Source of the DNA: an uncultured Prevotella sp.
Lineage (GTDB): Bacteria > Bacteroidota > Bacteroidia > Bacteroidales > Bacteroidaceae
Length of the DNA stretch: 64,000 nucleotides
Reading direction: 5' to 3'
Assembly: GCA_902800365.1 (NCBI GenBank)
Contig: CADCEF010000017.1
Span: forward strand, 24,262 to 88,261
Below, one piece after another: positions 1 to 64,000 of this stretch (positions are counted from its first letter, which is position 1; the number at the start of each line of letters is the position of its first letter). The notes beneath the pieces were generated by a model, which saw only the letters and a program-made list of their open reading frames with translations, did not search any database and was not told where the DNA came from. A program made the translations under genes and the position numbers.

Positions 1-687
1 CCAACAGCTATTATGAATAAGGTTGTTGACGACCTGAAGCAGTACGGTAACGTACAGCGCGCCATGATTGGAATCCAGGGTAGCGACGTGAAGAGCTACG
101 TTGATGCCAAGAAGGACGAAGGCAAGGAGATTGACCTGGGCACCATGGAGGGTATCTACGTGGCCAAGGTTGTAGAAGACGGTGCTGCCGAGGCTGCTGG
201 TCTGAAGGAGGGCGACGTAATCACAACTATCGACGGTAAGAAGGTTAAGCAGTTTGGTGAGCTTCAGGGCATCCTGGCTAAGAAGCGCCCTGGCGACAAG
301 GTTACCATCACCTATCTGCGCGACAAGAAGAGCCGCACTGCCACCCTCACCCTCAAGAACGAGCAGGGCAACACTAAGGTTGTGAAGAATGCTGATACTG
401 ACGTGCTGGGAGCCGACTTCCGTCCGGTTACAGAGGCTCAGAAGAAGCAGCTTGAGATTAGCTACGGTCTGGAGGTTATCAAGGTTAACGGTGGCAAGAT
501 GAAGGATGCCGGTGTTCCAAAGGGATTCATCATCCAGCGTGTGAACGACATACCTATGAAGAGTTTCGACGACCTGCAGAATGCAGTGAAGGAAGCTAAC
601 AATTCTAAGGATCAGATGCTGGTTATCCGCGGTATCTTCCCAACAGGTAAAAAGGGCGGATTTGTGGTATATCTGCAGAATGAATAA
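1..687 (+). CDS. degP: DegP/HtrA (Do-family) periplasmic serine protease, C-terminal part
   Basis: The reading frame is open from base 1, so the gene begins upstream of the window and only its last 228 residues are visible. Two PDZ-type domains can be read: the first around MIGIQGSDV...GIYVAKVVEDGAAEAAGLKEGD and the second around GLEVIKVNGG...GFIIQRVNDIPMKS. This is the usual tandem PDZ arrangement that follows the trypsin-like domain in Do proteases, which degrade or refold misfolded envelope proteins in the periplasm. The catalytic His-Asp-Ser triad lies outside the window, so protease activity cannot be checked here. The gene ends in TAA and a strong terminator follows 20 bp later. Assignment to the family is firm; DegP versus DegQ is not resolved. 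Confidence 0.88.
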   Translation, partial: PTAIMNKVVDDLKQYGNVQRAMIGIQGSDVKSYVDAKKDEGKEIDLGTMEGIYVAKVVEDGAAEAAGLKEGDVITTIDGKKVKQFGELQGILAKKRPGDKVTITYLRDKKSRTATLTLKNEQGNTKVVKNADTDVLGADFRPVTEAQKKQLEISYGLEVIKVNGGKMKDAGVPKGFIIQRVNDIPMKSFDDLQNAVKEANNSKDQMLVIRGIFPTGKKGGFVVYLQNE

Positions 688-707
688 CCGAAAATGAAGA
701 AAAAAGG

Positions 708-739
708 GCCACGAATGTCAAAATTCGTGGCTTTTTTTT
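708..739 (+). terminator. Rho-independent terminator of the degP transcript
   Basis: A perfect 9-bp stem (GCCACGAAT at 708-716 and ATTCGTGGC at 723-731) is followed directly by eight T residues. It ends the degP message and lies just upstream of the rpoD promoter. An ATG-initiated extension of the rpoD frame begins at 694, but it runs through this hairpin and is therefore unlikely to be translated. Confidence 0.85.
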
Positions 740-768
740 GGTTGTTTCAGGAAAAAGCCTTACTTTTG
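737..768 (+). promoter_or_regulatory. rpoD promoter (Bacteroidetes type)
   Basis: TACTTTTG at 761-768 fits the TAnnTTTG -7 box and TTTG at 737-740 fits the -33 box, with exactly 20 bp between them. Transcription should begin near 775, about 20 nt before the rpoD ATG at 796. The -33 box uses the last T residues of the preceding terminator. Confidence 0.75.
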
Positions 769-795
769 CGCGCAGCTAAAAATAATATTACCACG

Positions 796-1656
796 ATGAG
801 ACAACTAAAGATCACTAAATCTATAACCAACCGAGAGAGTGCTGCTCTTGAGAAGTATCTGCAGGAGATAAGCAAGGAAACAATGATCTCGGCTGAAGAA
901 GAAGTTGAATTGGCACAGCGTATTAAGAAGGGCGACCAGAAAGCGCTGGAACGTTTAACGAAGGCTAATCTTCGTTTCGTTGTCTCCGTGGCTAAACAAT
1001 ATCAGAATCAGGGACTGTCGCTACCCGATCTGATTAACGAGGGTAACCTCGGACTGCTTAAGGCAGCTGAGCGTTTCGACGAGACGCGCGGATTCAAATT
1101 CATCTCGTATGCTGTATGGTGGATTCGTCAAAGCATCCTGCAGGCAATATCAGAACAGAGCCGTATAGTACGACTACCGCTGAATCAGGTGGGATCGGTG
1201 AACAAGATAAACCGCGAGATAAACCGCTTTGAGCAGCTCAACGAGCGTCGCCCGTCAGTAGACGAGATAGCTGAGAAGGTAGACCTGCCTCAGGATAAGA
1301 TTGACGAGGCTATGGCCATCAACGGTCACCAGATAAGTGTGGATGCACCGTTTGTAGAAGGCGAAGACAACAGTCTGCTCGACGTGATGGCAAACAACGA
1401 TGCTCCTATGGCCGACAACCTGCTGGTTGAAGAGTCGCTAAGATCGGAGATTCAGACAGCGCTGAACGCCCTTAACGAGCGCGAGCGTAACGTGCTAGAG
1501 GCATCGTACGGCATCAATCAGCCGGAGCTTACTCTCGAGGAGATTGGCTCTAAGTTCGGACTCACTCGCGAGCGCGTACGACAGATAAAGGAAAAGGCTA
1601 TCCGCAAACTAAGGAATAGTAAAACGAACAAATTTTTAAAGACATATTTAGGATAA
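796..1656 (+). CDS. rpoD: RNA polymerase primary sigma factor RpoD/SigA
   Basis: A 286-residue sigma-70 factor directing RNA polymerase to housekeeping promoters. Visible regions are 1.2/2 ([30 protein letters not shown] is split across the helices; then the [10 protein letters not shown] and [11 protein letters not shown] motifs of regions 2.3-2.4), region 3 ([13 protein letters not shown]) and region 4.2 ([23 protein letters not shown]). Region 1.1 is missing, as is usual in the short Bacteroidetes RpoD. I chose the ATG at 796 (MRQLKITKS) because the promoter and preceding terminator rule out the upstream ATG at 694, and because this N-terminus is characteristic of the group. The next gene starts immediately after the stop codon, suggesting co-transcription. 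Confidence 0.96.
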
Positions 1657-2079
1657 ATGAAATTATTGAAACACCTCACTCTCGCCATCGCTATGATGGC
1701 ATTCGGCAGTAGCAATGTGTCAGCCCAAGATGTAAAAGTTCCCCAAGCTTATATGTTCGGATTTGTAGCTTCGTTCAATGATTCTACAGTATATTTCACT
1801 AACATACAGAAGGTAGACAACGTTTGGGTTACCAAAAAGAAGAAGATGCTTGCCGGACGCAACCACTACTCTTATCAGCTCCGCGAGTTCTTTGCGCAGA
1901 AGCGACAGCAGCCTAACCGCACTTGCGTGGTAGTGGCAAATGTAGACCGCAAGAAGCTGGAAAAGAAATATATCAAGATGAAGAATAAATATCTGGCTAA
2001 CAGCAAGAAACCATACGACGTAAGAAGCATAGCCGAAACCGACTTTAAGTTCGAAGCAGTCGATATGAGTAATGAATAA
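1657..2079 (+). CDS. small secreted protein of unknown function
   Basis: 140 residues starting with a clear signal peptide (MKLLKHLTLAIAMMAF, cleavage likely after SAQ or NVSA). The mature part is basic, with many Lys and Arg (KKKKMLAG, RKKLEKKYIKMKNKY), and has no domain I recognise. The ATG abuts the rpoD stop codon, so it is probably translated from the same message, and a terminator follows 1 bp after its stop. Pairing of a secreted basic protein with the main sigma factor is unexplained and may be only positional. It looks like a real gene because of the signal peptide, lack of frameshifts and tight packing. Confidence 0.75.
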   Translation: MKLLKHLTLAIAMMAFGSSNVSAQDVKVPQAYMFGFVASFNDSTVYFTNIQKVDNVWVTKKKKMLAGRNHYSYQLREFFAQKRQQPNRTCVVVANVDRKKLEKKYIKMKNKYLANSKKPYDVRSIAETDFKFEAVDMSNE

Positions 2080-2080
2080 A

Positions 2081-2119
2081 AAATAAAGCCCTTCGCAATT
2101 GCGAGGGGCTTTATTTTTT
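2081..2119. terminator. bidirectional terminator between convergent genes
   Basis: AAATAAAGCCC and GGGCTTTATTT form a long stem around a TCGCAATTGCGA centre, with a T-run on each strand. It serves the rpoD unit from the left and the ior/aminotransferase operon from the right. Confidence 0.88.
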
Positions 2120-3428
2120 ACCTGGGATTATTTATTTCGAATATCTTCATGCGTTCTTCGAGCATATCGTACTGATGATCCTCGATGAACGATGTGCACA
2201 CTCGCAGGCCTTCTTGTTCAGAACCGCAGGTTATCAGGCAGATAGCCGAGACACCATAGTACATAAGCTCCTTGGCGAGCTGACCTGATGTCATGCCGGG
2301 ATAGCCAATTGTGAAGTAGAATCCGTCGGCTATTGGCTCGTCAAGGTCCTTGTCGTAAACCACATAGAAGTTATGACGGCAGAATATCTCCTTCAGTTTC
2401 TTGGCACGTTCGCCGTAAACGCTGATCTCCTTGCGGAAGTCGTACTTGCCCTCATAGGCAGCCTTGAGCATGGCTGCCAAGGCATACTGGGCACTGTGAC
2501 TGGTTCCTGAGCTCAGGGCGTAGAGCATACGGGTGGAGAACACCAGACCGAAAGGTAGACCCTGATAGCGGGCAGCCAGATCGGGGAAATGGCGATGGAA
2601 CAGCGCATCGCTGATACAAACCACACCGATACGTTCGCCAGCATAGCTGAATGCCTTAGAACCACTGATGAGCAGCATGTAATTATCGGTATAGCGGGCT
2701 ACAGTGGCCTGATAGGGAGCCTGGAACGGTGTAGAGAGGTTCTTGCGGAAGTCCATGGCAAAATAAGCCAGGTCTTCCATCACAATCACATCGTACTTGG
2801 TGGCAAGGTCGCCGATAATCTTCAACTCCTCCTCACGCAGACAGATCCACGAAGGGTTGTTGGGGTTCGAATAAACTATGGCGCAGATGTTACCCTCGCT
2901 GAGATAGCTCTCGAGTTTAGCCTGGAGCTTTTCGCCACGGTAGTCGTACACATCGAAGGTCTTGTACTTAACGCCCATCACCTGCAGCTGCATCTTCTGT
3001 ACAGGGAATCCCGGGTCGATGAACAGCACGGTATCCTTCTTCTTATCGCACTGTGAACAGGTGAGGAAGCTGCCGAAGGTTCCCTGCATCGAACCAGTTA
3101 CGGGCACACACCCCTCGGGCTTGATATCGATGCCAATAAATGCCTTCACAAACTGCGATGCAGCCTCTTTGAGCACAGGATCGCCCTGGATATCAGGATA
3201 GCTATGGGCTATGCCATCCTGCAGGGCTTTTATCTGGGCATCGACGCCTACCTGTGCGGCAGGCAGACCGGGAATACCCATCTCCATCTTGATGAACTCT
3301 ACCCCACTCTCTTTCTCTGCATTTGCAGCTACCTGTTTCACCTCACGGATAGTGGCCTTGGCAAAATCATCGATGCCAAGTCCAGCCACCAGCGAGTCAA
3401 CTATTTCTCTTTTAATCGGAGTTTCCAT
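2118..3428 (-). CDS. PLP-dependent class I/II aminotransferase
   Basis: 436 residues of the aspartate-aminotransferase fold. The PLP-binding lysine lies in SGSKAFSYAGERIG, and the cofactor-contacting YSNPNNPSW and VMEDLAY segments are present. I chose the ATG at 3428 (METPIKREI) because the upstream extension begins with TTG. It is the last gene of an operon with iorA and iorB, which points to an aromatic or other amino acid whose 2-oxoacid feeds the indolepyruvate-type oxidoreductase. That link is inference; the substrate cannot be read from the sequence. Some database relatives are called 'LL-diaminopimelate' or 'valine-pyruvate' type aminotransferases, which I cannot distinguish here. It is separated from iorB by an unusually long palindrome. 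Confidence 0.88.
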   Translation of the reverse strand: METPIKREIVDSLVAGLGIDDFAKATIREVKQVAANAEKESGVEFIKMEMGIPGLPAAQVGVDAQIKALQDGIAHSYPDIQGDPVLKEAASQFVKAFIGIDIKPEGCVPVTGSMQGTFGSFLTCSQCDKKKDTVLFIDPGFPVQKMQLQVMGVKYKTFDVYDYRGEKLQAKLESYLSEGNICAIVYSNPNNPSWICLREEELKIIGDLATKYDVIVMEDLAYFAMDFRKNLSTPFQAPYQATVARYTDNYMLLISGSKAFSYAGERIGVVCISDALFHRHFPDLAARYQGLPFGLVFSTRMLYALSSGTSHSAQYALAAMLKAAYEGKYDFRKEISVYGERAKKLKEIFCRHNFYVVYDKDLDEPIADGFYFTIGYPGMTSGQLAKELMYYGVSAICLITCGSEQEGLRVCTSFIEDHQYDMLEERMKIFEINNPR

Positions 3429-3445
3429 TGTGTTTATTTTTTTTG

Positions 3446-3516
3446 GCAACGGACTACAGGACTAACAGGACTGATTAATCCGAATAATAAAGTCCTTAAG
3501 TCCTGTAGTCCGTTGC
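3446..3516. repeat. 71-bp palindromic element between iorB and the aminotransferase gene
   Basis: The outer arms are a perfect 18-bp inverted repeat (GCAACGGACTACAGGACT at 3446-3463; its exact reverse complement at 3499-3516). An inner AGGACT (3467-3472) pairs with AGTCCT (3491-3496). Each arm contains the word GGACT repeated, and the centre is GATTAATC. In the direction of the operon the hairpin is followed by CAAAAAAAA rather than T residues, so it is not an ordinary terminator. It may stabilise or process the mRNA, or be a small mobile or repetitive element. Confidence 0.85.
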
Positions 3517-3529
3517 TAAATACTAAATA

Positions 3530-4102
3530 TTACTTCTGGGCGGCACGGCCGATGGCGAGGGCCTTGATGTTAGCATCGACGATGGCATCGCCTTTACGGG
3601 CGAAGACACGACGGATGGCATCCTCCAGTTTGTCGTACTCAATGCCAAGCGCCTTCTGGGCTGCACCCAACAGGATGACGTTGGCACTGCGAGGCACACC
3701 ATTGTCCTTTGCTGCCTGCTCAATGTCGAGAACTATCACATTCTTGATACCATTCAGATCCTTCTTAATGGTCTCAATATCAGGATAGTTTGGTATATTC
3801 ACGAAAGGAGCGCTCGAAGTGATAATCCAACCATCCTTAGCAAGGAATGGCAGATAGCGCAGGGCCTCCATAGGCTCCATCGAGATGATGACATCGGCAC
3901 CTCCCAGAGGGATAAGATCGCTGCTGATGGGGTTGCTCGAGATGCGCAGATTGCTCTGCACATCGCCACCACGCTGACTCATTCCGTGTACTTCGGCCTG
4001 CTTGATATAGAGGTTCTCCTTCATGGCTGCTTCGCCAATGATAGTGGCTATCGAAAGGATACCCTGACCTCCTACTCCACAAAGTATAATATCTGTTTTC
4101 AT
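3530..4102 (-). CDS. iorB: indolepyruvate:ferredoxin oxidoreductase, beta subunit
   Basis: 190 residues of the pyruvate/ketoisovalerate oxidoreductase gamma-type domain. The hallmark N-terminus DIILCGVGGQGILS, the EVHGMSQRGG segment and SMEPMEALRYLP are visible. With IorA it oxidatively decarboxylates aryl pyruvates (indolepyruvate, phenylpyruvate, hydroxyphenylpyruvate) to aryl-acetyl-CoA, passing electrons to ferredoxin in the cytoplasm; the reverse reaction is used for aromatic amino acid synthesis in some anaerobes. It begins after iorA, the gap being made wholly of four TAATGTT-like heptamers that include the iorA stop codon. Length is normal for the family. Confidence 0.93.
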   Translation of the reverse strand: MKTDIILCGVGGQGILSIATIIGEAAMKENLYIKQAEVHGMSQRGGDVQSNLRISSNPISSDLIPLGGADVIISMEPMEALRYLPFLAKDGWIITSSAPFVNIPNYPDIETIKKDLNGIKNVIVLDIEQAAKDNGVPRSANVILLGAAQKALGIEYDKLEDAIRRVFARKGDAIVDANIKALAIGRAAQK

Positions 4103-4103
4103 G

Positions 4104-4132
4104 AAACATTAAACATTAAACATTAAACATTA
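4104..4132 (-). repeat. four tandem TAATGTT heptamers filling the iorA-iorB gap
   Basis: On the coding strand the iorA stop codon TAA is the first triplet of the array, which continues for four copies and ends just before the iorB ATG. The same heptamer recurs at 7495-7522, near 58270-58304 and at 61072-61097. Confidence 0.85.
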
Positions 4133-5734
4133 TTTAGCTGCTGCCTTTTTCTGCTTGAGGTGGCGCTGCAGCGTCTGCATGCACTCACGACGAGGAATAA
4201 TCACACTCACACCGTGATAGTTGATCTCATCGCGGATGGCCTTCGTAATCTCAGGCATATTCTTAGGTATTGGGTTAACCACCTTAAGGTGATCCTCCGA
4301 GAGGCCCAAGCCCTTACAGATAGCCTCGAACTTGTTGGTGCCTGCAGAATCCTGACCACCAGTCATAGCCGTTGTGAGGTTATCGCTGATGATAACGGTG
4401 ATGTCGGCATTCTCGTTGATGGCATCAAGCAGTCCGGTCATACCGCTGTGGGTAAAGGTAGAGTCGCCGATAATGGCTACGGCAGGCCACTGACCAGCAT
4501 CGCTGGCACCCTTGGCCATGGTGATAGAGGCACCCATATCTACGCAGCTATGAATGGCCTTGTAGGGAGGCAGGAAGCCCAATGTGTAGCAACCGATATC
4601 GCCAAACACACGGGCGTTAGGATACTCCTTCAGCACCTCGTTCAGAGCAGTGTAAACATCGCGGTGTCCACAACCCTGACACAATGCAGGTGGACGTGGT
4701 GTTACATCCTCGCATGGAGCATAGCTCTCGCTGCTCTCAAGGCCTAAAGCCTTCTTCAGGAAGTCTGGGTTCAGTTCGCCTGTACGAGGCAGCTCACCTG
4801 TAAGGCGACCCTTGATAACTGCATTTCCAGGCATCACACCGCGAACCTGATCCTCGATGAATGGCTGACCCTCTTCGGCTATCAGCACCTGCTCGCAGTC
4901 GTCAGTCATGCGGCGGATAAGCTTCTTAGGTATAGGATACTGGCTGATCTTAAGCACTGGGAATGGGCATCCGTTAGGATAGCACTCCATCAGATAGTTA
5001 TATGCAATACCGCTGGCTATAACGCCCAACTTATGGTCGCTGCCATCGATATACTTATTATATTTGCTGTCTACAGCCATCTGCTCAAGCACAGGCTGCT
5101 GACCAGTTACAATCACATTACGCTTGCGTGCAAAGGCAGGCAGCAGCACCCAGTTACTTGCCTGAGCATCGTAGTTAAGCTCGTTCTGTGGGCGTGGTTC
5201 GTCCTTAACCTCAACTACAGCACGGCTGTGGGCCATACGTGTTGTTACACGCATAAGTATTGGCAGATGCAGCTGTTCTGAAAGGTCGAAAGCCTCCTGC
5301 ATCATGTCGTAGGCCTCCTGCTGCGAGCTAGGCTCGAGAGTAGGAATCATGGCAAACTTAGCGTAGAAACGCGAGTCCTGCTCATCCTGCGATGAGTGCA
5401 TCGATGGGTCGTCGGCCACCAGAACCACTACTCCACCGTTAGTACCCGTCATAGCCGAGTTAACAAATGGATCGGCACAAACGTTCAGTCCCACATGTTT
5501 CATACACACCAGTGCCCTCTTGCCCATATACGACATACCGAGTGCAGCCTCCATAGCCGTCTTCTCGTTTGTGCTCCAACGACGGTGGATGTTGCGCTCC
5601 TTGGCAATAGGCGACTCCTGGATATACTCGGTAATCTCCGTTGATGGAGTGCCGGGATAGGCATATACACCACTCAGACCAGCATCGATAGCGCCCTGAG
5701 CAATAGCCTCGTCTCCCAATAATAGCTTTTTCAT
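4130..5734 (-). CDS. iorA: indolepyruvate:ferredoxin oxidoreductase, alpha subunit, without a C-terminal ferredoxin domain
   Basis: 534 residues with an N-terminal pyrimidine-binding thiamine diphosphate domain (GVYAYPGTPSTEI; VGLNVCADP) and a C-terminal ThDP domain (RPPALCQGCGHRDVY; FGDIGCYTLG; the metal-binding GDSTFTHSGMTGLLDAI...N). It is the catalytic partner of IorB. The protein ends shortly after VIIPRRECMQTLQ. The two-cluster CxxCxxCxxxCP ferredoxin module that ends many archaeal and clostridial IorA proteins is absent, so electrons must leave by another route or a separate ferredoxin. First gene of its operon, with a good promoter at 5795-5826. Confidence 0.92.
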   Translation of the reverse strand: MKKLLLGDEAIAQGAIDAGLSGVYAYPGTPSTEITEYIQESPIAKERNIHRRWSTNEKTAMEAALGMSYMGKRALVCMKHVGLNVCADPFVNSAMTGTNGGVVVLVADDPSMHSSQDEQDSRFYAKFAMIPTLEPSSQQEAYDMMQEAFDLSEQLHLPILMRVTTRMAHSRAVVEVKDEPRPQNELNYDAQASNWVLLPAFARKRNVIVTGQQPVLEQMAVDSKYNKYIDGSDHKLGVIASGIAYNYLMECYPNGCPFPVLKISQYPIPKKLIRRMTDDCEQVLIAEEGQPFIEDQVRGVMPGNAVIKGRLTGELPRTGELNPDFLKKALGLESSESYAPCEDVTPRPPALCQGCGHRDVYTALNEVLKEYPNARVFGDIGCYTLGFLPPYKAIHSCVDMGASITMAKGASDAGQWPAVAIIGDSTFTHSGMTGLLDAINENADITVIISDNLTTAMTGGQDSAGTNKFEAICKGLGLSEDHLKVVNPIPKNMPEITKAIRDEINYHGVSVIIPRRECMQTLQRHLKQKKAAAK

Positions 5735-5794
5735 TTTTGACTAATTTACTATTTATAATTTTCGATTATCTATTTACAGTTTCATTATCATGGG

Positions 5795-5826
5795 CAAAGG
5801 TAGGCTTTTTTTCGCAAATAGCCAAA
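5795..5826 (-). promoter_or_regulatory. iorA operon promoter
   Basis: On the minus strand TACCTTTG (5802-5795) is the -7 box and TTTG (5826-5823) the -33 box, separated by 20 bp. The start point should be near 5788, giving a leader of about 54 nt. The -33 box lies in the T-run of the terminator ending the upstream transcript. Confidence 0.75.
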
Positions 5827-5860
5827 AAAATACGGCTTAATTTGCATAAGCCGTATTTTT
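5824..5860 (-). terminator. terminator of the porin operon
   Basis: AAATACGGCTTA (5828-5839) pairs with TAAGCCGTATTT (5847-5858) around a 7-nt loop, with T-runs on both strands. It lies about 50 bp after the porin stop codon. Confidence 0.82.
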
Positions 5861-5909
5861 ATTCAATCGTATTACAATTTTTACATTTTTACATTTTCTA
5901 ATTATTACA

Positions 5910-7484
5910 TTAGAAGGTATATCCCAATGTGAGCAGGAACTGGTTGCGCTTGTTGGTTACCTTGCTGACACCAGAGACAAAGGTGGCTGAAGAGTATATT
6001 GCAGAATAGTCCTGGAACGGATGGAAATCACCATCGGTCTTGCTCAGCTGATAAGCCAGGTCGATATTCATCTTACCTACCTTGTAGCCTACACCAACTG
6101 TGAGGCGCTGGGTGTCCTTCCAGTTCACATAGTCGGTGGTAGAGGCATACATGGTGCCTGGGCTGTCGACAGTCATGTCGCGAACGCCATCCATCTTGTA
6201 GCCACCTGTCAGATAGTTGTAACCCAGTCGGAAAGCAACCTCAGGAATGGGCTTGTACTCAGCACCCACCTTGAATGTAGAAACACCCTTGAGCGACTTC
6301 TCGGTGTTACTCTTCATGGCATAGTCCTTAGAGGTCTCAGCATTGTCATAGTAGTCGTAACCATCGATAATGCGGTTCTGACTGGCACCGTAGTCGGTAT
6401 ACTCATAAGTAGCGCCTAAGGCCAACTGTGTGCCTACGGTAGTACCCATGCTGAGTCCGAATCTCCAAGGAGTGTGGTAGGCAAACTCGTAGCTCTGCTC
6501 GCTGTAGCCCTTATCCCACGATCCGTAAGGCGTGTTGTTATACAGCACGGTAGAGTTGCTCGATGTGAGCTGATACCATGTTGGGGTATGGATATAGGCA
6601 CCTACACGGAAAGCTGACTCCTCCATAGGACGAACGATCACACCGAACTTCAGGTCGACACCGTTACCGGTTATCTTGCGCTCGTCGCCATACGATACAG
6701 CTCCGCAAAGACCACTTCCATCGAGCAACTGCTCTGTGTACTCAGAGTAGCCCTTATAGCGTACGTCCTTGATGCCAACAGTAATTCCCCAGAAGAAACG
6801 ATCGTTATAGTTACCGCTCAGGTTGAAGTCGTAGTCGGCAATCCAACCTCTGTGAGCTCTGTCGAATGTATAGCCGTTGGCATCATTAAAATAGAATTTA
6901 CCATCATTGGGGTCGAGCAGCAGCGCATTAGCGTTCATAAAGTCGGCCTCGGTAAAGCTGTACGAACGATAGTCGGTACCAGGTTCCCAGCCGATGATGT
7001 CGCCGCTTGTATTCTCTTCCATATCGTAGATTCCACGATCCCACTTTGCGTAGGTCAGTCCGTTCTGCGAACATCCAATCAGCGTGTTTGCAGCCGACAA
7101 AATCTGATCGAAGTTACGACTCTTGTGGTAGTTGAATCCCACATTAATAAACGACTGTGGACTAATTCTTGCCGAATAGACGAAACCAGCCTGATCGAAG
7201 CTCATGTTGGTTTTGCTCAGTCCGTCGAACTCCTGAGCATCAGCCTGCGACTGAAGTCCGAAGCTCACGCTGGCTGTAGAGTGGCGGAAGAGTCCGATAC
7301 CCGCAGGGTTACTACTCATGGTAGATATGTCGGCACCTAAAGCCTCCATAGCTCCACCCATACCCACATAGCGGGCAGTTCCGTTCAGATCGCTGCCAAG
7401 CAGGCGAGCGCTCTCATATGTATCCTGTGCAGCAGCTGGCAATCCCATGCCCATAGCAATCACTGCCAAAATCATCTTCTTCAT
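5910..7484 (-). CDS. OmpP1/FadL/TodX-type outer-membrane transport protein
   Basis: 524 residues with a signal peptide (MKKMILAVIAMGMGLPAAAQ), the family's N-terminal plug signature (LGSDLNGTARYVGMGGAMEALGADISTMSSNPAG is present in pieces: ARYVGMGGAMEALGAD then SNPAGIGLF) and a long series of alternating beta strands ending in LLTLGYTF, with the terminal Phe typical of outer-membrane barrels. Related proteins move hydrophobic substrates across the outer membrane; the substrate here is unknown. It follows the Tyr/Trp-rich secreted protein by 36 bp and probably shares its message. Barrel assignment is firm, transport role inferred from family. Confidence 0.86.
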   Translation of the reverse strand: MKKMILAVIAMGMGLPAAAQDTYESARLLGSDLNGTARYVGMGGAMEALGADISTMSSNPAGIGLFRHSTASVSFGLQSQADAQEFDGLSKTNMSFDQAGFVYSARISPQSFINVGFNYHKSRNFDQILSAANTLIGCSQNGLTYAKWDRGIYDMEENTSGDIIGWEPGTDYRSYSFTEADFMNANALLLDPNDGKFYFNDANGYTFDRAHRGWIADYDFNLSGNYNDRFFWGITVGIKDVRYKGYSEYTEQLLDGSGLCGAVSYGDERKITGNGVDLKFGVIVRPMEESAFRVGAYIHTPTWYQLTSSNSTVLYNNTPYGSWDKGYSEQSYEFAYHTPWRFGLSMGTTVGTQLALGATYEYTDYGASQNRIIDGYDYYDNAETSKDYAMKSNTEKSLKGVSTFKVGAEYKPIPEVAFRLGYNYLTGGYKMDGVRDMTVDSPGTMYASTTDYVNWKDTQRLTVGVGYKVGKMNIDLAYQLSKTDGDFHPFQDYSAIYSSATFVSGVSKVTNKRNQFLLTLGYTF

Positions 7485-7494
7485 AATGGCTATC

Positions 7495-7522
7495 TAATGT
7501 TTAATGTTTAATCTTTAATGTT
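7495..7522 (+). repeat. TAATGTT heptamer array between two envelope genes
   Basis: Three TAATGTT copies and one TAATCTT lie end to end on the plus strand, opposite to the direction of transcription of the flanking genes. This is the reverse orientation of the array in iorA-iorB. Confidence 0.8.
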
Positions 7523-8525
7523 ATCTGCGACCGCCAGCACGGCCTCCTCCGCCGCCACCGCCAGAGCGCGTACCACCACTGAATCCGCCTCCAGAGCTAC
7601 TACGGCTTCCGCCACCGCTGCTAAAGCTACCGCCTGAACTACGGCTGCTCGACGATGAGCTAGAGTAAGAACGGTTGCCAGAGTTAGAGTTGCTGTAAAC
7701 AGTGTTTCCACCACGACGGCCACTGAAGTTGCCGCTACGGCTGCGCTCATTGTTACCACTGGTGTAAACACGTCCGCCACTGGCACTGGTAGCGCGATCT
7801 CTCAGACTGCCCATACGATGGCTGCTAGTAGCAACTGTGTTACGATGAGCTGGACGGTAATCGGTACGTCCGTATACACTTATAGTACCAGAGTTGCCTG
7901 TAGATCTGTAAGCGTAGTGACGACCACCACCTCCGCCAGGATAGTATGGATAATAGTGATAGTATCCACCATGCCAATAAGGTGAGTACCAGCTGTAGTA
8001 TGAGCCGTAATATGGCCATCCCCATGAGCTGTACCATGGGTCGTACCATCCGTAGTACCAGGGATCATACCAGCTGTAGAACCATGGACTATTGTAGTTA
8101 TACCAATAGCTGTTGTACCAAGGGTCATACCATCCGTAGCGGCTATAGTACCAGGGACTATGCCATCCCCATGTACTTGCTCCTGCGCGATATCCTGCCC
8201 AGAATGCAGCATTGCTACTCACGTCGTAGTCGTCAAAGCGCACCAACTGTTTTGTCAGTGCGTAGTCCTCGGCCTCCACACTGTCGTTAGGATAAACACC
8301 CTTACCCTCAGCAAAGTCTATCACGTCCAATTTGGTTGTATCACCGTCTATCACCTCGTAGCTGCTCTTGGCCTTAGGCTGTGGAGCCACCACGGGGGCG
8401 TATTCCTTCACCTTCTCTACCTGTGCCTTCTTCTTTTTAGGTACGAAGTAGAGATCGTCATCCTGAGCCTGCATCGACAGAGGCATGGCTCCGATCAGCA
8501 TTGAAATTAATAACAGTTTTTTCAT
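7521..8525 (-). CDS. secreted low-complexity protein: Tyr/Trp-rich middle, Gly/Ser/Arg-rich tail
   Basis: 334 residues. A signal peptide (MKKLLLISMLIGAMPLSMQAQ) is followed by an acidic/charged region of about 95 residues, then roughly 80 residues (about 115-195) made almost only of Tyr, Trp, Ser, Pro and Gly, with the word WYDPWY recurring. The rest is Arg/Ser/Gly-rich and ends in a poly-Gly/Arg tail. No enzymatic domain is visible. Such composition suggests a surface-adhesive, structural or phase-separating envelope protein; this is inference only. The gene is intact and has a signal peptide, so it is not an ORF artefact despite its composition. It is co-oriented with the porin downstream. 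Confidence 0.75.
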   Translation of the reverse strand: MKKLLLISMLIGAMPLSMQAQDDDLYFVPKKKKAQVEKVKEYAPVVAPQPKAKSSYEVIDGDTTKLDVIDFAEGKGVYPNDSVEAEDYALTKQLVRFDDYDVSSNAAFWAGYRAGASTWGWHSPWYYSRYGWYDPWYNSYWYNYNSPWFYSWYDPWYYGWYDPWYSSWGWPYYGSYYSWYSPYWHGGYYHYYPYYPGGGGGRHYAYRSTGNSGTISVYGRTDYRPAHRNTVATSSHRMGSLRDRATSASGGRVYTSGNNERSRSGNFSGRRGGNTVYSNSNSGNRSYSSSSSSSRSSGGSFSSGGGSRSSSGGGFSGGTRSGGGGGGGRAGGRR

Positions 8526-8554
8526 CTTCTTACAGTATTTAATGATTCACGTTG

Positions 8555-8562
8555 CAAAAATA
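8555..8562 (-). promoter_or_regulatory. probable -7 box for the Tyr/Trp-rich protein operon
   Basis: TATTTTTG on the minus strand fits TAnnTTTG and lies 30 bp before the ATG. A TTTG occurs only 15 bp upstream, so the -33 element is poor. Confidence 0.45.
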
Positions 8563-8575
8563 CAACGAATTTGAG

Positions 8576-8626
8576 TGCAAAAATAGGGAAAAACCCTAAC
8601 TTATGATAGGATTTTCCCTATTTTTT
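8576..8626. repeat. imperfect inverted repeat between divergent promoters
   Basis: AAAATAGGGAAAA and TTTTCCCTATTTT are perfect complements that extend inward with CCTA/TAGG pairing and enclose an 8-nt centre. It sits between the divergent Tyr/Trp-rich operon and prmA, so it ends neither transcript. It could be an operator for a dimeric regulator or a cruciform. Confidence 0.6.
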
Positions 8627-8627
8627 G

Positions 8628-8635
8628 TAATTTTG
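8628..8635 (+). promoter_or_regulatory. probable prmA -7 box
   Basis: TAATTTTG fits TAnnTTTG and lies 19 bp before the prmA ATG. No good -33 TTTG is seen at the right spacing. Confidence 0.5.
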
Positions 8636-8654
8636 CCTCAAAAATTAACTAATT

Positions 8655-9506
8655 ATGAATTATTTCGAAGTAGAATTCATCATTAATCCCATGTCGGACG
8701 ATGCTTCCGACCTTCTTGCAGCCCTTGCTGGCGATGCAGGTTTCGAGACCTTTGAGGAGGCCGAAAACGGACTTAAGGGATATGTTCAGCAGAGTCTTTT
8801 CGACGAAGATGCTCTGCGCAGTTGTATTGCCGATTTCCCCATTGAGGGCACCAATATAATATATAATGTACGCGAGGCCGAAGATCGCGACTGGAACGAG
8901 CAGTGGGAACAAGAAGGATTCGAACCCATCATCATCCCTCCCATTGCAATTCACGATGGTCGCCACCTACCCGAGTGCGAAAGCGAGATCTCTATAGAAA
9001 TCGACGCAAAGCTCGCCTTTGGCACCGGTACTCACGAAACCACAAGGATGATATGCAAGGAACTCATTTCAACGGTTCCTGAGCTTGAGGAAGGACGCGT
9101 CCTTGACTGTGGTACCGGCACAGGCATTCTCTCCATAGCAGCCCTTAAACTAGGCGCCAGTGAGGCTGTAGGTTACGACATCGATGAGTGGAGCGTCGAT
9201 AATGCTCGACACAATGCCGTTATCAATCGCGTAGACGATCGCTTCACCTCACTGTTAGGCGATGCTAGTGTCATTGACACCATCGAAGGTGATTTCGATT
9301 TAGTTTTGGCAAACATCAACCGTAATATATTACTGGCCGATATGCCACGCTTTGTAAGCAAGATGCATAGCGGTTCAAAGCTCATTCTCAGCGGCTTCTA
9401 CACAGCCGACAGCCCTCTGCTAATACAGAAAGCTGCCGACCTGGGATTGACGTTCGTTTCGCAGAATCAAGACCAAGATTGGGCATGTTTGGTATTCAAG
9501 TATTAA
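8655..9506 (+). CDS. prmA: ribosomal protein L11 methyltransferase PrmA
   Basis: 283 residues. The N-terminal half carries the PrmA substrate-binding domain; the C-terminal half is a class I SAM methyltransferase with LAFGTGTHETTRMI, LDCGTGTGILSIAA (motif I), VGYDIDEWSVDNARHN (motif II) and LVLANINRNIL, the NxxNxxL-like catalytic segment of PrmA. It trimethylates L11 in the large ribosomal subunit. It stands alone on the plus strand with its own promoter. The start is the first ATG after the -7 box. It is slightly shorter than the E. coli protein, as expected for this phylum. Confidence 0.94.
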   Translation: MNYFEVEFIINPMSDDASDLLAALAGDAGFETFEEAENGLKGYVQQSLFDEDALRSCIADFPIEGTNIIYNVREAEDRDWNEQWEQEGFEPIIIPPIAIHDGRHLPECESEISIEIDAKLAFGTGTHETTRMICKELISTVPELEEGRVLDCGTGTGILSIAALKLGASEAVGYDIDEWSVDNARHNAVINRVDDRFTSLLGDASVIDTIEGDFDLVLANINRNILLADMPRFVSKMHSGSKLILSGFYTADSPLLIQKAADLGLTFVSQNQDQDWACLVFKY

Positions 9507-9577
9507 TATACAAGAAATATAAATTATAAATATTGTTAATATTACACCAAAATTGCACGAATCTCAAATAAAATCAG

Positions 9578-9585
9578 TACCTTTG
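9578..9585 (+). promoter_or_regulatory. orphan promoter downstream of prmA
   Basis: TACCTTTG followed by CAC is the same -7 sequence as that of the tRNA-Ser gene. A TTGC lies 21 bp upstream at 9553-9556. No protein gene follows on this strand; a hairpin terminator ends the unit 90 bp later. Confidence 0.6.
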
Positions 9586-9591
9586 CACTCG

Positions 9592-9676
9592 ATTTTTAAT
9601 GGTTAAGGTTTATGGTTGATTAATTTAGTTTTTTACTGATAGAGGCTAGCAGTGAATGCTCGCCTCTATTTGTTTT
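9592..9676 (+). ncRNA. candidate small RNA of about 85 nt
   Basis: The segment lies between a good -7 box (9578-9585) and a strong hairpin (9639-9669) followed by T-rich sequence. The only open frame is a six-codon one (MVKVYG), too short to judge. The 5' part is A/T-rich and single-stranded in appearance, and the 3' part is the terminator stem. A transcribed regulatory RNA is inferred; an alternative is a promoter remnant plus the terminator of prmA. Confidence 0.4.
9639..9676 (+). terminator. terminator after prmA / candidate small RNA
   Basis: ATAGAGGC (9639-9646) pairs with GCCTCTAT (9662-9669), continued by AGCA/TGCT across a single mismatch, giving a 12-bp stem with a 5-nt loop, then TTGTTTT. 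Confidence 0.75.
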
Positions 9677-9704
9677 ATGTATCTACCACAAAATCAAGCA
9701 TATA

Positions 9705-9750
9705 GAAAAATATAGCTACCGCCACTTATGATTGAGTGCCGGTAACTATG
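9705..9750 (-). terminator. terminator of the four-gene envelope operon
   Basis: ATAGcTACCGcCACT (9712-9726) pairs with AGTGcCGGTAaCTAT (9735-9749) with two mismatches. On the minus strand the hairpin is followed by ATATTTTT. It lies 18 bp after the stop of the gene at 9768. Confidence 0.68.
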
Positions 9751-9767
9751 TGTTTATAGGATTAAGT

Positions 9768-10583
9768 TTACTTCTTCAGGGTTGAGGTAAAAATGTCGGT
9801 CTTTACCTCCCATCCATTGACAATACGCTGGTTTGTGTTATTGATGTTACCATTGATAAAGCCTACGGTCATGCCGTCTTCATCGAAGGTGCTGCCATCG
9901 ATATGATCTTGCTTAGCCTCGAAGCGGCCGATGAGGTTCTCGCCATCGTCGAACTCCATCAGAACCATCAGCACAACGTAGCGGCAGATGAGTGTGCCAA
10001 AATCGTTGCGGCGATACTGCCAGCCGGTGGTTTCGGTTCCGATGTTGCCTACAAGGAACATGTGGTCGCTCTTGCTGTCGATACGGCAAGAAGAGCCTCT
10101 GGCTGGGGATGTGATACCACCGAACTTCTTATCGAACAGCTGTTTTACACGTGGGATAATCGACTCGTCTCTTAACTGCCAATCAAGATATCCCTCTTTT
10201 TTTAGGGCCTCGACTGACCAGAAACCGTGAACAGTTCTATCGTCAGAAGTAGACTTCAAGTCGTACATCATCTTCTCGCCTGTATTAGGATCGGTATAGA
10301 TAGTGCGGGCAACGGGGCTCTTTGGTAGTTCTGCACTTGCATCAAAAGGTTTAGTGCCCACCTGCTTGAGTTTCTCATTCAACTCGGCAGCCTGCTTCTC
10401 TCTGAGTTGTTTCTCATACTCTTCGTTCTTTTTTTGCTGCTCCCAGTATGCATCCTGAGAAGACTTGCCTGTTACGACCGACTTTGCTTTCTTAAGCAGT
10501 TTTCCGAACTGTGCATCAGCCGCTGTGCTGAATGCGAACATGGCGACAAGCACCATAATTGAAGTTTTGATTGATTGTTTCAT
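9768..10583 (-). CDS. secreted protein of unknown function with a coiled-coil-like N-terminal segment
   Basis: 271 residues with a signal peptide (MKQSIKTSIMVLVAMFAFST, cleavage near ADAQ). Residues about 40-75 are rich in Gln, Lys and Glu (WEQQKKNEEYEKQLREKQAAEL) and probably helical; the remainder is a mixed alpha/beta domain I do not recognise. It is the last gene in an operon with a LolA-like protein and a second small secreted protein, which suggests an envelope role. No catalytic motif is visible. Confidence 0.72.
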   Translation of the reverse strand: MKQSIKTSIMVLVAMFAFSTAADAQFGKLLKKAKSVVTGKSSQDAYWEQQKKNEEYEKQLREKQAAELNEKLKQVGTKPFDASAELPKSPVARTIYTDPNTGEKMMYDLKSTSDDRTVHGFWSVEALKKEGYLDWQLRDESIIPRVKQLFDKKFGGITSPARGSSCRIDSKSDHMFLVGNIGTETTGWQYRRNDFGTLICRYVVLMVLMEFDDGENLIGRFEAKQDHIDGSTFDEDGMTVGFINGNINNTNQRIVNGWEVKTDIFTSTLKK

Positions 10584-10612
10584 AATGATAATATTTTAAA
10601 AGATTGTGTTAA

Positions 10613-11284
10613 TTAATTTCTTATCACAACAGCATCGGGATAACGTTGGGGATCGAAACGGAAGTATTCGTCTGTAAGCCCCGTACGCAAGTCGGTGACG
10701 GTCATAGTGATGGAGGTACCCTCCTGTTCCATAGACAGTTTGCGAAGGTAATAAGTATTCTTGCTTACCGTTACAAAGATCTCGTTGGGGAGCGCCTTCT
10801 CCTGCTCTACAGGCTCGCTAAGGGTTATTACATAGCAGTCGGCATCTGTCTTCATTGTGGCCTTGCGGTACTTATCAAGAATATCAAGGTCCAAGTCCAT
10901 CGGGCTCTTTTTGCGCTCGACTGCCTTTTGGACGATAACGGTGTCCTTCTTCTCTGTATCGTCTAGGCCAAGCGATGGTGTATGCGACCACTCCCACTCA
11001 TCGGTGCCATCGAAACCCGTTTCCGACTTTGCTTCGATACCAAACACCTTGGCGGTTACTAAAGCCTTAGACAGTTTGCCTTTCGAGCTGGCTACGATGT
11101 GGCACGACATCATATCAACCTCGCCCATACCTACTTTGAAGTCCATGTTGTACTCCACTCCAGCAGGGTTCTGCATCGCCTTCACGCACTTCTGCACCAC
11201 ATCCTTGACTTTGCTGTCAATCTGAGCCTGCAGCGGCAGCATTGCCACCACAGCAAGCATCAGCGTCATTATACTTTTCTTCAT
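10613..11284 (-). CDS. LolA-like periplasmic protein
   Basis: 223 residues with a signal peptide (MKKSIMTLMLAVVAMLPLQAQ). The rest resembles the LolA/LolB-like fold: an early helix (KVKDVVQKCVKAMQ), successive beta strands, and a closing DEYFRFDPQRYPDAVVIRN-type segment (FRFDPQRYPD), similar to the ending of LolA proteins in this phylum. LolA carries lipoproteins from the inner to the outer membrane, but this short divergent protein may bind another ligand. The neighbours are secreted proteins of unknown function in the same operon, 29 and 12 bp away. Confidence 0.62.
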   Translation of the reverse strand: MKKSIMTLMLAVVAMLPLQAQIDSKVKDVVQKCVKAMQNPAGVEYNMDFKVGMGEVDMMSCHIVASSKGKLSKALVTAKVFGIEAKSETGFDGTDEWEWSHTPSLGLDDTEKKDTVIVQKAVERKKSPMDLDLDILDKYRKATMKTDADCYVITLSEPVEQEKALPNEIFVTVSKNTYYLRKLSMEQEGTSITMTVTDLRTGLTDEYFRFDPQRYPDAVVIRN

Positions 11285-11296
11285 GATGATAATAGA

Positions 11297-11767
11297 TTAC
11301 TTCAACTTAAGGCCTGGAATCATCTTTTCAAGGAGGATTGGCTTATACTTTGCCTCGTCGCTTGTGAGGCACCAGAACAATCCACGGAAGCACTCTTCGC
11401 CAGGCAGTGCTGCATCCTTAACAGCAAACCAATAACGCACCTGATTGTCATTAATGCCGCGAACGTAAACGGTGTTGCCCTTAACTACAGGCTCGTCGCA
11501 TTTAAATCCTTTGTCCTCCAAAGACTCCTTTCTATCGTCGCCAAAATCCTTCAGTGTCGCAAGTGTAGCGCAATATGGATCGATTACAACTTCGAACAAG
11601 TGGTAGTCGTCAATATAAAATCCATCGACATCGCCCCAAACTATTTTGGGCTGATAATCTGCAGGGTAAACAGCAATGAACTTGTCGAACTCATGGGTTT
11701 TAACATCCTGAGCATTAGCTGTGACACACATGGCTGCGAAAGCCAGAAACATCATAAACTTTTTCAT
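11297..11767 (-). CDS. small secreted protein of unknown function
   Basis: 156 residues beginning with a signal peptide (MKKFMMFLAFAAMCVTANAQ). The mature part is acidic and aromatic-rich, with no domain I recognise. It lies between a 50-residue cytoplasmic protein and the LolA-like gene, with short gaps, so all four are probably one message. Confidence 0.7.
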   Translation of the reverse strand: MKKFMMFLAFAAMCVTANAQDVKTHEFDKFIAVYPADYQPKIVWGDVDGFYIDDYHLFEVVIDPYCATLATLKDFGDDRKESLEDKGFKCDEPVVKGNTVYVRGINDNQVRYWFAVKDAALPGEECFRGLFWCLTSDEAKYKPILLEKMIPGLKLK

Positions 11768-11794
11768 AACATCTTTGATTATAAATGATTAATA

Positions 11795-11947
11795 CTATAG
11801 TGAATTAATTAACTCTTTTAATTGCCGCTTAACCTCCCATTTAACCATATCGCGCATGGCGAGCAGGAGTCTAGCCTGGTCCTCAGTATAGCTTTTGGCA
11901 GCTTGATGCCTGAGGTTGGTTTTATCGTCGGGAGTAATCTTATCCAT
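11795..11947 (-). CDS. small helical protein of unknown function
   Basis: 50 residues if started at the ATG at 11947 (MDKITPDDKTNLR); a longer frame from 12001 would overlap the promoter's -7 box (11978-11985) and is rejected. The C-terminal half (DQARLLLAMRDMVKWEVKRQLKELI) looks like an amphipathic helix. No signal peptide. It opens the envelope-protein operon and might be a small regulator or anti-sigma-like protein, but nothing in the sequence proves this. Confidence 0.55.
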   Translation of the reverse strand: MDKITPDDKTNLRHQAAKSYTEDQARLLLAMRDMVKWEVKRQLKELINSL

Positions 11948-11977
11948 CAGCGTTTTGTAACTTTTTGATTTCGGTTG

Positions 11978-11985
11978 CAAAGTTA
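11978..11985 (-). promoter_or_regulatory. -7 box of the four-gene envelope operon
   Basis: TAACTTTG on the minus strand fits TAnnTTTG and lies 31 bp before the ATG at 11947. TTTG occurs 13 bp upstream only, so the -33 element is non-standard. Confidence 0.55.
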
Positions 11986-12076
11986 CGACGAAAAAGCACA
12001 AATTCCTTCAGCAAAAAACGCGGAAATTTGTGCAGAATCTTCCAAAATGCGCCATTTCAACACATTTTAAACATTT

Positions 12077-13654
12077 TTACTCAGTTTGAGCCATATAATC
12101 GCTTGGAGTAACCCCGTAGAATCGTTTGAAGGCTCGGCCGAATGAGCCTTGATCGTCATAACCACATTTTAGAGCAACATCTAAAATAGTGGATTGGGGC
12201 GTGAAATTATCAAGCAGTTGGCGCGCCTTCTGCATGCGAATGGTGGTGATGTAGCTATGTGGAGTCTCGCCAGTTATCTCCTTGAGGCGGAAGCGGAACT
12301 GGGAGGTGCTCAATGCCATCTGTGATGCAAGTGCATCAACATTTACGCTGTTGGTTTCTATCTGCTCTATTATGATGCTCATGGTACGTGAAAGGAAGTC
12401 CTTGTCGCGGGCAGAGAGTTCATGCTGCTTGTCAGCATGCACGTTCTCGTATCGCTGGCGCAACTCGTCGATAGTCATGGTTACCTCGTTTAGTCGGCGG
12501 CGCTGAAGTGTAGCACGACGACGCTGTTTTAATACCAGACCTGCAGCCACGGCAAGCATAGCGATGCTAACGATGACGATGATGACCAACGAGCGTTGGG
12601 TTCTGGTGTTCTCCTCAGTCAGACGAGTATTGCCAAACTCGGCATTGTAACGAGCTAGAAGGTCGGCTGCTCCGTTGTTGTAGAGCGAGTCGCGCAGAAG
12701 ATCGAATCGCTCAAGCTCCAAAAGGGCACTATCGGGATTGATGGTCCATAGGGCCTGATATAGTCCGTCGCGAGCATGCATCTCGTTGTAAGGATTACCC
12801 ATCTCGTGACACAGACTAACGGCTTCGCGCAGATATGGCACGGCTTGTCGCTCTAAAAGGTGCTTCTCAGTATCGTCACATCCGTCCTCACGGCTCATTG
12901 AGAGCAGCGTGTGGCCAACCTTATTGAGCGATATGGCCAGCGACTGGCGGTTGCCCTCACGACGGAAGTAAGGTATGATGGTATCGAAGATGGCCAAAGC
13001 CTCCTTGTGCTGCTTCATACCCAACAGGATGGCAGCCTTCTGCGACAGACGTACGCGAAGTTTCATCTGTCGATTGTCCTCGCGCTCCAACTGTATGGCT
13101 CGCTCGATATAGCGCTGAGCAGCGTCGAAATTATTCATAGAGAACTCTGTCTCGGCTGCAGCACCACAATACATGGCAATGCGGGCACGGTGGTTAATTT
13201 CTTCGGCCAACTTGAGAGCCTCAAGTATGTACTTAAGTCCCTCCTGCGGCTGCTTGGCATCAACATAAATAGCGCCTATGGTGTTGAGCGACGAAGAAAT
13301 CATCTCCTTGTCGCCGCTGGCACGATCCATAGCGTTGCACTCTTTGGCATAAAGAAGGGCCTTCTGGTAGTCGGACTGTCGCGAGGTACACACGGCAAGT
13401 ATACTTAGCTCGTCGGCCACCTCGTCGGTCATGCCCAGTTTGCGAAGCATTGGCAGTGCCTGTTCGCCCACAATGACAGCACTATCATAAAGCTGCTCTT
13501 CATAGTAACGGCCGCTGGCCTCATATAAACGCATGGCCTGCAACCTGGTCTGATCTTTCCTTTCTCCTAAAGCATATGGTGCAACCATGCCCAACAACAG
13601 GATGATCAAAAACAGTTTTTTGAATGGTATAAAAAAGGTAGATGTTGATGTCAT
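12077..13654 (-). CDS. membrane-bound TPR sensor with AraC-type DNA-binding domain
   Basis: 525 residues. A hydrophobic N-terminal segment (FKKLFLIILLLGMVAPYA) works as a signal peptide or anchor; residues about 40-330 form TPR-like helical repeats; a second hydrophobic helix (SLVIIVIVSIAMLAVAAGLVL, about 357-377) crosses the membrane; a short coiled coil follows; the last 100 residues are an AraC/XylS domain (VDALASQMALSTSQFRFRLKEITGETPHSYI; ILDVALKCGYDDQGSFGRAFKRFYGVTPSDY). The topology puts the TPRs in the periplasm and the DNA-binding domain in the cytoplasm, a one-polypeptide signal transducer. It lacks a histidine kinase core. Upstream genes in the same direction encode a DUF4251 lipoprotein and a DUF4421-like protein, possible partners or targets. 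Confidence 0.83.
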   Translation of the reverse strand: MTSTSTFFIPFKKLFLIILLLGMVAPYALGERKDQTRLQAMRLYEASGRYYEEQLYDSAVIVGEQALPMLRKLGMTDEVADELSILAVCTSRQSDYQKALLYAKECNAMDRASGDKEMISSSLNTIGAIYVDAKQPQEGLKYILEALKLAEEINHRARIAMYCGAAAETEFSMNNFDAAQRYIERAIQLEREDNRQMKLRVRLSQKAAILLGMKQHKEALAIFDTIIPYFRREGNRQSLAISLNKVGHTLLSMSREDGCDDTEKHLLERQAVPYLREAVSLCHEMGNPYNEMHARDGLYQALWTINPDSALLELERFDLLRDSLYNNGAADLLARYNAEFGNTRLTEENTRTQRSLVIIVIVSIAMLAVAAGLVLKQRRRATLQRRRLNEVTMTIDELRQRYENVHADKQHELSARDKDFLSRTMSIIIEQIETNSVNVDALASQMALSTSQFRFRLKEITGETPHSYITTIRMQKARQLLDNFTPQSTILDVALKCGYDDQGSFGRAFKRFYGVTPSDYMAQTE

Positions 13655-13684
13655 TGGTTATTCGATTTAGATTTCGATAAATAG

Positions 13685-14176
13685 TTACTCTTTTTCGAAG
13701 ATCATCTCGCCGGTGAAGGAGATGGGATCGCGCTGGATGGGCTGGACATCGATGCTGGAGCTACCGTTATCGAAAATCTGGAGGCGATAGGAATAGCTAT
13801 CTTCATCATTCTTTACCTTAATGTTAATCTCGCGCAGACCGTTCTTCTTGACGGTCTCGTTATATGAGCTTATGGGGGCTGAGAAGCCGAGTCCTACCCC
13901 ACCACCATATGGTGCACTGAAGGCACGACCTACATAAGGAAGACTAGAGATGAGCGAATCGTTGCGTACCACAAGCGAGTAGCCTGAGACACTCTTAGAA
14001 TAACCCTTGGAAGTGGTCATACGACGAACATCGATGGTGTACTTGCGGGTGTTGAGAGCTGCGGTTACATTCTTAATTGTTTCAGCCTTCTGGGCTGCAC
14101 GCTCTTCCTGGCTGGCACACGACACGATACACACACTTGCTACAAGCATAAGAACGAGAATACTGATTCTATTCAT
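13685..14176 (-). CDS. DUF4251-type lipoprotein
   Basis: 163 residues with a lipoprotein signal (MNRISILVLMLVASVCIVSCA; lipobox IVSC). The mature domain shows the DUF4251 pattern: a strand ending in YSLVVRNDSLISSLPYVGRA, then a Gly-rich GGGVGLGFSAP turn and an EINIKVKN strand. The function of DUF4251 is unknown; members are envelope lipoproteins of Bacteroidetes. It sits 30 bp before the TPR/AraC regulator and 33 bp after the DUF4421-like gene. Confidence 0.75.
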   Translation of the reverse strand: MNRISILVLMLVASVCIVSCASQEERAAQKAETIKNVTAALNTRKYTIDVRRMTTSKGYSKSVSGYSLVVRNDSLISSLPYVGRAFSAPYGGGVGLGFSAPISSYNETVKKNGLREINIKVKNDEDSYSYRLQIFDNGSSSIDVQPIQRDPISFTGEMIFEKE

Positions 14177-14209
14177 AGTCAGGATAGCTATTTGATTATT
14201 GATTAATAT

Positions 14210-15352
14210 TTACAGACGAATTCCCACGCAGGCGTTAATACTCCAGTCGGTGAGATGCCCTTTGGTGGTATCGAATTCAAAGCGGAACCTGTTTAACAGG
14301 GCATAGGTATTGAAGAACCAGTTACCTGTGTTATAGGTTACCGACAAGCGGGCGTCGAGTATCACGGTCGCATCGCTTCGGTGGGAGGTCTTAAACTCCT
14401 TTTCATATGGAGAGTAAATCTTATTGGCTCCCTCGGAGGGATAGATTACATAGTCTTCGATATCGATATCAGCATCGTCGTCACTTAAAGCCGCCTTGCG
14501 TAAGTTGGAGTTATAATGCCACACGTCAATCTTATTTGAGACGGTGATCATAGGCATGGCCATGGCGCTGATGAGCAGGCCCTTACAGGGAACAAAGTTA
14601 TATGCATAGCCTGGACCAATGGCAAACTGATACTGTTTGATCTTACCGATATCATTCATCATCAGAATAAAGTCGGCATCAGGATTATTGTCGTAGATGA
14701 TGGTTGACTTGTAGTACATGGCGCCCACCATGAACGAGCCTGCAGAACGCTTCTGAAACACGCTCTGATCGTAGGCTGCGCAATAGGAGAAACGCTTGCC
14801 ATTGAACAGATAATAGCCATCGAGTGATACTACCTTTACATACATAGGGTCGATAAGATAGTAATGACCATCACCCGACTCATGGTTGCCAGAAATATCA
14901 TCGTATTCAAAATGCACGGTAGGCTCATCGGTTTCGAAACGGTGTATACGAAGGTTCACTCCATAAGAACCGCCTGTGGCACCAAGTTTGAAGAGACTAC
15001 CCTTATTGCCACCCACATTAACGCTATAGCCGAGACCATAGCCGCGATAGCCTGCCCAGAAACCTACATAGCTTGACACATCGGTCTTTACGCAGGGTTC
15101 CCAAGTAAACATTCCTTTTACATCCTCGAACATGGCGCTGCCGTCGAACTGCGACTTGATATGAACGTCGCTCTGGTTAATGTTGCCCTGAACCATTACC
15201 TGCCAGGGCTTCTCGGGAGCATCGATATAACGGCGATCGACACCCCTTACGCTCATTGAATCAATAAAGCATCCAATTTTCTTAACAAACTCAGGCTGAG
15301 CTGCTGCGTCGACACAGCAGAATACGGTTAATAGAAATATGAGTTTTTTCAC
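14210..15352 (-). CDS. DUF4421-like outer-membrane beta-barrel protein, GTG start
   Basis: 380 residues. The start is GTG (GTGAAAAAACTC), giving a clean signal peptide (MKKLIFLLTVFCCVDAAAQ). The body alternates hydrophobic and polar residues in many strands and ends ...WSINACVGIRL, as outer-membrane barrels do. The region VDRRYIDAPEKPWQVMVQGN resembles the opening of DUF4421 proteins. Function unknown. Probably the first gene of a unit with the DUF4251 lipoprotein and the TPR/AraC regulator, or a continuation of the OmpH-like transcript. In the 90-bp gap upstream there is a GC-rich GGGCCC...GGGCCC pairing (15379-15413) that could be an attenuator or weak terminator. Confidence 0.65.
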   Translation of the reverse strand: MKKLIFLLTVFCCVDAAAQPEFVKKIGCFIDSMSVRGVDRRYIDAPEKPWQVMVQGNINQSDVHIKSQFDGSAMFEDVKGMFTWEPCVKTDVSSYVGFWAGYRGYGLGYSVNVGGNKGSLFKLGATGGSYGVNLRIHRFETDEPTVHFEYDDISGNHESGDGHYYLIDPMYVKVVSLDGYYLFNGKRFSYCAAYDQSVFQKRSAGSFMVGAMYYKSTIIYDNNPDADFILMMNDIGKIKQYQFAIGPGYAYNFVPCKGLLISAMAMPMITVSNKIDVWHYNSNLRKAALSDDDADIDIEDYVIYPSEGANKIYSPYEKEFKTSHRSDATVILDARLSVTYNTGNWFFNTYALLNRFRFEFDTTKGHLTDWSINACVGIRL

Positions 15353-15442
15353 GTTAGCAGCGGTTTGTTAAAGGTAAATGGGCCCCCGGCCTATGGATAA
15401 GGTCGAAGGGCCCGCAAACTACTAAAAAAACACAAGTATTGA

Positions 15443-16063
15443 TTATTTCTTCTCAGCCTTAGCCTCATCCTTAGCCTCGGCAGCTGGCTTAGCTGATGGC
15501 TTGTAACGCTTGTTCAGACCGTTGATAACGTCCTGAGTAACGTCGAGCTTCTTGTCGGCAATCAGGATATTGTCGCCAGACTTAGCAAGAATCAGGTCGA
15601 ACTTCTTATCCTTGTTGTAAACCTTCAGGAAGTTCTGCAGTGAATCGCGCAGTGCCTCGTTGAACTTAGCTGTCTCGCTGGCCAGCTCGTTCTCAAGACG
15701 TGCCTGAAGCTCCTGCAGATCGCGCTGCTGGCGCTCGATGGCAGCCTGCTGAGAGGCAGCCTGCTCGCGGCTCTGGAAACCGTTATTATTCAACTTCTGC
15801 TGGAAGTTGGCAGCGGCAGCCTGCAGTGCGTTACCCTTCTGGTTGAGGGTGTTGCGGGCGTTGTTGCTCTTCTTCTGAAGTGTTACGCTGTAATCCTTTG
15901 CAAAGGTGTACTGAGTCATCAGTGAATCAACCTCAACATAAGCGATTTTAAGGCCGTCGCCGCTTGCTGCAGCAGCTGGCTGATCGTCCATCTTAGGACT
16001 CTGGTTGTTGCACGATACCATCATAGCTGCGATGGCCAGTGCAGAGAAAATGTACTTTTTCAT
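15443..16063 (-). CDS. OmpH/Skp-family periplasmic chaperone-like lipoprotein
   Basis: 206 residues with a lipoprotein signal (MKKYIFSALAIAAMMVSCN; lipobox MVSC). The mature protein opens with the family's strand KIAYVEVDSLMTQY, continues into a long Gln/Ala-rich coiled coil (residues about 60-135), and closes with KKFDLILAKSGDNILIADKKLDVTQDVI, the conserved strand-helix of Skp/OmpH. Skp trimers hold unfolded outer-membrane proteins in the periplasm. The acyl anchor and Ala/Lys-rich tail are common in the Bacteroidetes branch. Preceded in the same direction by a small membrane protein gene. Confidence 0.85.
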   Translation of the reverse strand: MKKYIFSALAIAAMMVSCNNQSPKMDDQPAAAASGDGLKIAYVEVDSLMTQYTFAKDYSVTLQKKSNNARNTLNQKGNALQAAAANFQQKLNNNGFQSREQAASQQAAIERQQRDLQELQARLENELASETAKFNEALRDSLQNFLKVYNKDKKFDLILAKSGDNILIADKKLDVTQDVINGLNKRYKPSAKPAAEAKDEAKAEKK

Positions 16064-16120
16064 TTTTAATTATTGTAATATTTCAAATTTAATTTTTACA
16101 TTTTATCATTTTTACATTCT

Positions 16121-16327
16121 TCACTTCTCCGAAACTGCAAAAGGACTCTTGGTGCGAAGTTCGCGATCCTGATCCATCACACAGTGTATACCTCTATCTT
16201 TCATCGCCTGCGAATCGTGAATATGCTGCGATGAGAACTCGCCGTTGCGCTTAAAAAGCACCTTTACGAGCAAAAATGCCATGCATATAGCAATTATTAA
16301 CGTGGTTATGAGTAGAGTCTCAATCAT
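16121..16327 (-). CDS. conserved small membrane protein
   Basis: 68 residues: one N-terminal transmembrane helix (ETLLITTLIIAICMAFLLVKVLF) followed by a basic stretch and a conserved-looking tail with HIHDSQAMKDRGIHCVMDQDREL. Similar short proteins with a Cys in the GI-x-C segment are common in Bacteroidales, as I recall; function unknown. It is the first gene after a promoter that overlaps the pepD promoter head-on. Confidence 0.72.
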   Translation of the reverse strand: MIETLLITTLIIAICMAFLLVKVLFKRNGEFSSQHIHDSQAMKDRGIHCVMDQDRELRTKSPFAVSEK

Positions 16328-16333
16328 TTTTTA

Positions 16334-16355
16334 TATCTTTGCGGCTGCAAAGTTA
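16334..16355. promoter_or_regulatory. overlapping divergent promoters for pepD and the small membrane protein operon
   Basis: TATCTTTG at 16334-16341 points right toward pepD; TAACTTTG on the minus strand (16355-16348) points left. The two -7 boxes are six bases apart and form an inverted repeat (CTTTGC-GGCT-GCAAAG), so each start point should fall inside the opposite -7 box. The minus promoter has TTTG at 18 bp; the plus promoter lacks a clear -33. Confidence 0.65.
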
Positions 16356-16394
16356 AGCATTTTATATCGAAATCAAACAAAAAAAGCATTAATA

Positions 16395-17855
16395 ATGAAT
16401 AAAAACGATTTAAAACCTGCAGTTGTGTTCGCAGAATTTGCGAAGATTAACGAAATTCCGCGTCCTTCGAAGCGCGAAGAGAAGATGATTGAGTACCTGA
16501 AGAATTGGGGCGAGAGTCACAATCTGGACACAAAAGTTGACGAAACAGGAAATGTAATTATACGCAAACCTGCCACTAAGGGTATGGAGAACCGCAAGAC
16601 GGTTATCCTGCAGAGTCACATGGATATGGTATGTGATAAGTTGGTGGATGTGGAGTTCGACTTCGACAAGGATGCAATCAAGACCTACGTTGACGGCGAG
16701 TGGCTTACTGCCGAGGGAACAACTCTGGGTGCCGACGATGGTATCGGATGTGCTATCGAGCTGGCTATCCTGGCAAGCGACGACATCGAGCACGGACCTA
16801 TCGAGTGCGTATTCACACGCGACGAGGAGACCGGACTGAGCGGTGCTGAGGGTATGAAGGCAGGATTCATGACTGGCGACTACCTGATTAACCTCGACTC
16901 GGAGGATGAGGGCGAGATATTTGTATCGTGCGCAGGCGGACGTAACACTACTGCCAAGTTCACATTCCAGCGTCAGGAAGCTGCTGCCGGTAGCTTCTTT
17001 ATGAGCGCACAGCTGAAAGGCTTGGTTGGTGGACACTCTGGTGACGACATCAACAAGAAGCGTGCTAACGCTATCAAGATTCTGGGTAGATTCCTATATC
17101 AGGAAATGAACCGCTATGAGGGTATACAACTGGCTGAGTTCCACAGCGGAAAACTGCATAATGCAATCCCACGCGACGGACAGTTTGTGATTGCTGTACC
17201 AAATGCCATCAAAGAGAATGTAAAGGCCGATTGGAACGTATTTGCTGCAGAAGTAGAGGACGAGTTCCATGTAACCGACACTCAGATGGTATGGACTATG
17301 GAGAGCGCAGATGCACAGAAGGTGATTGATCCAGAGGTTGCCAAAAAGTTTATATGGGCTATCCAGGCTGTAGATAACGGCATATATGCCATTTGTCAGG
17401 ACGAAGCCTTAGGCGGAATGGTTGAGACATCGAGCAACATCGCAAGCATTCACAGCAGCGAGAACGCTATCGAGATTCTGAGCAGTCAGCGTTCGAACGT
17501 CATGTCGAACCTCGACAATATGTGCGCCACAATCCGTGCCACATTCGAGCTGGCTGGTGCTCAGGCTGTATCAGGCGACGGTTATCCCGCATGGAAGATG
17601 AAGGCTAACAGCGAGCTGCAGAAGATTGTTCGCGAGAGCTACGTTAAGCTGTTTGGCAAGGAGCCAGTGGTTCGTGGTATCCACGCTGGTCTGGAGTGCG
17701 GACTCTTCTCAGAGCGCTACCCACAGCTTGACATGGTGAGCTTCGGCCCTACACTGCGATATGTACATACTCCTGACGAGCGCCTGCTGATTCCTACTGT
17801 ACAGATGGTATGGGATCATCTGCTTGATGTTCTTAAAAACATTCCACAGAAATGA
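16395..17855 (+). CDS. pepD: aminoacyl-histidine dipeptidase (PepD, M20 family)
   Basis: 486 residues, matching the usual PepD length. Metal ligands are visible in QSHMDMVCDK, TLGADDGIG, RDEETGLSG, NLDSEDEGE and the C-terminal VRGIHAGLECGLF...HTPDERL. It hydrolyses Xaa-His and other dipeptides in the cytoplasm using two zinc ions. I chose the ATG at 16395 (MNKNDLKPAVV); the open frame extends upstream to 16245 but that would start before the promoter. The stop overlaps the next gene by ATGA. Confidence 0.95.
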   Translation: MNKNDLKPAVVFAEFAKINEIPRPSKREEKMIEYLKNWGESHNLDTKVDETGNVIIRKPATKGMENRKTVILQSHMDMVCDKLVDVEFDFDKDAIKTYVDGEWLTAEGTTLGADDGIGCAIELAILASDDIEHGPIECVFTRDEETGLSGAEGMKAGFMTGDYLINLDSEDEGEIFVSCAGGRNTTAKFTFQRQEAAAGSFFMSAQLKGLVGGHSGDDINKKRANAIKILGRFLYQEMNRYEGIQLAEFHSGKLHNAIPRDGQFVIAVPNAIKENVKADWNVFAAEVEDEFHVTDTQMVWTMESADAQKVIDPEVAKKFIWAIQAVDNGIYAICQDEALGGMVETSSNIASIHSSENAIEILSSQRSNVMSNLDNMCATIRATFELAGAQAVSGDGYPAWKMKANSELQKIVRESYVKLFGKEPVVRGIHAGLECGLFSERYPQLDMVSFGPTLRYVHTPDERLLIPTVQMVWDHLLDVLKNIPQK

Positions 17856-18220
17856 CACATACGCGCGCGTACATAATAAATATAGCGTTATGCCTGGGTG
17901 TGCTGTTTGTTGCTTCGTGCGGCAAGCAGCACACTGCCGAGCAGACAGTGAAGAACTTCGTGGCTGAAAACATGAAAGAAGGCGTAGAGACCAAACGTCT
18001 GGATTTTGGTGACTTGGGCACTACACGCCACATCAATGATTCACTCGTTGCAAAAATGCGAAAAAACGGTGCTGAGCTGTTTAAAAACGACATTGCATAC
18101 GGCAAGGTGCCTACTGGCGAGGTTTACTATCTGAGAATGAAATACTTACACGAAGGAGACACGCTGCAAAACACCTTCTATCTCGACTCAGAGCTTAAGG
18201 AGGTTATTGCATTCAAATAA
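17852..18220 (+). CDS. small lipoprotein of unknown function
   Basis: 122 residues. The N-terminus (IINIALCLGVLFVASCGKQ) has a lipobox VASC, so the mature protein is acylated at Cys. The rest contains a short NTF2-like helix (AEQTVKNFVAENMKEGVE) and beta strands ending LDSELKEVIAFK. No known domain. The ATGA overlap with pepD implies translational coupling. Confidence 0.72.
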   Translation: MTHTRAYIINIALCLGVLFVASCGKQHTAEQTVKNFVAENMKEGVETKRLDFGDLGTTRHINDSLVAKMRKNGAELFKNDIAYGKVPTGEVYYLRMKYLHEGDTLQNTFYLDSELKEVIAFK

Positions 18221-18247
18221 CTTTTTCAAAAAAAAGTAGCATAAAAA

Positions 18248-18279
18248 TTTGGAGGATTCAAAAATAAGTAGTACCTTTG
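18248..18279 (+). promoter_or_regulatory. promoter of the tRNA operon
   Basis: TTTG at 18248-18251 and TACCTTTG at 18272-18279 are separated by 20 bp, a perfect match to the Bacteroidetes consensus. The transcript begins near 18286, about 44 nt before tRNA-Ser. Confidence 0.85.
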
Positions 18280-18329
18280 CACCCGCAATCGAGGAGATGC
18301 CCCAAGGTTTACAGCTCTAGGGTCCTTTT

Positions 18330-18416
18330 GGAAGGATGGGTGAGTGGCTGAAACCAGCAGTTTGCTAAACTGCCGTACGGGTTCCCGTACCGGGGGTTCG
18401 AATCCCCCTCCTTCCG
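18330..18416 (+). tRNA. tRNA-Ser (anticodon GCU)
   Basis: 87 nt with a long variable arm, as expected for serine. Acceptor arms GGAAGGA and TCCTTCC pair fully; the anticodon stem GCAGT/ACTGC encloses TTGCTAA; the T arm is GGGGG-TTCGAAT-CCCCC. The 3' CCA is not encoded (the sequence reads G-CAC). Confidence 0.95.
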
Positions 18417-18442
18417 CACCGAGAGGTGTTTTTTGAAATGTT

Positions 18443-18514
18443 GGTCGATTCATCTAATGGTTAGGATACAAGATTCTCAATCTTGGCATAGGGGTTCGAT
18501 TCCCCTATCGACTA
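18443..18514 (+). tRNA. tRNA-Glu (anticodon CUC), first copy
   Basis: 72 nt. Acceptor GGTCGAT pairs with ATCGACT (one G-T pair); the anticodon stem CAAGA/TCTTG encloses TTCTCAA; the T arm is AGGGG-TTCGATT-CCCCT. CCA is not encoded. The second copy at 18606 is identical. Confidence 0.94.
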
Positions 18515-18605
18515 CAACATCTTTGACATTCTGGTCGATTGAGTCTTCGACTCTTTCTCCCTCGCGACTCGACAATTCAAGCAAGTTTGATTGTTCTCGC
18601 TACTC
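18515..18605 (+). other. spacer between tRNA-Glu copies with a tRNA-like start and hairpin
   Basis: The spacer contains TGGTCGATT at 18531-18539, repeating the 5' end of tRNA-Glu, followed by a GAGTC-TTC-GACTC hairpin. It could be a decayed partial tRNA copy or a processing signal; too little is left to decide. Confidence 0.35.
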
Positions 18606-18677
18606 GGTCGATTCATCTAATGGTTAGGATACAAGATTCTCAATCTTGGCATAGGGGTTCGATTCCCCTATCGACTA
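18606..18677 (+). tRNA. tRNA-Glu (anticodon CUC), second copy
   Basis: Identical to the copy at 18443-18514 over all 72 nt, including the G-T pair in the acceptor stem. It is the last gene of the tRNA operon and a strong terminator follows. Confidence 0.94.
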
Positions 18678-18684
18678 CAAAATA

Positions 18685-18716
18685 AAAAGTTTCCGGTTAT
18701 TCGGAAACTTTTTTTT
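18685..18716 (+). terminator. terminator of the tRNA operon
   Basis: AAAAGTTTCCG pairs with CGGAAACTTTT around a short loop and runs into eight T residues. The A-rich left side could also serve the opposite strand, where the gene at 18754 ends. Confidence 0.88.
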
Positions 18717-18753
18717 GTATAACTATGGTATGTCATTTCTGTGCAGCCGTTCA

Positions 18754-19284
18754 TCAATTTATTCTAGTCATGTGATAGCCCATTCTATTCAACTGCATAG
18801 CGGCTCCAAACAGGTAGAGTTGATGCAGGCACGAAACGTAGGCATCGAAAGCCTCCTTGGTTCCAGGCTCTATACGCTGGTGCATCAGAGCATTATATAC
18901 CCGTGAGGCACACTCGCCAGTCAACTTCTCCAAAGCGGTGTAGTCAGCACCTTGCAGCAAAAGTACATCTTCACGGATATATTCGTCCATTGAATCGTAG
19001 CCCCTCTTGTCTCGCATGTAGGCATAGAGGTCGTCGATCTTGGAATAGATATCCCATTCCGTGTCCCACATCTTAGCTACAGCCATGCCAATATACATCA
19101 TCCATCCCAGAGAGGCCGAAGGGAAGTTCTGAAACTCGCGGATGCCATCAGGGATGTAAGCTTTTGCTATCTCCTCCCATTTGTCTTCAACATCGGGACA
19201 CTCAGGCAGACGTTCATCAACCTCGCTCATTGACTGCAGGAACTGGTGTAAATCCTTATGCAATATCTCTTCAAAATTCTCCAT
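18754..19284 (-). CDS. conserved helical protein of unknown function
   Basis: 176 residues, acidic and helical, with no signal peptide. Conserved-looking features are a Trp-rich stretch (WMMYIGMAVAKMWDTEWDIY) and RDKRGYDSMDEYI. I do not recognise the family. It follows queA by 42 bp in the same direction and is probably the last gene of the long moxR-bat-PAP2-queA unit. Confidence 0.68.
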   Translation of the reverse strand: MENFEEILHKDLHQFLQSMSEVDERLPECPDVEDKWEEIAKAYIPDGIREFQNFPSASLGWMMYIGMAVAKMWDTEWDIYSKIDDLYAYMRDKRGYDSMDEYIREDVLLLQGADYTALEKLTGECASRVYNALMHQRIEPGTKEAFDAYVSCLHQLYLFGAAMQLNRMGYHMTRIN

Positions 19285-19326
19285 AATAGTATTTTCACGA
19301 ATAAACTCCTATGGTACAAGTCAATC

Positions 19327-20544
19327 CTAAGGAATCAATAATGAGGAATCGCCATAGCTCAGGAAACGGAAATCGTTTGCCAGAGCATAATCATATATCT
19401 TATGCCAGTCGCCTTTAACGAAAGCACTTACCAATAGCAGCAGTGTAGACTGAGGCTGATGGAAGTTTGTTACCAACATCTTTACGATGTGATACTCGTA
19501 GCCTGGAGCTATGATAATCTGTGTGCTACTGTGCAGAACCTCCAAACCGTGGGCATCCATCCAGGCACCTAAAGCTGTTAGCGATTCTACTGTGCTAACG
19601 CTTGTTTCTGTATCGTAAGGTTCCCACTGGTTTACATGCAATTCATCCTCAGAGGCATCAGGATTCTTAATCACTTTCAGCCCCATATAATACAGACTCT
19701 CAAGCGTTCGAACACTAGTGGTACCAACGGCTATAGCGCAGCCATCGTGAGCAATAAGCTTGCGGATGGTATCACGACGAACAGAAACATACTCAGTATG
19801 CATCTCGTGCCCCTCTATCTCTTCGCTCTTTACGGGTTTGAAAGTTCCAGCACCTACGTGAAGTGTAAGTTCCTCACGCTCGACGCCATGAGCATCAACA
19901 GCAGCCAGGACTTCTGGTGTGAAATGCAGACCAGCTGTAGGCGCTGCAACACTACCTTTTATCTTGCTGTACACAGTCTGATAAGTAGTTTTGTCACTCT
20001 CCTGTGTCTCACGATTAAGATATGGTGGAATAGGCAGTTCACCCATTGCATCAATAATTTCAGCAAAAGAGAATCCCCCAGTCCAGGTAAAATCTATGCG
20101 ATGACTAGTGCCGTGAATCGGTCCACGGGTGGCTGTTACCTTAACATCAGAATCCTTAATCTTTATCTCTCTTGTAAGGGTTCCCTCTTTCCACTTCTTG
20201 AGGTTACCCACAAGGCAATACCAAGAGCATTTCTCGGATGTTTGGAACATCAATTCATAATCCGAAGGACAAGCCGGCTCAAGCAGAAACACTTCAATAA
20301 GGGCACCTGTATCCTTGCGGAAATGCATGCGTGCCTGGATTACTTTGGTATTATTAAACACCATGAGTGCCCCCTTGGGCAGATATTCGGGTAGATTATA
20401 GAATACATCGTGACTAACCTCACCCTTGCGATAAACAAGAAGTTTAGAATGATCGCGCTGGGCTATAGGGAATTTTGCGATACGCTCATCGGGCAGCGGA
20501 TAGTTATAATCGCTGATACGAATGTGTCGTGGATTAGATATCAT
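19327..20544 (-). CDS. queA: S-adenosylmethionine:tRNA ribosyltransferase-isomerase QueA
   Basis: 405 residues. Makes epoxyqueuosine in tRNA by moving the ribosyl part of SAM onto preQ1. Family segments include YPLPDERIAKFPIAQRDHSKLL (in parts), AAPTAGLHFT, HVGAGTFKPV, and the closing NFHQPQSTLLLLVSAF. I chose the ATG at 20544 (MISNPRHIRI): the frame opens slightly earlier only with TTG, and the ATG overlaps the PAP2 stop codon as ATGA, a coupling signal. Confidence 0.95.
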   Translation of the reverse strand: MISNPRHIRISDYNYPLPDERIAKFPIAQRDHSKLLVYRKGEVSHDVFYNLPEYLPKGALMVFNNTKVIQARMHFRKDTGALIEVFLLEPACPSDYELMFQTSEKCSWYCLVGNLKKWKEGTLTREIKIKDSDVKVTATRGPIHGTSHRIDFTWTGGFSFAEIIDAMGELPIPPYLNRETQESDKTTYQTVYSKIKGSVAAPTAGLHFTPEVLAAVDAHGVEREELTLHVGAGTFKPVKSEEIEGHEMHTEYVSVRRDTIRKLIAHDGCAIAVGTTSVRTLESLYYMGLKVIKNPDASEDELHVNQWEPYDTETSVSTVESLTALGAWMDAHGLEVLHSSTQIIIAPGYEYHIVKMLVTNFHQPQSTLLLLVSAFVKGDWHKIYDYALANDFRFLSYGDSSLLIP

Positions 20545-21233
20545 ATTATACAAGCTTTAATATATATAAATACTAATGTGAAAACAAAAATTGCTACAGG
20601 CCAGTTACAATCCCAACGGCGGTAGCATGTACTGGTATACTGCACAGGGTTCAGGTTACGAGGCATATACATGCCACGGGTTAATCGACTGTAAAGGAAA
20701 TAGACGCCAGTGCCTACGGTTACACCCCAGATGAGACCAACAAGGATGTCGCCAGGGAAATGGACACCAAGATAAAGACGGGTCCAGCAGTTTACAAGCG
20801 ACCATATTACAAGCATGATTGAGAACCTGCGACTGCGAACAATCCAGCAAAAATAAGTAGCTATGCTCATGGTGTTACAGGCATGAGCTGAGAAGAATCC
20901 GTAGTTGCCACCACGATAGCCATCGACAACGTCGACAAGTGTACCAATCTGAGGATCATGAGTTGGACGCCAACGAGCCACAAGGGGTTTTACGATACCA
21001 TCATCTATAGCACCTGAAAGCAGATAGCAAAGTGCTACTCCACCTAACAGGAATAGCAATCTACGGAAGTTATCGTTGTTCTTTAGGACCAAATAGAACA
21101 TCGACAAATATAGAGGAATCCATGTAGCACCATGTGTAAGTGTACGCACAACTCGGTCGAGATACAGCGAATCGCTGCCGTTTACAGCTAAAAGAAGCTG
21201 ACGATCGAAATCCTGTAAAACCTCTAATATCAT
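20541..21233 (-). CDS. PAP2-family membrane phosphatase
   Basis: 230 residues with about five hydrophobic helices. The three PAP2 motifs are readable: KPLVARWRP (motif 1), FFSAHACNT (motif 2, with Ala-Cys where PSGH is usual, though SAH keeps the His) and TRLYLGVHFPGD (motif 3). Such enzymes remove phosphate from lipid A, undecaprenyl pyrophosphate or phosphatidate in the inner membrane; the substrate here is unknown. It overlaps both neighbours (batDE upstream, queA downstream) by ATGA. Confidence 0.88.
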   Translation of the reverse strand: MILEVLQDFDRQLLLAVNGSDSLYLDRVVRTLTHGATWIPLYLSMFYLVLKNNDNFRRLLFLLGGVALCYLLSGAIDDGIVKPLVARWRPTHDPQIGTLVDVVDGYRGGNYGFFSAHACNTMSIATYFCWIVRSRRFSIMLVIWSLVNCWTRLYLGVHFPGDILVGLIWGVTVGTGVYFLYSRLTRGMYMPRNLNPVQYTSTCYRRWDCNWPVAIFVFTLVFIYIKACII

Positions 21234-23785
21234 ATCAACTCTATCTTCTTACTCTCAATCCAGCCTTTCTTACCATCTGCAAGACGAATCTCACGCCAGT
21301 TCTTCATCGAACCATCGGTGATGACAACCTTTGTACCCTCGTGGAGGATAAACAAGTCGGTACCATTCTGGGCTGGTGTGCTCTTAACTGTTACCGATGG
21401 GGCAACCACAATGGCTCCCTGACGATAAAGCAATTGATGACGCTGCTGCCAAGCAAAGAAATTACTAAGAACAAAGACCACCAATAATGCACCTCCACCA
21501 AAGAAGCCCACCTTCTGCAACCACACGCGAGCTGAGAAAAGGTAGACAAGGAACAGCACAATGACCAGCGCCAAAGAAACAAGAGCCAAACGCCCCCAAC
21601 CGTCAACGCTCATCATATTGACCAGAGAGCGATACCAAGTAACAAAGAACATCTCTGATTCTGGAACAATCTTATCAATAGTCTTGCTACGGGCAATCTG
21701 CAAGTTGAAGCGAATGTCGCCATCGCCTGGCGAAAGCAGCAGCGCACGCTCATAGTTTAGAACGGCACGTGTGATATTCTCTGTGCGATAATAGGCATTA
21801 CCAAGATTATAATAGAGTTCGGCCGATTCACCCTGTTTGAGCAACGACTCATAAATCTTAATGGCCTCCTGATAATTGCTATTTACATAAGCGCTATCGC
21901 CCTCTGCCTTGGTAGCAGCCTGACCAGTCATTGGTACCAACAGCAGTAACAATACCAAAGTAGCGGCTACCTTTTTCCCCTTCTTCATCACCTCTTCAAT
22001 CTTCTCGATGGCAAGCATTGCCTTATCGTAAACCTTACTCATATTTCCCTTTGGATCGCCAGGGGCATAACGTTCGAATTCGCACTCATCGAGGGCTCCG
22101 ATGAACTTATCGATGATAGACTGGTGAACACCACGCTCAGCAAGTTTAGAACTTATATTATCGTGCGATAGTTGGGCAACAGGAATATTCAACTTATCAC
22201 CCACATATCCCCACAGGGCACGCAGCACTTCATCATAGAATTCGCCTGGTTTGTTTTCTGTCATCAGGCGTGCAGCCTGCTTCAATCGCTTGGTTGCCAC
22301 CTTATTGGCCTTCTTACCACGCATAGCTGCAACGTTGGCATTATCGATGGCACGCTGACGGAATATAACAAACAGAGTGATAAACACCAAGACTAAGACG
22401 GCGATTGAAATCCAATAGGTTATAGAGCCAAAGAAGAAATCACCCGTCAGATGCTGGTTAGCATCGCCAGTCTTGATATATCGGATATCCTTATTAAGTT
22501 CCTGCAAATCTTCCTGACCTGAGAAATCGCTTACTGATGAAGCACCCGATCCCTTGGCTACATCGAGCTGGAAGGCTTCTGTCTTAACAGTTTCATAGCG
22601 CTTGGTACTGGTGTCAAAATATGTAAACTCTACAGGAGGTATTTCGTATTTGCCTTGATGACGAGGAACAATCAGTACATCGTAAATCTTTGAACCCTCG
22701 ATACCTGCAGTAGTAAGCTTTGTCTGCTCTGTAACCTTTGGCTCGTACTTATCAAAATCCTTTGGCAGGTTGATAATAGGCTGCTTGATAAGCTTAAGGT
22801 TACCTGTACCACTTACAATGATACGCAGAGTGATTGGGTCATTAGCCTTAGTCTCGGCCTTGTCGAGCTGGGCTGAGATATTGAACTTACCTACTCCACC
22901 AGAGAATGCGGCAGGACGCTGTGGCAGAGGATCAACATGAATCTCGATGCCAGGAGCCTCTATCTTTTTCTTAACCTCTACGTAGCCTGAGCCACCATTA
23001 AAGAAAGCCTCGAATGGGTCGACATTGCGATTCTGCTGAATGACAACTCCCTCGAAGGTGATGGCAGGAATCTGCAGTTTACCAGTAGTTTGAGGAAACA
23101 TTACATACTGGCTCCAAGTACAGGTTCGATATGGGCGACCATTAACTGTTTCGAGCGAGAACGACTTCTGCTGTGGCAGGTCTACCTCCTGAGTATAAAA
23201 ACTCTTAAGGTCAGGCATATCGCCACGAAGCTGCGACAGCTGTACAAGCGTATAAACCTTATATGTAAGGAGAATTGGCTCCTGTTCGAAAACGCGCTTT
23301 TTGTTGGCACTAACCTTGATAAACAAATCGCTGCCAGAAATACGGCTTCCCATCTCGCGAACCTCCTCGCCCTCATCGTCGTTATACGGACGAGAGTTAG
23401 AGCCAGTAGATCCAATAACCTTGATAGTCAGCGCGTTAGACGCAATTTTCTTGCCATCAACCACAACATGAGCAGCAGGAATGGTATATGAACCACCCTT
23501 AGTGGCTGCTACTATATAAGTATAGGTAATAGACGACGACTGACTAGTGTGTCCGTTAATCATTTGATAGCTTGACTGCATAGAACGATTTGGACCTATA
23601 AGCACCTCAAGCTCAGAAGGGATATTGCCAGCTCGGAAGTCAGATACGTTCTGAGTGTTCACGGTATACGATAATCGGAACTGCTCACCCACCGACACGC
23701 GCGATGGAGCAGATGCGGTAAGAGTTTGCGCCACAGCAAAAGCCGTGGTCATAACCATCATTAATAATATCGCTATTCGTTTCAT
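21230..23785 (-). CDS. batD: BatD-BatE fusion: aerotolerance protein
   Basis: 851 residues. Residues 1-600 are BatD: signal peptide (MKRIAILLMMVMTTAFAVAQ), repeated Ig-like beta domains and a membrane helix (YWISIAVLVLVFITLFVIF). From Met600 a second protein begins in frame with its own signal-like helix (MKKGKKVAATLVLLLLLVP), TPRs (YQEAIKIYESLLKQG; AELYYNLGNAYYRTENITRAVLNYERALLLSPGD), two more helices and a C-terminal SH3-like segment: this is BatE. In Bacteroides fragilis BatD and BatE are separate genes. A GAGGTG lies just before the codon for Met600, so a separate BatE could also be made by internal initiation. I chose the ATG at 23785, which overlaps the batBC stop by one base. Confidence 0.87.
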   Translation of the reverse strand: MKRIAILLMMVMTTAFAVAQTLTASAPSRVSVGEQFRLSYTVNTQNVSDFRAGNIPSELEVLIGPNRSMQSSYQMINGHTSQSSSITYTYIVAATKGGSYTIPAAHVVVDGKKIASNALTIKVIGSTGSNSRPYNDDEGEEVREMGSRISGSDLFIKVSANKKRVFEQEPILLTYKVYTLVQLSQLRGDMPDLKSFYTQEVDLPQQKSFSLETVNGRPYRTCTWSQYVMFPQTTGKLQIPAITFEGVVIQQNRNVDPFEAFFNGGSGYVEVKKKIEAPGIEIHVDPLPQRPAAFSGGVGKFNISAQLDKAETKANDPITLRIIVSGTGNLKLIKQPIINLPKDFDKYEPKVTEQTKLTTAGIEGSKIYDVLIVPRHQGKYEIPPVEFTYFDTSTKRYETVKTEAFQLDVAKGSGASSVSDFSGQEDLQELNKDIRYIKTGDANQHLTGDFFFGSITYWISIAVLVLVFITLFVIFRQRAIDNANVAAMRGKKANKVATKRLKQAARLMTENKPGEFYDEVLRALWGYVGDKLNIPVAQLSHDNISSKLAERGVHQSIIDKFIGALDECEFERYAPGDPKGNMSKVYDKAMLAIEKIEEVMKKGKKVAATLVLLLLLVPMTGQAATKAEGDSAYVNSNYQEAIKIYESLLKQGESAELYYNLGNAYYRTENITRAVLNYERALLLSPGDGDIRFNLQIARSKTIDKIVPESEMFFVTWYRSLVNMMSVDGWGRLALVSLALVIVLFLVYLFSARVWLQKVGFFGGGALLVVFVLSNFFAWQQRHQLLYRQGAIVVAPSVTVKSTPAQNGTDLFILHEGTKVVITDGSMKNWREIRLADGKKGWIESKKIELI

Positions 23786-25488
23786 TACCAATTCTTTAAT
23801 ACATTACGACGCTGCGGCTGTTGCTGCTGTTTCTTCATCTTGTCCTGAGTCATCTTCTCATTCTGGATGGCAGCATTCAAAAGCTGTTCAGCATTATCCT
23901 TACTCATCTGGGGTTTCTGCTGCTCCTGTTGCTTGTTGTCGTCTTTCTTATCTTGTTTCTGATCTTTCTGATCGTCCTTTTTATCGTCCTTATTCTGCTT
24001 GTCATCCTTGTTCTGCTGATTCTGCTTCTGCTTATCGTCTTGCTTCTTCTTAAGATGCTTGCATAGAACCAGATTATAACGCGTCTCGTCGTCGTTAGGA
24101 TTCAAGCGGAGCGAATTCTTATACGCCTCAATGGCATCATCATACATCTTGTGGGTTTGACAAATTACCCCCATGTTATGATAGGCAGCCGACTTACGTA
24201 GAGGATTAGTCTCCATACGTGCAGACTGCTCGAACTGCTGTACTGCAGCAGAATCCTTCTTCTGAGCCATAAGGGCATTGCCCAGATTATATGCAGCCTG
24301 AGGATTCTTTGGATTCTTCTCAACAGCCTTACGATACGAAACCTCCGCCTTGTCGTACTGTCCCAAGCGGAACTGTTTGTTTCCCTCACGTATATACTGG
24401 CGATCAGTTTGAGCACCAGCTGTAAGTGCAAAGAGGAGTAGAGCTACGGTAGCCGCAGCCTTCTTCTTTGAGCCGAACAGAGAGAGACGTCGAAGCAATG
24501 GATTGCGGCGATCGAAGATACAAATCTCAAGAATCAGCAGCAACAGAGCCAGAATGGCAACAGCCTGGAACTGTTCGTCAAACTCACTGTATACGGTACT
24601 TGTTGTTTCCTTCTTCGACAACTTATCGAGCTCATTATCAAGTTGATCTTGAGCAGCGCTGTTATTCTCGACATGAATATAGGCTCCACCACCAGCCTGA
24701 GCTACCTGGCGACACATCTCCTCATTAAGTGCCGACATCACAGTATTGCCCGTATTATCTTTCATGTAATCACCTGTACCTGGGATGGGAATTGGTGAAC
24801 CATTGGTTGAGCCAACACCAAGCACGTAAACACGCATGCCTGCATCCTTAGCAGCTTTTGCAGCCTCAAGTGCCCCACCCTCGTGGTCCTCACCATCAGT
24901 AATAACAATGATAGCCTTGCCAATACCCTCCTCTTGTGTAAAGCTATGAGTGGCCATATCGATAGCTCGGGCTATATCTGTGCCTTGTGTAGCCATCATC
25001 GAAGGGTCGATACTTGAAAGGAACATTTTGGCCGAAACGTAATCGCTGGTTATTGGCAGCTGCACAAAGGCATCGCCTGCAAACACAATCAGACCAATCT
25101 TATCGTTAGTAAAGTGATCAACCAGATTCTCTACCATCATCTTACTGCGCTGCAATCGGCTTGGCGTAATATCCTCTGCAAGCATGGAGTTACTTATATC
25201 CATAGCGATAATGGTCTCAATACCTACTCGTTGTTCATTATTAATCTTGGTTCCGAACTGAGGACGCGCCAACATGACTATCAACAAAGCCAACGCGCCT
25301 TGAAGAATCCAGAATTTTACCGACGGACGGAATCGCGACACATCGGGCATCAACTGGCGCAGAAGTTTGGGATCACCAAACTTGCGCAGACGTTTCTTCT
25401 GGTTACGATACGTCAGGAATCGGATGAGCGCCAATACAGGTATCAGCGCCAAAAGATAGAGATATATAGGGTCTGCAAATCTAAACAT
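23785..25488 (-). CDS. batB: BatB-BatC fusion: VWA domain plus TPR protein
   Basis: 567 residues. Residues 1-335 are BatB: membrane helices at each end and a von Willebrand A domain with the MIDAS motif DISNS plus T and D sites (TQGTD, ITDGEDHEGG). At about residue 338 a Lys-rich turn and a signal-like helix (KKKAAATVALLLFALTAGAQ) begin BatC, with TPRs (QYIREGNKQFRLGQYDKAEVSYRKAVEKNPKN is the first) and a Lys/Gln/Asp-rich tail. No Met occurs at the junction, so internal initiation is unlikely. BatB/BatC are separate genes in B. fragilis. Stop and start overlap with neighbours. Confidence 0.88.
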   Translation of the reverse strand: MFRFADPIYLYLLALIPVLALIRFLTYRNQKKRLRKFGDPKLLRQLMPDVSRFRPSVKFWILQGALALLIVMLARPQFGTKINNEQRVGIETIIAMDISNSMLAEDITPSRLQRSKMMVENLVDHFTNDKIGLIVFAGDAFVQLPITSDYVSAKMFLSSIDPSMMATQGTDIARAIDMATHSFTQEEGIGKAIIVITDGEDHEGGALEAAKAAKDAGMRVYVLGVGSTNGSPIPIPGTGDYMKDNTGNTVMSALNEEMCRQVAQAGGGAYIHVENNSAAQDQLDNELDKLSKKETTSTVYSEFDEQFQAVAILALLLLILEICIFDRRNPLLRRLSLFGSKKKAAATVALLLFALTAGAQTDRQYIREGNKQFRLGQYDKAEVSYRKAVEKNPKNPQAAYNLGNALMAQKKDSAAVQQFEQSARMETNPLRKSAAYHNMGVICQTHKMYDDAIEAYKNSLRLNPNDDETRYNLVLCKHLKKKQDDKQKQNQQNKDDKQNKDDKKDDQKDQKQDKKDDNKQQEQQKPQMSKDNAEQLLNAAIQNEKMTQDKMKKQQQQPQRRNVLKNW

Positions 25489-25489
25489 A

Positions 25490-26488
25490 TTATGGTATCC
25501 TCCTAAATATAGTTATACGCAGCAGAATTTCGAGCAGAAGAGCCAAAACAGCTACAAGTGCAAAAGGCTGATAGGCCTCATAGCGCTTAGAGAATGTCTT
25601 GACATTCAGTTTACTCTTTTCAAGCTGGTCGATTTCCTTATAGATGTTACGAAGTTCCTTGGTGTTAGTAGCGCGATAGAAATCGCCCTCGGTAACGCTG
25701 GCAATCTCGCTGAGTGTCTTAGTGTCAATCTCAACAGGAATGTTTACATACTGCACTCCACCAGCCACAGGCATTGGATAAGGAGCAATCTTGTTGGTAC
25801 CCACACCAATGGTATAGACACGTATGCCCAAACTCTTTGCAATCTCAGCGGCTGTTGATGGTGAGATGTCGCCACGGTTGTTACTACCATCGGTAAGCAG
25901 AATCACCACCTTGCTCTTAGCCTTAGAATCCTTAAGTCGGCTTACGGCATTAGCCAGTCCCATACCAATCGCTGTTCCATCCTCAATCAGTCCGCGTGCA
26001 GCAATATCGGTACGCACATTCTGCAGAAGGTTCAGCAGCGAGGCATGATCGGTTGTCATTGGGCACTGGGTGAACGATTCGCCAGCAAAGATGACTAATC
26101 CGATATTATCATTGGGGCGACCGATGATAAACTCACTGGCAACCTGCTTGGCAGCCTCTATACGATTAGGACGAAGATCCTCAGCAAGCATACTGGTTGA
26201 TACGTCCATAGAAAGCATAATGTCGATACCTTCTACTGTTTTGCTATCCCACGAGTTCTGTGTCTGAGGGCGAGCCATCACCAATACTATCATCACAAAA
26301 ACCAACAGTCTGAGCAGCATAGAAAGCGGCATAAGTGCAACCTTCCAGCTTCTAGGCGCATAACGGAAGGCAAAAGTATCGCTCATCCGCAGCGTTGGCT
26401 CGGTTTTCTTTCTGTACATCACATACCATATTAAATAAGGTATGATGAGCAGAAGCAATAGCAGATATTCTTTATTGGCAAATTCCAT
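25490..26488 (-). CDS. batA: BatA: membrane-anchored von Willebrand A protein
   Basis: 332 residues: N-terminal membrane helix, a VWA domain with MIDAS motif DVSTS, GTAIGMG and LLTDGSNNRG, and a final membrane helix (FALVAVLALLLEILLRI). Bat proteins were linked to oxygen tolerance in B. fragilis; the MoxR/VWA pair is thought to act as a chaperone or metal-insertion system at the inner membrane. One base separates it from batBC. Confidence 0.93.
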   Translation of the reverse strand: MEFANKEYLLLLLLIIPYLIWYVMYRKKTEPTLRMSDTFAFRYAPRSWKVALMPLSMLLRLLVFVMIVLVMARPQTQNSWDSKTVEGIDIMLSMDVSTSMLAEDLRPNRIEAAKQVASEFIIGRPNDNIGLVIFAGESFTQCPMTTDHASLLNLLQNVRTDIAARGLIEDGTAIGMGLANAVSRLKDSKAKSKVVILLTDGSNNRGDISPSTAAEIAKSLGIRVYTIGVGTNKIAPYPMPVAGGVQYVNIPVEIDTKTLSEIASVTEGDFYRATNTKELRNIYKEIDQLEKSKLNVKTFSKRYEAYQPFALVAVLALLLEILLRITIFRRIP

Positions 26489-26498
26489 TTGTTCTTAT

Positions 26499-27566
26499 TT
26501 AATTCAATAACAGATAAAGGCTGTAAACCACATAGCCGAACAAGCCTGCACACATCACACTGATAATGGTGATGACGGTCTTAAGCAGTCGGCGTGACTT
26601 CTGTGAACGCTGATCTTCGGCAGACAGTTGTGGTTTAACCGTTTCTTCTACAGGCTGGTTCTCCAGCTTGGTCTGATTGATAAAGTCAATAGCGCTAACA
26701 AGATTCTTATCGTTCTCGTTGATAAGCGTAGAATATTTGGCAAACTTCACCAAATCGGCTGTGGTGAACAACTCACGAAGCTCATCAAGAGCCTTCTGAT
26801 CTTGCGTGGCAGTGAGTCGCTCGATAATCTCGCTACTAGTCATCTCCATCGCATTGAATCCATATCGCTCCTCAATATACTTACGCAAGGTATCGGTAAG
26901 TTTGGTATAGTACTCTTTTGAGTTCTCCGATGTCACCATCTTGTCGGCCTTAATCTGCTCAATCTCCTGCATCGCTTTCTGGTGAGGCAACAAGCGCTTG
27001 ACTATACGGATATGAGTGATAATAGGCTTGTTGTCGCGCAGACGCAGATACAGGTAATAGCCCAAAGCTATCAATGCCAGCATCAGCACACTGAGCCAGA
27101 AAGGTAAGCTCCACTCACTCCACAGGAACGGATTATCTTGCACATCCTTCGGTCCGAAGAACTGGTCAACCTTTGTTGTATCAACATCGATTGTTAGCAC
27201 CTTCAGTGCCAGACTCTTACTCTTATACTGCTTGCCATCAACCTTAACAGTCATAGGAGGCAGATAGTAGAGCGTATCATCGAACGATGTTAGCGTATAA
27301 ACCATCGAACGTGCTTCGAATCCATCACCGGCATCCTTTTTCTCCTCCTGACAAGCTAACACCTCAACACCAGGTGTAATCATCTGAGTGGGCTGGAACT
27401 GAGGGAATTCAACCTTTGCAGAAGGCTGAACAGTTGTCGTCAACTTGAGATGAGTCTGCTGACCGACAAAAATCTGAATCGAGTCAATCTCTGCCTCTAC
27501 AGATACTTGTGCCGATATCAACAAAGTATTAGCAATCAGCGATATAAGAAGAAATATTCTTTTCAT
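26499..27566 (-). CDS. BatD-like membrane protein of the moxR/bat operon (DUF4381-like)
   Basis: 355 residues: signal peptide (MKRIFLLISLIANTLLISAQ), an Ig-like periplasmic domain, a membrane helix (PFWLSVLMLALIALGYYLYL), a cytoplasmic helical region (YYTKLTDTLRKYIEERYGFNAMEMTSSEII) and a last membrane helix (LKTVITIISVMCAGLFGYVVY). The helical region resembles that after the membrane helix in BatD. This position between DUF58 and batA is usual for a short BatD-like protein. Overlaps the DUF58 stop by one base. Confidence 0.77.
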   Translation of the reverse strand: MKRIFLLISLIANTLLISAQVSVEAEIDSIQIFVGQQTHLKLTTTVQPSAKVEFPQFQPTQMITPGVEVLACQEEKKDAGDGFEARSMVYTLTSFDDTLYYLPPMTVKVDGKQYKSKSLALKVLTIDVDTTKVDQFFGPKDVQDNPFLWSEWSLPFWLSVLMLALIALGYYLYLRLRDNKPIITHIRIVKRLLPHQKAMQEIEQIKADKMVTSENSKEYYTKLTDTLRKYIEERYGFNAMEMTSSEIIERLTATQDQKALDELRELFTTADLVKFAKYSTLINENDKNLVSAIDFINQTKLENQPVEETVKPQLSAEDQRSQKSRRLLKTVITIISVMCAGLFGYVVYSLYLLLN

Positions 27567-28435
27567 TAGTTACGCTTTTTAAATAGCAGCAGCAGTGATT
27601 TCACAAAGTCCTCATTGGTGGCTATGCTCACACTGTCAACATTACTCTTATTAAAAGTATCCTGCAACTGTGCCTGACGAGTAAGCCAATACTTATTATA
27701 AGCCTGGCGCAGTTTTTTGGAACTTGTATCAACATACTGCTCGTAGCCCGTCTCAGCATCTACCACCTTCATCAATCCTACATCAGGCAACTCACGTGCA
27801 CGCTGGTCGTAAACCTGAATAGCCACCACATCGTGCTTGCGGTTAGCAATCTGCAACGACTGCAGGAAATCACCACGAACATAGAAGTCGCTCAGGATAA
27901 AGGCTGTGGTGCGACGTTTCTGCACACTCGATAAGAATTCGATGGCCTGCTTTACATCCGTACGGGTTGACTCTGGCTTGAAGTCGAGCATCTCGCGGAT
28001 GATATAAAGAATATGCTTACGGCCTTTCTTTGGTGGTATATATTTCTCTATTTTATCAGAGAAGAATATCACACCTATCTTATCGTTGTTCTGAATAGCA
28101 CTGAAAGCAAGTGTGGCAGCAATCTCTGTCACCATATCGCGTTTCATCTGCTTCTGGGTTCCGAAATCGAGCGATCCGCTGACGTCGATTAACAACATAA
28201 CCGTCATCTCACGTTCTTCTTCGAACACCTTCACATAAGGACGATGGAAACGAGCAGTCACATTCCAGTCGATATCACGAACATCATCGCCGTACTGATA
28301 CTCGCGCACCTCACTAAAGGCCATACCCCTACCCTTAAAAGCAGAATGATATTGACCTGCAAAGATGTTTGAGCTCAACCCACGGGTTTTGATCTCGATC
28401 TTACGGACTTTCTTTATGATCTCAGAGGTTTCCAT
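27566..28435 (-). CDS. DUF58-domain protein of the moxR/bat operon
   Basis: 289 residues. The DUF58 signature is in FSEVREYQYGDDVRDIDWNVTARF, followed by a degenerate VWA region (VMLLIDVSGSLDFG) and RTTAFILSDFY. DUF58 proteins act with MoxR ATPases and VWA proteins in envelope-related assemblies. It shares one base with the genes on both sides, so translation is likely coupled. Confidence 0.92.
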   Translation of the reverse strand: METSEIIKKVRKIEIKTRGLSSNIFAGQYHSAFKGRGMAFSEVREYQYGDDVRDIDWNVTARFHRPYVKVFEEEREMTVMLLIDVSGSLDFGTQKQMKRDMVTEIAATLAFSAIQNNDKIGVIFFSDKIEKYIPPKKGRKHILYIIREMLDFKPESTRTDVKQAIEFLSSVQKRRTTAFILSDFYVRGDFLQSLQIANRKHDVVAIQVYDQRARELPDVGLMKVVDAETGYEQYVDTSSKKLRQAYNKYWLTRQAQLQDTFNKSNVDSVSIATNEDFVKSLLLLFKKRN

Positions 28436-29430
28436 CAGGGCACTTCAACCTTATTGATAATCTTAGAAACGATTTCCTCACTGGTGATATTACTTGCCTC
28501 AGCCTCGTAGGTAAGTCCGATACGATGGCGCAATACATCGTGAGCCACAGCACGCACATCCTCAGGAACAACGTATCCACGGCGCTTGATAAATGCATAA
28601 GCACGTGCAGCCTTAGCCAGATTGATGCTGGCACGAGGAGAACCTCCGAACGAAATCATATCTTTCAGGTCCTTCAAGCCGTAACGCTCAGGATAACGTG
28701 TGGCGAACACGATATCGGCGATATACTGCTCAATCTTCTCATCGATATACACCTCACGAACCACGCTGCGAGCTTTCAGAATCTCATCAGCAGTAGTTAC
28801 TGGAGTAACCTTAGGCATCTCACCTGTAATATTCTCACGGATAATCTTTTTCTCTTCATCGAGCGAAGGATAATCGATAATCACCTTCAGCATGAAACGG
28901 TCAACCTGTGCCTCTGGCAGTGGATATGTACCCTCCTGCTCTATGGGGTTCTGAGTTGCCATTACAAGGAATGGATTTGGCAAGCTGAATGTCTGACTGC
29001 CAATAGTCACCTGCTTTTCCTGCATGGCCTCAAGAAGTGCGCTCTGTACCTTTGCTGGGGCACGGTTAATTTCATCGGCCAGTACGAAATTAGCGAATAC
29101 AGGTCCCATCTTAACCTGGAACTTCTCTTCCTTCTGCGAATAGATCATGGTACCAATTACATCAGCTGGAAGAAGATCGGGGGTAAACTGGATACGACTA
29201 TATTTTGAGTCGATTAACTGCGAAAGAGTCTTGATAGCCAATGTCTTGGCCAGACCAGGAACACCTTCCAACAGGATATGTCCATCACTCAACAAACCAA
29301 TCAAAAGTGAATCAACCAAATGCTTCTGACCTACGATAACGCGGTCCATTCCACTAACAAGATTTGTTACAAATGCGCTTTGTTGTTCAATCCGGATATT
29401 CAACTCACGGATGTCAATAGCTTCTGCCAT
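28435..29430 (-). CDS. moxR: MoxR-type AAA+ ATPase
   Basis: 331 residues with Walker A GVPGLAKT, Walker B FVLADEINRAP, sensor 1 VMATQNPIEQEGTYPLPEAQVDRF (in parts) and sensor 2 GGSPRASINLAKAARA. It powers assembly or metal loading of client complexes with the DUF58 and VWA proteins encoded just downstream. First gene of a unit of about nine genes running to 18754 with gaps of a few bases or overlaps. Confidence 0.95.
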   Translation of the reverse strand: MAEAIDIRELNIRIEQQSAFVTNLVSGMDRVIVGQKHLVDSLLIGLLSDGHILLEGVPGLAKTLAIKTLSQLIDSKYSRIQFTPDLLPADVIGTMIYSQKEEKFQVKMGPVFANFVLADEINRAPAKVQSALLEAMQEKQVTIGSQTFSLPNPFLVMATQNPIEQEGTYPLPEAQVDRFMLKVIIDYPSLDEEKKIIRENITGEMPKVTPVTTADEILKARSVVREVYIDEKIEQYIADIVFATRYPERYGLKDLKDMISFGGSPRASINLAKAARAYAFIKRRGYVVPEDVRAVAHDVLRHRIGLTYEAEASNITSEEIVSKIINKVEVP

Positions 29431-29467
29431 AATATTTATCTTTTTATAAGTTTTCTAAATTTGACTG

Positions 29468-29475
29468 CAAAAATA
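29468..29475 (-). promoter_or_regulatory. -7 box of the moxR/bat operon
   Basis: TATTTTTG on the minus strand fits TAnnTTTG and lies 37 bp before the moxR ATG. No TTTG at the right spacing is seen, so it may be activator-dependent or use another -33. Confidence 0.55.
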
Positions 29476-29521
29476 CTTTATTTAAAGGACTTTGCCACAC
29501 TTTATCTGTCTAAATAATATT

Positions 29522-29560
29522 AAAAAAGTTTCCCAAAACCTAAGTTTTAAGAAACTTTTT
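29522..29560 (-). terminator. terminator of the ftsY-rimO-HU operon
   Basis: AAAAAGTTTC and GAAACTTTTT pair around an 18-nt loop that can pair further (AAAAC/GTTTT). The minus strand ends in six T residues. It starts 14 bp after the HU-LysM stop. Confidence 0.83.
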
Positions 29561-29574
29561 CATTATTTGCAGAT

Positions 29575-31869
29575 TTAGTTGGCTGTAGCAGCCTTCTTTT
29601 TCTTCTTCCACTCCAATTTTGGAATCTTTATTTCCTGTCCTACTTTTAATGGAGTTGAAGCCTTAATGTTGTTGAACACCTCAAGATAACACTCCATATC
29701 TGGTCCCAGGTAACGGCGTGAAATCTTTACAAGATCCTCACCTTCTTTCACCTTAACAGTCTTATCTGTACCTACGATTCGATAGGCTCCAAGACGCACT
29801 CTTACATCCATCGCATCGTACTTATTCTGTGCTGCTTTCGTTTTAGCATCAGCCTCTGCTTTGGCCTTAGCTTCAGCGGCTGCTTTTTCTGTGGCTGCTT
29901 TTTCTGCAGCAGCTTTAGCATCTGCCTCGGCTTTTGCTTTGGCAGCGGCTTCAGCTTTAGCCTTTGCTTCTGCTTCCTTGTTCTCAGGTTCTGCTGCAGG
30001 CTCTTCTACAGGTGCAACTTCTTCGGGAACCTCCTCTGCCTTAGGCTCTGGAGCTTCAATTTTTGAGACATCCACTTTCTGCACATTCACCACTGTAGCC
30101 TCCTCAGCAGGAGCCACCAATTTGGTATATGGGTAGTAACTACCAAGCAGATAACCACCAGCTAAACCTATCAAACATGCAATTAAAGCAAACAACCATT
30201 TCAAGCCGCCAGACTTCTTCGTATTTTCCGACTCGAAGACATCGTCATCAGTATCTTCTGGTTCATAAGCCACCTCTGGTTCATCTGCCACCTCTGGTTC
30301 AGCTACGTTTTCTGGCTCAACAGGTTCGTAAATATCTGCTACCTTTTCAGCTTTATCGCTCGTACCAAAGAAAGCATTCAGCTCGTCATCAGCACTCATC
30401 TTTGGCTTTTCAACCTCAGGTTCTGGGGTATATACAGGCTCGGGCTCTGGAGCCACAATTGGTTCTGGCTCAGGAACATACGCAGGTTCTGGCTCTATAA
30501 TTGGCTCAGGTTCAGGAACCACAATTGGCTCTGGTTCAGGAACATATACCGGTTCTGGCTCAGGAGCAACTATGGGCTCTGGAATAATGGGCTCAGGAGT
30601 CGGCTCAACTATTGGTTCCGGAGCCACTACTGGCTCGGGCTGTACTACAGGCTCTGGCTGTACGATTGGTTCAGGCTGTGCGACTGGCGCGGGTTTATTC
30701 GATTTGACAGTCTGGAACTTGCTAAGAATCGACTGCAAATTTGATGTAGCAGCCTTAGGAGTTTCAACCTTAGGCTCAGGAGCAACTACTGGCTCAGGAG
30801 CAACTACTGGTTCTGGAGCAACTACTGGCTCAGGAGCTGCAACTGGCTCAGGAGCTGCAACTGGCTCTTCAGCCTTTGGAGCAACATAAGGTTCTATGAC
30901 CCACTCTGGTATATCCTCATCAGCAATTTCTTCCAAAACCTTTGGCTCAGGAGTAACTACGGGCTCTGGTGTTACAACTGGTTCTGGAACAACAACTGGT
31001 TCAGGAGCAACAATTGGTTCTGGAACAACAACTGGCTCAGGAGCAACAATTGGCTCTGGAACATCTTCGATTTCTGGACGAACTGTATTCTCAGGACGGA
31101 CAGTAGCCTCAGGCCTAAAGGTCGTTTCAGGTCTGAAGGTCGTTTCAGGTCTGAAGGTCGTTTCAGGTCTGAAGGTAGACTCTGGTCTGAAGGTCGTCTC
31201 AAGCTCATCGTTGATATCATCATCTTCGAATTCGTCCTCAAATTCATCCTCTGGTTCATCCTCTGGCTCATCCTCCTCTTCAGACTCTGCAGGCTCAGGT
31301 TCTACCACAGGCTCATCCACGCCACCAAAATCAACAAGTGGCATTGCCGAGTGGTCATCCTCAACAACAGGCTCTGGCTCGGATTCAACCATAGGCTCAG
31401 GCGCAACCATAGGTTCTGGCTCAACGATTGGCTCTGGTTCAACGATGGGCTCAGGTTCTACTACAGGTTCGGACTCAACAACTGGTTCAGAGTCCATCTC
31501 TGGCTCTGGGGCATCAGTAGTAGTGGTATCAACATCTTCAAAGTCAACACCATCATTAAGAACCACGGTCTCAAACTGAGAGAAAGGCTTATTCACCAAT
31601 TCTTTAAGTAAAGCATCAGGCGCATAAGTAATCTTTCCGTGCCCTTCAATAAGAACACGTTCACCTGTATTTACATTTACACTTTCGCGGTCTTCAACAT
31701 CAATAATCTTGAATGTACCAAGGCCTTTAACCTTAACGAGTTTATCTGATTCAAGTCGCTGCTGAACGATATCAAACATGGCGCTAACAAACAAACTTGC
31801 ATCGCGCCTGTTCATCTTTTTACGCTCTATCAGCACATTGGCCAGCTCTTGTATTGAAATCTTTCCCAT
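29575..31869 (-). CDS. HU-domain protein with Pro/Glu linker, one membrane helix and a periplasmic LysM domain
   Basis: 764 residues. Residues 1-95 are an HU/IHF fold (MGKISIQELANVLIERKKM; KVKGLGTFKI; NVNTGERVLIEGHGKITYAPD). Residues about 100-550 are an acidic, Pro-rich linker dominated by EPEP words, with a block of five-residue TFRPE repeats near 230-265. A single helix (LKWLFALIACLIGLAGGYLLG, about 556-576) follows Lys residues, so the N-terminus should face the cytoplasm. Residues about 600-680 are Ala/Lys/Glu-rich and helical, TolA-like. The last 60 residues are a LysM domain (VKVKEGEDLVKISRRYLG...LKVGQEIKIPKLEW). The architecture would join DNA to peptidoglycan; binding to either is inferred. 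Overlaps the upstream HU gene by one base. Confidence 0.85.
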   Translation of the reverse strand: MGKISIQELANVLIERKKMNRRDASLFVSAMFDIVQQRLESDKLVKVKGLGTFKIIDVEDRESVNVNTGERVLIEGHGKITYAPDALLKELVNKPFSQFETVVLNDGVDFEDVDTTTTDAPEPEMDSEPVVESEPVVEPEPIVEPEPIVEPEPMVAPEPMVESEPEPVVEDDHSAMPLVDFGGVDEPVVEPEPAESEEEDEPEDEPEDEFEDEFEDDDINDELETTFRPESTFRPETTFRPETTFRPETTFRPEATVRPENTVRPEIEDVPEPIVAPEPVVVPEPIVAPEPVVVPEPVVTPEPVVTPEPKVLEEIADEDIPEWVIEPYVAPKAEEPVAAPEPVAAPEPVVAPEPVVAPEPVVAPEPKVETPKAATSNLQSILSKFQTVKSNKPAPVAQPEPIVQPEPVVQPEPVVAPEPIVEPTPEPIIPEPIVAPEPEPVYVPEPEPIVVPEPEPIIEPEPAYVPEPEPIVAPEPEPVYTPEPEVEKPKMSADDELNAFFGTSDKAEKVADIYEPVEPENVAEPEVADEPEVAYEPEDTDDDVFESENTKKSGGLKWLFALIACLIGLAGGYLLGSYYPYTKLVAPAEEATVVNVQKVDVSKIEAPEPKAEEVPEEVAPVEEPAAEPENKEAEAKAKAEAAAKAKAEADAKAAAEKAATEKAAAEAKAKAEADAKTKAAQNKYDAMDVRVRLGAYRIVGTDKTVKVKEGEDLVKISRRYLGPDMECYLEVFNNIKASTPLKVGQEIKIPKLEWKKKKKAATAN
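31081..31200 (-). repeat. in-gene 15-bp tandem repeat encoding TFRPE
   Basis: About five near-identical 15-bp units (plus strand GGTCGTTTCAGGTCTGAA words) encode (T)FRPE repeats inside the HU-LysM linker. Nearly identical DNA units suggest recent copy-number change by slippage. Confidence 0.75.
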
Positions 31870-32156
31870 TACTCAGCTCCTCCATTCTTTACGCGTTCTT
31901 TCCAACTAACATTAGGCTTAAAGGTGAGCACCAACTTTGGTGGCACCAGCATACGCTGCCCTGTAGAAGGATTAACCATGATTCGTTCCATTTTCTTTTT
32001 TACCTCGAATGTACCGAAAGTAGGAATAAGCACTGAGTCATCATCTTGGAAATGATCTCCCATTGCCTCAACAACACAATTCACAAACTGCTGGGTTTCA
32101 TCGGTAGAATACCCTGTGCGTTGTGCCAATTCTGCGATAAAGTCTTTATTGTTCAT
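31869..32156 (-). CDS. HU-family DNA-binding protein
   Basis: 95 residues with the HU fold: N-terminal helices (MNNKDFIAELAQRTGYSTDETQQFV), the IPTFGTFEVKKK core and the DNA-clamping arm with NPSTGQRMLVPPK. It lies between rimO and the HU-LysM gene, overlapping both by a few bases, so the two HU proteins are made from the same message and could pair as a heterodimer. I chose the ATG at 32156 because the longer frame begins well inside rimO. Confidence 0.9.
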   Translation of the reverse strand: MNNKDFIAELAQRTGYSTDETQQFVNCVVEAMGDHFQDDDSVLIPTFGTFEVKKKMERIMVNPSTGQRMLVPPKLVLTFKPNVSWKERVKNGGAE

Positions 32157-33459
32157 ATGTTTTAATGATTGTGGTTCCGTATATATCAAACTCTTCTGAA
32201 TCTGTAATCAGAACATCATAGAATTCGCCTATTTTAAGATTAGCTTCCGAAGCAGGAATCAGTACCTCTGGATCAACCTCAGGCGAGCAGAACTCCGTAC
32301 GGCCGATATAATAATCGCCCTCAAGACGGTCGATAATTACCTTCAGCACCTTTCCCACCTTTTCGGCTTCAAGTTCCGTACTGATATTCTGTTGAATACG
32401 CATAATCTTATCAAGTCGCGACTGCTTAACTTCTTCAGGAACATCGTCCTCAAAGTTGTCAGCCGAATAAGTTCCTTCTTCCTCAGAATAGGCGAATGCT
32501 CCCATACGCTCAAAACGAGCCCATTTCACAAACTCCTTGAGTTCCTCAAAATCTTCATCTGTCTCACCTGGGAAGCCAACCATCAGGGTTGTGCGTATAT
32601 GGATACCTGGCACTTCCTCACGCATACGCTTAACCAACTCATAGGTTTCTTCCTTCGAAACGTGGCGACGCATACGGGTAAGCATATTATCAGAAATATG
32701 CTGCAGGGCAATATCCAGATACTTACAAACGTTTTTCTTCTCGCGAATCACGCGAAGCAGATCCCAAGGGAAATGTGTGGGATACGCATAATGCAAGCGA
32801 ATCCACTCTACGCCTGGAATATCAGCCATCTTCTCAATCAGCTCAGCAATATGCTGCTTACCATCGATATCGACACCATAGTATGTAAGTTCCTGGGCAA
32901 TTACATTAAACTCCTTTGTGCCTTGACCAACCAGATACCTAACTTCATCCAGGATTTCCTGCATGGGGCGACTCTGATGCTTACCCGTAATCAAAGGAAT
33001 AGCGCAATAGGCACAATGGCGATCGCAGCCCTCACTTATCTTGATATAAGCATAATGGCGTGGAGTTGTAATATGGCGTTTTCCTTCACAAGCGTTGAAA
33101 TCTTCGCCCTTCAGGTCTTTCAGCAACTGTTTATAGTTAAACTTTCCATACCATCCGTCAACCTCAGGTATCTCTTGTTCCAAATCGGCAAGATATCTTT
33201 CAGAGAGACATCCCATCACAAAGAGTTTCTCAATTCTGCCTTCAGTCTTAGCCTGCGCAAACTCAAGAATGGTATCAATGCTCTCCTCTTTTGCGTCGTT
33301 AATAAATCCGCAAGTATTAACTACAACAATCTCACCCTGAGGATCATCGCTGTCATGGGTACATTGATAGCCATTGGCCTCCATCAAACCCATCAGCATC
33401 TCGCTGTCAACAAGATTCTTAGAACATCCGAGTGATATAAAATCGATAGTCTTACTCAT
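32146..33459 (-). CDS. rimO: ribosomal protein S12 methylthiotransferase RimO
   Basis: 437 residues. UPF0004 domain (ISLGCSKNLVDSE; NTCGFINDAKEESI; MGCLSERY) supplies three Cys for the auxiliary 4Fe-4S cluster; the radical SAM motif is CDRHCAYCAIP; a C-terminal TRAM domain closes the protein (VIIDRLEGDYYIGRTEFCSPEVD in part). It adds a methylthio group to Asp88 of S12. Overlaps ftsY and the HU gene by about 10 bases on each side. Confidence 0.96.
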   Translation of the reverse strand: MSKTIDFISLGCSKNLVDSEMLMGLMEANGYQCTHDSDDPQGEIVVVNTCGFINDAKEESIDTILEFAQAKTEGRIEKLFVMGCLSERYLADLEQEIPEVDGWYGKFNYKQLLKDLKGEDFNACEGKRHITTPRHYAYIKISEGCDRHCAYCAIPLITGKHQSRPMQEILDEVRYLVGQGTKEFNVIAQELTYYGVDIDGKQHIAELIEKMADIPGVEWIRLHYAYPTHFPWDLLRVIREKKNVCKYLDIALQHISDNMLTRMRRHVSKEETYELVKRMREEVPGIHIRTTLMVGFPGETDEDFEELKEFVKWARFERMGAFAYSEEEGTYSADNFEDDVPEEVKQSRLDKIMRIQQNISTELEAEKVGKVLKVIIDRLEGDYYIGRTEFCSPEVDPEVLIPASEANLKIGEFYDVLITDSEEFDIYGTTIIKTYEQ

Positions 33460-34405
33460 TGAACAATGAATCTACAAACTGACGTTTATTAAACAACTGC
33501 AAATCTGTCATGCCTTCACCCAGTCCGATGTACTTTACAGGCACCTTGAGCTGATCTGAGATACCGATAACCACACCGCCCTTGGCAGTACCATCAAGCT
33601 TGGTTATAGCAAGTGAAGTAATCTGTGTAACAGCAGCAAACTGCTTAGCCTGTTCAAAAGCATTCTGTCCGGTAGAGCCATCAAGCACCAGCATCACCTC
33701 ATCAGGAGCCTCAGGCAGAACCTTCTTCATCACCTCCTTGATTTTCTTCAGCTCGTTCATCAGGCCGACCTTATTATGCAGGCGCCCTGCGGTATCTATG
33801 AGCACCACGTCGGCACCATTAGCCTTTGCACTTGAAAGGGTATCAAAAGCAACGCTGGCCGGGTCGCTACCCATCTGCTGCTTAACAACAGGCACTCCCA
33901 CTCTTTCGCCCCAGATACACAACTGTTCAACAGCAGCTGCACGGAATGTATCAGCGGCACCAAGATATACCTTTTTACCAGCCTGTTTGAATTGCCAGGC
34001 AAGTTTACCAATGGTAGTAGTCTTACCCACGCCATTAACACCAACCACAAGAATCACATAAGGCTTATGGTCGGAAGGCAAATCCCAATTATCGTTATCC
34101 TCAGAATTATTCTCTGCTAACAAATTAGCAATTTCGTCACGAAGAATAGTATTCAATTCAGATGTACTAACATACTTATCGCGAGCTACTCGCTCTTCGA
34201 TTCGCTCAATAATCTTCAAGGTTGTATCAACACCAACATCGCTGGTGATGAGCACCTCTTCAAGATTATCCAAGACATCATCATCGACCTTCGATTTTCC
34301 GGCTACAGCACGAGCCAGCTTATCGAACACACTCGTCTTGGTTTTCTCCAAACCCTTGTCGAGTGTTTCCTTCTTATCCTTACTAAAAAATCCAAATAAT
34401 CCCAT
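33452..34405 (-). CDS. ftsY: signal recognition particle receptor FtsY
   Basis: 317 residues: a short charged N-terminus, then the NG domain with G1 GVNGVGKTT, DTFRAAAVEQL, G3 DTAGRLHN and G4 TKLDGTAKGG, ending LGEGMTDLQLFN. It docks SRP-ribosome complexes at the inner membrane. The long acidic A domain of E. coli FtsY is lacking, as is normal here. First gene of an operon with rimO and both HU genes. Confidence 0.96.
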   Translation of the reverse strand: MGLFGFFSKDKKETLDKGLEKTKTSVFDKLARAVAGKSKVDDDVLDNLEEVLITSDVGVDTTLKIIERIEERVARDKYVSTSELNTILRDEIANLLAENNSEDNDNWDLPSDHKPYVILVVGVNGVGKTTTIGKLAWQFKQAGKKVYLGAADTFRAAAVEQLCIWGERVGVPVVKQQMGSDPASVAFDTLSSAKANGADVVLIDTAGRLHNKVGLMNELKKIKEVMKKVLPEAPDEVMLVLDGSTGQNAFEQAKQFAAVTQITSLAITKLDGTAKGGVVIGISDQLKVPVKYIGLGEGMTDLQLFNKRQFVDSLFNE

Positions 34406-34424
34406 ATTGCAATATTTTCGATTG

Positions 34425-34456
34425 CAAAGATAAGAATAATTTACGATACAGCCAAA
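34425..34456 (-). promoter_or_regulatory. ftsY operon promoter
   Basis: TATCTTTG (34432-34425 on the minus strand) and TTTG (34456-34453) are 20 bp apart. The -33 box lies in the T-run of the terminator that ends the upstream L28-L33 unit. Confidence 0.78.
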
Positions 34457-34488
34457 AAAAGAGGCCGCAAATTTCTTTGCGACCTCTC
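34454..34488 (-). terminator. terminator of the map-tsaD-cinA-L28-L33-DUF4295 unit
   Basis: On the minus strand GAGGTCGCAAA pairs with TTTGCGGCCTC around a 4-nt loop (one mismatch), then seven T residues follow. It starts 22 bp after the DUF4295 stop. Confidence 0.88.
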
Positions 34489-34509
34489 ATTTTATATAAT
34501 AAACGTGGA

Positions 34510-34668
34510 TTAGTTCTTAAAGAAGTCCTTAACAGCCTCGTTAGGAACCATCTGCTCATCAAAGATGTAAGCACCAGTCTTAGGGCTCTTAACCATCTTG
34601 ATTACCTTTGTGTAAGCGCGACCATCCTTTGAGCCTTCGTGGAGGGTAGCGACGGTTTTCTTTGCCAT
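34510..34668 (-). CDS. DUF4295 small basic protein, probable ribosome-associated protein
   Basis: 52 residues, too short for many ORF callers: it begins MAKKTVATLHEGSKDGR, contains KVIKMVKSPKTGAYIFDEQMV and ends KDFFKN-stop. This is the DUF4295 family, restricted to Bacteroidetes. It lies 12 bp after rpmG, which follows rpmB. The small size, basic charge and constant place with L28 and L33 point to a ribosomal or ribosome-bound protein. An extra large-subunit protein (bL38) has been reported in this phylum; I cannot say from the sequence whether this is it. Confidence 0.88.
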   Translation of the reverse strand: MAKKTVATLHEGSKDGRAYTKVIKMVKSPKTGAYIFDEQMVPNEAVKDFFKN

Positions 34669-34680
34669 ACTTCAATCGTA

Positions 34681-34872
34681 TTATTTAATCTCCTTGTGAA
34701 GAGTCATCTTCTTCAGGATTGGGTTATACTTCATCAGCTCCATACGCTCAGGCGTATTTTTACGATTCTTTGTAGTTACATAGCGGCTAATGCCTGGCAT
34801 ACCACTATTCTTGTGCTCGGTGCACTCCAGGATAACCTGAACGCGATTACCTTTTGCTTTCTTACTTGCCAT
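34681..34872 (-). CDS. rpmG: 50S ribosomal protein L33
   Basis: 63 residues: [19 protein letters not shown] begins the usual L33 fold, with [23 protein letters not shown] and HKEIK at the end. Only one of the four zinc-binding Cys positions of the C+ form is present (ECTE), so this is a zinc-independent C- form. It lies 4 bp after rpmB. Confidence 0.96.
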
Positions 34873-34876
34873 GATT

Positions 34877-35140
34877 TTAATCTCCTATCACTTTAATGTC
34901 CTTCCAGTCTACAAATCCTTTGGCAACAGCCTGCTTCAAGGCAGCATCCAGACCTACTTTGTTGATCATACGAAGACCAGCAGCGCTAATCTTCAACTGA
35001 ATCCAGCAACCCTCCTCTACATAGTAGAACTTCTTGCTGAAAAGGTTAACGTCAAAGCTTCTCTTTGTACGGTGCTTTGAGTGAGACACATTGCAACCTA
35101 TCTGTGCCTTCTTTCCTGTAATTTGACAAATCTTAGACAT
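34877..35140 (-). CDS. rpmB: 50S ribosomal protein L28
   Basis: 87 residues: [21 protein letters not shown] with the following [14 protein letters not shown] are typical of L28, and the [20 protein letters not shown] segment fits the C-terminal helix. It heads the ribosomal part of the operon. The 92-bp gap after cinA is A/T-rich; no clear TAnnTTTG is found, but ATTG-ended TAAAATTG near 35189 could be a weak box. Confidence 0.96.
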
Positions 35141-35232
35141 TTCTATCTACTTTTTACTTGTGATTTACAATTACACAATTTTATTGAGATTCAGATAATT
35201 ACACGACCGGAAAATATAATAATTAATATTTT

Positions 35233-35748
35233 TTAACCTTCTCGTACGGGTCTGGGGGCATCTTCCTCCTTCAAAAAGGCCAAAAACATCTCCATTGCGC
35301 GGTTTGTTGCGATAGCCAGATTGATGTCTCTACCATGATCCTCATCAACCTTCAAAGTCACCACGCGTTCAGGAGTTCCACAAGCCAGCCAGATGGTACC
35401 AACAGGTATCTCTTTTGTACCTCCAGTTGGTCCGGCAAAACCTGTTGCAGCAATAGCATAGTCTGTATTAAGGGCCTTACATGCTCCCTTCACCATAGCT
35501 ATCGCAACTTCCTCACACACAGCGGTTTTCTCTTCCAACACCTGATGGTCAACACCCAGAAGACTTTCTTTAATCTCGTTGACATATGAGATGATTCCAC
35601 CTTTGAAATACTTTGATGCACCAGGTACAGATATAATAGCTTCAGCTATACGTCCACCAGTACAACTTTCAGCGGTGCCAACAGTCTTCTCTGTTTCCCA
35701 GAGAATCTCACTCACCTCTCTACTTGTAATCTTACTTTCAAAATCCAT
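35233..35748 (-). CDS. CinA C-terminal-domain protein (nicotinamide-nucleotide amidase family)
   Basis: 171 residues, the PncC/CinA-C domain alone: TAESCTGGRIAEAIISVPGASKYFKGG (in parts), YAIAATGFAGPTGG and VGTIWLACG. The domain de-amidates NMN to nicotinic acid mononucleotide in pyridine nucleotide salvage. The N-terminal MoaB-like half of full CinA is absent. Lies 23 bp after tsaD. Confidence 0.92.
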   Translation of the reverse strand: MDFESKITSREVSEILWETEKTVGTAESCTGGRIAEAIISVPGASKYFKGGIISYVNEIKESLLGVDHQVLEEKTAVCEEVAIAMVKGACKALNTDYAIAATGFAGPTGGTKEIPVGTIWLACGTPERVVTLKVDEDHGRDINLAIATNRAMEMFLAFLKEEDAPRPVREG

Positions 35749-35771
35749 CTATTTAATTTTTTATGTTAATC

Positions 35772-36797
35772 TTACTTGAATGTCACTTTTGAGAATGCAG
35801 GAGCATCGATAGAACAGAACTCCTGATCCAGATACTTATAATAGCCCACGATACCTATCATGGCTGCATTATCGGTGGTATAGCTGAACTTGGGGATATA
35901 AATAGTCCATCCATAGCGTTTCTCAGCATCATAGAAAGCGTTACGCAATCCATTGTTGGCACTAACGCCTCCAGCCACAGCCACATGCTTGATACCAGTT
36001 TGTTTTACGGCTTTCTTCAGTTTCTTCATCAGGATATCCACAATCGTCCACTCAAGCGAGGCTGCAATATCCTCCTTATGCTTCTCGATAAAGTCGGGAT
36101 CCTCAGCTACCCATTTCTGCATAGAATACAGGAACGATGTTTTCAGACCAGAGAAACTGTAGTCGAGACCTGGGATATTAGGCTCAGCAAACTGATAGGC
36201 TTTGGGATTACCCTGACGAGCCAGTCTGTCGATAATCGGACCGCCTGGATAGCCTAGTCCCATCACCTTCGAACACTTGTCGATAGCCTCACCTGCGGCA
36301 TCGTCGATAGTCTGCCCGAGCACCTCCATATCGTTATAAGCATTCACCTTTACTATCTGAGAGTTTCCTCCAGATACCAACAGACACAGGAAAGGTAATG
36401 GTGGCTGATGCTGATCGTCTTCGCTTTCCTTGATAAAATGCGCCATCACATGTCCCTGCAGATGGTTCACATCAATCATAGGAATACCCAGCGAACGGGC
36501 AAATCCTTTGGCGAAACTAACGCCAACCAGCAATGATCCCATCAGTCCGGGACCACGGGTAAAAGCGATTGCCGTCAATTGTTCCTTAGTGATTCCTGCC
36601 TTTTTGATGGCCTGATCAACAACAGGAACAACATTCTGCTGGTGGGCTCTTGATGCCAACTCTGGCACTACCCCACCATACGCCTCGTGTACAGCCTGCG
36701 ATGCCGTTACATTCGACAGCAGAATACCATTCTTAAGTACTGCAGCCGAAGTATCGTCGCAACTCGACTCTATACCTAATATATATATATCCGGCAT
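35772..36797 (-). CDS. tsaD: tRNA threonylcarbamoyladenosine synthase subunit TsaD
   Basis: 341 residues of the Kae1/YgjD family. ILGIESSCDDTSAAV opens it; the metal-binding motif reads HLQGHVMAHF (HxEGH in E. coli); CLLVSGGNSQI, TIDDAAGEAIDKCS, AVAGGVSANNGLR and TDNAAMIG follow. It transfers the threonylcarbamoyl group to A37 of ANN-decoding tRNAs. Preceded by map across a T-rich 36-bp gap made of TTTTTTA-like words. Confidence 0.96.
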   Translation of the reverse strand: MPDIYILGIESSCDDTSAAVLKNGILLSNVTASQAVHEAYGGVVPELASRAHQQNVVPVVDQAIKKAGITKEQLTAIAFTRGPGLMGSLLVGVSFAKGFARSLGIPMIDVNHLQGHVMAHFIKESEDDQHQPPLPFLCLLVSGGNSQIVKVNAYNDMEVLGQTIDDAAGEAIDKCSKVMGLGYPGGPIIDRLARQGNPKAYQFAEPNIPGLDYSFSGLKTSFLYSMQKWVAEDPDFIEKHKEDIAASLEWTIVDILMKKLKKAVKQTGIKHVAVAGGVSANNGLRNAFYDAEKRYGWTIYIPKFSYTTDNAAMIGIVGYYKYLDQEFCSIDAPAFSKVTFK

Positions 36798-36833
36798 TAT
36801 TTTTTATTTTTTTATTTTTTTATTCTTTTATTT

Positions 36834-37700
36834 TTAGTACGTCAGTACTTCCACTCCATGTTCTGTCATCACCAAAGTATGTTCCCACTGGGCACTTGGC
36901 TGTTCGTCTTCCGAGATAACTTCCCATCCGTATGGGTCGTCGGCATCGATAAACACCTTCCAGGTACCCATGTTAATCATGGGCTCGATGGTGAACACCA
37001 TACCAGGCACCAGCAGCATACCTGTGCCGCGATGACCATAGTGGTTAACGTCGGGCTCCTCGTGGAATTTCAGTCCCACACCGTGTCCAGCCAAATCGCG
37101 AACGATACCGTAGCCATACTTCTTACAGTGCTTCTCGATGGCATGACCGATATCGCCCACAAAGCTATAGGGCTTAGCTGCCTCCATACCAATCTCCAGA
37201 CACTCTTTGGCCACACGCACCAATTGTTCCTTCTCGGGCGAAGTCTTGCCGATGATGAACATACGGCTGGCGTCGGCATAATAGCCATCAAGGATAGTGG
37301 TAAAATCAACGTTGATGATGTCGCCCTCTTCGAGCACATCTTCCTCTTTGGGGATACCATGACACACCACCTCGTTGATAGAGGTACATACGCTCATGGG
37401 AAATCCTTCGTAATTCAAGCAGGCAGGGATGCCGCCATTCTCCTCGCACACACGACGGCAAATCTGGTCGATCTCCAGTGTGTTCATACCGGCATGAATC
37501 TCGTTGGCCACTGCGTCGAGCACAGCGGTATTCACAACACCCGCCTTGCGGATGCCTTCTATCTGTTCAGGGGTTTTAATCAATTCACGTGTTGGCACCA
37601 GTTTGCCTTTATTCTCCCAATACATGATGGTTTTATCCATCTCCGTGGGCTCCTGTCCTGGCAGGCAATGCCATCTTTTCTTCTTATTAAAAGCACTCAT
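36834..37700 (-). CDS. map: methionine aminopeptidase, type I
   Basis: 288 residues. Metal ligands are in INVDFTTILDGYYADASRMF, GHGVGLKFHEEP, FTIEPM and QWEHTLVMTEHG. It removes the initiator Met co-translationally. A 40-residue N-terminal extension (MSAFNKKKRWHCLPGQEPTEMD) replaces the zinc-finger extension of some relatives. I chose the ATG at 37700; the longer frame to 37838 crosses the promoter. First gene of a six-gene unit. Confidence 0.95.
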   Translation of the reverse strand: MSAFNKKKRWHCLPGQEPTEMDKTIMYWENKGKLVPTRELIKTPEQIEGIRKAGVVNTAVLDAVANEIHAGMNTLEIDQICRRVCEENGGIPACLNYEGFPMSVCTSINEVVCHGIPKEEDVLEEGDIINVDFTTILDGYYADASRMFIIGKTSPEKEQLVRVAKECLEIGMEAAKPYSFVGDIGHAIEKHCKKYGYGIVRDLAGHGVGLKFHEEPDVNHYGHRGTGMLLVPGMVFTIEPMINMGTWKVFIDADDPYGWEVISEDEQPSAQWEHTLVMTEHGVEVLTY

Positions 37701-37727
37701 TTCACCTATTATATATATAATCGGGTG

Positions 37728-37759
37728 CAAAGGTACTGCAAATTGAGTAAAAATCCAAA
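37728..37759 (-). promoter_or_regulatory. map operon promoter
   Basis: TACCTTTG (37735-37728) and TTTG (37759-37756) on the minus strand are 20 bp apart. The start is expected near 37721, 21 nt before the ATG. Confidence 0.82.
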
Positions 37760-37819
37760 TTTTATTTGAGTTTATTTCATTTGACACAAAAATCGCGCTA
37801 TTAGAAAAGTATTTAGAGT

Positions 37820-37850
37820 AAAAAAAACAGCCGGACAAATTGTCCGACTG
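37820..37850 (-). terminator. terminator after the lipoprotein gene
   Basis: CAGTCGGACAA and TTGTCCGGCTG pair on the minus strand (one mismatch), followed by eight T residues. It begins 29 bp after the stop. Confidence 0.87.
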
Positions 37851-37878
37851 ATTTTTAGCTTATTATTAAGTCTGCAGA

Positions 37879-38397
37879 TTACTTGATGCGATGACGAGGA
37901 CGATCAATCTTCAGACTGTCATTTGCGCCTTCAACTCCACGGGTGCGATAGTGAGTGCCTCCCCAGTTGTAGTCTCTGTCGTACTTACGAGCAGTACTAC
38001 GCAACTCGAAGCTAACTTCCTTGTTTCCATCCCAGAAGCGGCCACGGAATCTACTTGAATTCAATGTGTAACTGCGAATTTCTACACGTGCGCCATCTTC
38101 GAAGCGTATATAAATTTTACCGTAATCAACATACCATTCGAAACGATACGGCTCGTAGTCGCGTGGTCCGTAGTAGTCAACCCAGAGTCCGTTACCCTCT
38201 GTATATGAGTTAGGATATCTAATGAATGTGATTTCCGACTCAACATATGACTCGCCATATTCATCAGCTATCGACATATTTCCTACCCAAGTGCCTTCCA
38301 GATCATAGGCTATCTCTTCATCGGTTTCGCATGATGTGAACGACAGTGTCATCATTGCCATCATGGCCATCATCAGTGTTGTGTAAAACTTCTTCAT
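37879..38397 (-). CDS. lipocalin-like small lipoprotein of unknown function
   Basis: 172 residues with a lipoprotein signal (MKKFYTTLMMAMMAMMTLSFTSC; lipobox FTSC). A run of about eight beta strands starting with LEGTWVGNM suggests a lipocalin- or META-like barrel. The tail is basic. Function unknown. It is alone between its own promoter and terminator. Confidence 0.74.
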   Translation of the reverse strand: MKKFYTTLMMAMMAMMTLSFTSCETDEEIAYDLEGTWVGNMSIADEYGESYVESEITFIRYPNSYTEGNGLWVDYYGPRDYEPYRFEWYVDYGKIYIRFEDGARVEIRSYTLNSSRFRGRFWDGNKEVSFELRSTARKYDRDYNWGGTHYRTRGVEGANDSLKIDRPRHRIK

Positions 38398-38450
38398 AAC
38401 TATACCCTTTCTATTTTTATTTGTTCGACATTCGATTAATTTTCTTGTTG

Positions 38451-38482
38451 CAAAGTTAAGTAATTCATTCCGCTCTCACAAA
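38451..38482 (-). promoter_or_regulatory. promoter of the lipocalin-like lipoprotein
   Basis: TAACTTTG (38458-38451) and TTTG (38482-38479) on the minus strand are separated by 20 bp. The -33 lies just past a GGAAAT/ATTTCC hairpin (about 38483-38513) that may end the HAD transcript. Confidence 0.8.
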
Positions 38483-38513
38483 GGAAATTCCATAAACTGC
38501 GATGGGGATTTCC

Positions 38514-39158
38514 CTATAGTAGAGAGGAAAGTTGGTTAAAGTCCATATTCCGATAGTCGGAAATCTGGATGTCGGACAGTTCACGAATAGCTTCTGCCGA
38601 ATTAGTGGTAGCCAGACCAACCACCGCCATCTGTGCGGCGCGGCCTGAGCGCAAACCATTGAAGCTATCTTCGAACACGATGCACTCATCGGTGCTGGCA
38701 CCTAAACGGGCGGCAGCCTTGAGATAGCAGTCGGGATCGGGTTTGCTGCGCTCGAAATCCTCGCTGGTGAGGATGGCATCAAACAGGTTCTTGAAATCGG
38801 GCTGATAACGATACACAGCCTGCATCTTAGGCAGATTCGAGCTGGTGACTACGGCCGTCTTCACGCCATGACTGCGAAGGTCGGCAATCATACGCTCGAA
38901 ACCTTCGATATAGTCGTAGTGCATCCGACTCTCGTACGCGTTCAGTCGCTCAGTAATAACCGCCTGCTCTGAGAGCAACGGTCCGCTGAACCACTGGTCG
39001 TAAATCTGCGTAAGCGTTTGTCCTTTAATCTCGTGTTCCAAACCCGGATGTTCGGGATGGTATAACCTACACTGAGAACCCCAGAACACAGTGTACTGGG
39101 GCTCAGTGTCGAATACGACGCCATCGAGGTCGAAAAGTGCGGCTTTAAATGGCTTCAT
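38514..39158 (-). CDS. HAD-family phosphatase (beta-phosphoglucomutase/sugar-phosphatase type)
   Basis: 214 residues. HAD motif I is FDLDGVVFDTE, motif II VTSS, the Lys and motif III/IV lie in RSKPDPDCYL and VFEDSFNGLRSG. The cap after motif I is of the small alpha-helical C1 type. The substrate may be a hexose or pentose phosphate. The ATG at 39158 overlaps the dipeptidase stop as ATGA; a GTG one codon earlier is possible. Confidence 0.9.
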   Translation of the reverse strand: MKPFKAALFDLDGVVFDTEPQYTVFWGSQCRLYHPEHPGLEHEIKGQTLTQIYDQWFSGPLLSEQAVITERLNAYESRMHYDYIEGFERMIADLRSHGVKTAVVTSSNLPKMQAVYRYQPDFKNLFDAILTSEDFERSKPDPDCYLKAAARLGASTDECIVFEDSFNGLRSGRAAQMAVVGLATTNSAEAIRELSDIQISDYRNMDFNQLSSLL

Positions 39159-40882
39159 CACTTCTTCTCCTCCTTTGGCATGATATACTTGTCGCCGGTG
39201 AGCTTGAGCAAGGCGCGCTTGTACTGCTCAGAGTAGCCAGGACGCTTTACGCGGGCGCCATGACCATAAGGCGAACGTTCAAAGTTACCGTTTGCATCTG
39301 TTGGCTTCACGGCCATATCGTTATACTTCACAATCAGGAAGAAGGCCAGTTTCTGCCAACGGGCAATCATCTCGTCACCCTTCTTACAGCTGTAGTTGGT
39401 GAGGAAGTTGATGCGCTCCTCGGCTGTAGGCAGAGCGAGAGCCTTAGCCTCAATCTCTGGCTGCAGCTTATCGTATGAAGCATCGAGCGAGTCGCGAACC
39501 TCCTTGAGCGATGGGAACATCATCGAGTAGCGTGGATAAACCATGTTGCTCACCCAGTTGCAAACCCAGAAAGCATTGTCCATCGAGAAGGTTACATCGT
39601 CGGCATTCTGCTCGGTAAAGCACTTAGGGCGACGAGTGATACAAGAATACATCGGGGTATAAGCCACCATGTTGCCATCGTCGTTACCGAACCAGAAGCA
39701 GGCACCTACCTCGCGAGGCATGCTTGAGCGCATCTGCGAGATGAAGCTCCAGGCAGTCTGCTGGGTAGAGATGGGGCGCTCGTTGGTCACCTCTACATCA
39801 TCCACCTTAAATGAGAGTGGTGATGGACGGTAAGGCATCTCGTAGATACCACCACCGATATTCTGGTCGAGTGCGAATGGTGTGTTCTCGTAGTGGTCGC
39901 GCATCGCATCGCGCAGATCCTGAAGGGTCACCTTCTTATTAGGGATAATCCACAGCGGCATCTCCTTGGCATCCTTCTCGAAACCGGCTGCATAAGGCAC
40001 ATACTCCGAGAAGTCGTCGGCAAAGCGATTGAAGAAGCTCCAAACGCGAGCCTCGCAGTAACGGCGACCAGAGAAGTCGGGAGCTGCATAGGCGGCGTTA
40101 TAACTGAAGTCGGCATCCTTACCGTCGAACCAGCCCATATTGCGGGCGTAGCTCACTACATTAGCCGAGCAAACCACCAGATTGGGCACAGGCTTCTTGC
40201 CGTTCACCGCATACTTCTTACCGAAGAGGTCCTTCATCTGCACCTTCACATAGCGGCCATCCAGGAACTTGGTGATACGACTCTGGTTGGCGTGAGCAGC
40301 CACAGCGTTGTCGGGAATGCGAACAGCCACCCAAACGGTGCGCTCCTTCGACTTGGTGCGGTCGGCGCCACAACCCATCATCTCCAGCATCCAGGCCTCG
40401 TCCTTATCGGCTACCGAGAAGGTCTCACCCTCAGAGTAGTAACCATACTGTTCTACCAGCGAAGTCATAATCTGCAGAGCCTCGCGGGCTGTTTTTGAAC
40501 GCTGCAGAGCGATGTAAATCAATGAACCATAGTCGATTACACCTGTAGAGTCGGCCATCTCCTCACGACCGCCAAAGGTTGTCTCACCAATGGTTACCTG
40601 CCACTCGTTAGAGTTACCTATTACGTTATAAGTCTCGGCAGCCTCGGCAATCTCGCCAAGATACTTGTTTGTATCCCACTCGTACACCTTGCGCATATCG
40701 CCAGGTTGATGCTTGGCTGCGGGATAGTGATAAAGGGGCATAAATGCACCATACGAGTCGGCATTATAAGTTACGAATACCGAACCATCGGCGCTGGCTT
40801 TCTTACCTACAATAAAATTAGTACATGCTGCCGCGTAGGTTGCTGCCAGCAGCATGCTTGACAAAATTAATTTTCTTTTCAT
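39158..40882 (-). CDS. secreted C69-family dipeptidase
   Basis: 574 residues. A signal peptide (MKRKLILSSMLLAATYAAA) leads to the nucleophile Cys at the start of CTNFIVGKKASADGS, as required for N-terminal-nucleophile C69 (PepD-like dipeptidase A) enzymes. GNSNEWQVTIGETTFGGREE and DEAWMLEMMGCG are also typical. It probably trims dipeptides in the periplasm. I chose the ATG at 40882 because it puts a signal peptide directly before the Cys. Confidence 0.9.
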   Translation of the reverse strand: MKRKLILSSMLLAATYAAACTNFIVGKKASADGSVFVTYNADSYGAFMPLYHYPAAKHQPGDMRKVYEWDTNKYLGEIAEAAETYNVIGNSNEWQVTIGETTFGGREEMADSTGVIDYGSLIYIALQRSKTAREALQIMTSLVEQYGYYSEGETFSVADKDEAWMLEMMGCGADRTKSKERTVWVAVRIPDNAVAAHANQSRITKFLDGRYVKVQMKDLFGKKYAVNGKKPVPNLVVCSANVVSYARNMGWFDGKDADFSYNAAYAAPDFSGRRYCEARVWSFFNRFADDFSEYVPYAAGFEKDAKEMPLWIIPNKKVTLQDLRDAMRDHYENTPFALDQNIGGGIYEMPYRPSPLSFKVDDVEVTNERPISTQQTAWSFISQMRSSMPREVGACFWFGNDDGNMVAYTPMYSCITRRPKCFTEQNADDVTFSMDNAFWVCNWVSNMVYPRYSMMFPSLKEVRDSLDASYDKLQPEIEAKALALPTAEERINFLTNYSCKKGDEMIARWQKLAFFLIVKYNDMAVKPTDANGNFERSPYGHGARVKRPGYSEQYKRALLKLTGDKYIMPKEEKK

Positions 40883-40905
40883 ATACCTTATTATATATAT
40901 AGGGG

Positions 40906-41754
40906 TTAGCATGCCTTAAACGACATGTCGAGACCTTTTACAGAATGGGTCAGCGCGCCGACACTTATAAAATCAACGCCCTGCTCGGCATAGTCGCGGA
41001 TAGTATCGAAGGTGATACCACCGCTAGACTCTGTCTCATAGCGATGATTTATAATATCTACAGCTTTCTTGGTATCGGGCACACTGAAGTTGTCGAGCAT
41101 AATACGATCGACGCCTCCGTGATCCAAAACCTGCTGCAGCTCGTCGAACGAGCGTACCTCAATCTCTATCTTTAGTTTAAGTCCTTTTTCGTCTAGATAT
41201 TTATGACAACGGTCAATTGCGTTGGTTATACCTCCAGCAAAATCTACGTGATTGTCCTTAAGCAGAATCATATCAAAGAGTCCGATACGATGATTGCATC
41301 CTCCTCCGATCTTTACAGCCTGCTTCTCCAGCATACGCATACCTGGAGTTGTCTTACGGGTATCAAGCACGCGGGTGTTGGTGCCTTTCAGACGCTCAAC
41401 GTATTTATCAGTCATTGTGGCAATACCACTCATACGCTGCATGATGTTCAGCATAAGGCGCTCTGTCTGCAACAACGAACGAGTTTTTCCTGTAACAACC
41501 ATAGCGATGTCGCCCTTCTTCACACGAGCTCCATCCTGCATCAACACTTCAACCTGCATTGTTGGGTCAAAGCGGTGGAACACTTCCTTGGCAACTTCAA
41601 CGCCAGCCAGTATTCCATCTTCCTTAATCAGCAGGTGGCTCTTACCCATGGCATCCTCAGGGATACAGCACAATGTGGTATGGTCGCCATCGCCAATATC
41701 TTCAGCAAACGACAGATCGATAAGTCTGTCTACTAATTCATCTACACTTAACAT
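40906..41754 (-). CDS. nadC: nicotinate-nucleotide pyrophosphorylase NadC
   Basis: 282 residues. DTRKTTPGMRMLEKQAVKIGGGCNHRIGL is represented by TRKTTPGMR and GGGCNHR, with LLKDNH and IEIEVRSFDE. It turns quinolinate and PRPP into NaMN in NAD synthesis. nadA and nadB are not in the window. 48 bp after the barrel gene, 23 bp before the dipeptidase. Confidence 0.96.
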   Translation of the reverse strand: MLSVDELVDRLIDLSFAEDIGDGDHTTLCCIPEDAMGKSHLLIKEDGILAGVEVAKEVFHRFDPTMQVEVLMQDGARVKKGDIAMVVTGKTRSLLQTERLMLNIMQRMSGIATMTDKYVERLKGTNTRVLDTRKTTPGMRMLEKQAVKIGGGCNHRIGLFDMILLKDNHVDFAGGITNAIDRCHKYLDEKGLKLKIEIEVRSFDELQQVLDHGGVDRIMLDNFSVPDTKKAVDIINHRYETESSGGITFDTIRDYAEQGVDFISVGALTHSVKGLDMSFKAC

Positions 41755-41802
41755 TATTATATTTTACTAATTAACTATTATACAATTTCACTTTTTCTGT
41801 TT

Positions 41803-42300
41803 TTAGAAATATACACCGAAACCTATACGCAGACCAAAGCCAGAATAGTCAGAACTCTTTGTGCTGTGCTCATAGAACACCTCGGGCTCAACGGTCAACT
41901 TACCAGTGAGGAAGTAGGAATAACCCAAGTTGAGTTCTGGACGGAAATCGCTGAAATCGCCGCACTTAACATACTTGGCTGTAGCACCAGCATACACTCC
42001 GCAGCTCTCGAAATAATAGCGCAAGCCTGCACCAATCTGGATAACGTCGTCGAAATCTGTCTGAGCCTCATAACCCAGTTGGCCCACAAACATCACATCG
42101 TCGGCCAGCAGATAACCAGCCTTGGCCTGAAGGTTAAGATTCCAGTCGCTAGCCTTGTGATAGCTAAGAGCAGCACCTGAGGTAGAAGCTCCTACATAGA
42201 ACTTACCTTGACTGAACACTTTCTCAGAATCGTTCAGATACTGTGCATTTGCACTGATTGCCATTACGAGGGCAACCAAAGTCATCATCATCTTTTTCAT
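41803..42300 (-). CDS. small outer-membrane beta-barrel protein
   Basis: 165 residues with a signal peptide (MKKMMMTLVALVMAISANAQ) and eight or so alternating strands (FYVGASTSGAALSY; FVGQLGYEAQ; AGLRYYF; LGYSYFL), ending in GLRIGFGVYF with terminal Phe. It resembles OmpW/OmpX-size barrels. Starts 2 bp after the cstA stop. Confidence 0.82.
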   Translation of the reverse strand: MKKMMMTLVALVMAISANAQYLNDSEKVFSQGKFYVGASTSGAALSYHKASDWNLNLQAKAGYLLADDVMFVGQLGYEAQTDFDDVIQIGAGLRYYFESCGVYAGATAKYVKCGDFSDFRPELNLGYSYFLTGKLTVEPEVFYEHSTKSSDYSGFGLRIGFGVYF

Positions 42301-42302
42301 AA

Positions 42303-43766
42303 TTACGCTTTATTTTCGTTAGTAAATTTTCTATACCATAATGTAAACCATACGATGGCGGCTACCAGACATACTATACCATAGATGTAACCATCGTTGC
42401 CCAAACCAAGCATCTGTTTCGATACAAAGAAGTATGTTGAGCAAACCGTCGTCATAAATAAGGCCGGAATCAGGGTGAGCCAGAAGCACTTGTGATTGCG
42501 CACCAGATAAACGGTGATAGTCCACAGTGTGAACACGCTTAATGCCTGATTGCTCCAGCCGAAGTACTGCCAGATGGTATTGAATCCATCAGGATTCTCT
42601 ATCTGCCAGATAAGCATAGCGATAGACACCGCAAACATCGGGATACAGATAAGCAAGCGCTTTGGAATCGGGCGCTGATCGAGTTTAAGCCACTCAGCCA
42701 CAATCAGTCGACCTGAACGGAAAGCTGTATCACCCGAAGTGATAGGAGCAGCCACAACACCCAGCATAGCGAGAATGGCTCCTACTACACCAAGCCAATC
42801 TTTGCAAACCAGATTAACTACTGCTGGCGCCGATGTACTGAATCCTTTAGTTGCCTGATCTATGAGTTCGTAACCTGGAGCTGGATTGCCATAGAAGAAC
42901 CAAGCAGATACTGTTGCCCAGATAAGTGCGACAACACCCTCGGTAATCATTGCTCCATAGAAAATGGGGCGTCCCATTTTCTCGCTCTTCACGCAGCGGG
43001 CCATCAGAGGACTCTGGGTGGCGTGGAAACCTGAGATAGCACCACAAGCCACTGTGATGAACAGGGCTGGGAAGATATTGTCCTTCCAAGTATCAGGCGC
43101 TGTTGCAGCTCCAAGATTGTAGAATGTATTCCAGAGCTCGGGCACTGTGGGCCAGTGTATGAAGAGCCAAATCATCAGAGCACCTGCCATAAACAACAGC
43201 GAGAAGGCAAACAAAGGATATACCTTACCTATAATCTTATCGATTGGCAACATGGTGGCAATGATGTAGTAACAGAAGATGATGGCAACCCACATAATCG
43301 TATCGCCTGCTATTGAGTGCAGAATTTCGGCTGGACTGTAAACAAACACCGTTCCCACCATTATCAGTAGCAGTACAGTGAACACCAGCATGATGCCCTT
43401 GGTGGTTTTACCCAGATATTTACCGATAAGCTCAGGCAGACCGGCACCATCGTGACGCATTGAAAGCATACCCGACAGATAATCGTGAGTAGCACCTGCA
43501 AAGATACATCCAAACACAATCCACAGATAAGCCACAGGGCCGAACTTGGCACCCATGATGGCACCGAAAATTGGTCCCGTTCCTGCTATATTCAGGAATT
43601 GGATCATAAAGATCTTCCACGAGGGCAACACAATGTAGTCCAGCCCGTCGGCCTTAGCAACGGCGGGTGTCACACGGTCATCTGGACCAAATACTCGCTC
43701 CACGAGTCGACCATAGAACAAGTATCCCAACACAAGAGCCACAAGACTCAATACAAACGAAATCAT
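42303..43766 (-). CDS. cstA: CstA-type carbon starvation / peptide or pyruvate transporter
   Basis: 487 residues with about 13 membrane helices, the compact CstA form (E. coli CstA is about 700 residues). FYGRLVERVFGPDD, AGTGPIFGAIMGAKFGP, GAGLPELIGKYLG, HATQSPLMARCV and DTAFRSGRL are typical. Relatives import pyruvate or peptides. I chose the ATG at 43766 (MISFVLSLVALV), as earlier starts would cross the promoter. First gene of a five-gene unit. Confidence 0.93.
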   Translation of the reverse strand: MISFVLSLVALVLGYLFYGRLVERVFGPDDRVTPAVAKADGLDYIVLPSWKIFMIQFLNIAGTGPIFGAIMGAKFGPVAYLWIVFGCIFAGATHDYLSGMLSMRHDGAGLPELIGKYLGKTTKGIMLVFTVLLLIMVGTVFVYSPAEILHSIAGDTIMWVAIIFCYYIIATMLPIDKIIGKVYPLFAFSLLFMAGALMIWLFIHWPTVPELWNTFYNLGAATAPDTWKDNIFPALFITVACGAISGFHATQSPLMARCVKSEKMGRPIFYGAMITEGVVALIWATVSAWFFYGNPAPGYELIDQATKGFSTSAPAVVNLVCKDWLGVVGAILAMLGVVAAPITSGDTAFRSGRLIVAEWLKLDQRPIPKRLLICIPMFAVSIAMLIWQIENPDGFNTIWQYFGWSNQALSVFTLWTITVYLVRNHKCFWLTLIPALFMTTVCSTYFFVSKQMLGLGNDGYIYGIVCLVAAIVWFTLWYRKFTNENKA

Positions 43767-43799
43767 CTTTTCTTTGCTTAATTTTGAATTAATTTTGTG

Positions 43800-43807
43800 C
43801 AAAAGTA
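43800..43807 (-). promoter_or_regulatory. cstA -7 box
   Basis: TACTTTTG on the minus strand fits TAnnTTTG, 34 bp before the cstA ATG. No TTTG at the -33 position. Confidence 0.5.
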
Positions 43808-43816
43808 GTGTTTTTA

Positions 43817-43848
43817 TTTGAGAAATGGAAAAAAAAGAGCTAACTTTG
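43817..43848 (+). promoter_or_regulatory. promoter of the GHL10 gene
   Basis: TTTG (43817-43820) and TAACTTTG (43841-43848) are 20 bp apart. The ATG at 43825 lies inside the promoter, which is why the downstream TTG at 43876 is preferred as start. Confidence 0.8.
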
Positions 43849-43875
43849 CACCAAATTTCTAAAAAAAGCATCATT

Positions 43876-45342
43876 TTGAAACAATTTATACACATTTTAA
43901 TGCTTTTAGCACTTGTGCTAAGTGCAAAAGCACAGACGCCAAAACATGAAGTAAGAGCAGTATGGCTTACCACCATAGGTGGTATCGACTGGCCTCACTC
44001 CTACTCTTCAACTACACAGAAAGCAGAGTTGATTTCTATCCTCGACCAGCTGCAACAGGCTGGCATAAATACCGTGCTTATTCAGACCCGAGTAAGAGCA
44101 ACCACCATCTTCCCCACGACTACCGAACCTTGGGACGGATGCCTTACTGGCCATCCTGGTACATCGCCAGGCTACGACCCGCTGCTGATGTGTATCGACG
44201 AGTGTCATCGCCGCGGCATGGAGTGCCACGCGTGGATTGTTACTATCCCCGTCGGAAAGTGGAACGGAACAGGCTGCAAGCAGTTGCGCCAGAAGTATCC
44301 TTCGCTCATCAGGAAGATTGGCGACGAGGGCTATATGAACCCCGAAATGCCGCAGACGGGCGATTATCTGGCCAAGTTCTGTGCTGAGGTCACACGGAAA
44401 TACGATGTCGACGGCATCCATCTGGATTATATCCGATATCCCGAAACATGGAAGCTGAAGGTGACTCGTCCGCAGGGCCGACAGTACATCACCGACATCG
44501 TCAGGAAGATCAACCGCGCGGTAAAGTCGCTCAAGCCTTGGGTTAAGCTATCTTGCTCACCCATAGGCAAATACGACGATTTGAGCCGCTACCGCAGTTC
44601 CGGTTGGAACGCCAATACCACCGTGTGCCAGGATGCCCAGGGATGGCTGCGCGACGGACTGATGGACGCCCTGTTCCCCATGATGTATTTCCAGGGCAAC
44701 AACTTCTACCCCTTTGCTGTCGACTGGCTGGAGCATAGCTACGGCCGCATCGTGGCTCCCGGACTCGCAGTCTACATGATGCATCCCCGCGAAAAGAACT
44801 GGGATCTGGAGGTCATCACGCGCGAGATGAGCGTGCTGCGCCAGATTGGTCTGGGCTGCACCTTCTTCCGCAGCAAGTTCTTTACCGACAACACCAAGGG
44901 CATCTACGATTTCACCCGCGATTTCAACATCGTTCCGGCCTTGATTCCACCAATGACGTGGGCTTGCAAGCAGGCTCCCTCGGCCGTAGCTCAGCTGAAA
45001 ATCAAGCGCAGCATGACCGCCGATAACATCTCGTGGCAGAAAGCCGTCGACTATTCCGATGGCGACTACCTATTATATAATGTATATGCATCAGAATCGC
45101 TGCCTGTCGACATCGACAACCCTGAAAATCTGATTGCCGTTCGCCAGCGCGAGCTGTCGATATCAGTGCCTCACAAGGGCCGCACACTTCACTATGCCGT
45201 TACGGCCACCAACCGCTACGGTATGGAAAGCAAGCCCATAGAAACACCTGCCGCCGGAACACCGGGCAGCAGCAAACCGCTGAATTTCCAGCAATTGATA
45301 CGAGGAAATAAGCTAAAAAAGTACAAAATGAAAAAGAAATGA
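43876..45342 (+). CDS. GHL10-family (DUF187) glycoside-hydrolase-like secreted protein, TTG start
   Basis: 488 residues from a TTG codon giving a clean signal peptide (MKQFIHILMLLALVLSAKAQ). A TIM-barrel GHL10 domain follows: EVRAVWLTTIGGIDWPHS, AGINTVLIQTRVRATT, RRGMECHAWIV, GIHLDYIRYPE and MMYFQGNNFYP. The C-terminus is a fibronectin III-like domain (YLLYNVYASESLPV...HYAVTATNRYGMES). Enzymes of this family cut polysaccharides, including glucosaminylglucan-type exopolymers; here the substrate is unknown. The neighbours uxuA and uxuB suggest sugars with hexuronates. An upstream in-frame ATG at 43825 is within the promoter. Confidence 0.86.
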   Translation: MKQFIHILMLLALVLSAKAQTPKHEVRAVWLTTIGGIDWPHSYSSTTQKAELISILDQLQQAGINTVLIQTRVRATTIFPTTTEPWDGCLTGHPGTSPGYDPLLMCIDECHRRGMECHAWIVTIPVGKWNGTGCKQLRQKYPSLIRKIGDEGYMNPEMPQTGDYLAKFCAEVTRKYDVDGIHLDYIRYPETWKLKVTRPQGRQYITDIVRKINRAVKSLKPWVKLSCSPIGKYDDLSRYRSSGWNANTTVCQDAQGWLRDGLMDALFPMMYFQGNNFYPFAVDWLEHSYGRIVAPGLAVYMMHPREKNWDLEVITREMSVLRQIGLGCTFFRSKFFTDNTKGIYDFTRDFNIVPALIPPMTWACKQAPSAVAQLKIKRSMTADNISWQKAVDYSDGDYLLYNVYASESLPVDIDNPENLIAVRQRELSISVPHKGRTLHYAVTATNRYGMESKPIETPAAGTPGSSKPLNFQQLIRGNKLKKYKMKKK

Positions 45343-45376
45343 GCCGAAAGTGCAACCCACTTTGTTGATAATTGAT

Positions 45377-45384
45377 TAATTTTG
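45377..45384 (+). promoter_or_regulatory. uxuA -7 box
   Basis: TAATTTTG fits TAnnTTTG, 35 bp before the uxuA ATG at 45420. A TTTG lies only 12 bp upstream, so the -33 is non-standard and a regulator may help. Confidence 0.5.
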
Positions 45385-45419
45385 CAGCGAAAACAATAAC
45401 AATCAAATTATGTATAAGT

Positions 45420-46673
45420 ATGGAAAGAACATGGAGATGGTTTGGCAAGAAAGATAAGATTACTCTTGCACAACTGAGACAAATCGGAGTTGAAGGTATT
45501 GTTACCGCTCTGCACGATGTACCTCTGGGCGAGGTTTGGACCCGCGAGAAGATTCACGACCTGCGCGAGTATATCGAGAGCTACGGCATGCGCTGGAGCG
45601 TGGTCGAAAGTCTGCCAGTAGTTGAGACGATCAAGTACGGCGGTCCCGATCGCGACCACCAGATAGAGGTATATAAGGAGAGCTTGCGCAACCTGGCTGC
45701 CGAGGGCATCCACTGCATCTGCTACAACTTTATGCCTGTGCTCGACTGGGCTCGTACCGATTTGTTCCACGACAATCCTAACGGTGCCACAAACCTCTAT
45801 TTCAACTATGCCGAGTTTGCCTATTTCGACATCTATATTCTGAAGCGTCCGGGCGCTCGCGAGGAATGGGAGAAGTTCCAGTTCCCCGAGGGATGGGGCG
45901 AAGGCCGCAGCGTGATTGCCGAGTGCGACGAGCTGGCCAAGACCATGACACCCGAGAAGGACCACAAGCTGGTAGAGAACATCGTCATCAAGACTCAGGG
46001 CTTCGTCAGCGGTAACTTCAGCGAGAACGACGAGGCTCCTATCCAGAAGTTCCGCGAGTTCCTCGACCTCTACAAGGGCATCGACAAGGCCAAGCTGCGC
46101 GCCAACATGAAGTACTTCCTCGAGGCTATCATGCCTGTTTGCGAGGAGTGCAACATGAACATGTGCGTTCACCCCGACGATCCCCCTATCGAGATTCTCG
46201 GCCTGCCACGCATCGTACGCACCGAGGAGGATATCCAGTGGTTCCTCGATGCTGTGCCCAACAAGCATAACGGCCTCACCTTCTGTGCAGGTTCGCTCTC
46301 AGCAGGCGCCTATAACAATGTGGTTGAACTGGCCAAGAAGTTTGCTTCGCGCACTCACTTCGTTCACCTGCGCTCGTGCCACATCTTCCCCAACGGCGAC
46401 TTCACTGAGGCCTCTCACCTGGGCGGTCGTGCCGACCTGATTGAGCTCTGCCGCATCTTCGAGAAGGAGAACCCCGAGCTGCCTATGCGTGTCGACCACG
46501 GTATGACATTTACCGATGCCCCTGGTGGCATCATGGACGAGAGCAGTCACGGCCACAACGCCGGCTACACCCTCCTCGGCCGCATGTTCGCCATGGGTCA
46601 GGTGCAAGGCATCCTCGCCACCGTCGACCGCGAGCTAGGCCTAGAATACAAACAACCCGGATTTTTTGATTAA
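45420..46673 (+). CDS. uxuA: D-mannonate dehydratase UxuA
   Basis: 417 residues. Starts MERTWRWFGKKDKITL, continues with the family segments ALHDVPLGEVW, CIHPDDPP-like MCVHPDDPP, LTFCAGSLSAG, FVHLRS and RVDHGMTF. It converts D-mannonate to 2-keto-3-deoxygluconate in glucuronate/mannuronate breakdown. Codon use is strongly biased to GAG, AAG, CTG and GCC, as for high expression. I chose the ATG at 45420 over a start at 45372 that overlaps the promoter. Confidence 0.95.
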   Translation: MERTWRWFGKKDKITLAQLRQIGVEGIVTALHDVPLGEVWTREKIHDLREYIESYGMRWSVVESLPVVETIKYGGPDRDHQIEVYKESLRNLAAEGIHCICYNFMPVLDWARTDLFHDNPNGATNLYFNYAEFAYFDIYILKRPGAREEWEKFQFPEGWGEGRSVIAECDELAKTMTPEKDHKLVENIVIKTQGFVSGNFSENDEAPIQKFREFLDLYKGIDKAKLRANMKYFLEAIMPVCEECNMNMCVHPDDPPIEILGLPRIVRTEEDIQWFLDAVPNKHNGLTFCAGSLSAGAYNNVVELAKKFASRTHFVHLRSCHIFPNGDFTEASHLGGRADLIELCRIFEKENPELPMRVDHGMTFTDAPGGIMDESSHGHNAGYTLLGRMFAMGQVQGILATVDRELGLEYKQPGFFD

Positions 46674-46680
46674 ATAATTT

Positions 46681-46757
46681 GGCACGAATTTCACGAATTA
46701 ACACGAATTTATTGAATAATCGCGAATAATTTTCGTGAAATTCGCGTAATTCGTGCC
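46681..46757. repeat. 77-bp palindromic element between uxuA and uxuB
   Basis: Outer arms GGCACGAATT (46681-46690) and AATTCGTGCC (46748-46757) are perfect complements; pairing continues inward for about 30 bp with few mismatches. Each arm carries the word ACGAATT three times (left: GCACGAATTTC-ACGAATTAAC-ACGAATTT). No T-run follows, so it is not a terminator. It resembles the element at 3446-3516 in design but not in sequence. Confidence 0.85.
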
Positions 46758-46772
46758 TAAAAAATATAAATT

Positions 46773-48359
46773 ATGAAGCTTAATGACATATTTTCCGGCA
46801 ACTATAATGCCGCGGAGTGGGAAGCAAAAGGCTATCAGCTTCCTAAGTTTGACATCAAAGCCGTTCGCGAGAAAACAGCCAAGGAGCCCACATGGGTTCA
46901 CTTCGGCGGCGGAAACATCTTCCGCGCATTCCCCGCTGCTATCCTGAACGACGCTCTCAACACAGGTAAGTACGACCGCGGCGTGATTGTTGCCGAGACC
47001 TTCGACTTCGAGGTCATCGACAAGGCTTACGCCCCTTACAATAATCTCTCGCTCTGCGTCAACCTCTGCTCCGATGGCTCTATCGAGAAGAAGGTCATCG
47101 CCAGCGTAACCGAAGCCCTCAAGGCCGACCCACAGTTCGACGACTGGAACCGCCTGGTTGAAATCTTCAAGAACCCATCGCTGCAGATGATCTCGTTCAC
47201 CATCACCGAGAAGGGCTACACCTTCAACGAGGCCGACTTGGCTCGCGGACTGAAGCCCGTATTCGCTATGGGTAAGGTGTGCGCCCTGCTGCTCGAGCGC
47301 TTCAACGCCGGACAGCTGCCACTCACCGTTCAGAGCATGGACAACTGCTCGCACAATGGCGACAAGGTGAAGGCTGGCGTGATGGCTTATGCCGAGCGCT
47401 GGGTGAACGACGGACTGGTACCTGCCGCATTCCTCGACTACCTGAAGGACGAGCAGAAAATCACCTTCCCTTGGTCGATGATCGACAAGATTACCCCTCG
47501 CCCACACGAGAAGGTAAAAGAGATGCTCGCTGCCGACGGATTTGAGGACAACGACTACATCGAGACCGAGAAGCACACCTTTACCGCTCCGTTCGTGAAC
47601 GCCGAAGAGGTGCAGTATCTCGTCATAGAGGATAACTACACCAACGGTCGCCCACCATTGGATTTGGGTGGCGCCCTCTACACCACGCGCGAAACCGTTG
47701 ATAAGGTAGAGACCATGAAGGTAACCACCTGTCTCAACCCGCTCCACACAGCCATGAGTATCTATGGTTGCATGCTGGGCTTCACACTCATCTCTGCCGA
47801 GATGGCCGACGAGGACCTCTGCAACTTTGTAAAGAAAATTGGCTATATCGAATCAATGCCTGTAGTGGTTGATCCAGGCGTATTGAATCCTTACGAGTTT
47901 ATCGGTGCCGTCATCAAGCGCCGCCTGCCAAACCCATTCATGCCCGACGCTCCTCAGCGCATCGCCATGGATACCAGTCAGAAGCTGCCCATCCGTTTCG
48001 GCGAGACTATCAAGAAGTACATCGCGCGCGGCCTCGACATGAACAACCTCGAGCTTATTCCGCTCACACTGGCTGGCTACGCCCGCTATCTGAAAGGCAT
48101 CAAGGACGATGGTACACCATTCGACTGCTCACCCGACCCCATGCTCGAGGAACTGCAGGCCATCGTAGCCCCACTGCAGATTGGCAAGCCCGATCAGGAT
48201 TGGAGTCCTCTGAAGGCCCTTTACAGCCGCAAGGATGTATTCGGACTCGATTTGTACGAAGCCGGTCTTGGCGAGCAGATTGAAGGAATGGTCAAGGAGC
48301 TGTTCGCAGGCCCAGGAGCCGTTCGTAGCACTCTGCACAAGTACGTTGCAGCCCGCTAA
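46773..48359 (+). CDS. uxuB: fructuronate reductase / mannitol dehydrogenase family oxidoreductase
   Basis: 528 residues. VHFGGGNIFRAF is the NAD-binding opening; SFTITEKGY, MDNCSHNGD, KITPRPHE and TCLNPLHTAM follow the family. Next to uxuA the likely reaction is D-fructuronate to D-mannonate; the alternative tagaturonate reductase is less likely here. Same biased codon use as uxuA. A terminator follows 17 bp after the stop. Confidence 0.9.
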   Translation: MKLNDIFSGNYNAAEWEAKGYQLPKFDIKAVREKTAKEPTWVHFGGGNIFRAFPAAILNDALNTGKYDRGVIVAETFDFEVIDKAYAPYNNLSLCVNLCSDGSIEKKVIASVTEALKADPQFDDWNRLVEIFKNPSLQMISFTITEKGYTFNEADLARGLKPVFAMGKVCALLLERFNAGQLPLTVQSMDNCSHNGDKVKAGVMAYAERWVNDGLVPAAFLDYLKDEQKITFPWSMIDKITPRPHEKVKEMLAADGFEDNDYIETEKHTFTAPFVNAEEVQYLVIEDNYTNGRPPLDLGGALYTTRETVDKVETMKVTTCLNPLHTAMSIYGCMLGFTLISAEMADEDLCNFVKKIGYIESMPVVVDPGVLNPYEFIGAVIKRRLPNPFMPDAPQRIAMDTSQKLPIRFGETIKKYIARGLDMNNLELIPLTLAGYARYLKGIKDDGTPFDCSPDPMLEELQAIVAPLQIGKPDQDWSPLKALYSRKDVFGLDLYEAGLGEQIEGMVKELFAGPGAVRSTLHKYVAAR

Positions 48360-48376
48360 TATTTTGCACAATAAAT

Positions 48377-48412
48377 AACAAAGCCCACCAAATTCGGTGG
48401 GCTTTGTTATTT
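48377..48412. terminator. bidirectional terminator, uxuB / TPR gene
   Basis: AACAAAGCCCACC (48377-48389) and GGTGGGCTTTGTT (48396-48408) form a perfect 13-bp stem, with A/T-rich flanks on both sides. Confidence 0.9.
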
Positions 48413-49080
48413 TATTTACATTTTTCATACCACTCACGGAGTGCTGCGCGGGTTGTGCCTTGCTTTACGGCCTTATCCAGAGCCTCTCGAGCCTCACGTA
48501 TCCTACCTAAATTAAGCAAAATATCCACCTTCGACACAGTAAGTGATGCATCATTCGGCCGCAATCTCAGTGCTTCATCCCAGTCATAAAGCGCAGCATC
48601 ATACTGTTTCAGCTGTGTTTCGTAGGCTGCGCGGGCTGCATAAGCATCGGCGCTGTCGGGAAACATCTGCACGCAGCGATTCAGCTCGTCTACAGCATCG
48701 GCACGGCGGTTAAGCAGCTGCAGAACGCGCGCCAGACCAAGATGAGCCTCAAGATGTTCGGGCTGAATGGCCAGAAAGGCATCATAATCGGCGCGTGCCA
48801 TACTGAACTGACGCAGCTGGGTGTAGCAGTAGGCACGAAAATAAAGAGCCGCCAGATTGCGCTCGTCAAGCTTCAACACCTTACTATATTCCTCAGCAGC
48901 ATAGTCGTACTGCGATAGATTAATATTTGCCTCGGCCTTCTTCAATCGGAGGTCGATATTCTTCGGGTGCAGGTTTATCTGTTCTATCAGAACCGAAACC
49001 GAATCACGCCATTGCTTTGGTGTTTGCGCCGAAGCACAAACTGCCCAGAATAACGCTATTGCTAATACAGATTTACGCAT
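48412..49080 (-). CDS. secreted TPR protein
   Basis: 222 residues: signal peptide ([19 protein letters not shown]) and five TPR-like repeats ([77 protein letters not shown]). Last gene of the leucine operon, overlapping leuB by 8 bases; the link to leucine synthesis is probably only positional. Confidence 0.82.
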
Positions 49081-50134
49081 TCTTGATGTAGTTTACAATC
49101 CACTGCCCTACCTCGCGCGTACCATACTTATCGCCACCCTCGACCTGAATCTCTGGAGTGCGGACGTTGACATCGAGCGATGCCGTAACGGCTTTACGAA
49201 CAAGGGTGCCCTCAGCCTCCAATCCGAAGTGCTCAAGCAGCATAGCGGCCGACAGGATCTGTGCAATAGGATTTGCCAGGTTCTGACCCGCAGCCTGCGG
49301 CCAAGAGCCGTGTACGGGCTCGAAAAGCGGTGTATGCTCGCCCAGCGACGATGATGGCTGCAAACCCATTGAACCAGTAATACAGCTTGTCTCGTCGGTA
49401 AGAATGTCGCCGAAGGTATTCTCCGTAACAATTACGTCGAAATATGTAGGCTCGGTAAGCACGCGCATCGAGGCATTGTCGATAAACATATAATCGGTGG
49501 TAACCTCGGGGTATTGCGACTCCATCTCCTTGGCAATCTGGCGCCACAGGCGACTTGAAGCCAGCACGTTGGCCTTGTCAACAACCGTAAGATGCTTTTT
49601 GCGATTCATCGCCATCTCGAATCCAACCTTAAGAATTCTTTCAATTTCCGGACGGGTATAGATATTGGTGTCATAAGCCTTATCATTATCCTGATATTTC
49701 GCACCAAAATACATACCACCGGTGAGCTCACGAATTACTACGAAGTCGGCTCCGCGCAGAAGTTTCTCCTTCAGTGGCGACTTGTGCAGCAGACAATCGA
49801 AAGTAGCCACAGGGCGAACATTTGCAAAGAGGCCCAACTTCTTTCGCATGGCCAGCAGACCTGTTTCCGGGCGAATTTTAGCGGTAGGATCGTTGTCGAA
49901 CTTCAGCGAGCCAACGGCTGCAAACAGCACGGCATCAGCCTGCATACAAACATCGTGCGTAGCGTCGGGGTAAGGATCGCCCACCTCTTCGATGGCGTGA
50001 GCTCCGCAGATGGCGGGATGGTAAATAAACTCGTGGCCGAATTTTTCTGCTATAGCATCAAGCACAGCCACACCTTGTTTCATAATCTCCGGGCCTATTC
50101 CGTCGCCCTCTAATACGGCAATCTTTAATTTCAT
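49073..50134 (-). CDS. leuB: 3-isopropylmalate dehydrogenase
   Basis: 353 residues. [62 protein letters not shown] (in parts) and [16 protein letters not shown] are present. Oxidises 3-isopropylmalate in leucine synthesis. Overlaps its neighbours by ATGA (upstream) and 8 bases (downstream). Confidence 0.96.
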
Positions 50135-51705
50135 ATTTCGTTTATTTTTTCGTTTTCAATAATGTTCAGCATCTTGAAAGTTGCCTTGATGGCAGCTTCA
50201 GTCTGGTCGGCATCCAGTCCGCGAGTGCGGAGGATTTTTCCGTTGTCGTTCCAGGTTATGACGGTCTGCACAAGTGCATCGGTACGTCCGCCTGGCGGGA
50301 TCGTAACGGCGTAGTTCTGCAGAATGGGGAACGTGCGGTCGAGATACTTCTTGTATATGTATCGCAGCGACTTTACGAAGGCATCGTACTGACCGTCGCC
50401 AGTGGCCGAAGCCTCATACTCCTTGCCATTAATCTCAACCTTGACGTTGGCCCCCGGTTTGAGTCCGTAAGCCGTTGAAACCACGTAACTTACCAGCTTA
50501 ACCTTATCCTCGGGCGCATCGTGTTTCAGCACGTCGCTCACGATGAACGGCAGATCTTCCTGTGTCACAATCTCCTTTTTGTCGCCCAGCTCGGTTATGC
50601 GCTGTGTAACGCGGCGTGTCTGCTCAGGAGTGAGCTCCAAGCCAAGCTCTTCAAGGTTCTTGGCGATGTTGGCCTTACCGCTGTTCTTGCCAAGCGCGTA
50701 CTCACGTCGGCGACCGAATCGTTCTGGAACCAGAGCGTTGCAGTAAAGATTATCTTTCTTGTCGCCATCGGCATGCACACCAGCCACCTGCGTAAACACA
50801 TTATCGCCAATGATGGGCTGATTTGGTGCAACAACTATGCCGCTGTAACTCTCGACTAGGCGAGAGATATCGTTCAACTTGTCCTCGCGGATGTTAGTGC
50901 GGGCGTTGAACTGATCCTTCAGAATCACCTGAACGCTCGACAGTGGTGCATTACCGCATCGCTCGCCAAGTCCGTTCACTGTTACGTGCAGACCTTTGGC
51001 ACCGCTCAGCACGGCAGCCAGCGAGTTAGACACAGCCAGATCGTAGTCGTTATGAGCGTGGAAGTCGAAGTGTGTATCGGCATAGCGCTTAAGCATCTTG
51101 CGGAAGTACTCGATGCACTGCAGCGGATTCATGATACCCAGTGTGTCGGGCAACATAAAGCGGCGGATACCGATGTCACAGAGAGCATCCATCAGTGTAT
51201 AGACATAAGAAGGCGACTCTTTCATGCCGTTGCTCCAGTCTTCGAGATACAGATTTACAGTAATGCCCTTTGAGTGAGCGTATTTCACCTCACGGATGAT
51301 ATCCTCGATGTGCTCCTCAGGCGATTTCTTCAGTTGATGAGTGCAGTGTTTCAGTGAGCCCTTAGCCAGCAGATTCAACGTCTTGCAGCCACACTCGGCA
51401 GCCCAATCAACGCTTTTTCCACCATCAATAAAGCCAAGCACCTCTACCCTTTCAAGCTTGTCGATACGGGCGGCATAGCGGCAAATCATCTTCACCGCAT
51501 CTTTCTCGCCCTCGCTCACTCGTGCCGACGCCACCTCGATACGATCCACATTCAGATCGCTCAGCAGCATGCGCGCTATTATCAGCTTTTCGTGAGGCAG
51601 GAACGACACGCCGCTGGTCTGTTCGCCATCGCGCAGCGTTGAGTCCATTATCTCAACAAAGGGCTGTATGCGCTTGTATTTGTTTACTTGTTCGCTTGTT
51701 CCCAT
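50131..51705 (-). CDS. second isopropylmalate/citramalate synthase-like enzyme (LeuA2/CimA-like)
   Basis: 524 residues. A TIM-barrel acyl-CoA lyase ([49 protein letters not shown]) plus an allosteric C-terminal domain ([27 protein letters not shown] in parts). It belongs to the citramalate/2-isopropylmalate synthase group and lies between leuD and leuB. The operon already holds leuA, so this one may make citramalate for isoleucine; three Ile codons in the leader peptide fit that idea. The ATG at 51705 overlaps leuD by 22 bases. Confidence 0.85.
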
Positions 51706-52280
51706 ACCTCTGTTTTTTCTTTGTTCTGTACTAGGAAATCGATGTCGTCGAGTCCATGCATCAAACAGTGTTTCTTGTATCCGTTGATGTCGAAGTGCTC
51801 GCTTCGGCCGGTAGCCTTGTTGGTTACGGTTTGATTCGGCAGATCAACCTCAACCTCCATCTTCGGGTTGGCCGCGATGCTATCGAAGAGCTCAGCCAAA
51901 AATGCCTCGCTCACCACTACGGGCAGCACAAAGTTGTTAAGCTCGTTGTTCTTGTGAATATCGGCAAAGAACGAGCTGATTACCACGCGGAATCCGTAGC
52001 CTGCGATAGCCCAGGCAGCGTGCTCTCTCGATGAGCCAGAACCGAAGTTCTTTCCTGCCACAAGTATACAGCCCGAGTATTTGGGATTGTTCAGCACAAA
52101 GTCCTTATTTGGTGTACCGTCGGCGTTGTATCGCCAATCGCGAAACAGGTTGTCGCCGAAGAACTTCTCCTCGCGGGTTGTAGCTTTAAGGAATCGGGCT
52201 GGTATTATCTGGTCGGTGTCAACATTCTCCAATGGAAGTGGCACACAAGTTGATGTTATGATGTTGAATTTCTGTTTCAT
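51684..52280 (-). CDS. leuD: 3-isopropylmalate dehydratase small subunit
   Basis: 198 residues, aconitase swivel domain: [19 protein letters not shown] in part, [17 protein letters not shown] and [15 protein letters not shown]. Works with LeuC. ATGA overlap with leuC. Confidence 0.96.
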
Positions 52281-53671
52281 AATAGTTCTCTTGGATCAGT
52301 AATTACACCTGTTATTGCGGCGGCAGCGGCGGTTAGGGGCGATGCCAGAATGGTGCGTGCACCAGGGCCCTGACGACCTTCGAAATTGCGATTCGAGGTA
52401 CTAACGCTAAGCTTGCCTGCAGGAATCTTATCGTCGTTCATCGCCAAACAAGCCGAGCATCCGGGCTGACGTATTTCGAAACCAGCATCCTCAAGAACCT
52501 TGTCTAATCCCTCTTCGCGAATCTGCTTGTCGACAGCCCACGAGCCAGGCACCAGCCAAGCCACCACATCTGGCGACTTATGGCGACCCTTAACAAGATG
52601 GGCAAACGCACGAAAATCCTCGATACGGCCATTGGTGCAAGCACCTAAGAACACGTAATCAACCTTTGTGCCCAGCAGTTTCTGTCCAGCCTCAAAGCCC
52701 ATGTAGTTCAGAGCCTTCTCGAAACCTGCTTGAGGCGAATTGGCGTCTTCGGCATTAGCAGGAATGGCCTCAGTTATACCGATTCCCATACCAGGATTTG
52801 TACCATAGGTTATGCGAGGTTCGATATCGTCAGCATTGAAGGTCAGCTCCTTGTCGAACACGGCATCGTCACCACTCTTCAGCGTCTTCCAGTAAGCCAC
52901 AGCCTTATCCCACTCTTCGCCTTTTGGCGCATACTCGCGACCTTTAAGGTAATTAAAAGTGGTGGTATCAGGAGCCACGAAACCTCCGCGAGCACCCATC
53001 TCTATCGAGAGGTTACACAGCGTCAGTCGGCCCTCCATACTCATTGCCTTTACCGTTGAGCCAGCATACTCCACAAAGTAGCCAGTAGCACCGCTTGTAG
53101 TGAGTTTAGACATCAGATAGAGTGCCACATCCTTTGCCGTAACACCCTTGCCAAGCACACCATTAATCGATATGCGCATCGACTTGGGCTTCTGCTGCAG
53201 AATGCACTGCGATGCCATTACCATCTCTACCTCGCTGGTTCCTATACCAAAAGCTACGGCACCCATAGCACCATGAGTTGACGTGTGCGAATCGCCGCAA
53301 ACTATCGTCATTCCAGGCAGACTCAAACCCTTCTCCGGGCCAACCACGTGGATGATACCGTTATCCTTCGACATCATCCCGTAATGGGTAAGTCCGAACT
53401 CGGCAGCGTTCTTAGCCAGCGCGTCTACCTGCTTCTTCGATACAGGGTCGTCAATTGGTTTGTCCTGATCGTGTGTTGGCGTATTGTGGTCGGGCATGCA
53501 GAATATCTGCTTAGGACGGAAACATTTCAGTCCGCGGGCACGCATGCCATCGAAAGCTTGAGGCGATGTCACCTCATGACAATACAGGCGATCGATGTAT
53601 AGCTGAGTGGGGCCGTCTTCTACCTGCTGTACTACGTGTTTATCCCATATTTTATCAAATAATGTATTCAT
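52277..53671 (-). CDS. leuC: 3-isopropylmalate dehydratase large subunit
   Basis: 464 residues, aconitase family. Cys ligands of the 4Fe-4S cluster are in [14 protein letters not shown] and [24 protein letters not shown] and [10 protein letters not shown] also mark it. ATGA overlap with leuA. Confidence 0.97.
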
Positions 53672-55170
53672 TCTTCTTCCTTCTTAAATTTGTTGATACA
53701 GTCGATATAAGCTTCAACCGAGGCTGTTACGATATCGGTATTGGCGCCGAATCCATAGTACAGACTTCCGTCGTACTCCACCTGCATATGTACCTTACCT
53801 ACATCGTCAGAGCCTTTCGAGATGGCCTGAATAGTGAACTCCTTCAGTGTCATCTGCTTCATAATAATCTTCTTCAGCGCCTTGATAGCCGCATCCACAG
53901 GACCGTTTCCGCTGGCAGCAGCCTCAAATTTCTGCCCGCTGATATCGAGTCCGATAGAAGCAACACTCTTAACGCCCTTACCTGTAGTAACCTGCAGGAA
54001 GTCGAGTCTAACAGCATGAGTATCAGCAGTGTCGGCTCCAGCCAGCATCAGAGCGTCGGCATCGGTAACCTCCTTCTTCTGGTCAGCCAGAACAAGGAAT
54101 TTCTCATAAATCTTATCGAGTTTCTCTTCCGAGAGATCCACGCCGTTAACGTGCAGGCGATGCTTAAGAGCTGCCCTACCGCTTCGTGCGGTCAGCACAA
54201 TGCTGTTATCATCGATACCAACATCTTTTGGGTCTATAATCTCGTATGTTTGAACATTTTTCAGCACACCGTCCTGATGTATTCCGCTTGAGTGCGCAAA
54301 GGCGTTGCGACCCACGATGGCCTTGTTAGGTTGAACGGGCATATTCATCAAGCTCGACACCATTCGGCTGGTAGGATAAATCTTGATAGTATTTATGTTA
54401 GTCTCAATTTCCAGTTGCTTATGACACTTCAGAATCATCGCAATCTCCTCTAGCGATGTATTACCGGCGCGCTCACCTATTCCGTTGATTGTTACCTCAA
54501 CCTGTCGTGCTCCAGCCATCACTCCGCTAAGCGAGTTGGCAGTAGCCATACCCAAATCGTTGTGACAATGGGTAGAAATGATGGCACGATCGATATTATC
54601 TACATGCTCCATCAGATACTTTATCTTGTCGTGATACTCCTCGGGCAGACAGTATCCTGTGGTATCAGGGATGTTTACTACAGTTGCTCCAGCCTTGATA
54701 ACAGCCTCTACAACACGAGCCAGATACTCGTTGTCGGTACGACCGGCATCCTCGCAGTAGAACTCCACATCGTCTACGAAACGCTTGGCGTATTTCGTTG
54801 CAGCAACTGCGCGCTCCAGAATCTCCTCGCGGGTTGAGTTGAATTTATACTGGATGTGCTCGTCGCTTGTGCCGATACCTGTGTGAATACGCTTATGCTT
54901 AGCATACTGCAACGCCTCAAAAGCCACATCGATATCACGTTCTACAGCACGGCTCAGCGCACAGATAACGGGCCATGTAACGGCTTTAGAAATCTCAATT
55001 ACGCTATTAAAGTCACCGGGACTTGAAATAGGGAATCCTGCTTCGATAACGTCTACACCCAACTGCTCAAGAGCCTTAGCCACCTGAATCTTCTCTACGG
55101 TGTTCAACTGGCATCCGGGAACCTGTTCGCCGTCGCGGAGCGTTGTGTCGAAAATAAACAACCTTTCCAT
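53668..55170 (-). CDS. leuA: 2-isopropylmalate synthase
   Basis: 500 residues. [48 protein letters not shown] and HSSGIHQDG are catalytic-domain segments; the C-terminal LeuA regulatory domain binds leucine. First structural gene of the operon, beginning about 50 bp after the attenuator hairpin. Confidence 0.97.
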
Positions 55171-55220
55171 TTTACAATTTTACGATTTAATTATTTTACA
55201 ATTTGACTATTTATTCCATC

Positions 55221-55256
55221 AAAAAAGCCCTTCACACTCGGAAGTGAGAAAGGCTC
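55221..55256 (-). terminator. attenuator (leader terminator) of the leu operon
   Basis: On the minus strand AGCCTTTCTCAC pairs with GTGTGAAGGGCT (one mismatch, one G-T pair) around TTCCGA, followed by six T residues. The left arm and loop overlap TCACTTCCG, which also pairs with the leader peptide coding region (antiterminator). Confidence 0.85.
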
Positions 55257-55309
55257 TTTATAATTTCTGTATCTATATGCTGAACTATATACACACCCTA
55301 TCACTTCCG
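55239..55309 (-). promoter_or_regulatory. antiterminator pairing in the leu leader
   Basis: CGGAAGTGA in the leader RNA (55309-55301) is perfectly complementary over 9 nt to TCACTTCCG (55247-55239), part of the terminator's left arm and loop. The two folds exclude each other. A ribosome stalled on the Leu/Ile codons (4-16) would leave this arm free, and so favour antitermination. Confidence 0.78.
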
Positions 55310-55365
55310 CCTGCCCCAAGCAGTCGAATAATAATTAGGCCGTTAAGTAGATTCAGACTCTTCAT
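55285..55365 (-). CDS. leuL: leu leader peptide (attenuation), 26 codons
   Basis: A 26-residue frame from ATG to TAG. Leu is at positions 4, 6, 7, 10, 15 and 16 and Ile at 11, 12, 13 and 26, so nine of residues 4-16 are Leu or Ile. Codons are CTG, CTA, CTT, CTA, CTG, CTT and ATT x3. It lies 21 nt after the predicted start of transcription and is followed by an attenuator hairpin before leuA. This is the classic leader-peptide design for amino-acid control. It is too short for standard gene finders. Confidence 0.83.
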   Translation of the reverse strand: MKSLNLLNGLIIIRLLGAGGSDRVCI

Positions 55366-55392
55366 ACTTGATCTCAATTTTAATTTCGGCTG

Positions 55393-55424
55393 CAAATTTA
55401 ATCTTTTTCATTGGAATAAACAAA
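55393..55424 (-). promoter_or_regulatory. leu operon promoter
   Basis: TAAATTTG (55400-55393) and TTTG (55424-55421) on the minus strand are exactly 20 bp apart. The start should be near 55386, just before the leader peptide ATG at 55365. Confidence 0.82.
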
Positions 55425-55562
55425 CAATTTGTAACTTTTTTATTAGAAAAACTAACATTTTATCACGTTTCCCTATTTTTATAGGCATAAATCAATATCA
55501 ATTCTTCATACACATATTATATTTTATAGTTATTTTGGTTGCAAATATAAGAAAATTCTTTG

Positions 55563-55570
55563 TATCTTTG
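55563..55570 (+). promoter_or_regulatory. GH25-rlmH -7 box
   Basis: TATCTTTG fits TAnnTTTG, 21 bp before the ATG at 55592; a TTGC lies at 55539-55542, 20 bp upstream. Confidence 0.6.
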
Positions 55571-55591
55571 CATCCGAAAAGTAGTAAATAA

Positions 55592-56911
55592 ATGAAAAAG
55601 GTATTAATATCTATTATATCACCCCTGCTGCTGTTGTCGGCATCCACATACTATCTGCCCCAGCCAACCCACAAAGACATGCAGCTAAACGCCGCCATCA
55701 GAAAAACAATACCCGCCCGCAAAGATACCCTGACAAAGGACACCATACCCGCAGGCCTCGACGACGAATTCAAATATTACTTCGACCGCCACAACGTGAT
55801 GGACGAGGGTTATGAGATGGTTGCAGCATTTGCAAACGGGAAACGACTTGAAATAGAACCCGCCCGCCGACTAACCGTATGGAACGTAGGCACTTGGCGC
55901 AATCGAATCCATGAGGGTACGGCTCTGGCAGTAGATACCGCAGGATATACCATTATTGCGACATTTGATGCCGACACCATCAAAACCGGATTGCGCATCG
56001 ATACCATTGGCACATATCTTGGCGACTTTACAGGCACCACAGCCCACGGCCACGGAGCCTACGTAACCAATGGCAGTTATTTCGAGGGTCACTGGGTTGA
56101 GAATACTCGCGACGGATTCGGCATACAGTTGTTTACTACCGATGGCGAAGAACCGCGACTGCAGGTTGGCGAGTGGAAGAAAAACCGTTTCTGGGGCGAG
56201 CGCATGAAGTACACTTCCGAGCGTATCTACGGTATCGACATTGCCCGCTATCAGCACGGCAAAGGTCGCCACAAATACCCCATCAACTGGAAACAACTTA
56301 GCATCAACTATCTCGGTCGCAAAAGTAATAAGAATGTTCACGGAACAGCCGATTATCCTGTTTCGTTCATATTCATAAAAAGTACCGAGGGCGTAAGCAT
56401 CACAAACAAGTATTATGCCGACGATTATGCCCAGGCACGCAAGCATCATATTCCCATCGGCGCCTACCATTTCTTCTCGCTCAAGAGTTCAGGTGCAGCC
56501 CAGGCTCGACATTTCATAAAGCACACCAAGTTCCTGAAGGGCGACCTTCCTCCAGTGCTCGATGTTGAGCCCAGCGACAAGCAGATAGCTGCAGCTGGCG
56601 GCCCTGAGAAGATGTTCCAGCAGATTCGCATTTGGCTCCGTATGGTCAAGGCTCGTTGTAGGGTTTCACCTATTTTATATATTAACCAGATGTTCATCAA
56701 CAAGTATTTCAGCATGGTTCCCGACATTAAGCGCGACTACGATGTATGGATAGCCCGCTATGGCGAGTATAAACCCGATGTACGACTGGCCTTCTGGCAA
56801 CTAAGCTCCGATGGGCGCGTAAAGGGCATAACGGGTGATGTTGATATCAACGTGTTTAACGGCTATAAGAGTCAGTTCGACGAGTTTGTAGCAAACAAAA
56901 GTATAAAATGA
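55592..56911 (+). CDS. GH25-family lysozyme with MORN-like N-terminal domain
   Basis: 439 residues. An N-terminal signal or anchor segment (MKKVLISIISPLLLLSAST) is followed by a region with MORN-like words (GTYLGDFTGTTAHGHGAYVTNGSYFEGHW in parts) and then, from about residue 210, the GH25 catalytic domain: YGIDIARYQ, FIFIKSTEGVS, IGAYHFFS, PVLDVEPS and YDVWIARYGEY. The DIARYQ Asp and the DVEP Asp/Glu are the acid residues of the family, which cuts the MurNAc-GlcNAc bond of peptidoglycan. Overlaps rlmH by 4 bases. Confidence 0.9.
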   Translation: MKKVLISIISPLLLLSASTYYLPQPTHKDMQLNAAIRKTIPARKDTLTKDTIPAGLDDEFKYYFDRHNVMDEGYEMVAAFANGKRLEIEPARRLTVWNVGTWRNRIHEGTALAVDTAGYTIIATFDADTIKTGLRIDTIGTYLGDFTGTTAHGHGAYVTNGSYFEGHWVENTRDGFGIQLFTTDGEEPRLQVGEWKKNRFWGERMKYTSERIYGIDIARYQHGKGRHKYPINWKQLSINYLGRKSNKNVHGTADYPVSFIFIKSTEGVSITNKYYADDYAQARKHHIPIGAYHFFSLKSSGAAQARHFIKHTKFLKGDLPPVLDVEPSDKQIAAAGGPEKMFQQIRIWLRMVKARCRVSPILYINQMFINKYFSMVPDIKRDYDVWIARYGEYKPDVRLAFWQLSSDGRVKGITGDVDINVFNGYKSQFDEFVANKSIK

Positions 56912-57378
56912 AAACAATACTGATATTGGTTGGCAAGACCACCGACAAACACTTTCAGGCAGGCATCAACGATTATGTTGAGCGCATAGGGCACTATATG
57001 CCCTTCGAGTTGTTCACCATCCCCGAACTGAAGAACACCAAGAGTCTTAGCGAGGAGCAGCAAAAGCAGGCTGAAGGAGATCTGATTCTTAAGCAGATTC
57101 AGCCCAGCGACACCGTTGTACTGCTTGATGAGCACGGAAAGGAGTTCCGCAGCGTTGAGTTTGCCAAATGGCTTGAACAGAAAAGAAATACAGCCCGCCG
57201 ACTGATATTCGTCGTAGGCGGACCGTATGGTTTTTCTCCTGCCGTTTACTCTCGCGCAAACGAACAGATTTCATTATCAAAAATGACGTTCTCGCATCAA
57301 ATGATTCGTCTGGTGTTCACAGAGCAGATCTACCGCGCCTGTACCATCATCAAAGGCGAACCATACCATCACGAGTAA
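56908..57378 (+). CDS. rlmH: 23S rRNA (pseudouridine-1915-N3) methyltransferase RlmH
   Basis: 156 residues of the SPOUT fold: LILVGKTTDKHF, LDEHGKEFRSVEFA, FVVGGPYGFSP and SLSKMTFSHQMIRLVFTEQIYRACTI in parts. It methylates pseudouridine 1915 of helix 69. The stop codon directly abuts the stop of the convergent peptidase gene. Confidence 0.97.
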   Translation: MKTILILVGKTTDKHFQAGINDYVERIGHYMPFELFTIPELKNTKSLSEEQQKQAEGDLILKQIQPSDTVVLLDEHGKEFRSVEFAKWLEQKRNTARRLIFVVGGPYGFSPAVYSRANEQISLSKMTFSHQMIRLVFTEQIYRACTIIKGEPYHHE

Positions 57379-58254
57379 TCAAAGATCGTTATAATTCTGA
57401 ACGGCGAAGGTGCTGGTGCGCATGTCGCCAGTTTCAAAGCCACGCTTTAGCCAACGCTTGCGCTGGTCGCTGGTGCCGTGAGTGAACGACTCGGGCGTAG
57501 CACGACCCTGCGCCTTCTTCTGTAACCAATCATCGCCAATAGCCTTAGCAAGTTCAAGTCCTTTTTCTAAATCACCATACTCCATAGAGTGTTTCATAGC
57601 GTCCTCGTAATGAGCCCACACACCGGCATAGTAATCGGCCAAAAGCTCCAGTCGCACACTAATCTGATTTGCACTTACCTTATCTGTCTGATTCATAGCC
57701 TGATGTGCTTTGTTCAGCGTGCCTGTTAAATATTCTATGTGGTGACCTATCTCATGAGCTATCACATAGGCGTAGGCAAACGTGTTACCCTCAACACCCA
57801 GCTGTCGTTTCATCTGCGTAAAGAACGAAAGGTCAACATATAGCTTCTGGTCGCCAGAGCAGTAGAATGGACCAACGGCAGCTGTAGCCGAACCACAAGC
57901 CGAGTTTACTTGATTAGTAAACAGCACTAGTGTGGGATATTGGTATTCGCCCCAGCCGTTGTCCTGGAAGACCTTTGTCCACACTTCCTCTGTAGATGCC
58001 AGAATCTTCTTGCAGTCAGAGGCCAACTCCTGCTCTTCCTCAGTAAAGTTCTCCTCGCCCACAGTCTCTGTCGGAGCCTGCATCGTCTGCTGCACCACGT
58101 TGTTTACAACATCGCCCACGTTTCCACCCTGTAGGAATGTAAACAGAGCAATAATGATAATACCGCCGATACCACCGATACCAGCCTTGGCACCACCGCT
58201 CAATCCGCGGCGATCCTCAACATTCGAGCTTTCGCGCCTTCCGTCTAATCTCAT
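57379..58254 (-). CDS. neutral zinc metallopeptidase (YpfJ family)
   Basis: 291 residues. An N-terminal Gly-rich helix (GGIGGIIIIALFTFLQGG) crosses the membrane; the zinc motif is HEIGHHIEYL with downstream ELLADYYAGVWAH; SACGSATAAVGPFYC and GTSDQRKRWLKRGFETGDM are typical. The active domain should face the periplasm. The ORF meets rlmH tail to tail with no terminator between. Confidence 0.92.
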   Translation of the reverse strand: MRLDGRRESSNVEDRRGLSGGAKAGIGGIGGIIIIALFTFLQGGNVGDVVNNVVQQTMQAPTETVGEENFTEEEQELASDCKKILASTEEVWTKVFQDNGWGEYQYPTLVLFTNQVNSACGSATAAVGPFYCSGDQKLYVDLSFFTQMKRQLGVEGNTFAYAYVIAHEIGHHIEYLTGTLNKAHQAMNQTDKVSANQISVRLELLADYYAGVWAHYEDAMKHSMEYGDLEKGLELAKAIGDDWLQKKAQGRATPESFTHGTSDQRKRWLKRGFETGDMRTSTFAVQNYNDL

Positions 58255-58269
58255 AGCTTTTAGGTTTTA

Positions 58270-58304
58270 TTATTTAATGTTTAATCTTAAATGTTTAATT
58301 TTTA
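58270..58304 (+). repeat. heptamer spacer upstream of the metallopeptidase gene
   Basis: A run of TTTAATG-TTTAATC-TTAAATG-TTTAATT-TTTAACG words fills the gap between the DUF5715-like gene and the metallopeptidase gene. This is the degenerate form of the TAATGTT heptamer array. Confidence 0.75.
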
Positions 58305-59069
58305 ACGTACCGTCATGTGAAAACATCCTTGCTTAACCTCATATTTAATGTAGCATCGTCCCTGCTCACGCATATCGCGCAGAACCTCCGACAGCACATA
58401 TTTCAGCGAGTCGTTACGTACAGCTCGTCTTGCCGGACCATCAGGATTCTCAACTGTCTCGTAGCGATTGTAGCAGATGTCGAATGTGGTGCCATACAGA
58501 TGGCATGAGTTCTCTGTAGCATTTCCATTATGCCTGCGCAGCTTCTTCACATCGGCCTCCGAGCGTAAAACGCTGGTAACAATAAGTCGGTGCAAGGGCA
58601 CACCTTTTACATACAGACTATCGAAGAAGGCCGTACCTATGTCCTGCAGCAAAACCGCCGCACGAGGAACCAGATATGGAATGCTCGAGTATAACGGATC
58701 TATGTGATAATAAGGATTAGCACCAACATAAACCAGTTCGTTTTTACGCTTCTCAGCATCCTCGCGGTCTTTCACTCGTTTCACGCCCCACTTCATAGCT
58801 GCCTGTAGCTGAACCATCTGAGTATCAGGGAAACAGGCCTTAAAGCTTGGCACAGAATAGATACGATGCTTTTCTGAGAGACTATAGGTGCGGGGTGCGA
58901 TATGAGTGATTTCCTCGCTCTCGGATGAGCTATTGATAACAGACATATCTCTATTTTCTGTCTTCCCACCTCTAGCTTCTGCCACTTGCGGAAAGCACAA
59001 TCGTACCCCTGCGAGTAGCACTACAGCCACTGTAAAACCTATCAAATATTTTTTTTTTGTCAGTTTCAT
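58302..59069 (-). CDS. DUF5715-like membrane-anchored protein with M15-type zinc motif
   Basis: 255 residues. One N-terminal helix (YLIGFTVAVVLLAGVRLCF) leads to a periplasmic domain with VTSVLRSEADVKKLRR, SCHLYGTTFDICYNRY and FHMTV at the end. His-x-x-Gly-x-x-x-Asp in the middle segment and the last His resemble the zinc site of D-Ala-D-Ala carboxypeptidase (M15), so a peptidoglycan role is likely. The exact family is not proven. Confidence 0.65.
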   Translation of the reverse strand: MKLTKKKYLIGFTVAVVLLAGVRLCFPQVAEARGGKTENRDMSVINSSSESEEITHIAPRTYSLSEKHRIYSVPSFKACFPDTQMVQLQAAMKWGVKRVKDREDAEKRKNELVYVGANPYYHIDPLYSSIPYLVPRAAVLLQDIGTAFFDSLYVKGVPLHRLIVTSVLRSEADVKKLRRHNGNATENSCHLYGTTFDICYNRYETVENPDGPARRAVRNDSLKYVLSEVLRDMREQGRCYIKYEVKQGCFHMTVR

Positions 59070-59091
59070 CTAAAAATTTTCTTTTGCGTTG

Positions 59092-59099
59092 CAAAGATA
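59092..59099 (-). promoter_or_regulatory. -7 box of the DUF5715-like/metallopeptidase unit
   Basis: TATCTTTG on the minus strand fits TAnnTTTG and lies 22 bp before the ATG. The nearest TTTG is 25 bp upstream. Confidence 0.58.
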
Positions 59100-59112
59100 C
59101 AAATTATTTTTG

Positions 59113-59120
59113 TAACTTTG
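59113..59120 (+). promoter_or_regulatory. phoH operon -7 box
   Basis: TAACTTTG fits TAnnTTTG; transcription should start near 59127. This rules out the ATG at 59057 and supports the TTG at 59147 as the phoH start. Confidence 0.68.
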
Positions 59121-59146
59121 TGCCCAAATTTAAAAAACTTCAGCAT

Positions 59147-60121
59147 TTGATAGAGAAACATATCGTATTAGAAGACATTGACCCCGTGATATTCTATGGG
59201 GTTGGCAACGGGCACTTACAGATGATTCGCTCGCTATTTCCAAAACTGCGCATCATGGCTCGCGACAACGTAATACGCGTTCTTGGCGACGAAGAGCAGA
59301 TGGCTGCATTTGAAGAGAGTACCGAGAAACTGCGCGCCCACGTACTACGTTTCAACTCACTAGGTGACGAGGATATCCTTGACATTATTAAAGGTAAGCG
59401 CACGCGCGATGACGTACCTGATGGCGTAGTATGTTATTCTATGTCGGGCCGCCCCATCAAGGCGCGCACACCTAATCAGCAGCAACTTATTGAAGCCTAC
59501 AACAAAAACGACATGATTTTTGCCGTTGGACCAGCTGGTACAGGTAAGACATATCTGTCTATAGCCCTCGCTGTAAAGGCACTTAAGGACAAAACCGCAA
59601 AGAAAATAATACTGAGCCGTCCTGCCGTTGAGGCTGGAGAGAAGCTCGGATTCCTTCCTGGCGATATGAAGGAGAAGATTGATCCCTATCTACAACCACT
59701 CTACGATGCACTCGAGGATATGCTGCCACAGGTGAAGCTGCAAGACATGATGGAGAAACACATCATACAAATAGCTCCGCTTGCATTTATGCGCGGTCGC
59801 ACACTTAGCGATGCCGTAGTAATCCTCGACGAAGCTCAGAACACAACTCCCGCCCAGATACGTATGTTCCTTACACGTATGGGTTGGAACACCAAGATGA
59901 TTATCACGGGCGACATGACTCAGATAGACCTGCCTCACTCGCAGAAGAGCGGACTCATCGAAGCTCTGCACATATTAAATAATGTAGAGGGCATCGGCAT
60001 CGTCAATCTCGATCGAGGCGACATCGTACGCCACAAACTCGTAACCCGCATAGTCAATGCCTACGAGGAATTCGACAAGGAGATGAAAGGTGAATTTGAT
60101 AATAACACAATAAAGAGATGA
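59147..60121 (+). CDS. phoH: PhoH-like ATPase, TTG start
   Basis: 324 residues. The TTG at 59147 gives [18 protein letters not shown], the usual N-terminus in this phylum; earlier starts are upstream of the promoter. Walker A is [11 protein letters not shown] and Walker [11 protein letters not shown], with RGRTLSDA and [11 protein letters not shown]. PhoH proteins are RNA-linked ATPases of uncertain function. Overlaps purC by ATGA. Confidence 0.93.
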
Positions 60122-61074
60122 AAGCATTAACAAAGACAGACTTCAAGTTCGAAGGACAGAAGAGCGTTTATCACGGCAAAGTCCGTGACGTTTACAACAT
60201 CAACGACGATCTGATGGTAATGGTTGCCACCGACCGTATTTCGGCATTCGATGTCGTATTGCCAAAGGGAATCCCATTCAAGGGTCAGGTACTCAACCAG
60301 ATTGCAGCTAAGTTCCTTGATGCCACTACCGACATCTGCCCTAACTGGAAGTTGGCCACACCAGATCCAATGGTAACCGTAGGCCTTAAGTGCGAGGGCT
60401 TCCGTGTTGAGATGATCATCCGTTCAATCCTTACTGGTTCAGCTTGGCGTGAGTACAAGAACGGTTGTCGCGAGCTATGCGGCGTTAAACTGCCCGACGG
60501 CATGAAGGAAAACGAGCGTTTCCCAGAGCCTATCATCACACCAACAACCAAGGCCGACGAGGGTCACGACATGAACATCTCTAAGGAAGAGATTATCGCT
60601 CAGGGCATCGTTTCTGCCGAGGACTACGCTATCATGGAGGATTATACCCGCAAGATCTTCGCTCGCGGACAGGAGATTGCCGCAAAGCGCGGACTCATCC
60701 TCGTTGATACCAAGTACGAGTTTGGTAAGCGTGATGGTAAGGTTTACCTTATCGACGAAATCCATACTCCCGACTCAAGCCGCTACTTCTATGCCGAAGG
60801 CTATGAGGAGAAGCTAGCCAAAGGTGAGCCACAGCGCCAGCTTTCGAAAGAGTTTGTACGTCAGTGGCTCATAGAGCATGACTTCATGAACGAGCCCGGA
60901 CAGACCATGCCTGAGATTACGGACGAGTATGCAGAGAGCGTATCCGACCGCTACATCGAGCTATATGAGCACATCGTAGGCGAGAAGTTTGAGCGCGAAC
61001 AGAGCGAAGGCGACATTGCCGAGCGTATCGAGAAAAACGTGAGCGAGTGGCTCTCAGCCTTCAAGAGTCGCTAA
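60118..61074 (+). CDS. purC: phosphoribosylaminoimidazole-succinocarboxamide synthase
   Basis: 318 residues, of the longer purC type: [34 protein letters not shown] and [11 protein letters not shown] are seen. It joins CAIR and Asp in purine synthesis. ATGA overlap with phoH; a heptamer array with its stop codon follows. Confidence 0.97.
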
Positions 61075-61099
61075 TGTTTAATCATTAATGTTTAATGTA
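61072..61099 (+). repeat. heptamer array between purC and menG
   Basis: TAATGTT-TAATCAT-TAATGTT-TAATG, the first TAA being the purC stop codon. It ends just before the menG ATG at 61102. Confidence 0.82.
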
Positions 61100-61101
61100 G
61101 T

Positions 61102-61833
61102 ATGTACGAGCAGGAAAAGATTACCCCATATCATGATGGTGAGAAAGCCTCGCAGGTAGAGCAGATGTTCGACAACATCGCCCCTACCTACGACAAACTC
61201 AACCACCGTCTGTCGTGGGACATCGACAAGGGTTGGCGCCGCAAAGCCATTAGGCAGCTGGCACCCTTCCACCCCAAGTCGCTGCTCGACATTGCAACCG
61301 GCACAGGCGATTTCGCCATACTTTCAGCCCAAATGCTCAAGCCCGAGCGCCTTGTTGGCGCCGACATCAGTGAAGGTATGATGCAGATAGGCCGACAAAA
61401 GGTAGCTGCCCTTGGACTGCAGGACGTTGTTACGTTCGAGAAAGAGGACTGTTTACACCTATCTTATAATAGCGACACCTTCGACGCTGTTACTGCTGCA
61501 TTCGGCATCCGTAACTTTGCCGATCTCGATGCAGGTCTGCGCGAGATGTACAGAGTGCTCAAGCCTGGTGGTCATCTCAGCATCGTAGAGCTTACCTCAC
61601 CCGTAAGTTTCCCTATGAAGCAGTTGTTCCGCATCTATTCGCACACGGTTCTGCCCGTCTACGGCCGTCTCATCTCGCGCGACACAAGCGCCTACTCATA
61701 TCTCACCAAGACCATCGAGGCTTTTCCACAGGGTGAGCGAATGGTCGACATACTGATGAAGGCAGGCTTTGCTGAAGCCTCGTTTCGCCGACTAACATTT
61801 GGCATTTGTACGATGTATTTCGCAACTAAATAA
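61102..61833 (+). CDS. menG: demethylmenaquinone methyltransferase MenG/UbiE
   Basis: 243 residues, SAM methyltransferase: [25 protein letters not shown] in parts, [49 protein letters not shown] in parts. It makes menaquinone, the quinone of this phylum. Next gene follows 11 bp later. Confidence 0.96.
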
Positions 61834-61844
61834 TTACTAAAGAA

Positions 61845-62591
61845 ATGGACAAGTACGGACTTATCGGCTACCCATTGGGTCACTCTTTTTCCATCAGCTA
61901 CTTCAATCAGAAGTTTGCCGATGAGGGCATCAATGCCACGTACGAGAATTTCGAGATTCCGTCGATCGACGACCTTCCCGAAATCATCGACCGCTATCCA
62001 AACCTTCGCGGTCTGAACGTAACCATTCCCTATAAGGAAAAGGTAATTCCCTTCCTCGACAGCATCTCGCCCGAGGCACGCGCTATCGGAGCCGTAAACG
62101 TAATCCGCGTGGTTCATCAAAAGAACAAGACACTGCTCAAGGGCTACAACAGCGATGTTATAGGATTCACCCAGAGCATTGAGCCAATGCTCGACCCAAA
62201 ATGGCACAAAAAGGCGCTTATCCTGGGTACAGGCGGTGCTTCAAAAGCCATCAACTACGGACTCAAGTCATTAGGCATAGAACCTGTGTTTGTGAGTCGT
62301 TATGAGCGCCCTGGCACCATTCAGTATCAGAGTATAACACCCGAGGTGGTTCGCGAGTATAACGTCATCGTAAATTGCACCCCAATGGGCATGTATCCAC
62401 ATACCGACGAGTGCCCGCAGCTGCCTTACGAGGCGATGGACTCACACACCATCCTCTACGACCTTATTTACAACCCCGACCAGACATTGTTTATGCGCAA
62501 TGGAGCAAAATACGGTGCCGAGGTAAAGAACGGTCTAGAGATGCTACTGCTTCAAGCCTTTGCAAGCTGGGAATTCTGGCACGAGCGTTAA
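61845..62591 (+). CDS. aroE: shikimate dehydrogenase
   Basis: 248 residues. YGLIGYPLGHSFS, NVTIPYKEKVIPFLD, GAVNVIR and LGTGGASKAINY are the substrate and NADP segments. It reduces dehydroshikimate in aromatic amino acid synthesis. Slightly shorter than the E. coli enzyme. Confidence 0.95.
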   Translation: MDKYGLIGYPLGHSFSISYFNQKFADEGINATYENFEIPSIDDLPEIIDRYPNLRGLNVTIPYKEKVIPFLDSISPEARAIGAVNVIRVVHQKNKTLLKGYNSDVIGFTQSIEPMLDPKWHKKALILGTGGASKAINYGLKSLGIEPVFVSRYERPGTIQYQSITPEVVREYNVIVNCTPMGMYPHTDECPQLPYEAMDSHTILYDLIYNPDQTLFMRNGAKYGAEVKNGLEMLLLQAFASWEFWHER

Positions 62592-62621
62592 TTTATAATA
62601 GAGATTTTAGAAATAAAAGAT

Positions 62622-63785
62622 ATGGATAATCGTTATATGATGCGTGGTGTTTCGGCCGCGAAGGAAGACGTACACAACGCTATCAAAAACATTGACAAGG
62701 GAATCTTCCCTCAAGCATTCTGCAAAATCATCCCCGACATTCTTGGGGGCGACCCAGAGTATTGCAACATCATGCATGCCGATGGCGCCGGCACAAAGTC
62801 GGCCCTCGCCTACATGTATTGGAAGGAGACTGGCGACCTCTCTGTATGGAAAGGTATCGCTCAGGATGCCATCGTGATGAATACCGACGATCTGCTCTGC
62901 GTGGGTGCAGTCGATAACATTCTCGTTAGCTCTACCATCGGCCGTAACAAGATGCTCATTCCCGGCGAGGTTATCTCTGCCGTTATCAATGGCACCGACG
63001 AGCTGCTCTCTGAGCTCCGCGAGATGGGTATCGGCATATATCCCACCGGTGGCGAGACCGCCGATGTAGGCGACCTGGTTCGCACCATCATCGTGGATAG
63101 CACCGTTACCTGTCGTATGAAGCGCTCCGACGTTATCGACAATGCCAACATCCGCCCTGGCGATGTCATCGTAGGTTTGTCGTCAACAGGTCAGGCCACT
63201 TACGAGAAGCGCTACAATGGCGGTATGGGCTCTAACGGGCTTACCTCAGCCCGTCACGACGTCTTCGCCAAGTATCTGGCCGAGGATTATCCTGAGAGCT
63301 ACGACCACGCCGTGCCTTACGACCTTGTTTACAGCGGCAAGTATAAGCTCACCGATAAGGTTGAAGGTTCGCCCGTTGATGCCGGCCAGCTTGTACTCTC
63401 GCCCACACGCACCTATGCGCCTGTAATAAAGAAGTTACTTGACGAGCTCCGTCCCGAGATTCACGGTATGGTTCACTGCACAGGTGGCGCACAGACCAAG
63501 GTTCTGCACTTTGTAAACGACAATTGTCGCGTAATAAAGGACAACATGTTCCCAGTTCCCCCACTCTTCCGCGCCATCCACGAGTGCTCAGGCACCGATT
63601 GGAAGGAGATGTACCAGGTGTTCAACATGGGTCACCGCATGGAGATCTATGTTCGCCCCGAGGTAGCCGAGAAGGTCATCGAGATAAGCAAGAGTTTCAA
63701 CATCGATGCCCAAGTGGTGGGTCACATCGAAGAAGGCCCCAAGAGCCTTACCATTCGCTCTGAATTCGGAGAATTCAATTACTAA
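62622..63785 (+). CDS. purM: AIR synthase (PurM), Bacteroidetes-type
   Basis: 387 residues, of the PurM/SelD fold: HADGAGTKSALAYMYW, QDAIVMNTDDLLCVGA, GIYPTGGETADVGD, GLSSTGQATYEKRYNGGMGSNG in parts and QVVGHIEEGPKSLTI. It closes FGAM to AIR in purine synthesis. Longer than typical bacterial PurM (about 345). Last gene of the phoH-purC-menG-aroE-purM unit. Confidence 0.93.
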   Translation: MDNRYMMRGVSAAKEDVHNAIKNIDKGIFPQAFCKIIPDILGGDPEYCNIMHADGAGTKSALAYMYWKETGDLSVWKGIAQDAIVMNTDDLLCVGAVDNILVSSTIGRNKMLIPGEVISAVINGTDELLSELREMGIGIYPTGGETADVGDLVRTIIVDSTVTCRMKRSDVIDNANIRPGDVIVGLSSTGQATYEKRYNGGMGSNGLTSARHDVFAKYLAEDYPESYDHAVPYDLVYSGKYKLTDKVEGSPVDAGQLVLSPTRTYAPVIKKLLDELRPEIHGMVHCTGGAQTKVLHFVNDNCRVIKDNMFPVPPLFRAIHECSGTDWKEMYQVFNMGHRMEIYVRPEVAEKVIEISKSFNIDAQVVGHIEEGPKSLTIRSEFGEFNY

Positions 63786-63794
63786 ACATAAAAA

Positions 63795-63824
63795 AGAGAG
63801 GCTCTTTTCAGAGCCTCTTTTTTT
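63795..63824 (+). terminator. terminator of the phoH-purM operon
   Basis: AGAGGCTC (63797-63804) and GAGCCTCT (63811-63818) pair around TTTTCA, then T residues to 63824. Confidence 0.88.
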
Positions 63825-64000
63825 GTTTCACAGATGGTGGCTATAATAAAAAATTGTCTTAGCCTGAAATACGTTGACTCCTGCCAAACCTTTTAAAAGT
63901 CAAAAAGAGTTATGAGAAAAGGTCAACGTTTCCAGTACGAAGTCCACTAACCCGGGAAAAGAGACAACAAAAGCAGGAAAGCAGACAACCTAATCAGAGA
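63825..64000. other. non-coding window end with a short inverted repeat
   Basis: No gene is supported. CCTGAAATACGTTGAC (63863-63878) and GTCAACGTTTCCAG (63922-63935) are imperfect inverted repeats about 44 bp apart; a 12-codon frame (MRKGQRFQYEVH) lies across the right arm. It may be the edge of a repeat or mobile element beyond the window. Confidence 0.35.

Follow-up and report, generated by a model that had tools for sequence, protein, structure and literature searches.

The minus strand of the window, that is, the whole stretch of 64,000 nucleotides that was analysed, carries at 55424-55221 what is very probably a classical ribosome-mediated transcription attenuator for the operon leuA-leuC-leuD-cimA-leuB. 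Judged from the DNA alone, the features of such a device appear to be in place: a frame rich in codons for the products of the pathway, a terminator between the promoter and leuA, an antiterminator and a protector hairpin. A sequence-only reading had proposed that this site holds, in the right order, all the parts needed for control by ribosome stalling. Each part that it named was found where it had been placed, and the combination is unique in a scan of the window; its list, however, lacked a third hairpin, the protector 1:2. The parts and their order, together with the conservation, covariation and codon choice set out below, were obtained from the sequence and its comparison with relatives.

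The promoter consists of a -33 box, TTTG (55421-55424), and a -7 box, TAAATTTG (55393-55400), which has the form TAnnTTTG and lies 27 nt 5' of the leader ATG, the spacer between the two being 20 nt; this assignment leans on the consensus of Bacteroides-type promoters. Both boxes, at a spacing of 18-22 nt and within 90 nt of the leader ATG, are present in 22 of the 33 curated leaders described below, whereas 0.5% of 90-nt pieces drawn at random from the window have them, and TAnnTTTG by itself in 28 of the 33 as against 3.3% of random pieces. The frame that follows, MKSLNLLNGLIIIRLLGAGGSDRVCI, has 26 codons and a stop (55365-55285; ATG at 55365, TAG at 55285). Its control codons 4-16, CTG AAT CTA CTT AAC GGC CTA ATT ATT ATT CGA CTG CTT (55318-55356), specify Leu or Ile in nine of thirteen positions, the count that the earlier reading had given, and CTA makes up 6% of the Leu codons in the 11 window genes that were counted.

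Overlapping the control codons is segment 1, CGACTGC (55320-55326), which is identified by covariation as the 5' arm of the protector hairpin 1:2; the 3' arm of this hairpin, GCAGGCG (55308-55314), emerges from the alignment fold and from covariation, and the hairpin as a whole stands upstream of the antiterminator. Segment 2, CGGAAGTGA (55309-55301), forms the 5' arm of the antiterminator and is exactly complementary over its nine nucleotides, as had been claimed, to segment 3, TCACTTCCG (55247-55239), which is at once the 3' arm of the antiterminator and the upper left arm of the terminator hairpin. The intrinsic terminator hairpin 3:4 (55222-55259) has a stability of -19.6 kcal/mol (z -5.15) that none of 200 shuffles equals, runs into a tract of six T (55221-55226) and ends 51 nt before the ATG of leuA. 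In the fold of the entire leader, 1:2 and 3:4 occur together (-48.3, z -2.66), with 3 of 200 shuffles equally stable. In this species segment 2 ends 13 nt short of the stop codon, such that a terminating ribosome would cover it only in part; in several other leaders segment 2 lies at or across the stop codon. It may be added that AGGGT (55295-55299) could, according to the nascent fold, lengthen the antiterminator by pairing with GCCTT (55250-55254) at the base of the left arm of the terminator, a pairing that is largely kept in the first 13 rows (Prevotella-type) of an alignment of 21 leaders and mostly lost in the other eight.

To assess the uniqueness of the site, both strands of the 64-kb window were scanned for frames that start with ATG, code for 12-40 amino acids and have at least 7 Leu/Ile in 13, in combination with a T run preceded by a hairpin at least as stable as -12 kcal/mol. 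Only the 55424-55221 site was returned, and relaxing the threshold to 6 Leu/Ile adds three sites, with complementarities of 5, 5 and 8 nt. A consensus scan of 47000-64000 for promoters and terminators was uninformative, giving 21 promoter-like places against 19.6 expected and 16 terminator-like places against 15.4; the leader hairpin is absent from its list, as the scan demands an uninterrupted stem and that of the leader is broken by an internal mismatch. The upstream neighbour (55592-56911) is encoded divergently, on the plus strand, and therefore the leader hairpin ends no other gene of the minus strand. The 439-residue product of this neighbour has no NCBIfam match, and parts of it may resemble a glycoside hydrolase 25 muramidase.

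Downstream, and likewise on the minus strand, stand leuA (2-isopropylmalate synthase, 53668-55170; TIGR00973, 672 bits), leuC (52277-53671; TIGR00170, 633 bits), leuD (51684-52280; TIGR00171, 187 bits) and leuB (49073-50134; TIGR00169, 416 bits), all of them above the NCBIfam cut-offs, and to this extent the operon leuACD-leuA2-leuB of the sequence-only reading holds. The gene there called leuA2 (50131-51705), on the other hand, resembles CimA more than LeuA. Its best NCBIfam model is CimA NF042433, at 623.5 bits and so under the cut-off of 950, the best isopropylmalate synthase model reaches 374.5 bits, also under its cut-off, and the best relative of solved structure is the Leptospira citramalate synthase 3ble (E 1.2e-116). 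The product is probably, therefore, an (R)-citramalate synthase, with a predicted activity in the isoleucine pathway. In the established pathway, citramalate synthase together with LeuC, LeuD and LeuB makes 2-ketobutyrate for isoleucine. In this regard, the Ile codons of a leu leader become intelligible, since an enzyme of this kind working with LeuCDB would supply isoleucine, such that the operon would serve both amino acids and both would be sensed; conversely, these codons are a functional clue to the gene called leuA2. At all ten loci where cimA was found the leader peptide has Leu and Ile, and the leader of L066, which is without cimA, has Leu only. A cut frame for a threonine ammonia-lyase (ilvA-like) lies downstream at L058, and L062 and L065 have Ile in the leader peptide with neither cimA nor an ilvA-like gene in view; the proposal that Ile codons are confined to the leaders of operons with cimA is thus supported no more than in part.

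The comparison with relatives drew on LeuA sought in 40 of them and on 80 loci fetched from named genomes. Among the loci several come from one and the same genome (L001 and L111 are a case in point), and two, L021 and L065, carry the same leader. After curation, 33 of 104 upstream stretches have a Leu/Ile-rich frame and then a terminator-like hairpin, the frames having been picked by their content of Leu and Ile. An automatic search had flagged 33 stretches, from which L077 and L101, both from outside the Bacteroidales, were judged false and dropped; the frame flagged in L009 was wrong, and L009, L011 and L047 were added by hand. Included in the set are Prevotella, Bacteroides, Phocaeicola, Tannerella, Paludibacteraceae, Prolixibacteraceae, Ancylomarina and other Bacteroidales, and no leader was accepted among the stretches from Flavobacteria, Cytophagales or other phyla. 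The T tract counts at least five in 30 of the 33 leaders and fewer than five in L009, L011 and L047.

A covariance model (R1) was built from 21 of the 33 curated leaders and run on 150 genomes of the genus, where it found 86 sites in 79 genomes under a match filter of the stricter kind, which loses weak matches; all 79 genomes carry leuA, and genomes of the genus without leuA gave no R1 match. Of these sites, 79 (in 78 genomes) lie on the same strand as, and 19-127 nt (median 49) upstream of, a LeuA match, and the remainder are four opposite-strand overlaps of leuA sites, one contig end, one site before a solo cimA-like gene and one before pheA. Since the sequence-only reading had taken the absence of any such leader from close relatives as grounds for giving up its claim, it is relevant that the claim came through this check: the leader precedes leuA in 78 of the 111 genomes of the genus that have this gene (111 of the 150), it recurs in other Bacteroidales families, and its pairing segments are conserved and covary. 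In the other 33 of the 111 (ca 30%) no leader was matched, and the upstream region, read in 22 of these 33, held no visible attenuator. Leu/Ile-rich frames at 96 leuA loci amount to 85 distinct peptides, 83 of which have at least two Leu and at least two Ile; many of the frames at these 96 loci were picked by Leu/Ile content, which is not so for the 33 order-wide leuA leaders.

The RNA structure was followed through the alignment of 21 leaders, in which RNAalifold finds 19 pairs, nine of them with two-sided changes in at least one sequence, and some of the latter fall within the terminator 3:4. Covariation is clearest in the protector 1:2 (CGACUGC with GCxGxCG), where the score is 0.325 as against 0.185 in shuffles, none of 500 of which reaches it, 80% of cells are paired and five of the seven pairs are changed on both sides somewhere. 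For the antiterminator 2:3, 83.4% of cells are paired, as against 33-55.5% when the segments are slid along one another; its covariation among these 21 close leaders is modest (0.107 as against 0.071, reached by 9 of 500 shuffles) and its two-sided pairs are no more than in shuffles (2 as against 2.0). The fit of segment 2 to its own terminator was also compared with dinucleotide shuffles, which it beats in the window leader at p = 0.009 and at p < 0.05 in 24 of the 33 leaders, nine missing p 0.05. When the terminators were permuted among the 33 leaders, none of 10000 permutations reached the observed summed fit to segment 2, although in five of the 33 (L009, L021, L059, L065 and L066) unlike terminators suit segment 2 at least as well as the own one does. 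Instances of such pairing are found in L054 of the Prolixibacteraceae, where GAGAATGG pairs with CCATTCTC, and in L052, where GGGTGAGA pairs with TCTCACCC. Moreover, the motif GGAAGTG, present in 19 leaders, is read as -GS- in 13 and in another frame, close to or at the end of the peptide, in six (L005, L008, L009, L034, L045 and L047), from which it follows that what is conserved there is the RNA.

From these structures we infer stalling, its kinetics, read-through and a response to amino acids. RNA polymerase would start about 20 nt before the leader ATG, with a ribosome trailing it through the leader frame. With charged Leu- and Ile-tRNA in ample supply, the ribosome would reach the stop region, where it would lie partly over segment 2, and the 3:4 terminator would form. 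With either tRNA in short supply, it would stall on codons 4-16 and mask segment 1, such that segments 2 and 3 would pair ahead of the synthesis of segment 4 and transcription would enter the operon. Were the leader not translated at all, 1:2 and 3:4 would form together and transcription would end.

This course of events was modelled in silico by folding nascent RNA truncated after the left arm of the terminator, with a ribosome footprint imposed on chosen codons. In 32 of the 33 leaders a ribosome on Leu/Ile codons is predicted to make the antiterminator likelier than a ribosome at the stop codon does (means 0.66 and 0.26), L045 being the sole leader to go the wrong way. For the window leader, placing the A site at codons 7, 10, 11, 12, 13 and 15 gives a p23 of 0.89-0.99, and placing it at codon 16 one of no more than 0.52. 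The full window leader with a ribosome on codon 12 would at equilibrium prefer the terminator (p34 0.92, p23 0.07). In other words, equilibrium favours the terminator even when the ribosome is stalled, and necessarily, therefore, the switch would have to be kinetic. Even with no ribosome on it, the nascent window RNA prefers 2:3 (p23 0.98) and 1:2 partly coexists with this pairing (p12 0.62), such that the strength of the block that 1:2 imposes on 2:3 is uncertain in this leader.

The codons of such leaders follow the product of the genes downstream. Run on 295 genomes of the order, again with the stricter filter, R1 gave 95 matches in 71 genomes. The next gene was read at 50 of the 95 (29 taken automatically and 21 weaker ones chosen by hand, with L225 left out and L211 having no ATG frame) and is leuA in 33 cases, by blastp, and ilvD in 17, of which four were checked with NCBIfam and the others called by N-terminal sequence. 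The ilvD leaders carry runs of Val, as in MNRNTSINLSLLDIISVVVVPSRA and MKLLNTVLVVVVVVVLKNIE. Within core residues 4-17, Val accounts for 4 of 282 Leu, Ile and Val residues in the 33 leuA leaders and for 44 of 141 in 15 distinct ilvD leaders (Fisher p 3e-19, a value that ignores relatedness), in peptides that were not chosen by composition; across all 85 leuA peptides the figure is 7 of 694. Two of the ilvD genes are preceded by two attenuator-like leaders in tandem, in L217 (G365:C68, 23721-23866 and 23937-24066) and in L219 (G255:C25, 18248-18391 and 18407-18545), each leader having its own Ile/Val/Leu-rich peptide.

A cimA-like gene apart from leuA has a leader of its own in G063 (L141, G063:C122, 4648-4784, minus strand), whose peptide, MMQSTSQHIIISIIIRQPIVAGSV, contains seven Ile, two Val and no Leu. 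It is a single positive: 15 upstream stretches read for Ile-only leaders (14 of cimA and the one of leuA in G063) held no cimA leader, about half of the 14 cimA stretches following an apparent leuD frame and hence not belonging to solo genes, and when 30 relatives of G063 were searched, matches came only from leuA and ilvD places already known. As for pheA, the only leader matched by R1 is in G118, where a Phe/Tyr peptide precedes the gene. When the regions upstream of pheA were read in 24 genomes of the genus, however, the 19 with pheA all had a Phe/Tyr peptide, the window's own genome included, and 16 of the 19 a hairpin of -13 kcal/mol or better. In the window's own genome (L246, G000:C2, ~2230-2072, minus strand) the leader is Phe/Tyr-rich, MLNAWFYGFYFYFAENCEAGSCV, and is followed by a terminator before pheA, with GTGAAGCGGG complementary to CCCGCTTCAC. 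As a rough negative control, no attenuator was seen upstream of ilvD (16 loci), hisG (15), trpE (15) or thrA (12 readable of 18) in the genus. Among the ilvD loci, L235 has a frame with 7 Leu/Ile/Val in 12, but its hairpin is weak and stands before the frame; the trpE test is weak, since in the window's genome trpE stands close behind another gene.

Against this background the other explanations can be weighed. It is very unlikely that the switch is read by a riboswitch, a T-box-like element or an RNA-binding protein, with the frame as a by-product. The strong conservation of nucleotides in CGACTGC and GGAAGTGA would suit such a switch, as would the retention of GGAAGTG in two frames (13 and 6 of 19 leaders), but the Leu/Ile frame is kept in distant families while the nucleotides change, and the codons of the leader change with the product of the next gene. 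Neither the window nor any of ten related loci, moreover, matches an Rfam leader family (Leu_leader and others) at gathering score, the T-box model has no match, and with the E limit raised to 10 the stretch 55150-55500 gives no more than four weak matches to unrelated families, none of them plausible. The view that the leader senses translation in general, by way of slow ribosomes or coupling, and not Leu and Ile in particular, is slightly less probable again. Segment 2 would be set free by a stall at most positions of the frame, and the folding is blind to which codon matters, yet the peptides are specific to their pathways, Val being far commoner before ilvD than before leuA, Phe/Tyr occurring before pheA and Ile without Leu before the solo cimA.

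There is little more than a nominal chance that the hairpin is a constitutive partial terminator beside a chance frame, with no regulation at all: the ca 30% of leuA genes in the genus that have no matched leader would accord with this, whereas the uniqueness of the site in the window, its conservation and covariation and the divergent orientation of the upstream gene speak against it. Just as scant is the chance of translational control, whereby alternative folds would open or close the start site of leuA with transcription not being ended; a leader of that kind has been proposed for leuA in Actinobacteria (the LEU element, PMC1262725), but the position of the present hairpin, 51 nt short of the leuA ATG and with six T after it, and a T tract of at least five in 30 of the 33 leaders, are at odds with it. 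The element described in the available text of that paper is a pseudoknot whose base stem pairs Leu codons with the Shine-Dalgarno sequence of leuA, and a terminator is not mentioned in that text.

The ribosome-mediated attenuator has clear counterparts in E. coli leuL and ilvL, the leader-peptide attenuators of the leu and ilv operons in Enterobacteriaceae, with which it shares a short frame of control codons, a protector, an antiterminator and a terminator with T tract directly before the operon. It differs from them in matching no Rfam leader and in placing Leu and Ile codons together before leuA-CD-cimA-leuB. Among the matches listed in the literature searched, which left most subscription papers, supplements and preprints outside, there is no leu attenuator in Bacteroidales; broad in silico surveys from the groups of Lyubetsky and Gelfand may extend to Bacteroidetes.

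The leader matches, then, no Rfam family as searched, and hints of leaders like it in Bacteroidota are already in print. The sequence-only reading had called a clear case in this phylum of interest, and such a case was found, but attenuation had been suspected there before: the consulted text on Flavobacterium psychrophilum speaks of 'strong clues' of leader-peptide attenuation upstream of amino-acid biosynthesis operons (PMC9723704), and that on Bacteroides thetaiotaomicron describes sORFs that lie in long 5' UTRs and recall leaders of this kind (PMC7366714). Both concern the same phylum, but in the text available neither names a leu operon, a peptide or a structure (PMC9723704, PMC7366714), and the flavobacterial leuA upstream regions in our set of 104 stretches have no such leader. 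Bacteroidetes are also covered by a study of reinitiation and leader genes whose subject, in the portion available, is distance to the gene and not leu (PMC4833913). A likeness in another phylum is an Ile/Leu attenuator before ilvD of Staphylococcus aureus, which, in the available text, has the support of mutants, a peptide with three consecutive Ile codons as well as Leu codons, and a terminator downstream (PMC5794164). It differs in standing before ilvD of an ilv-leu operon and in that its antiterminator is proposed there to pair with the poly-U of the terminator (PMC5794164), whereas here the partner is the left arm of the stem.

The leader, then, is real and well supported by comparison, its mechanism appears to be orthodox, and its interest would lie in its breadth, in the dual reading of Leu and Ile tied to a cimA-like gene and in its re-coded relatives. 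A wider proposal, to which we would give somewhat less than an even chance, is that these leaders make up an undescribed Bacteroidales attenuator family in which one RNA layout has been re-coded, with Leu and Ile before leuA, Val, Leu and Ile before ilvD, Ile without Leu before a solo cimA and, in parallel, Phe and Tyr before pheA, the control of leu by isoleucine following citramalate synthase. That R1, trained on leu leaders, finds those of ilvD and cimA argues for a single re-coded family; that it found one pheA leader and missed the others argues against a single origin. Under this proposal, the tandem attenuators that two genomes have in front of ilvD could work as an AND gate. The comparison also predicts the amino acid, the codons and the base pairs for the leu, ilv and phe operons of Bacteroidales from gut and rumen.

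Elsewhere in the window, two tRNA-Glu genes of the same anticodon (ctc) and equal Rfam score lie 90 bp apart at 18443-18515 and 18606-18678, and a tRNA-Ser gene adjoins this pair.
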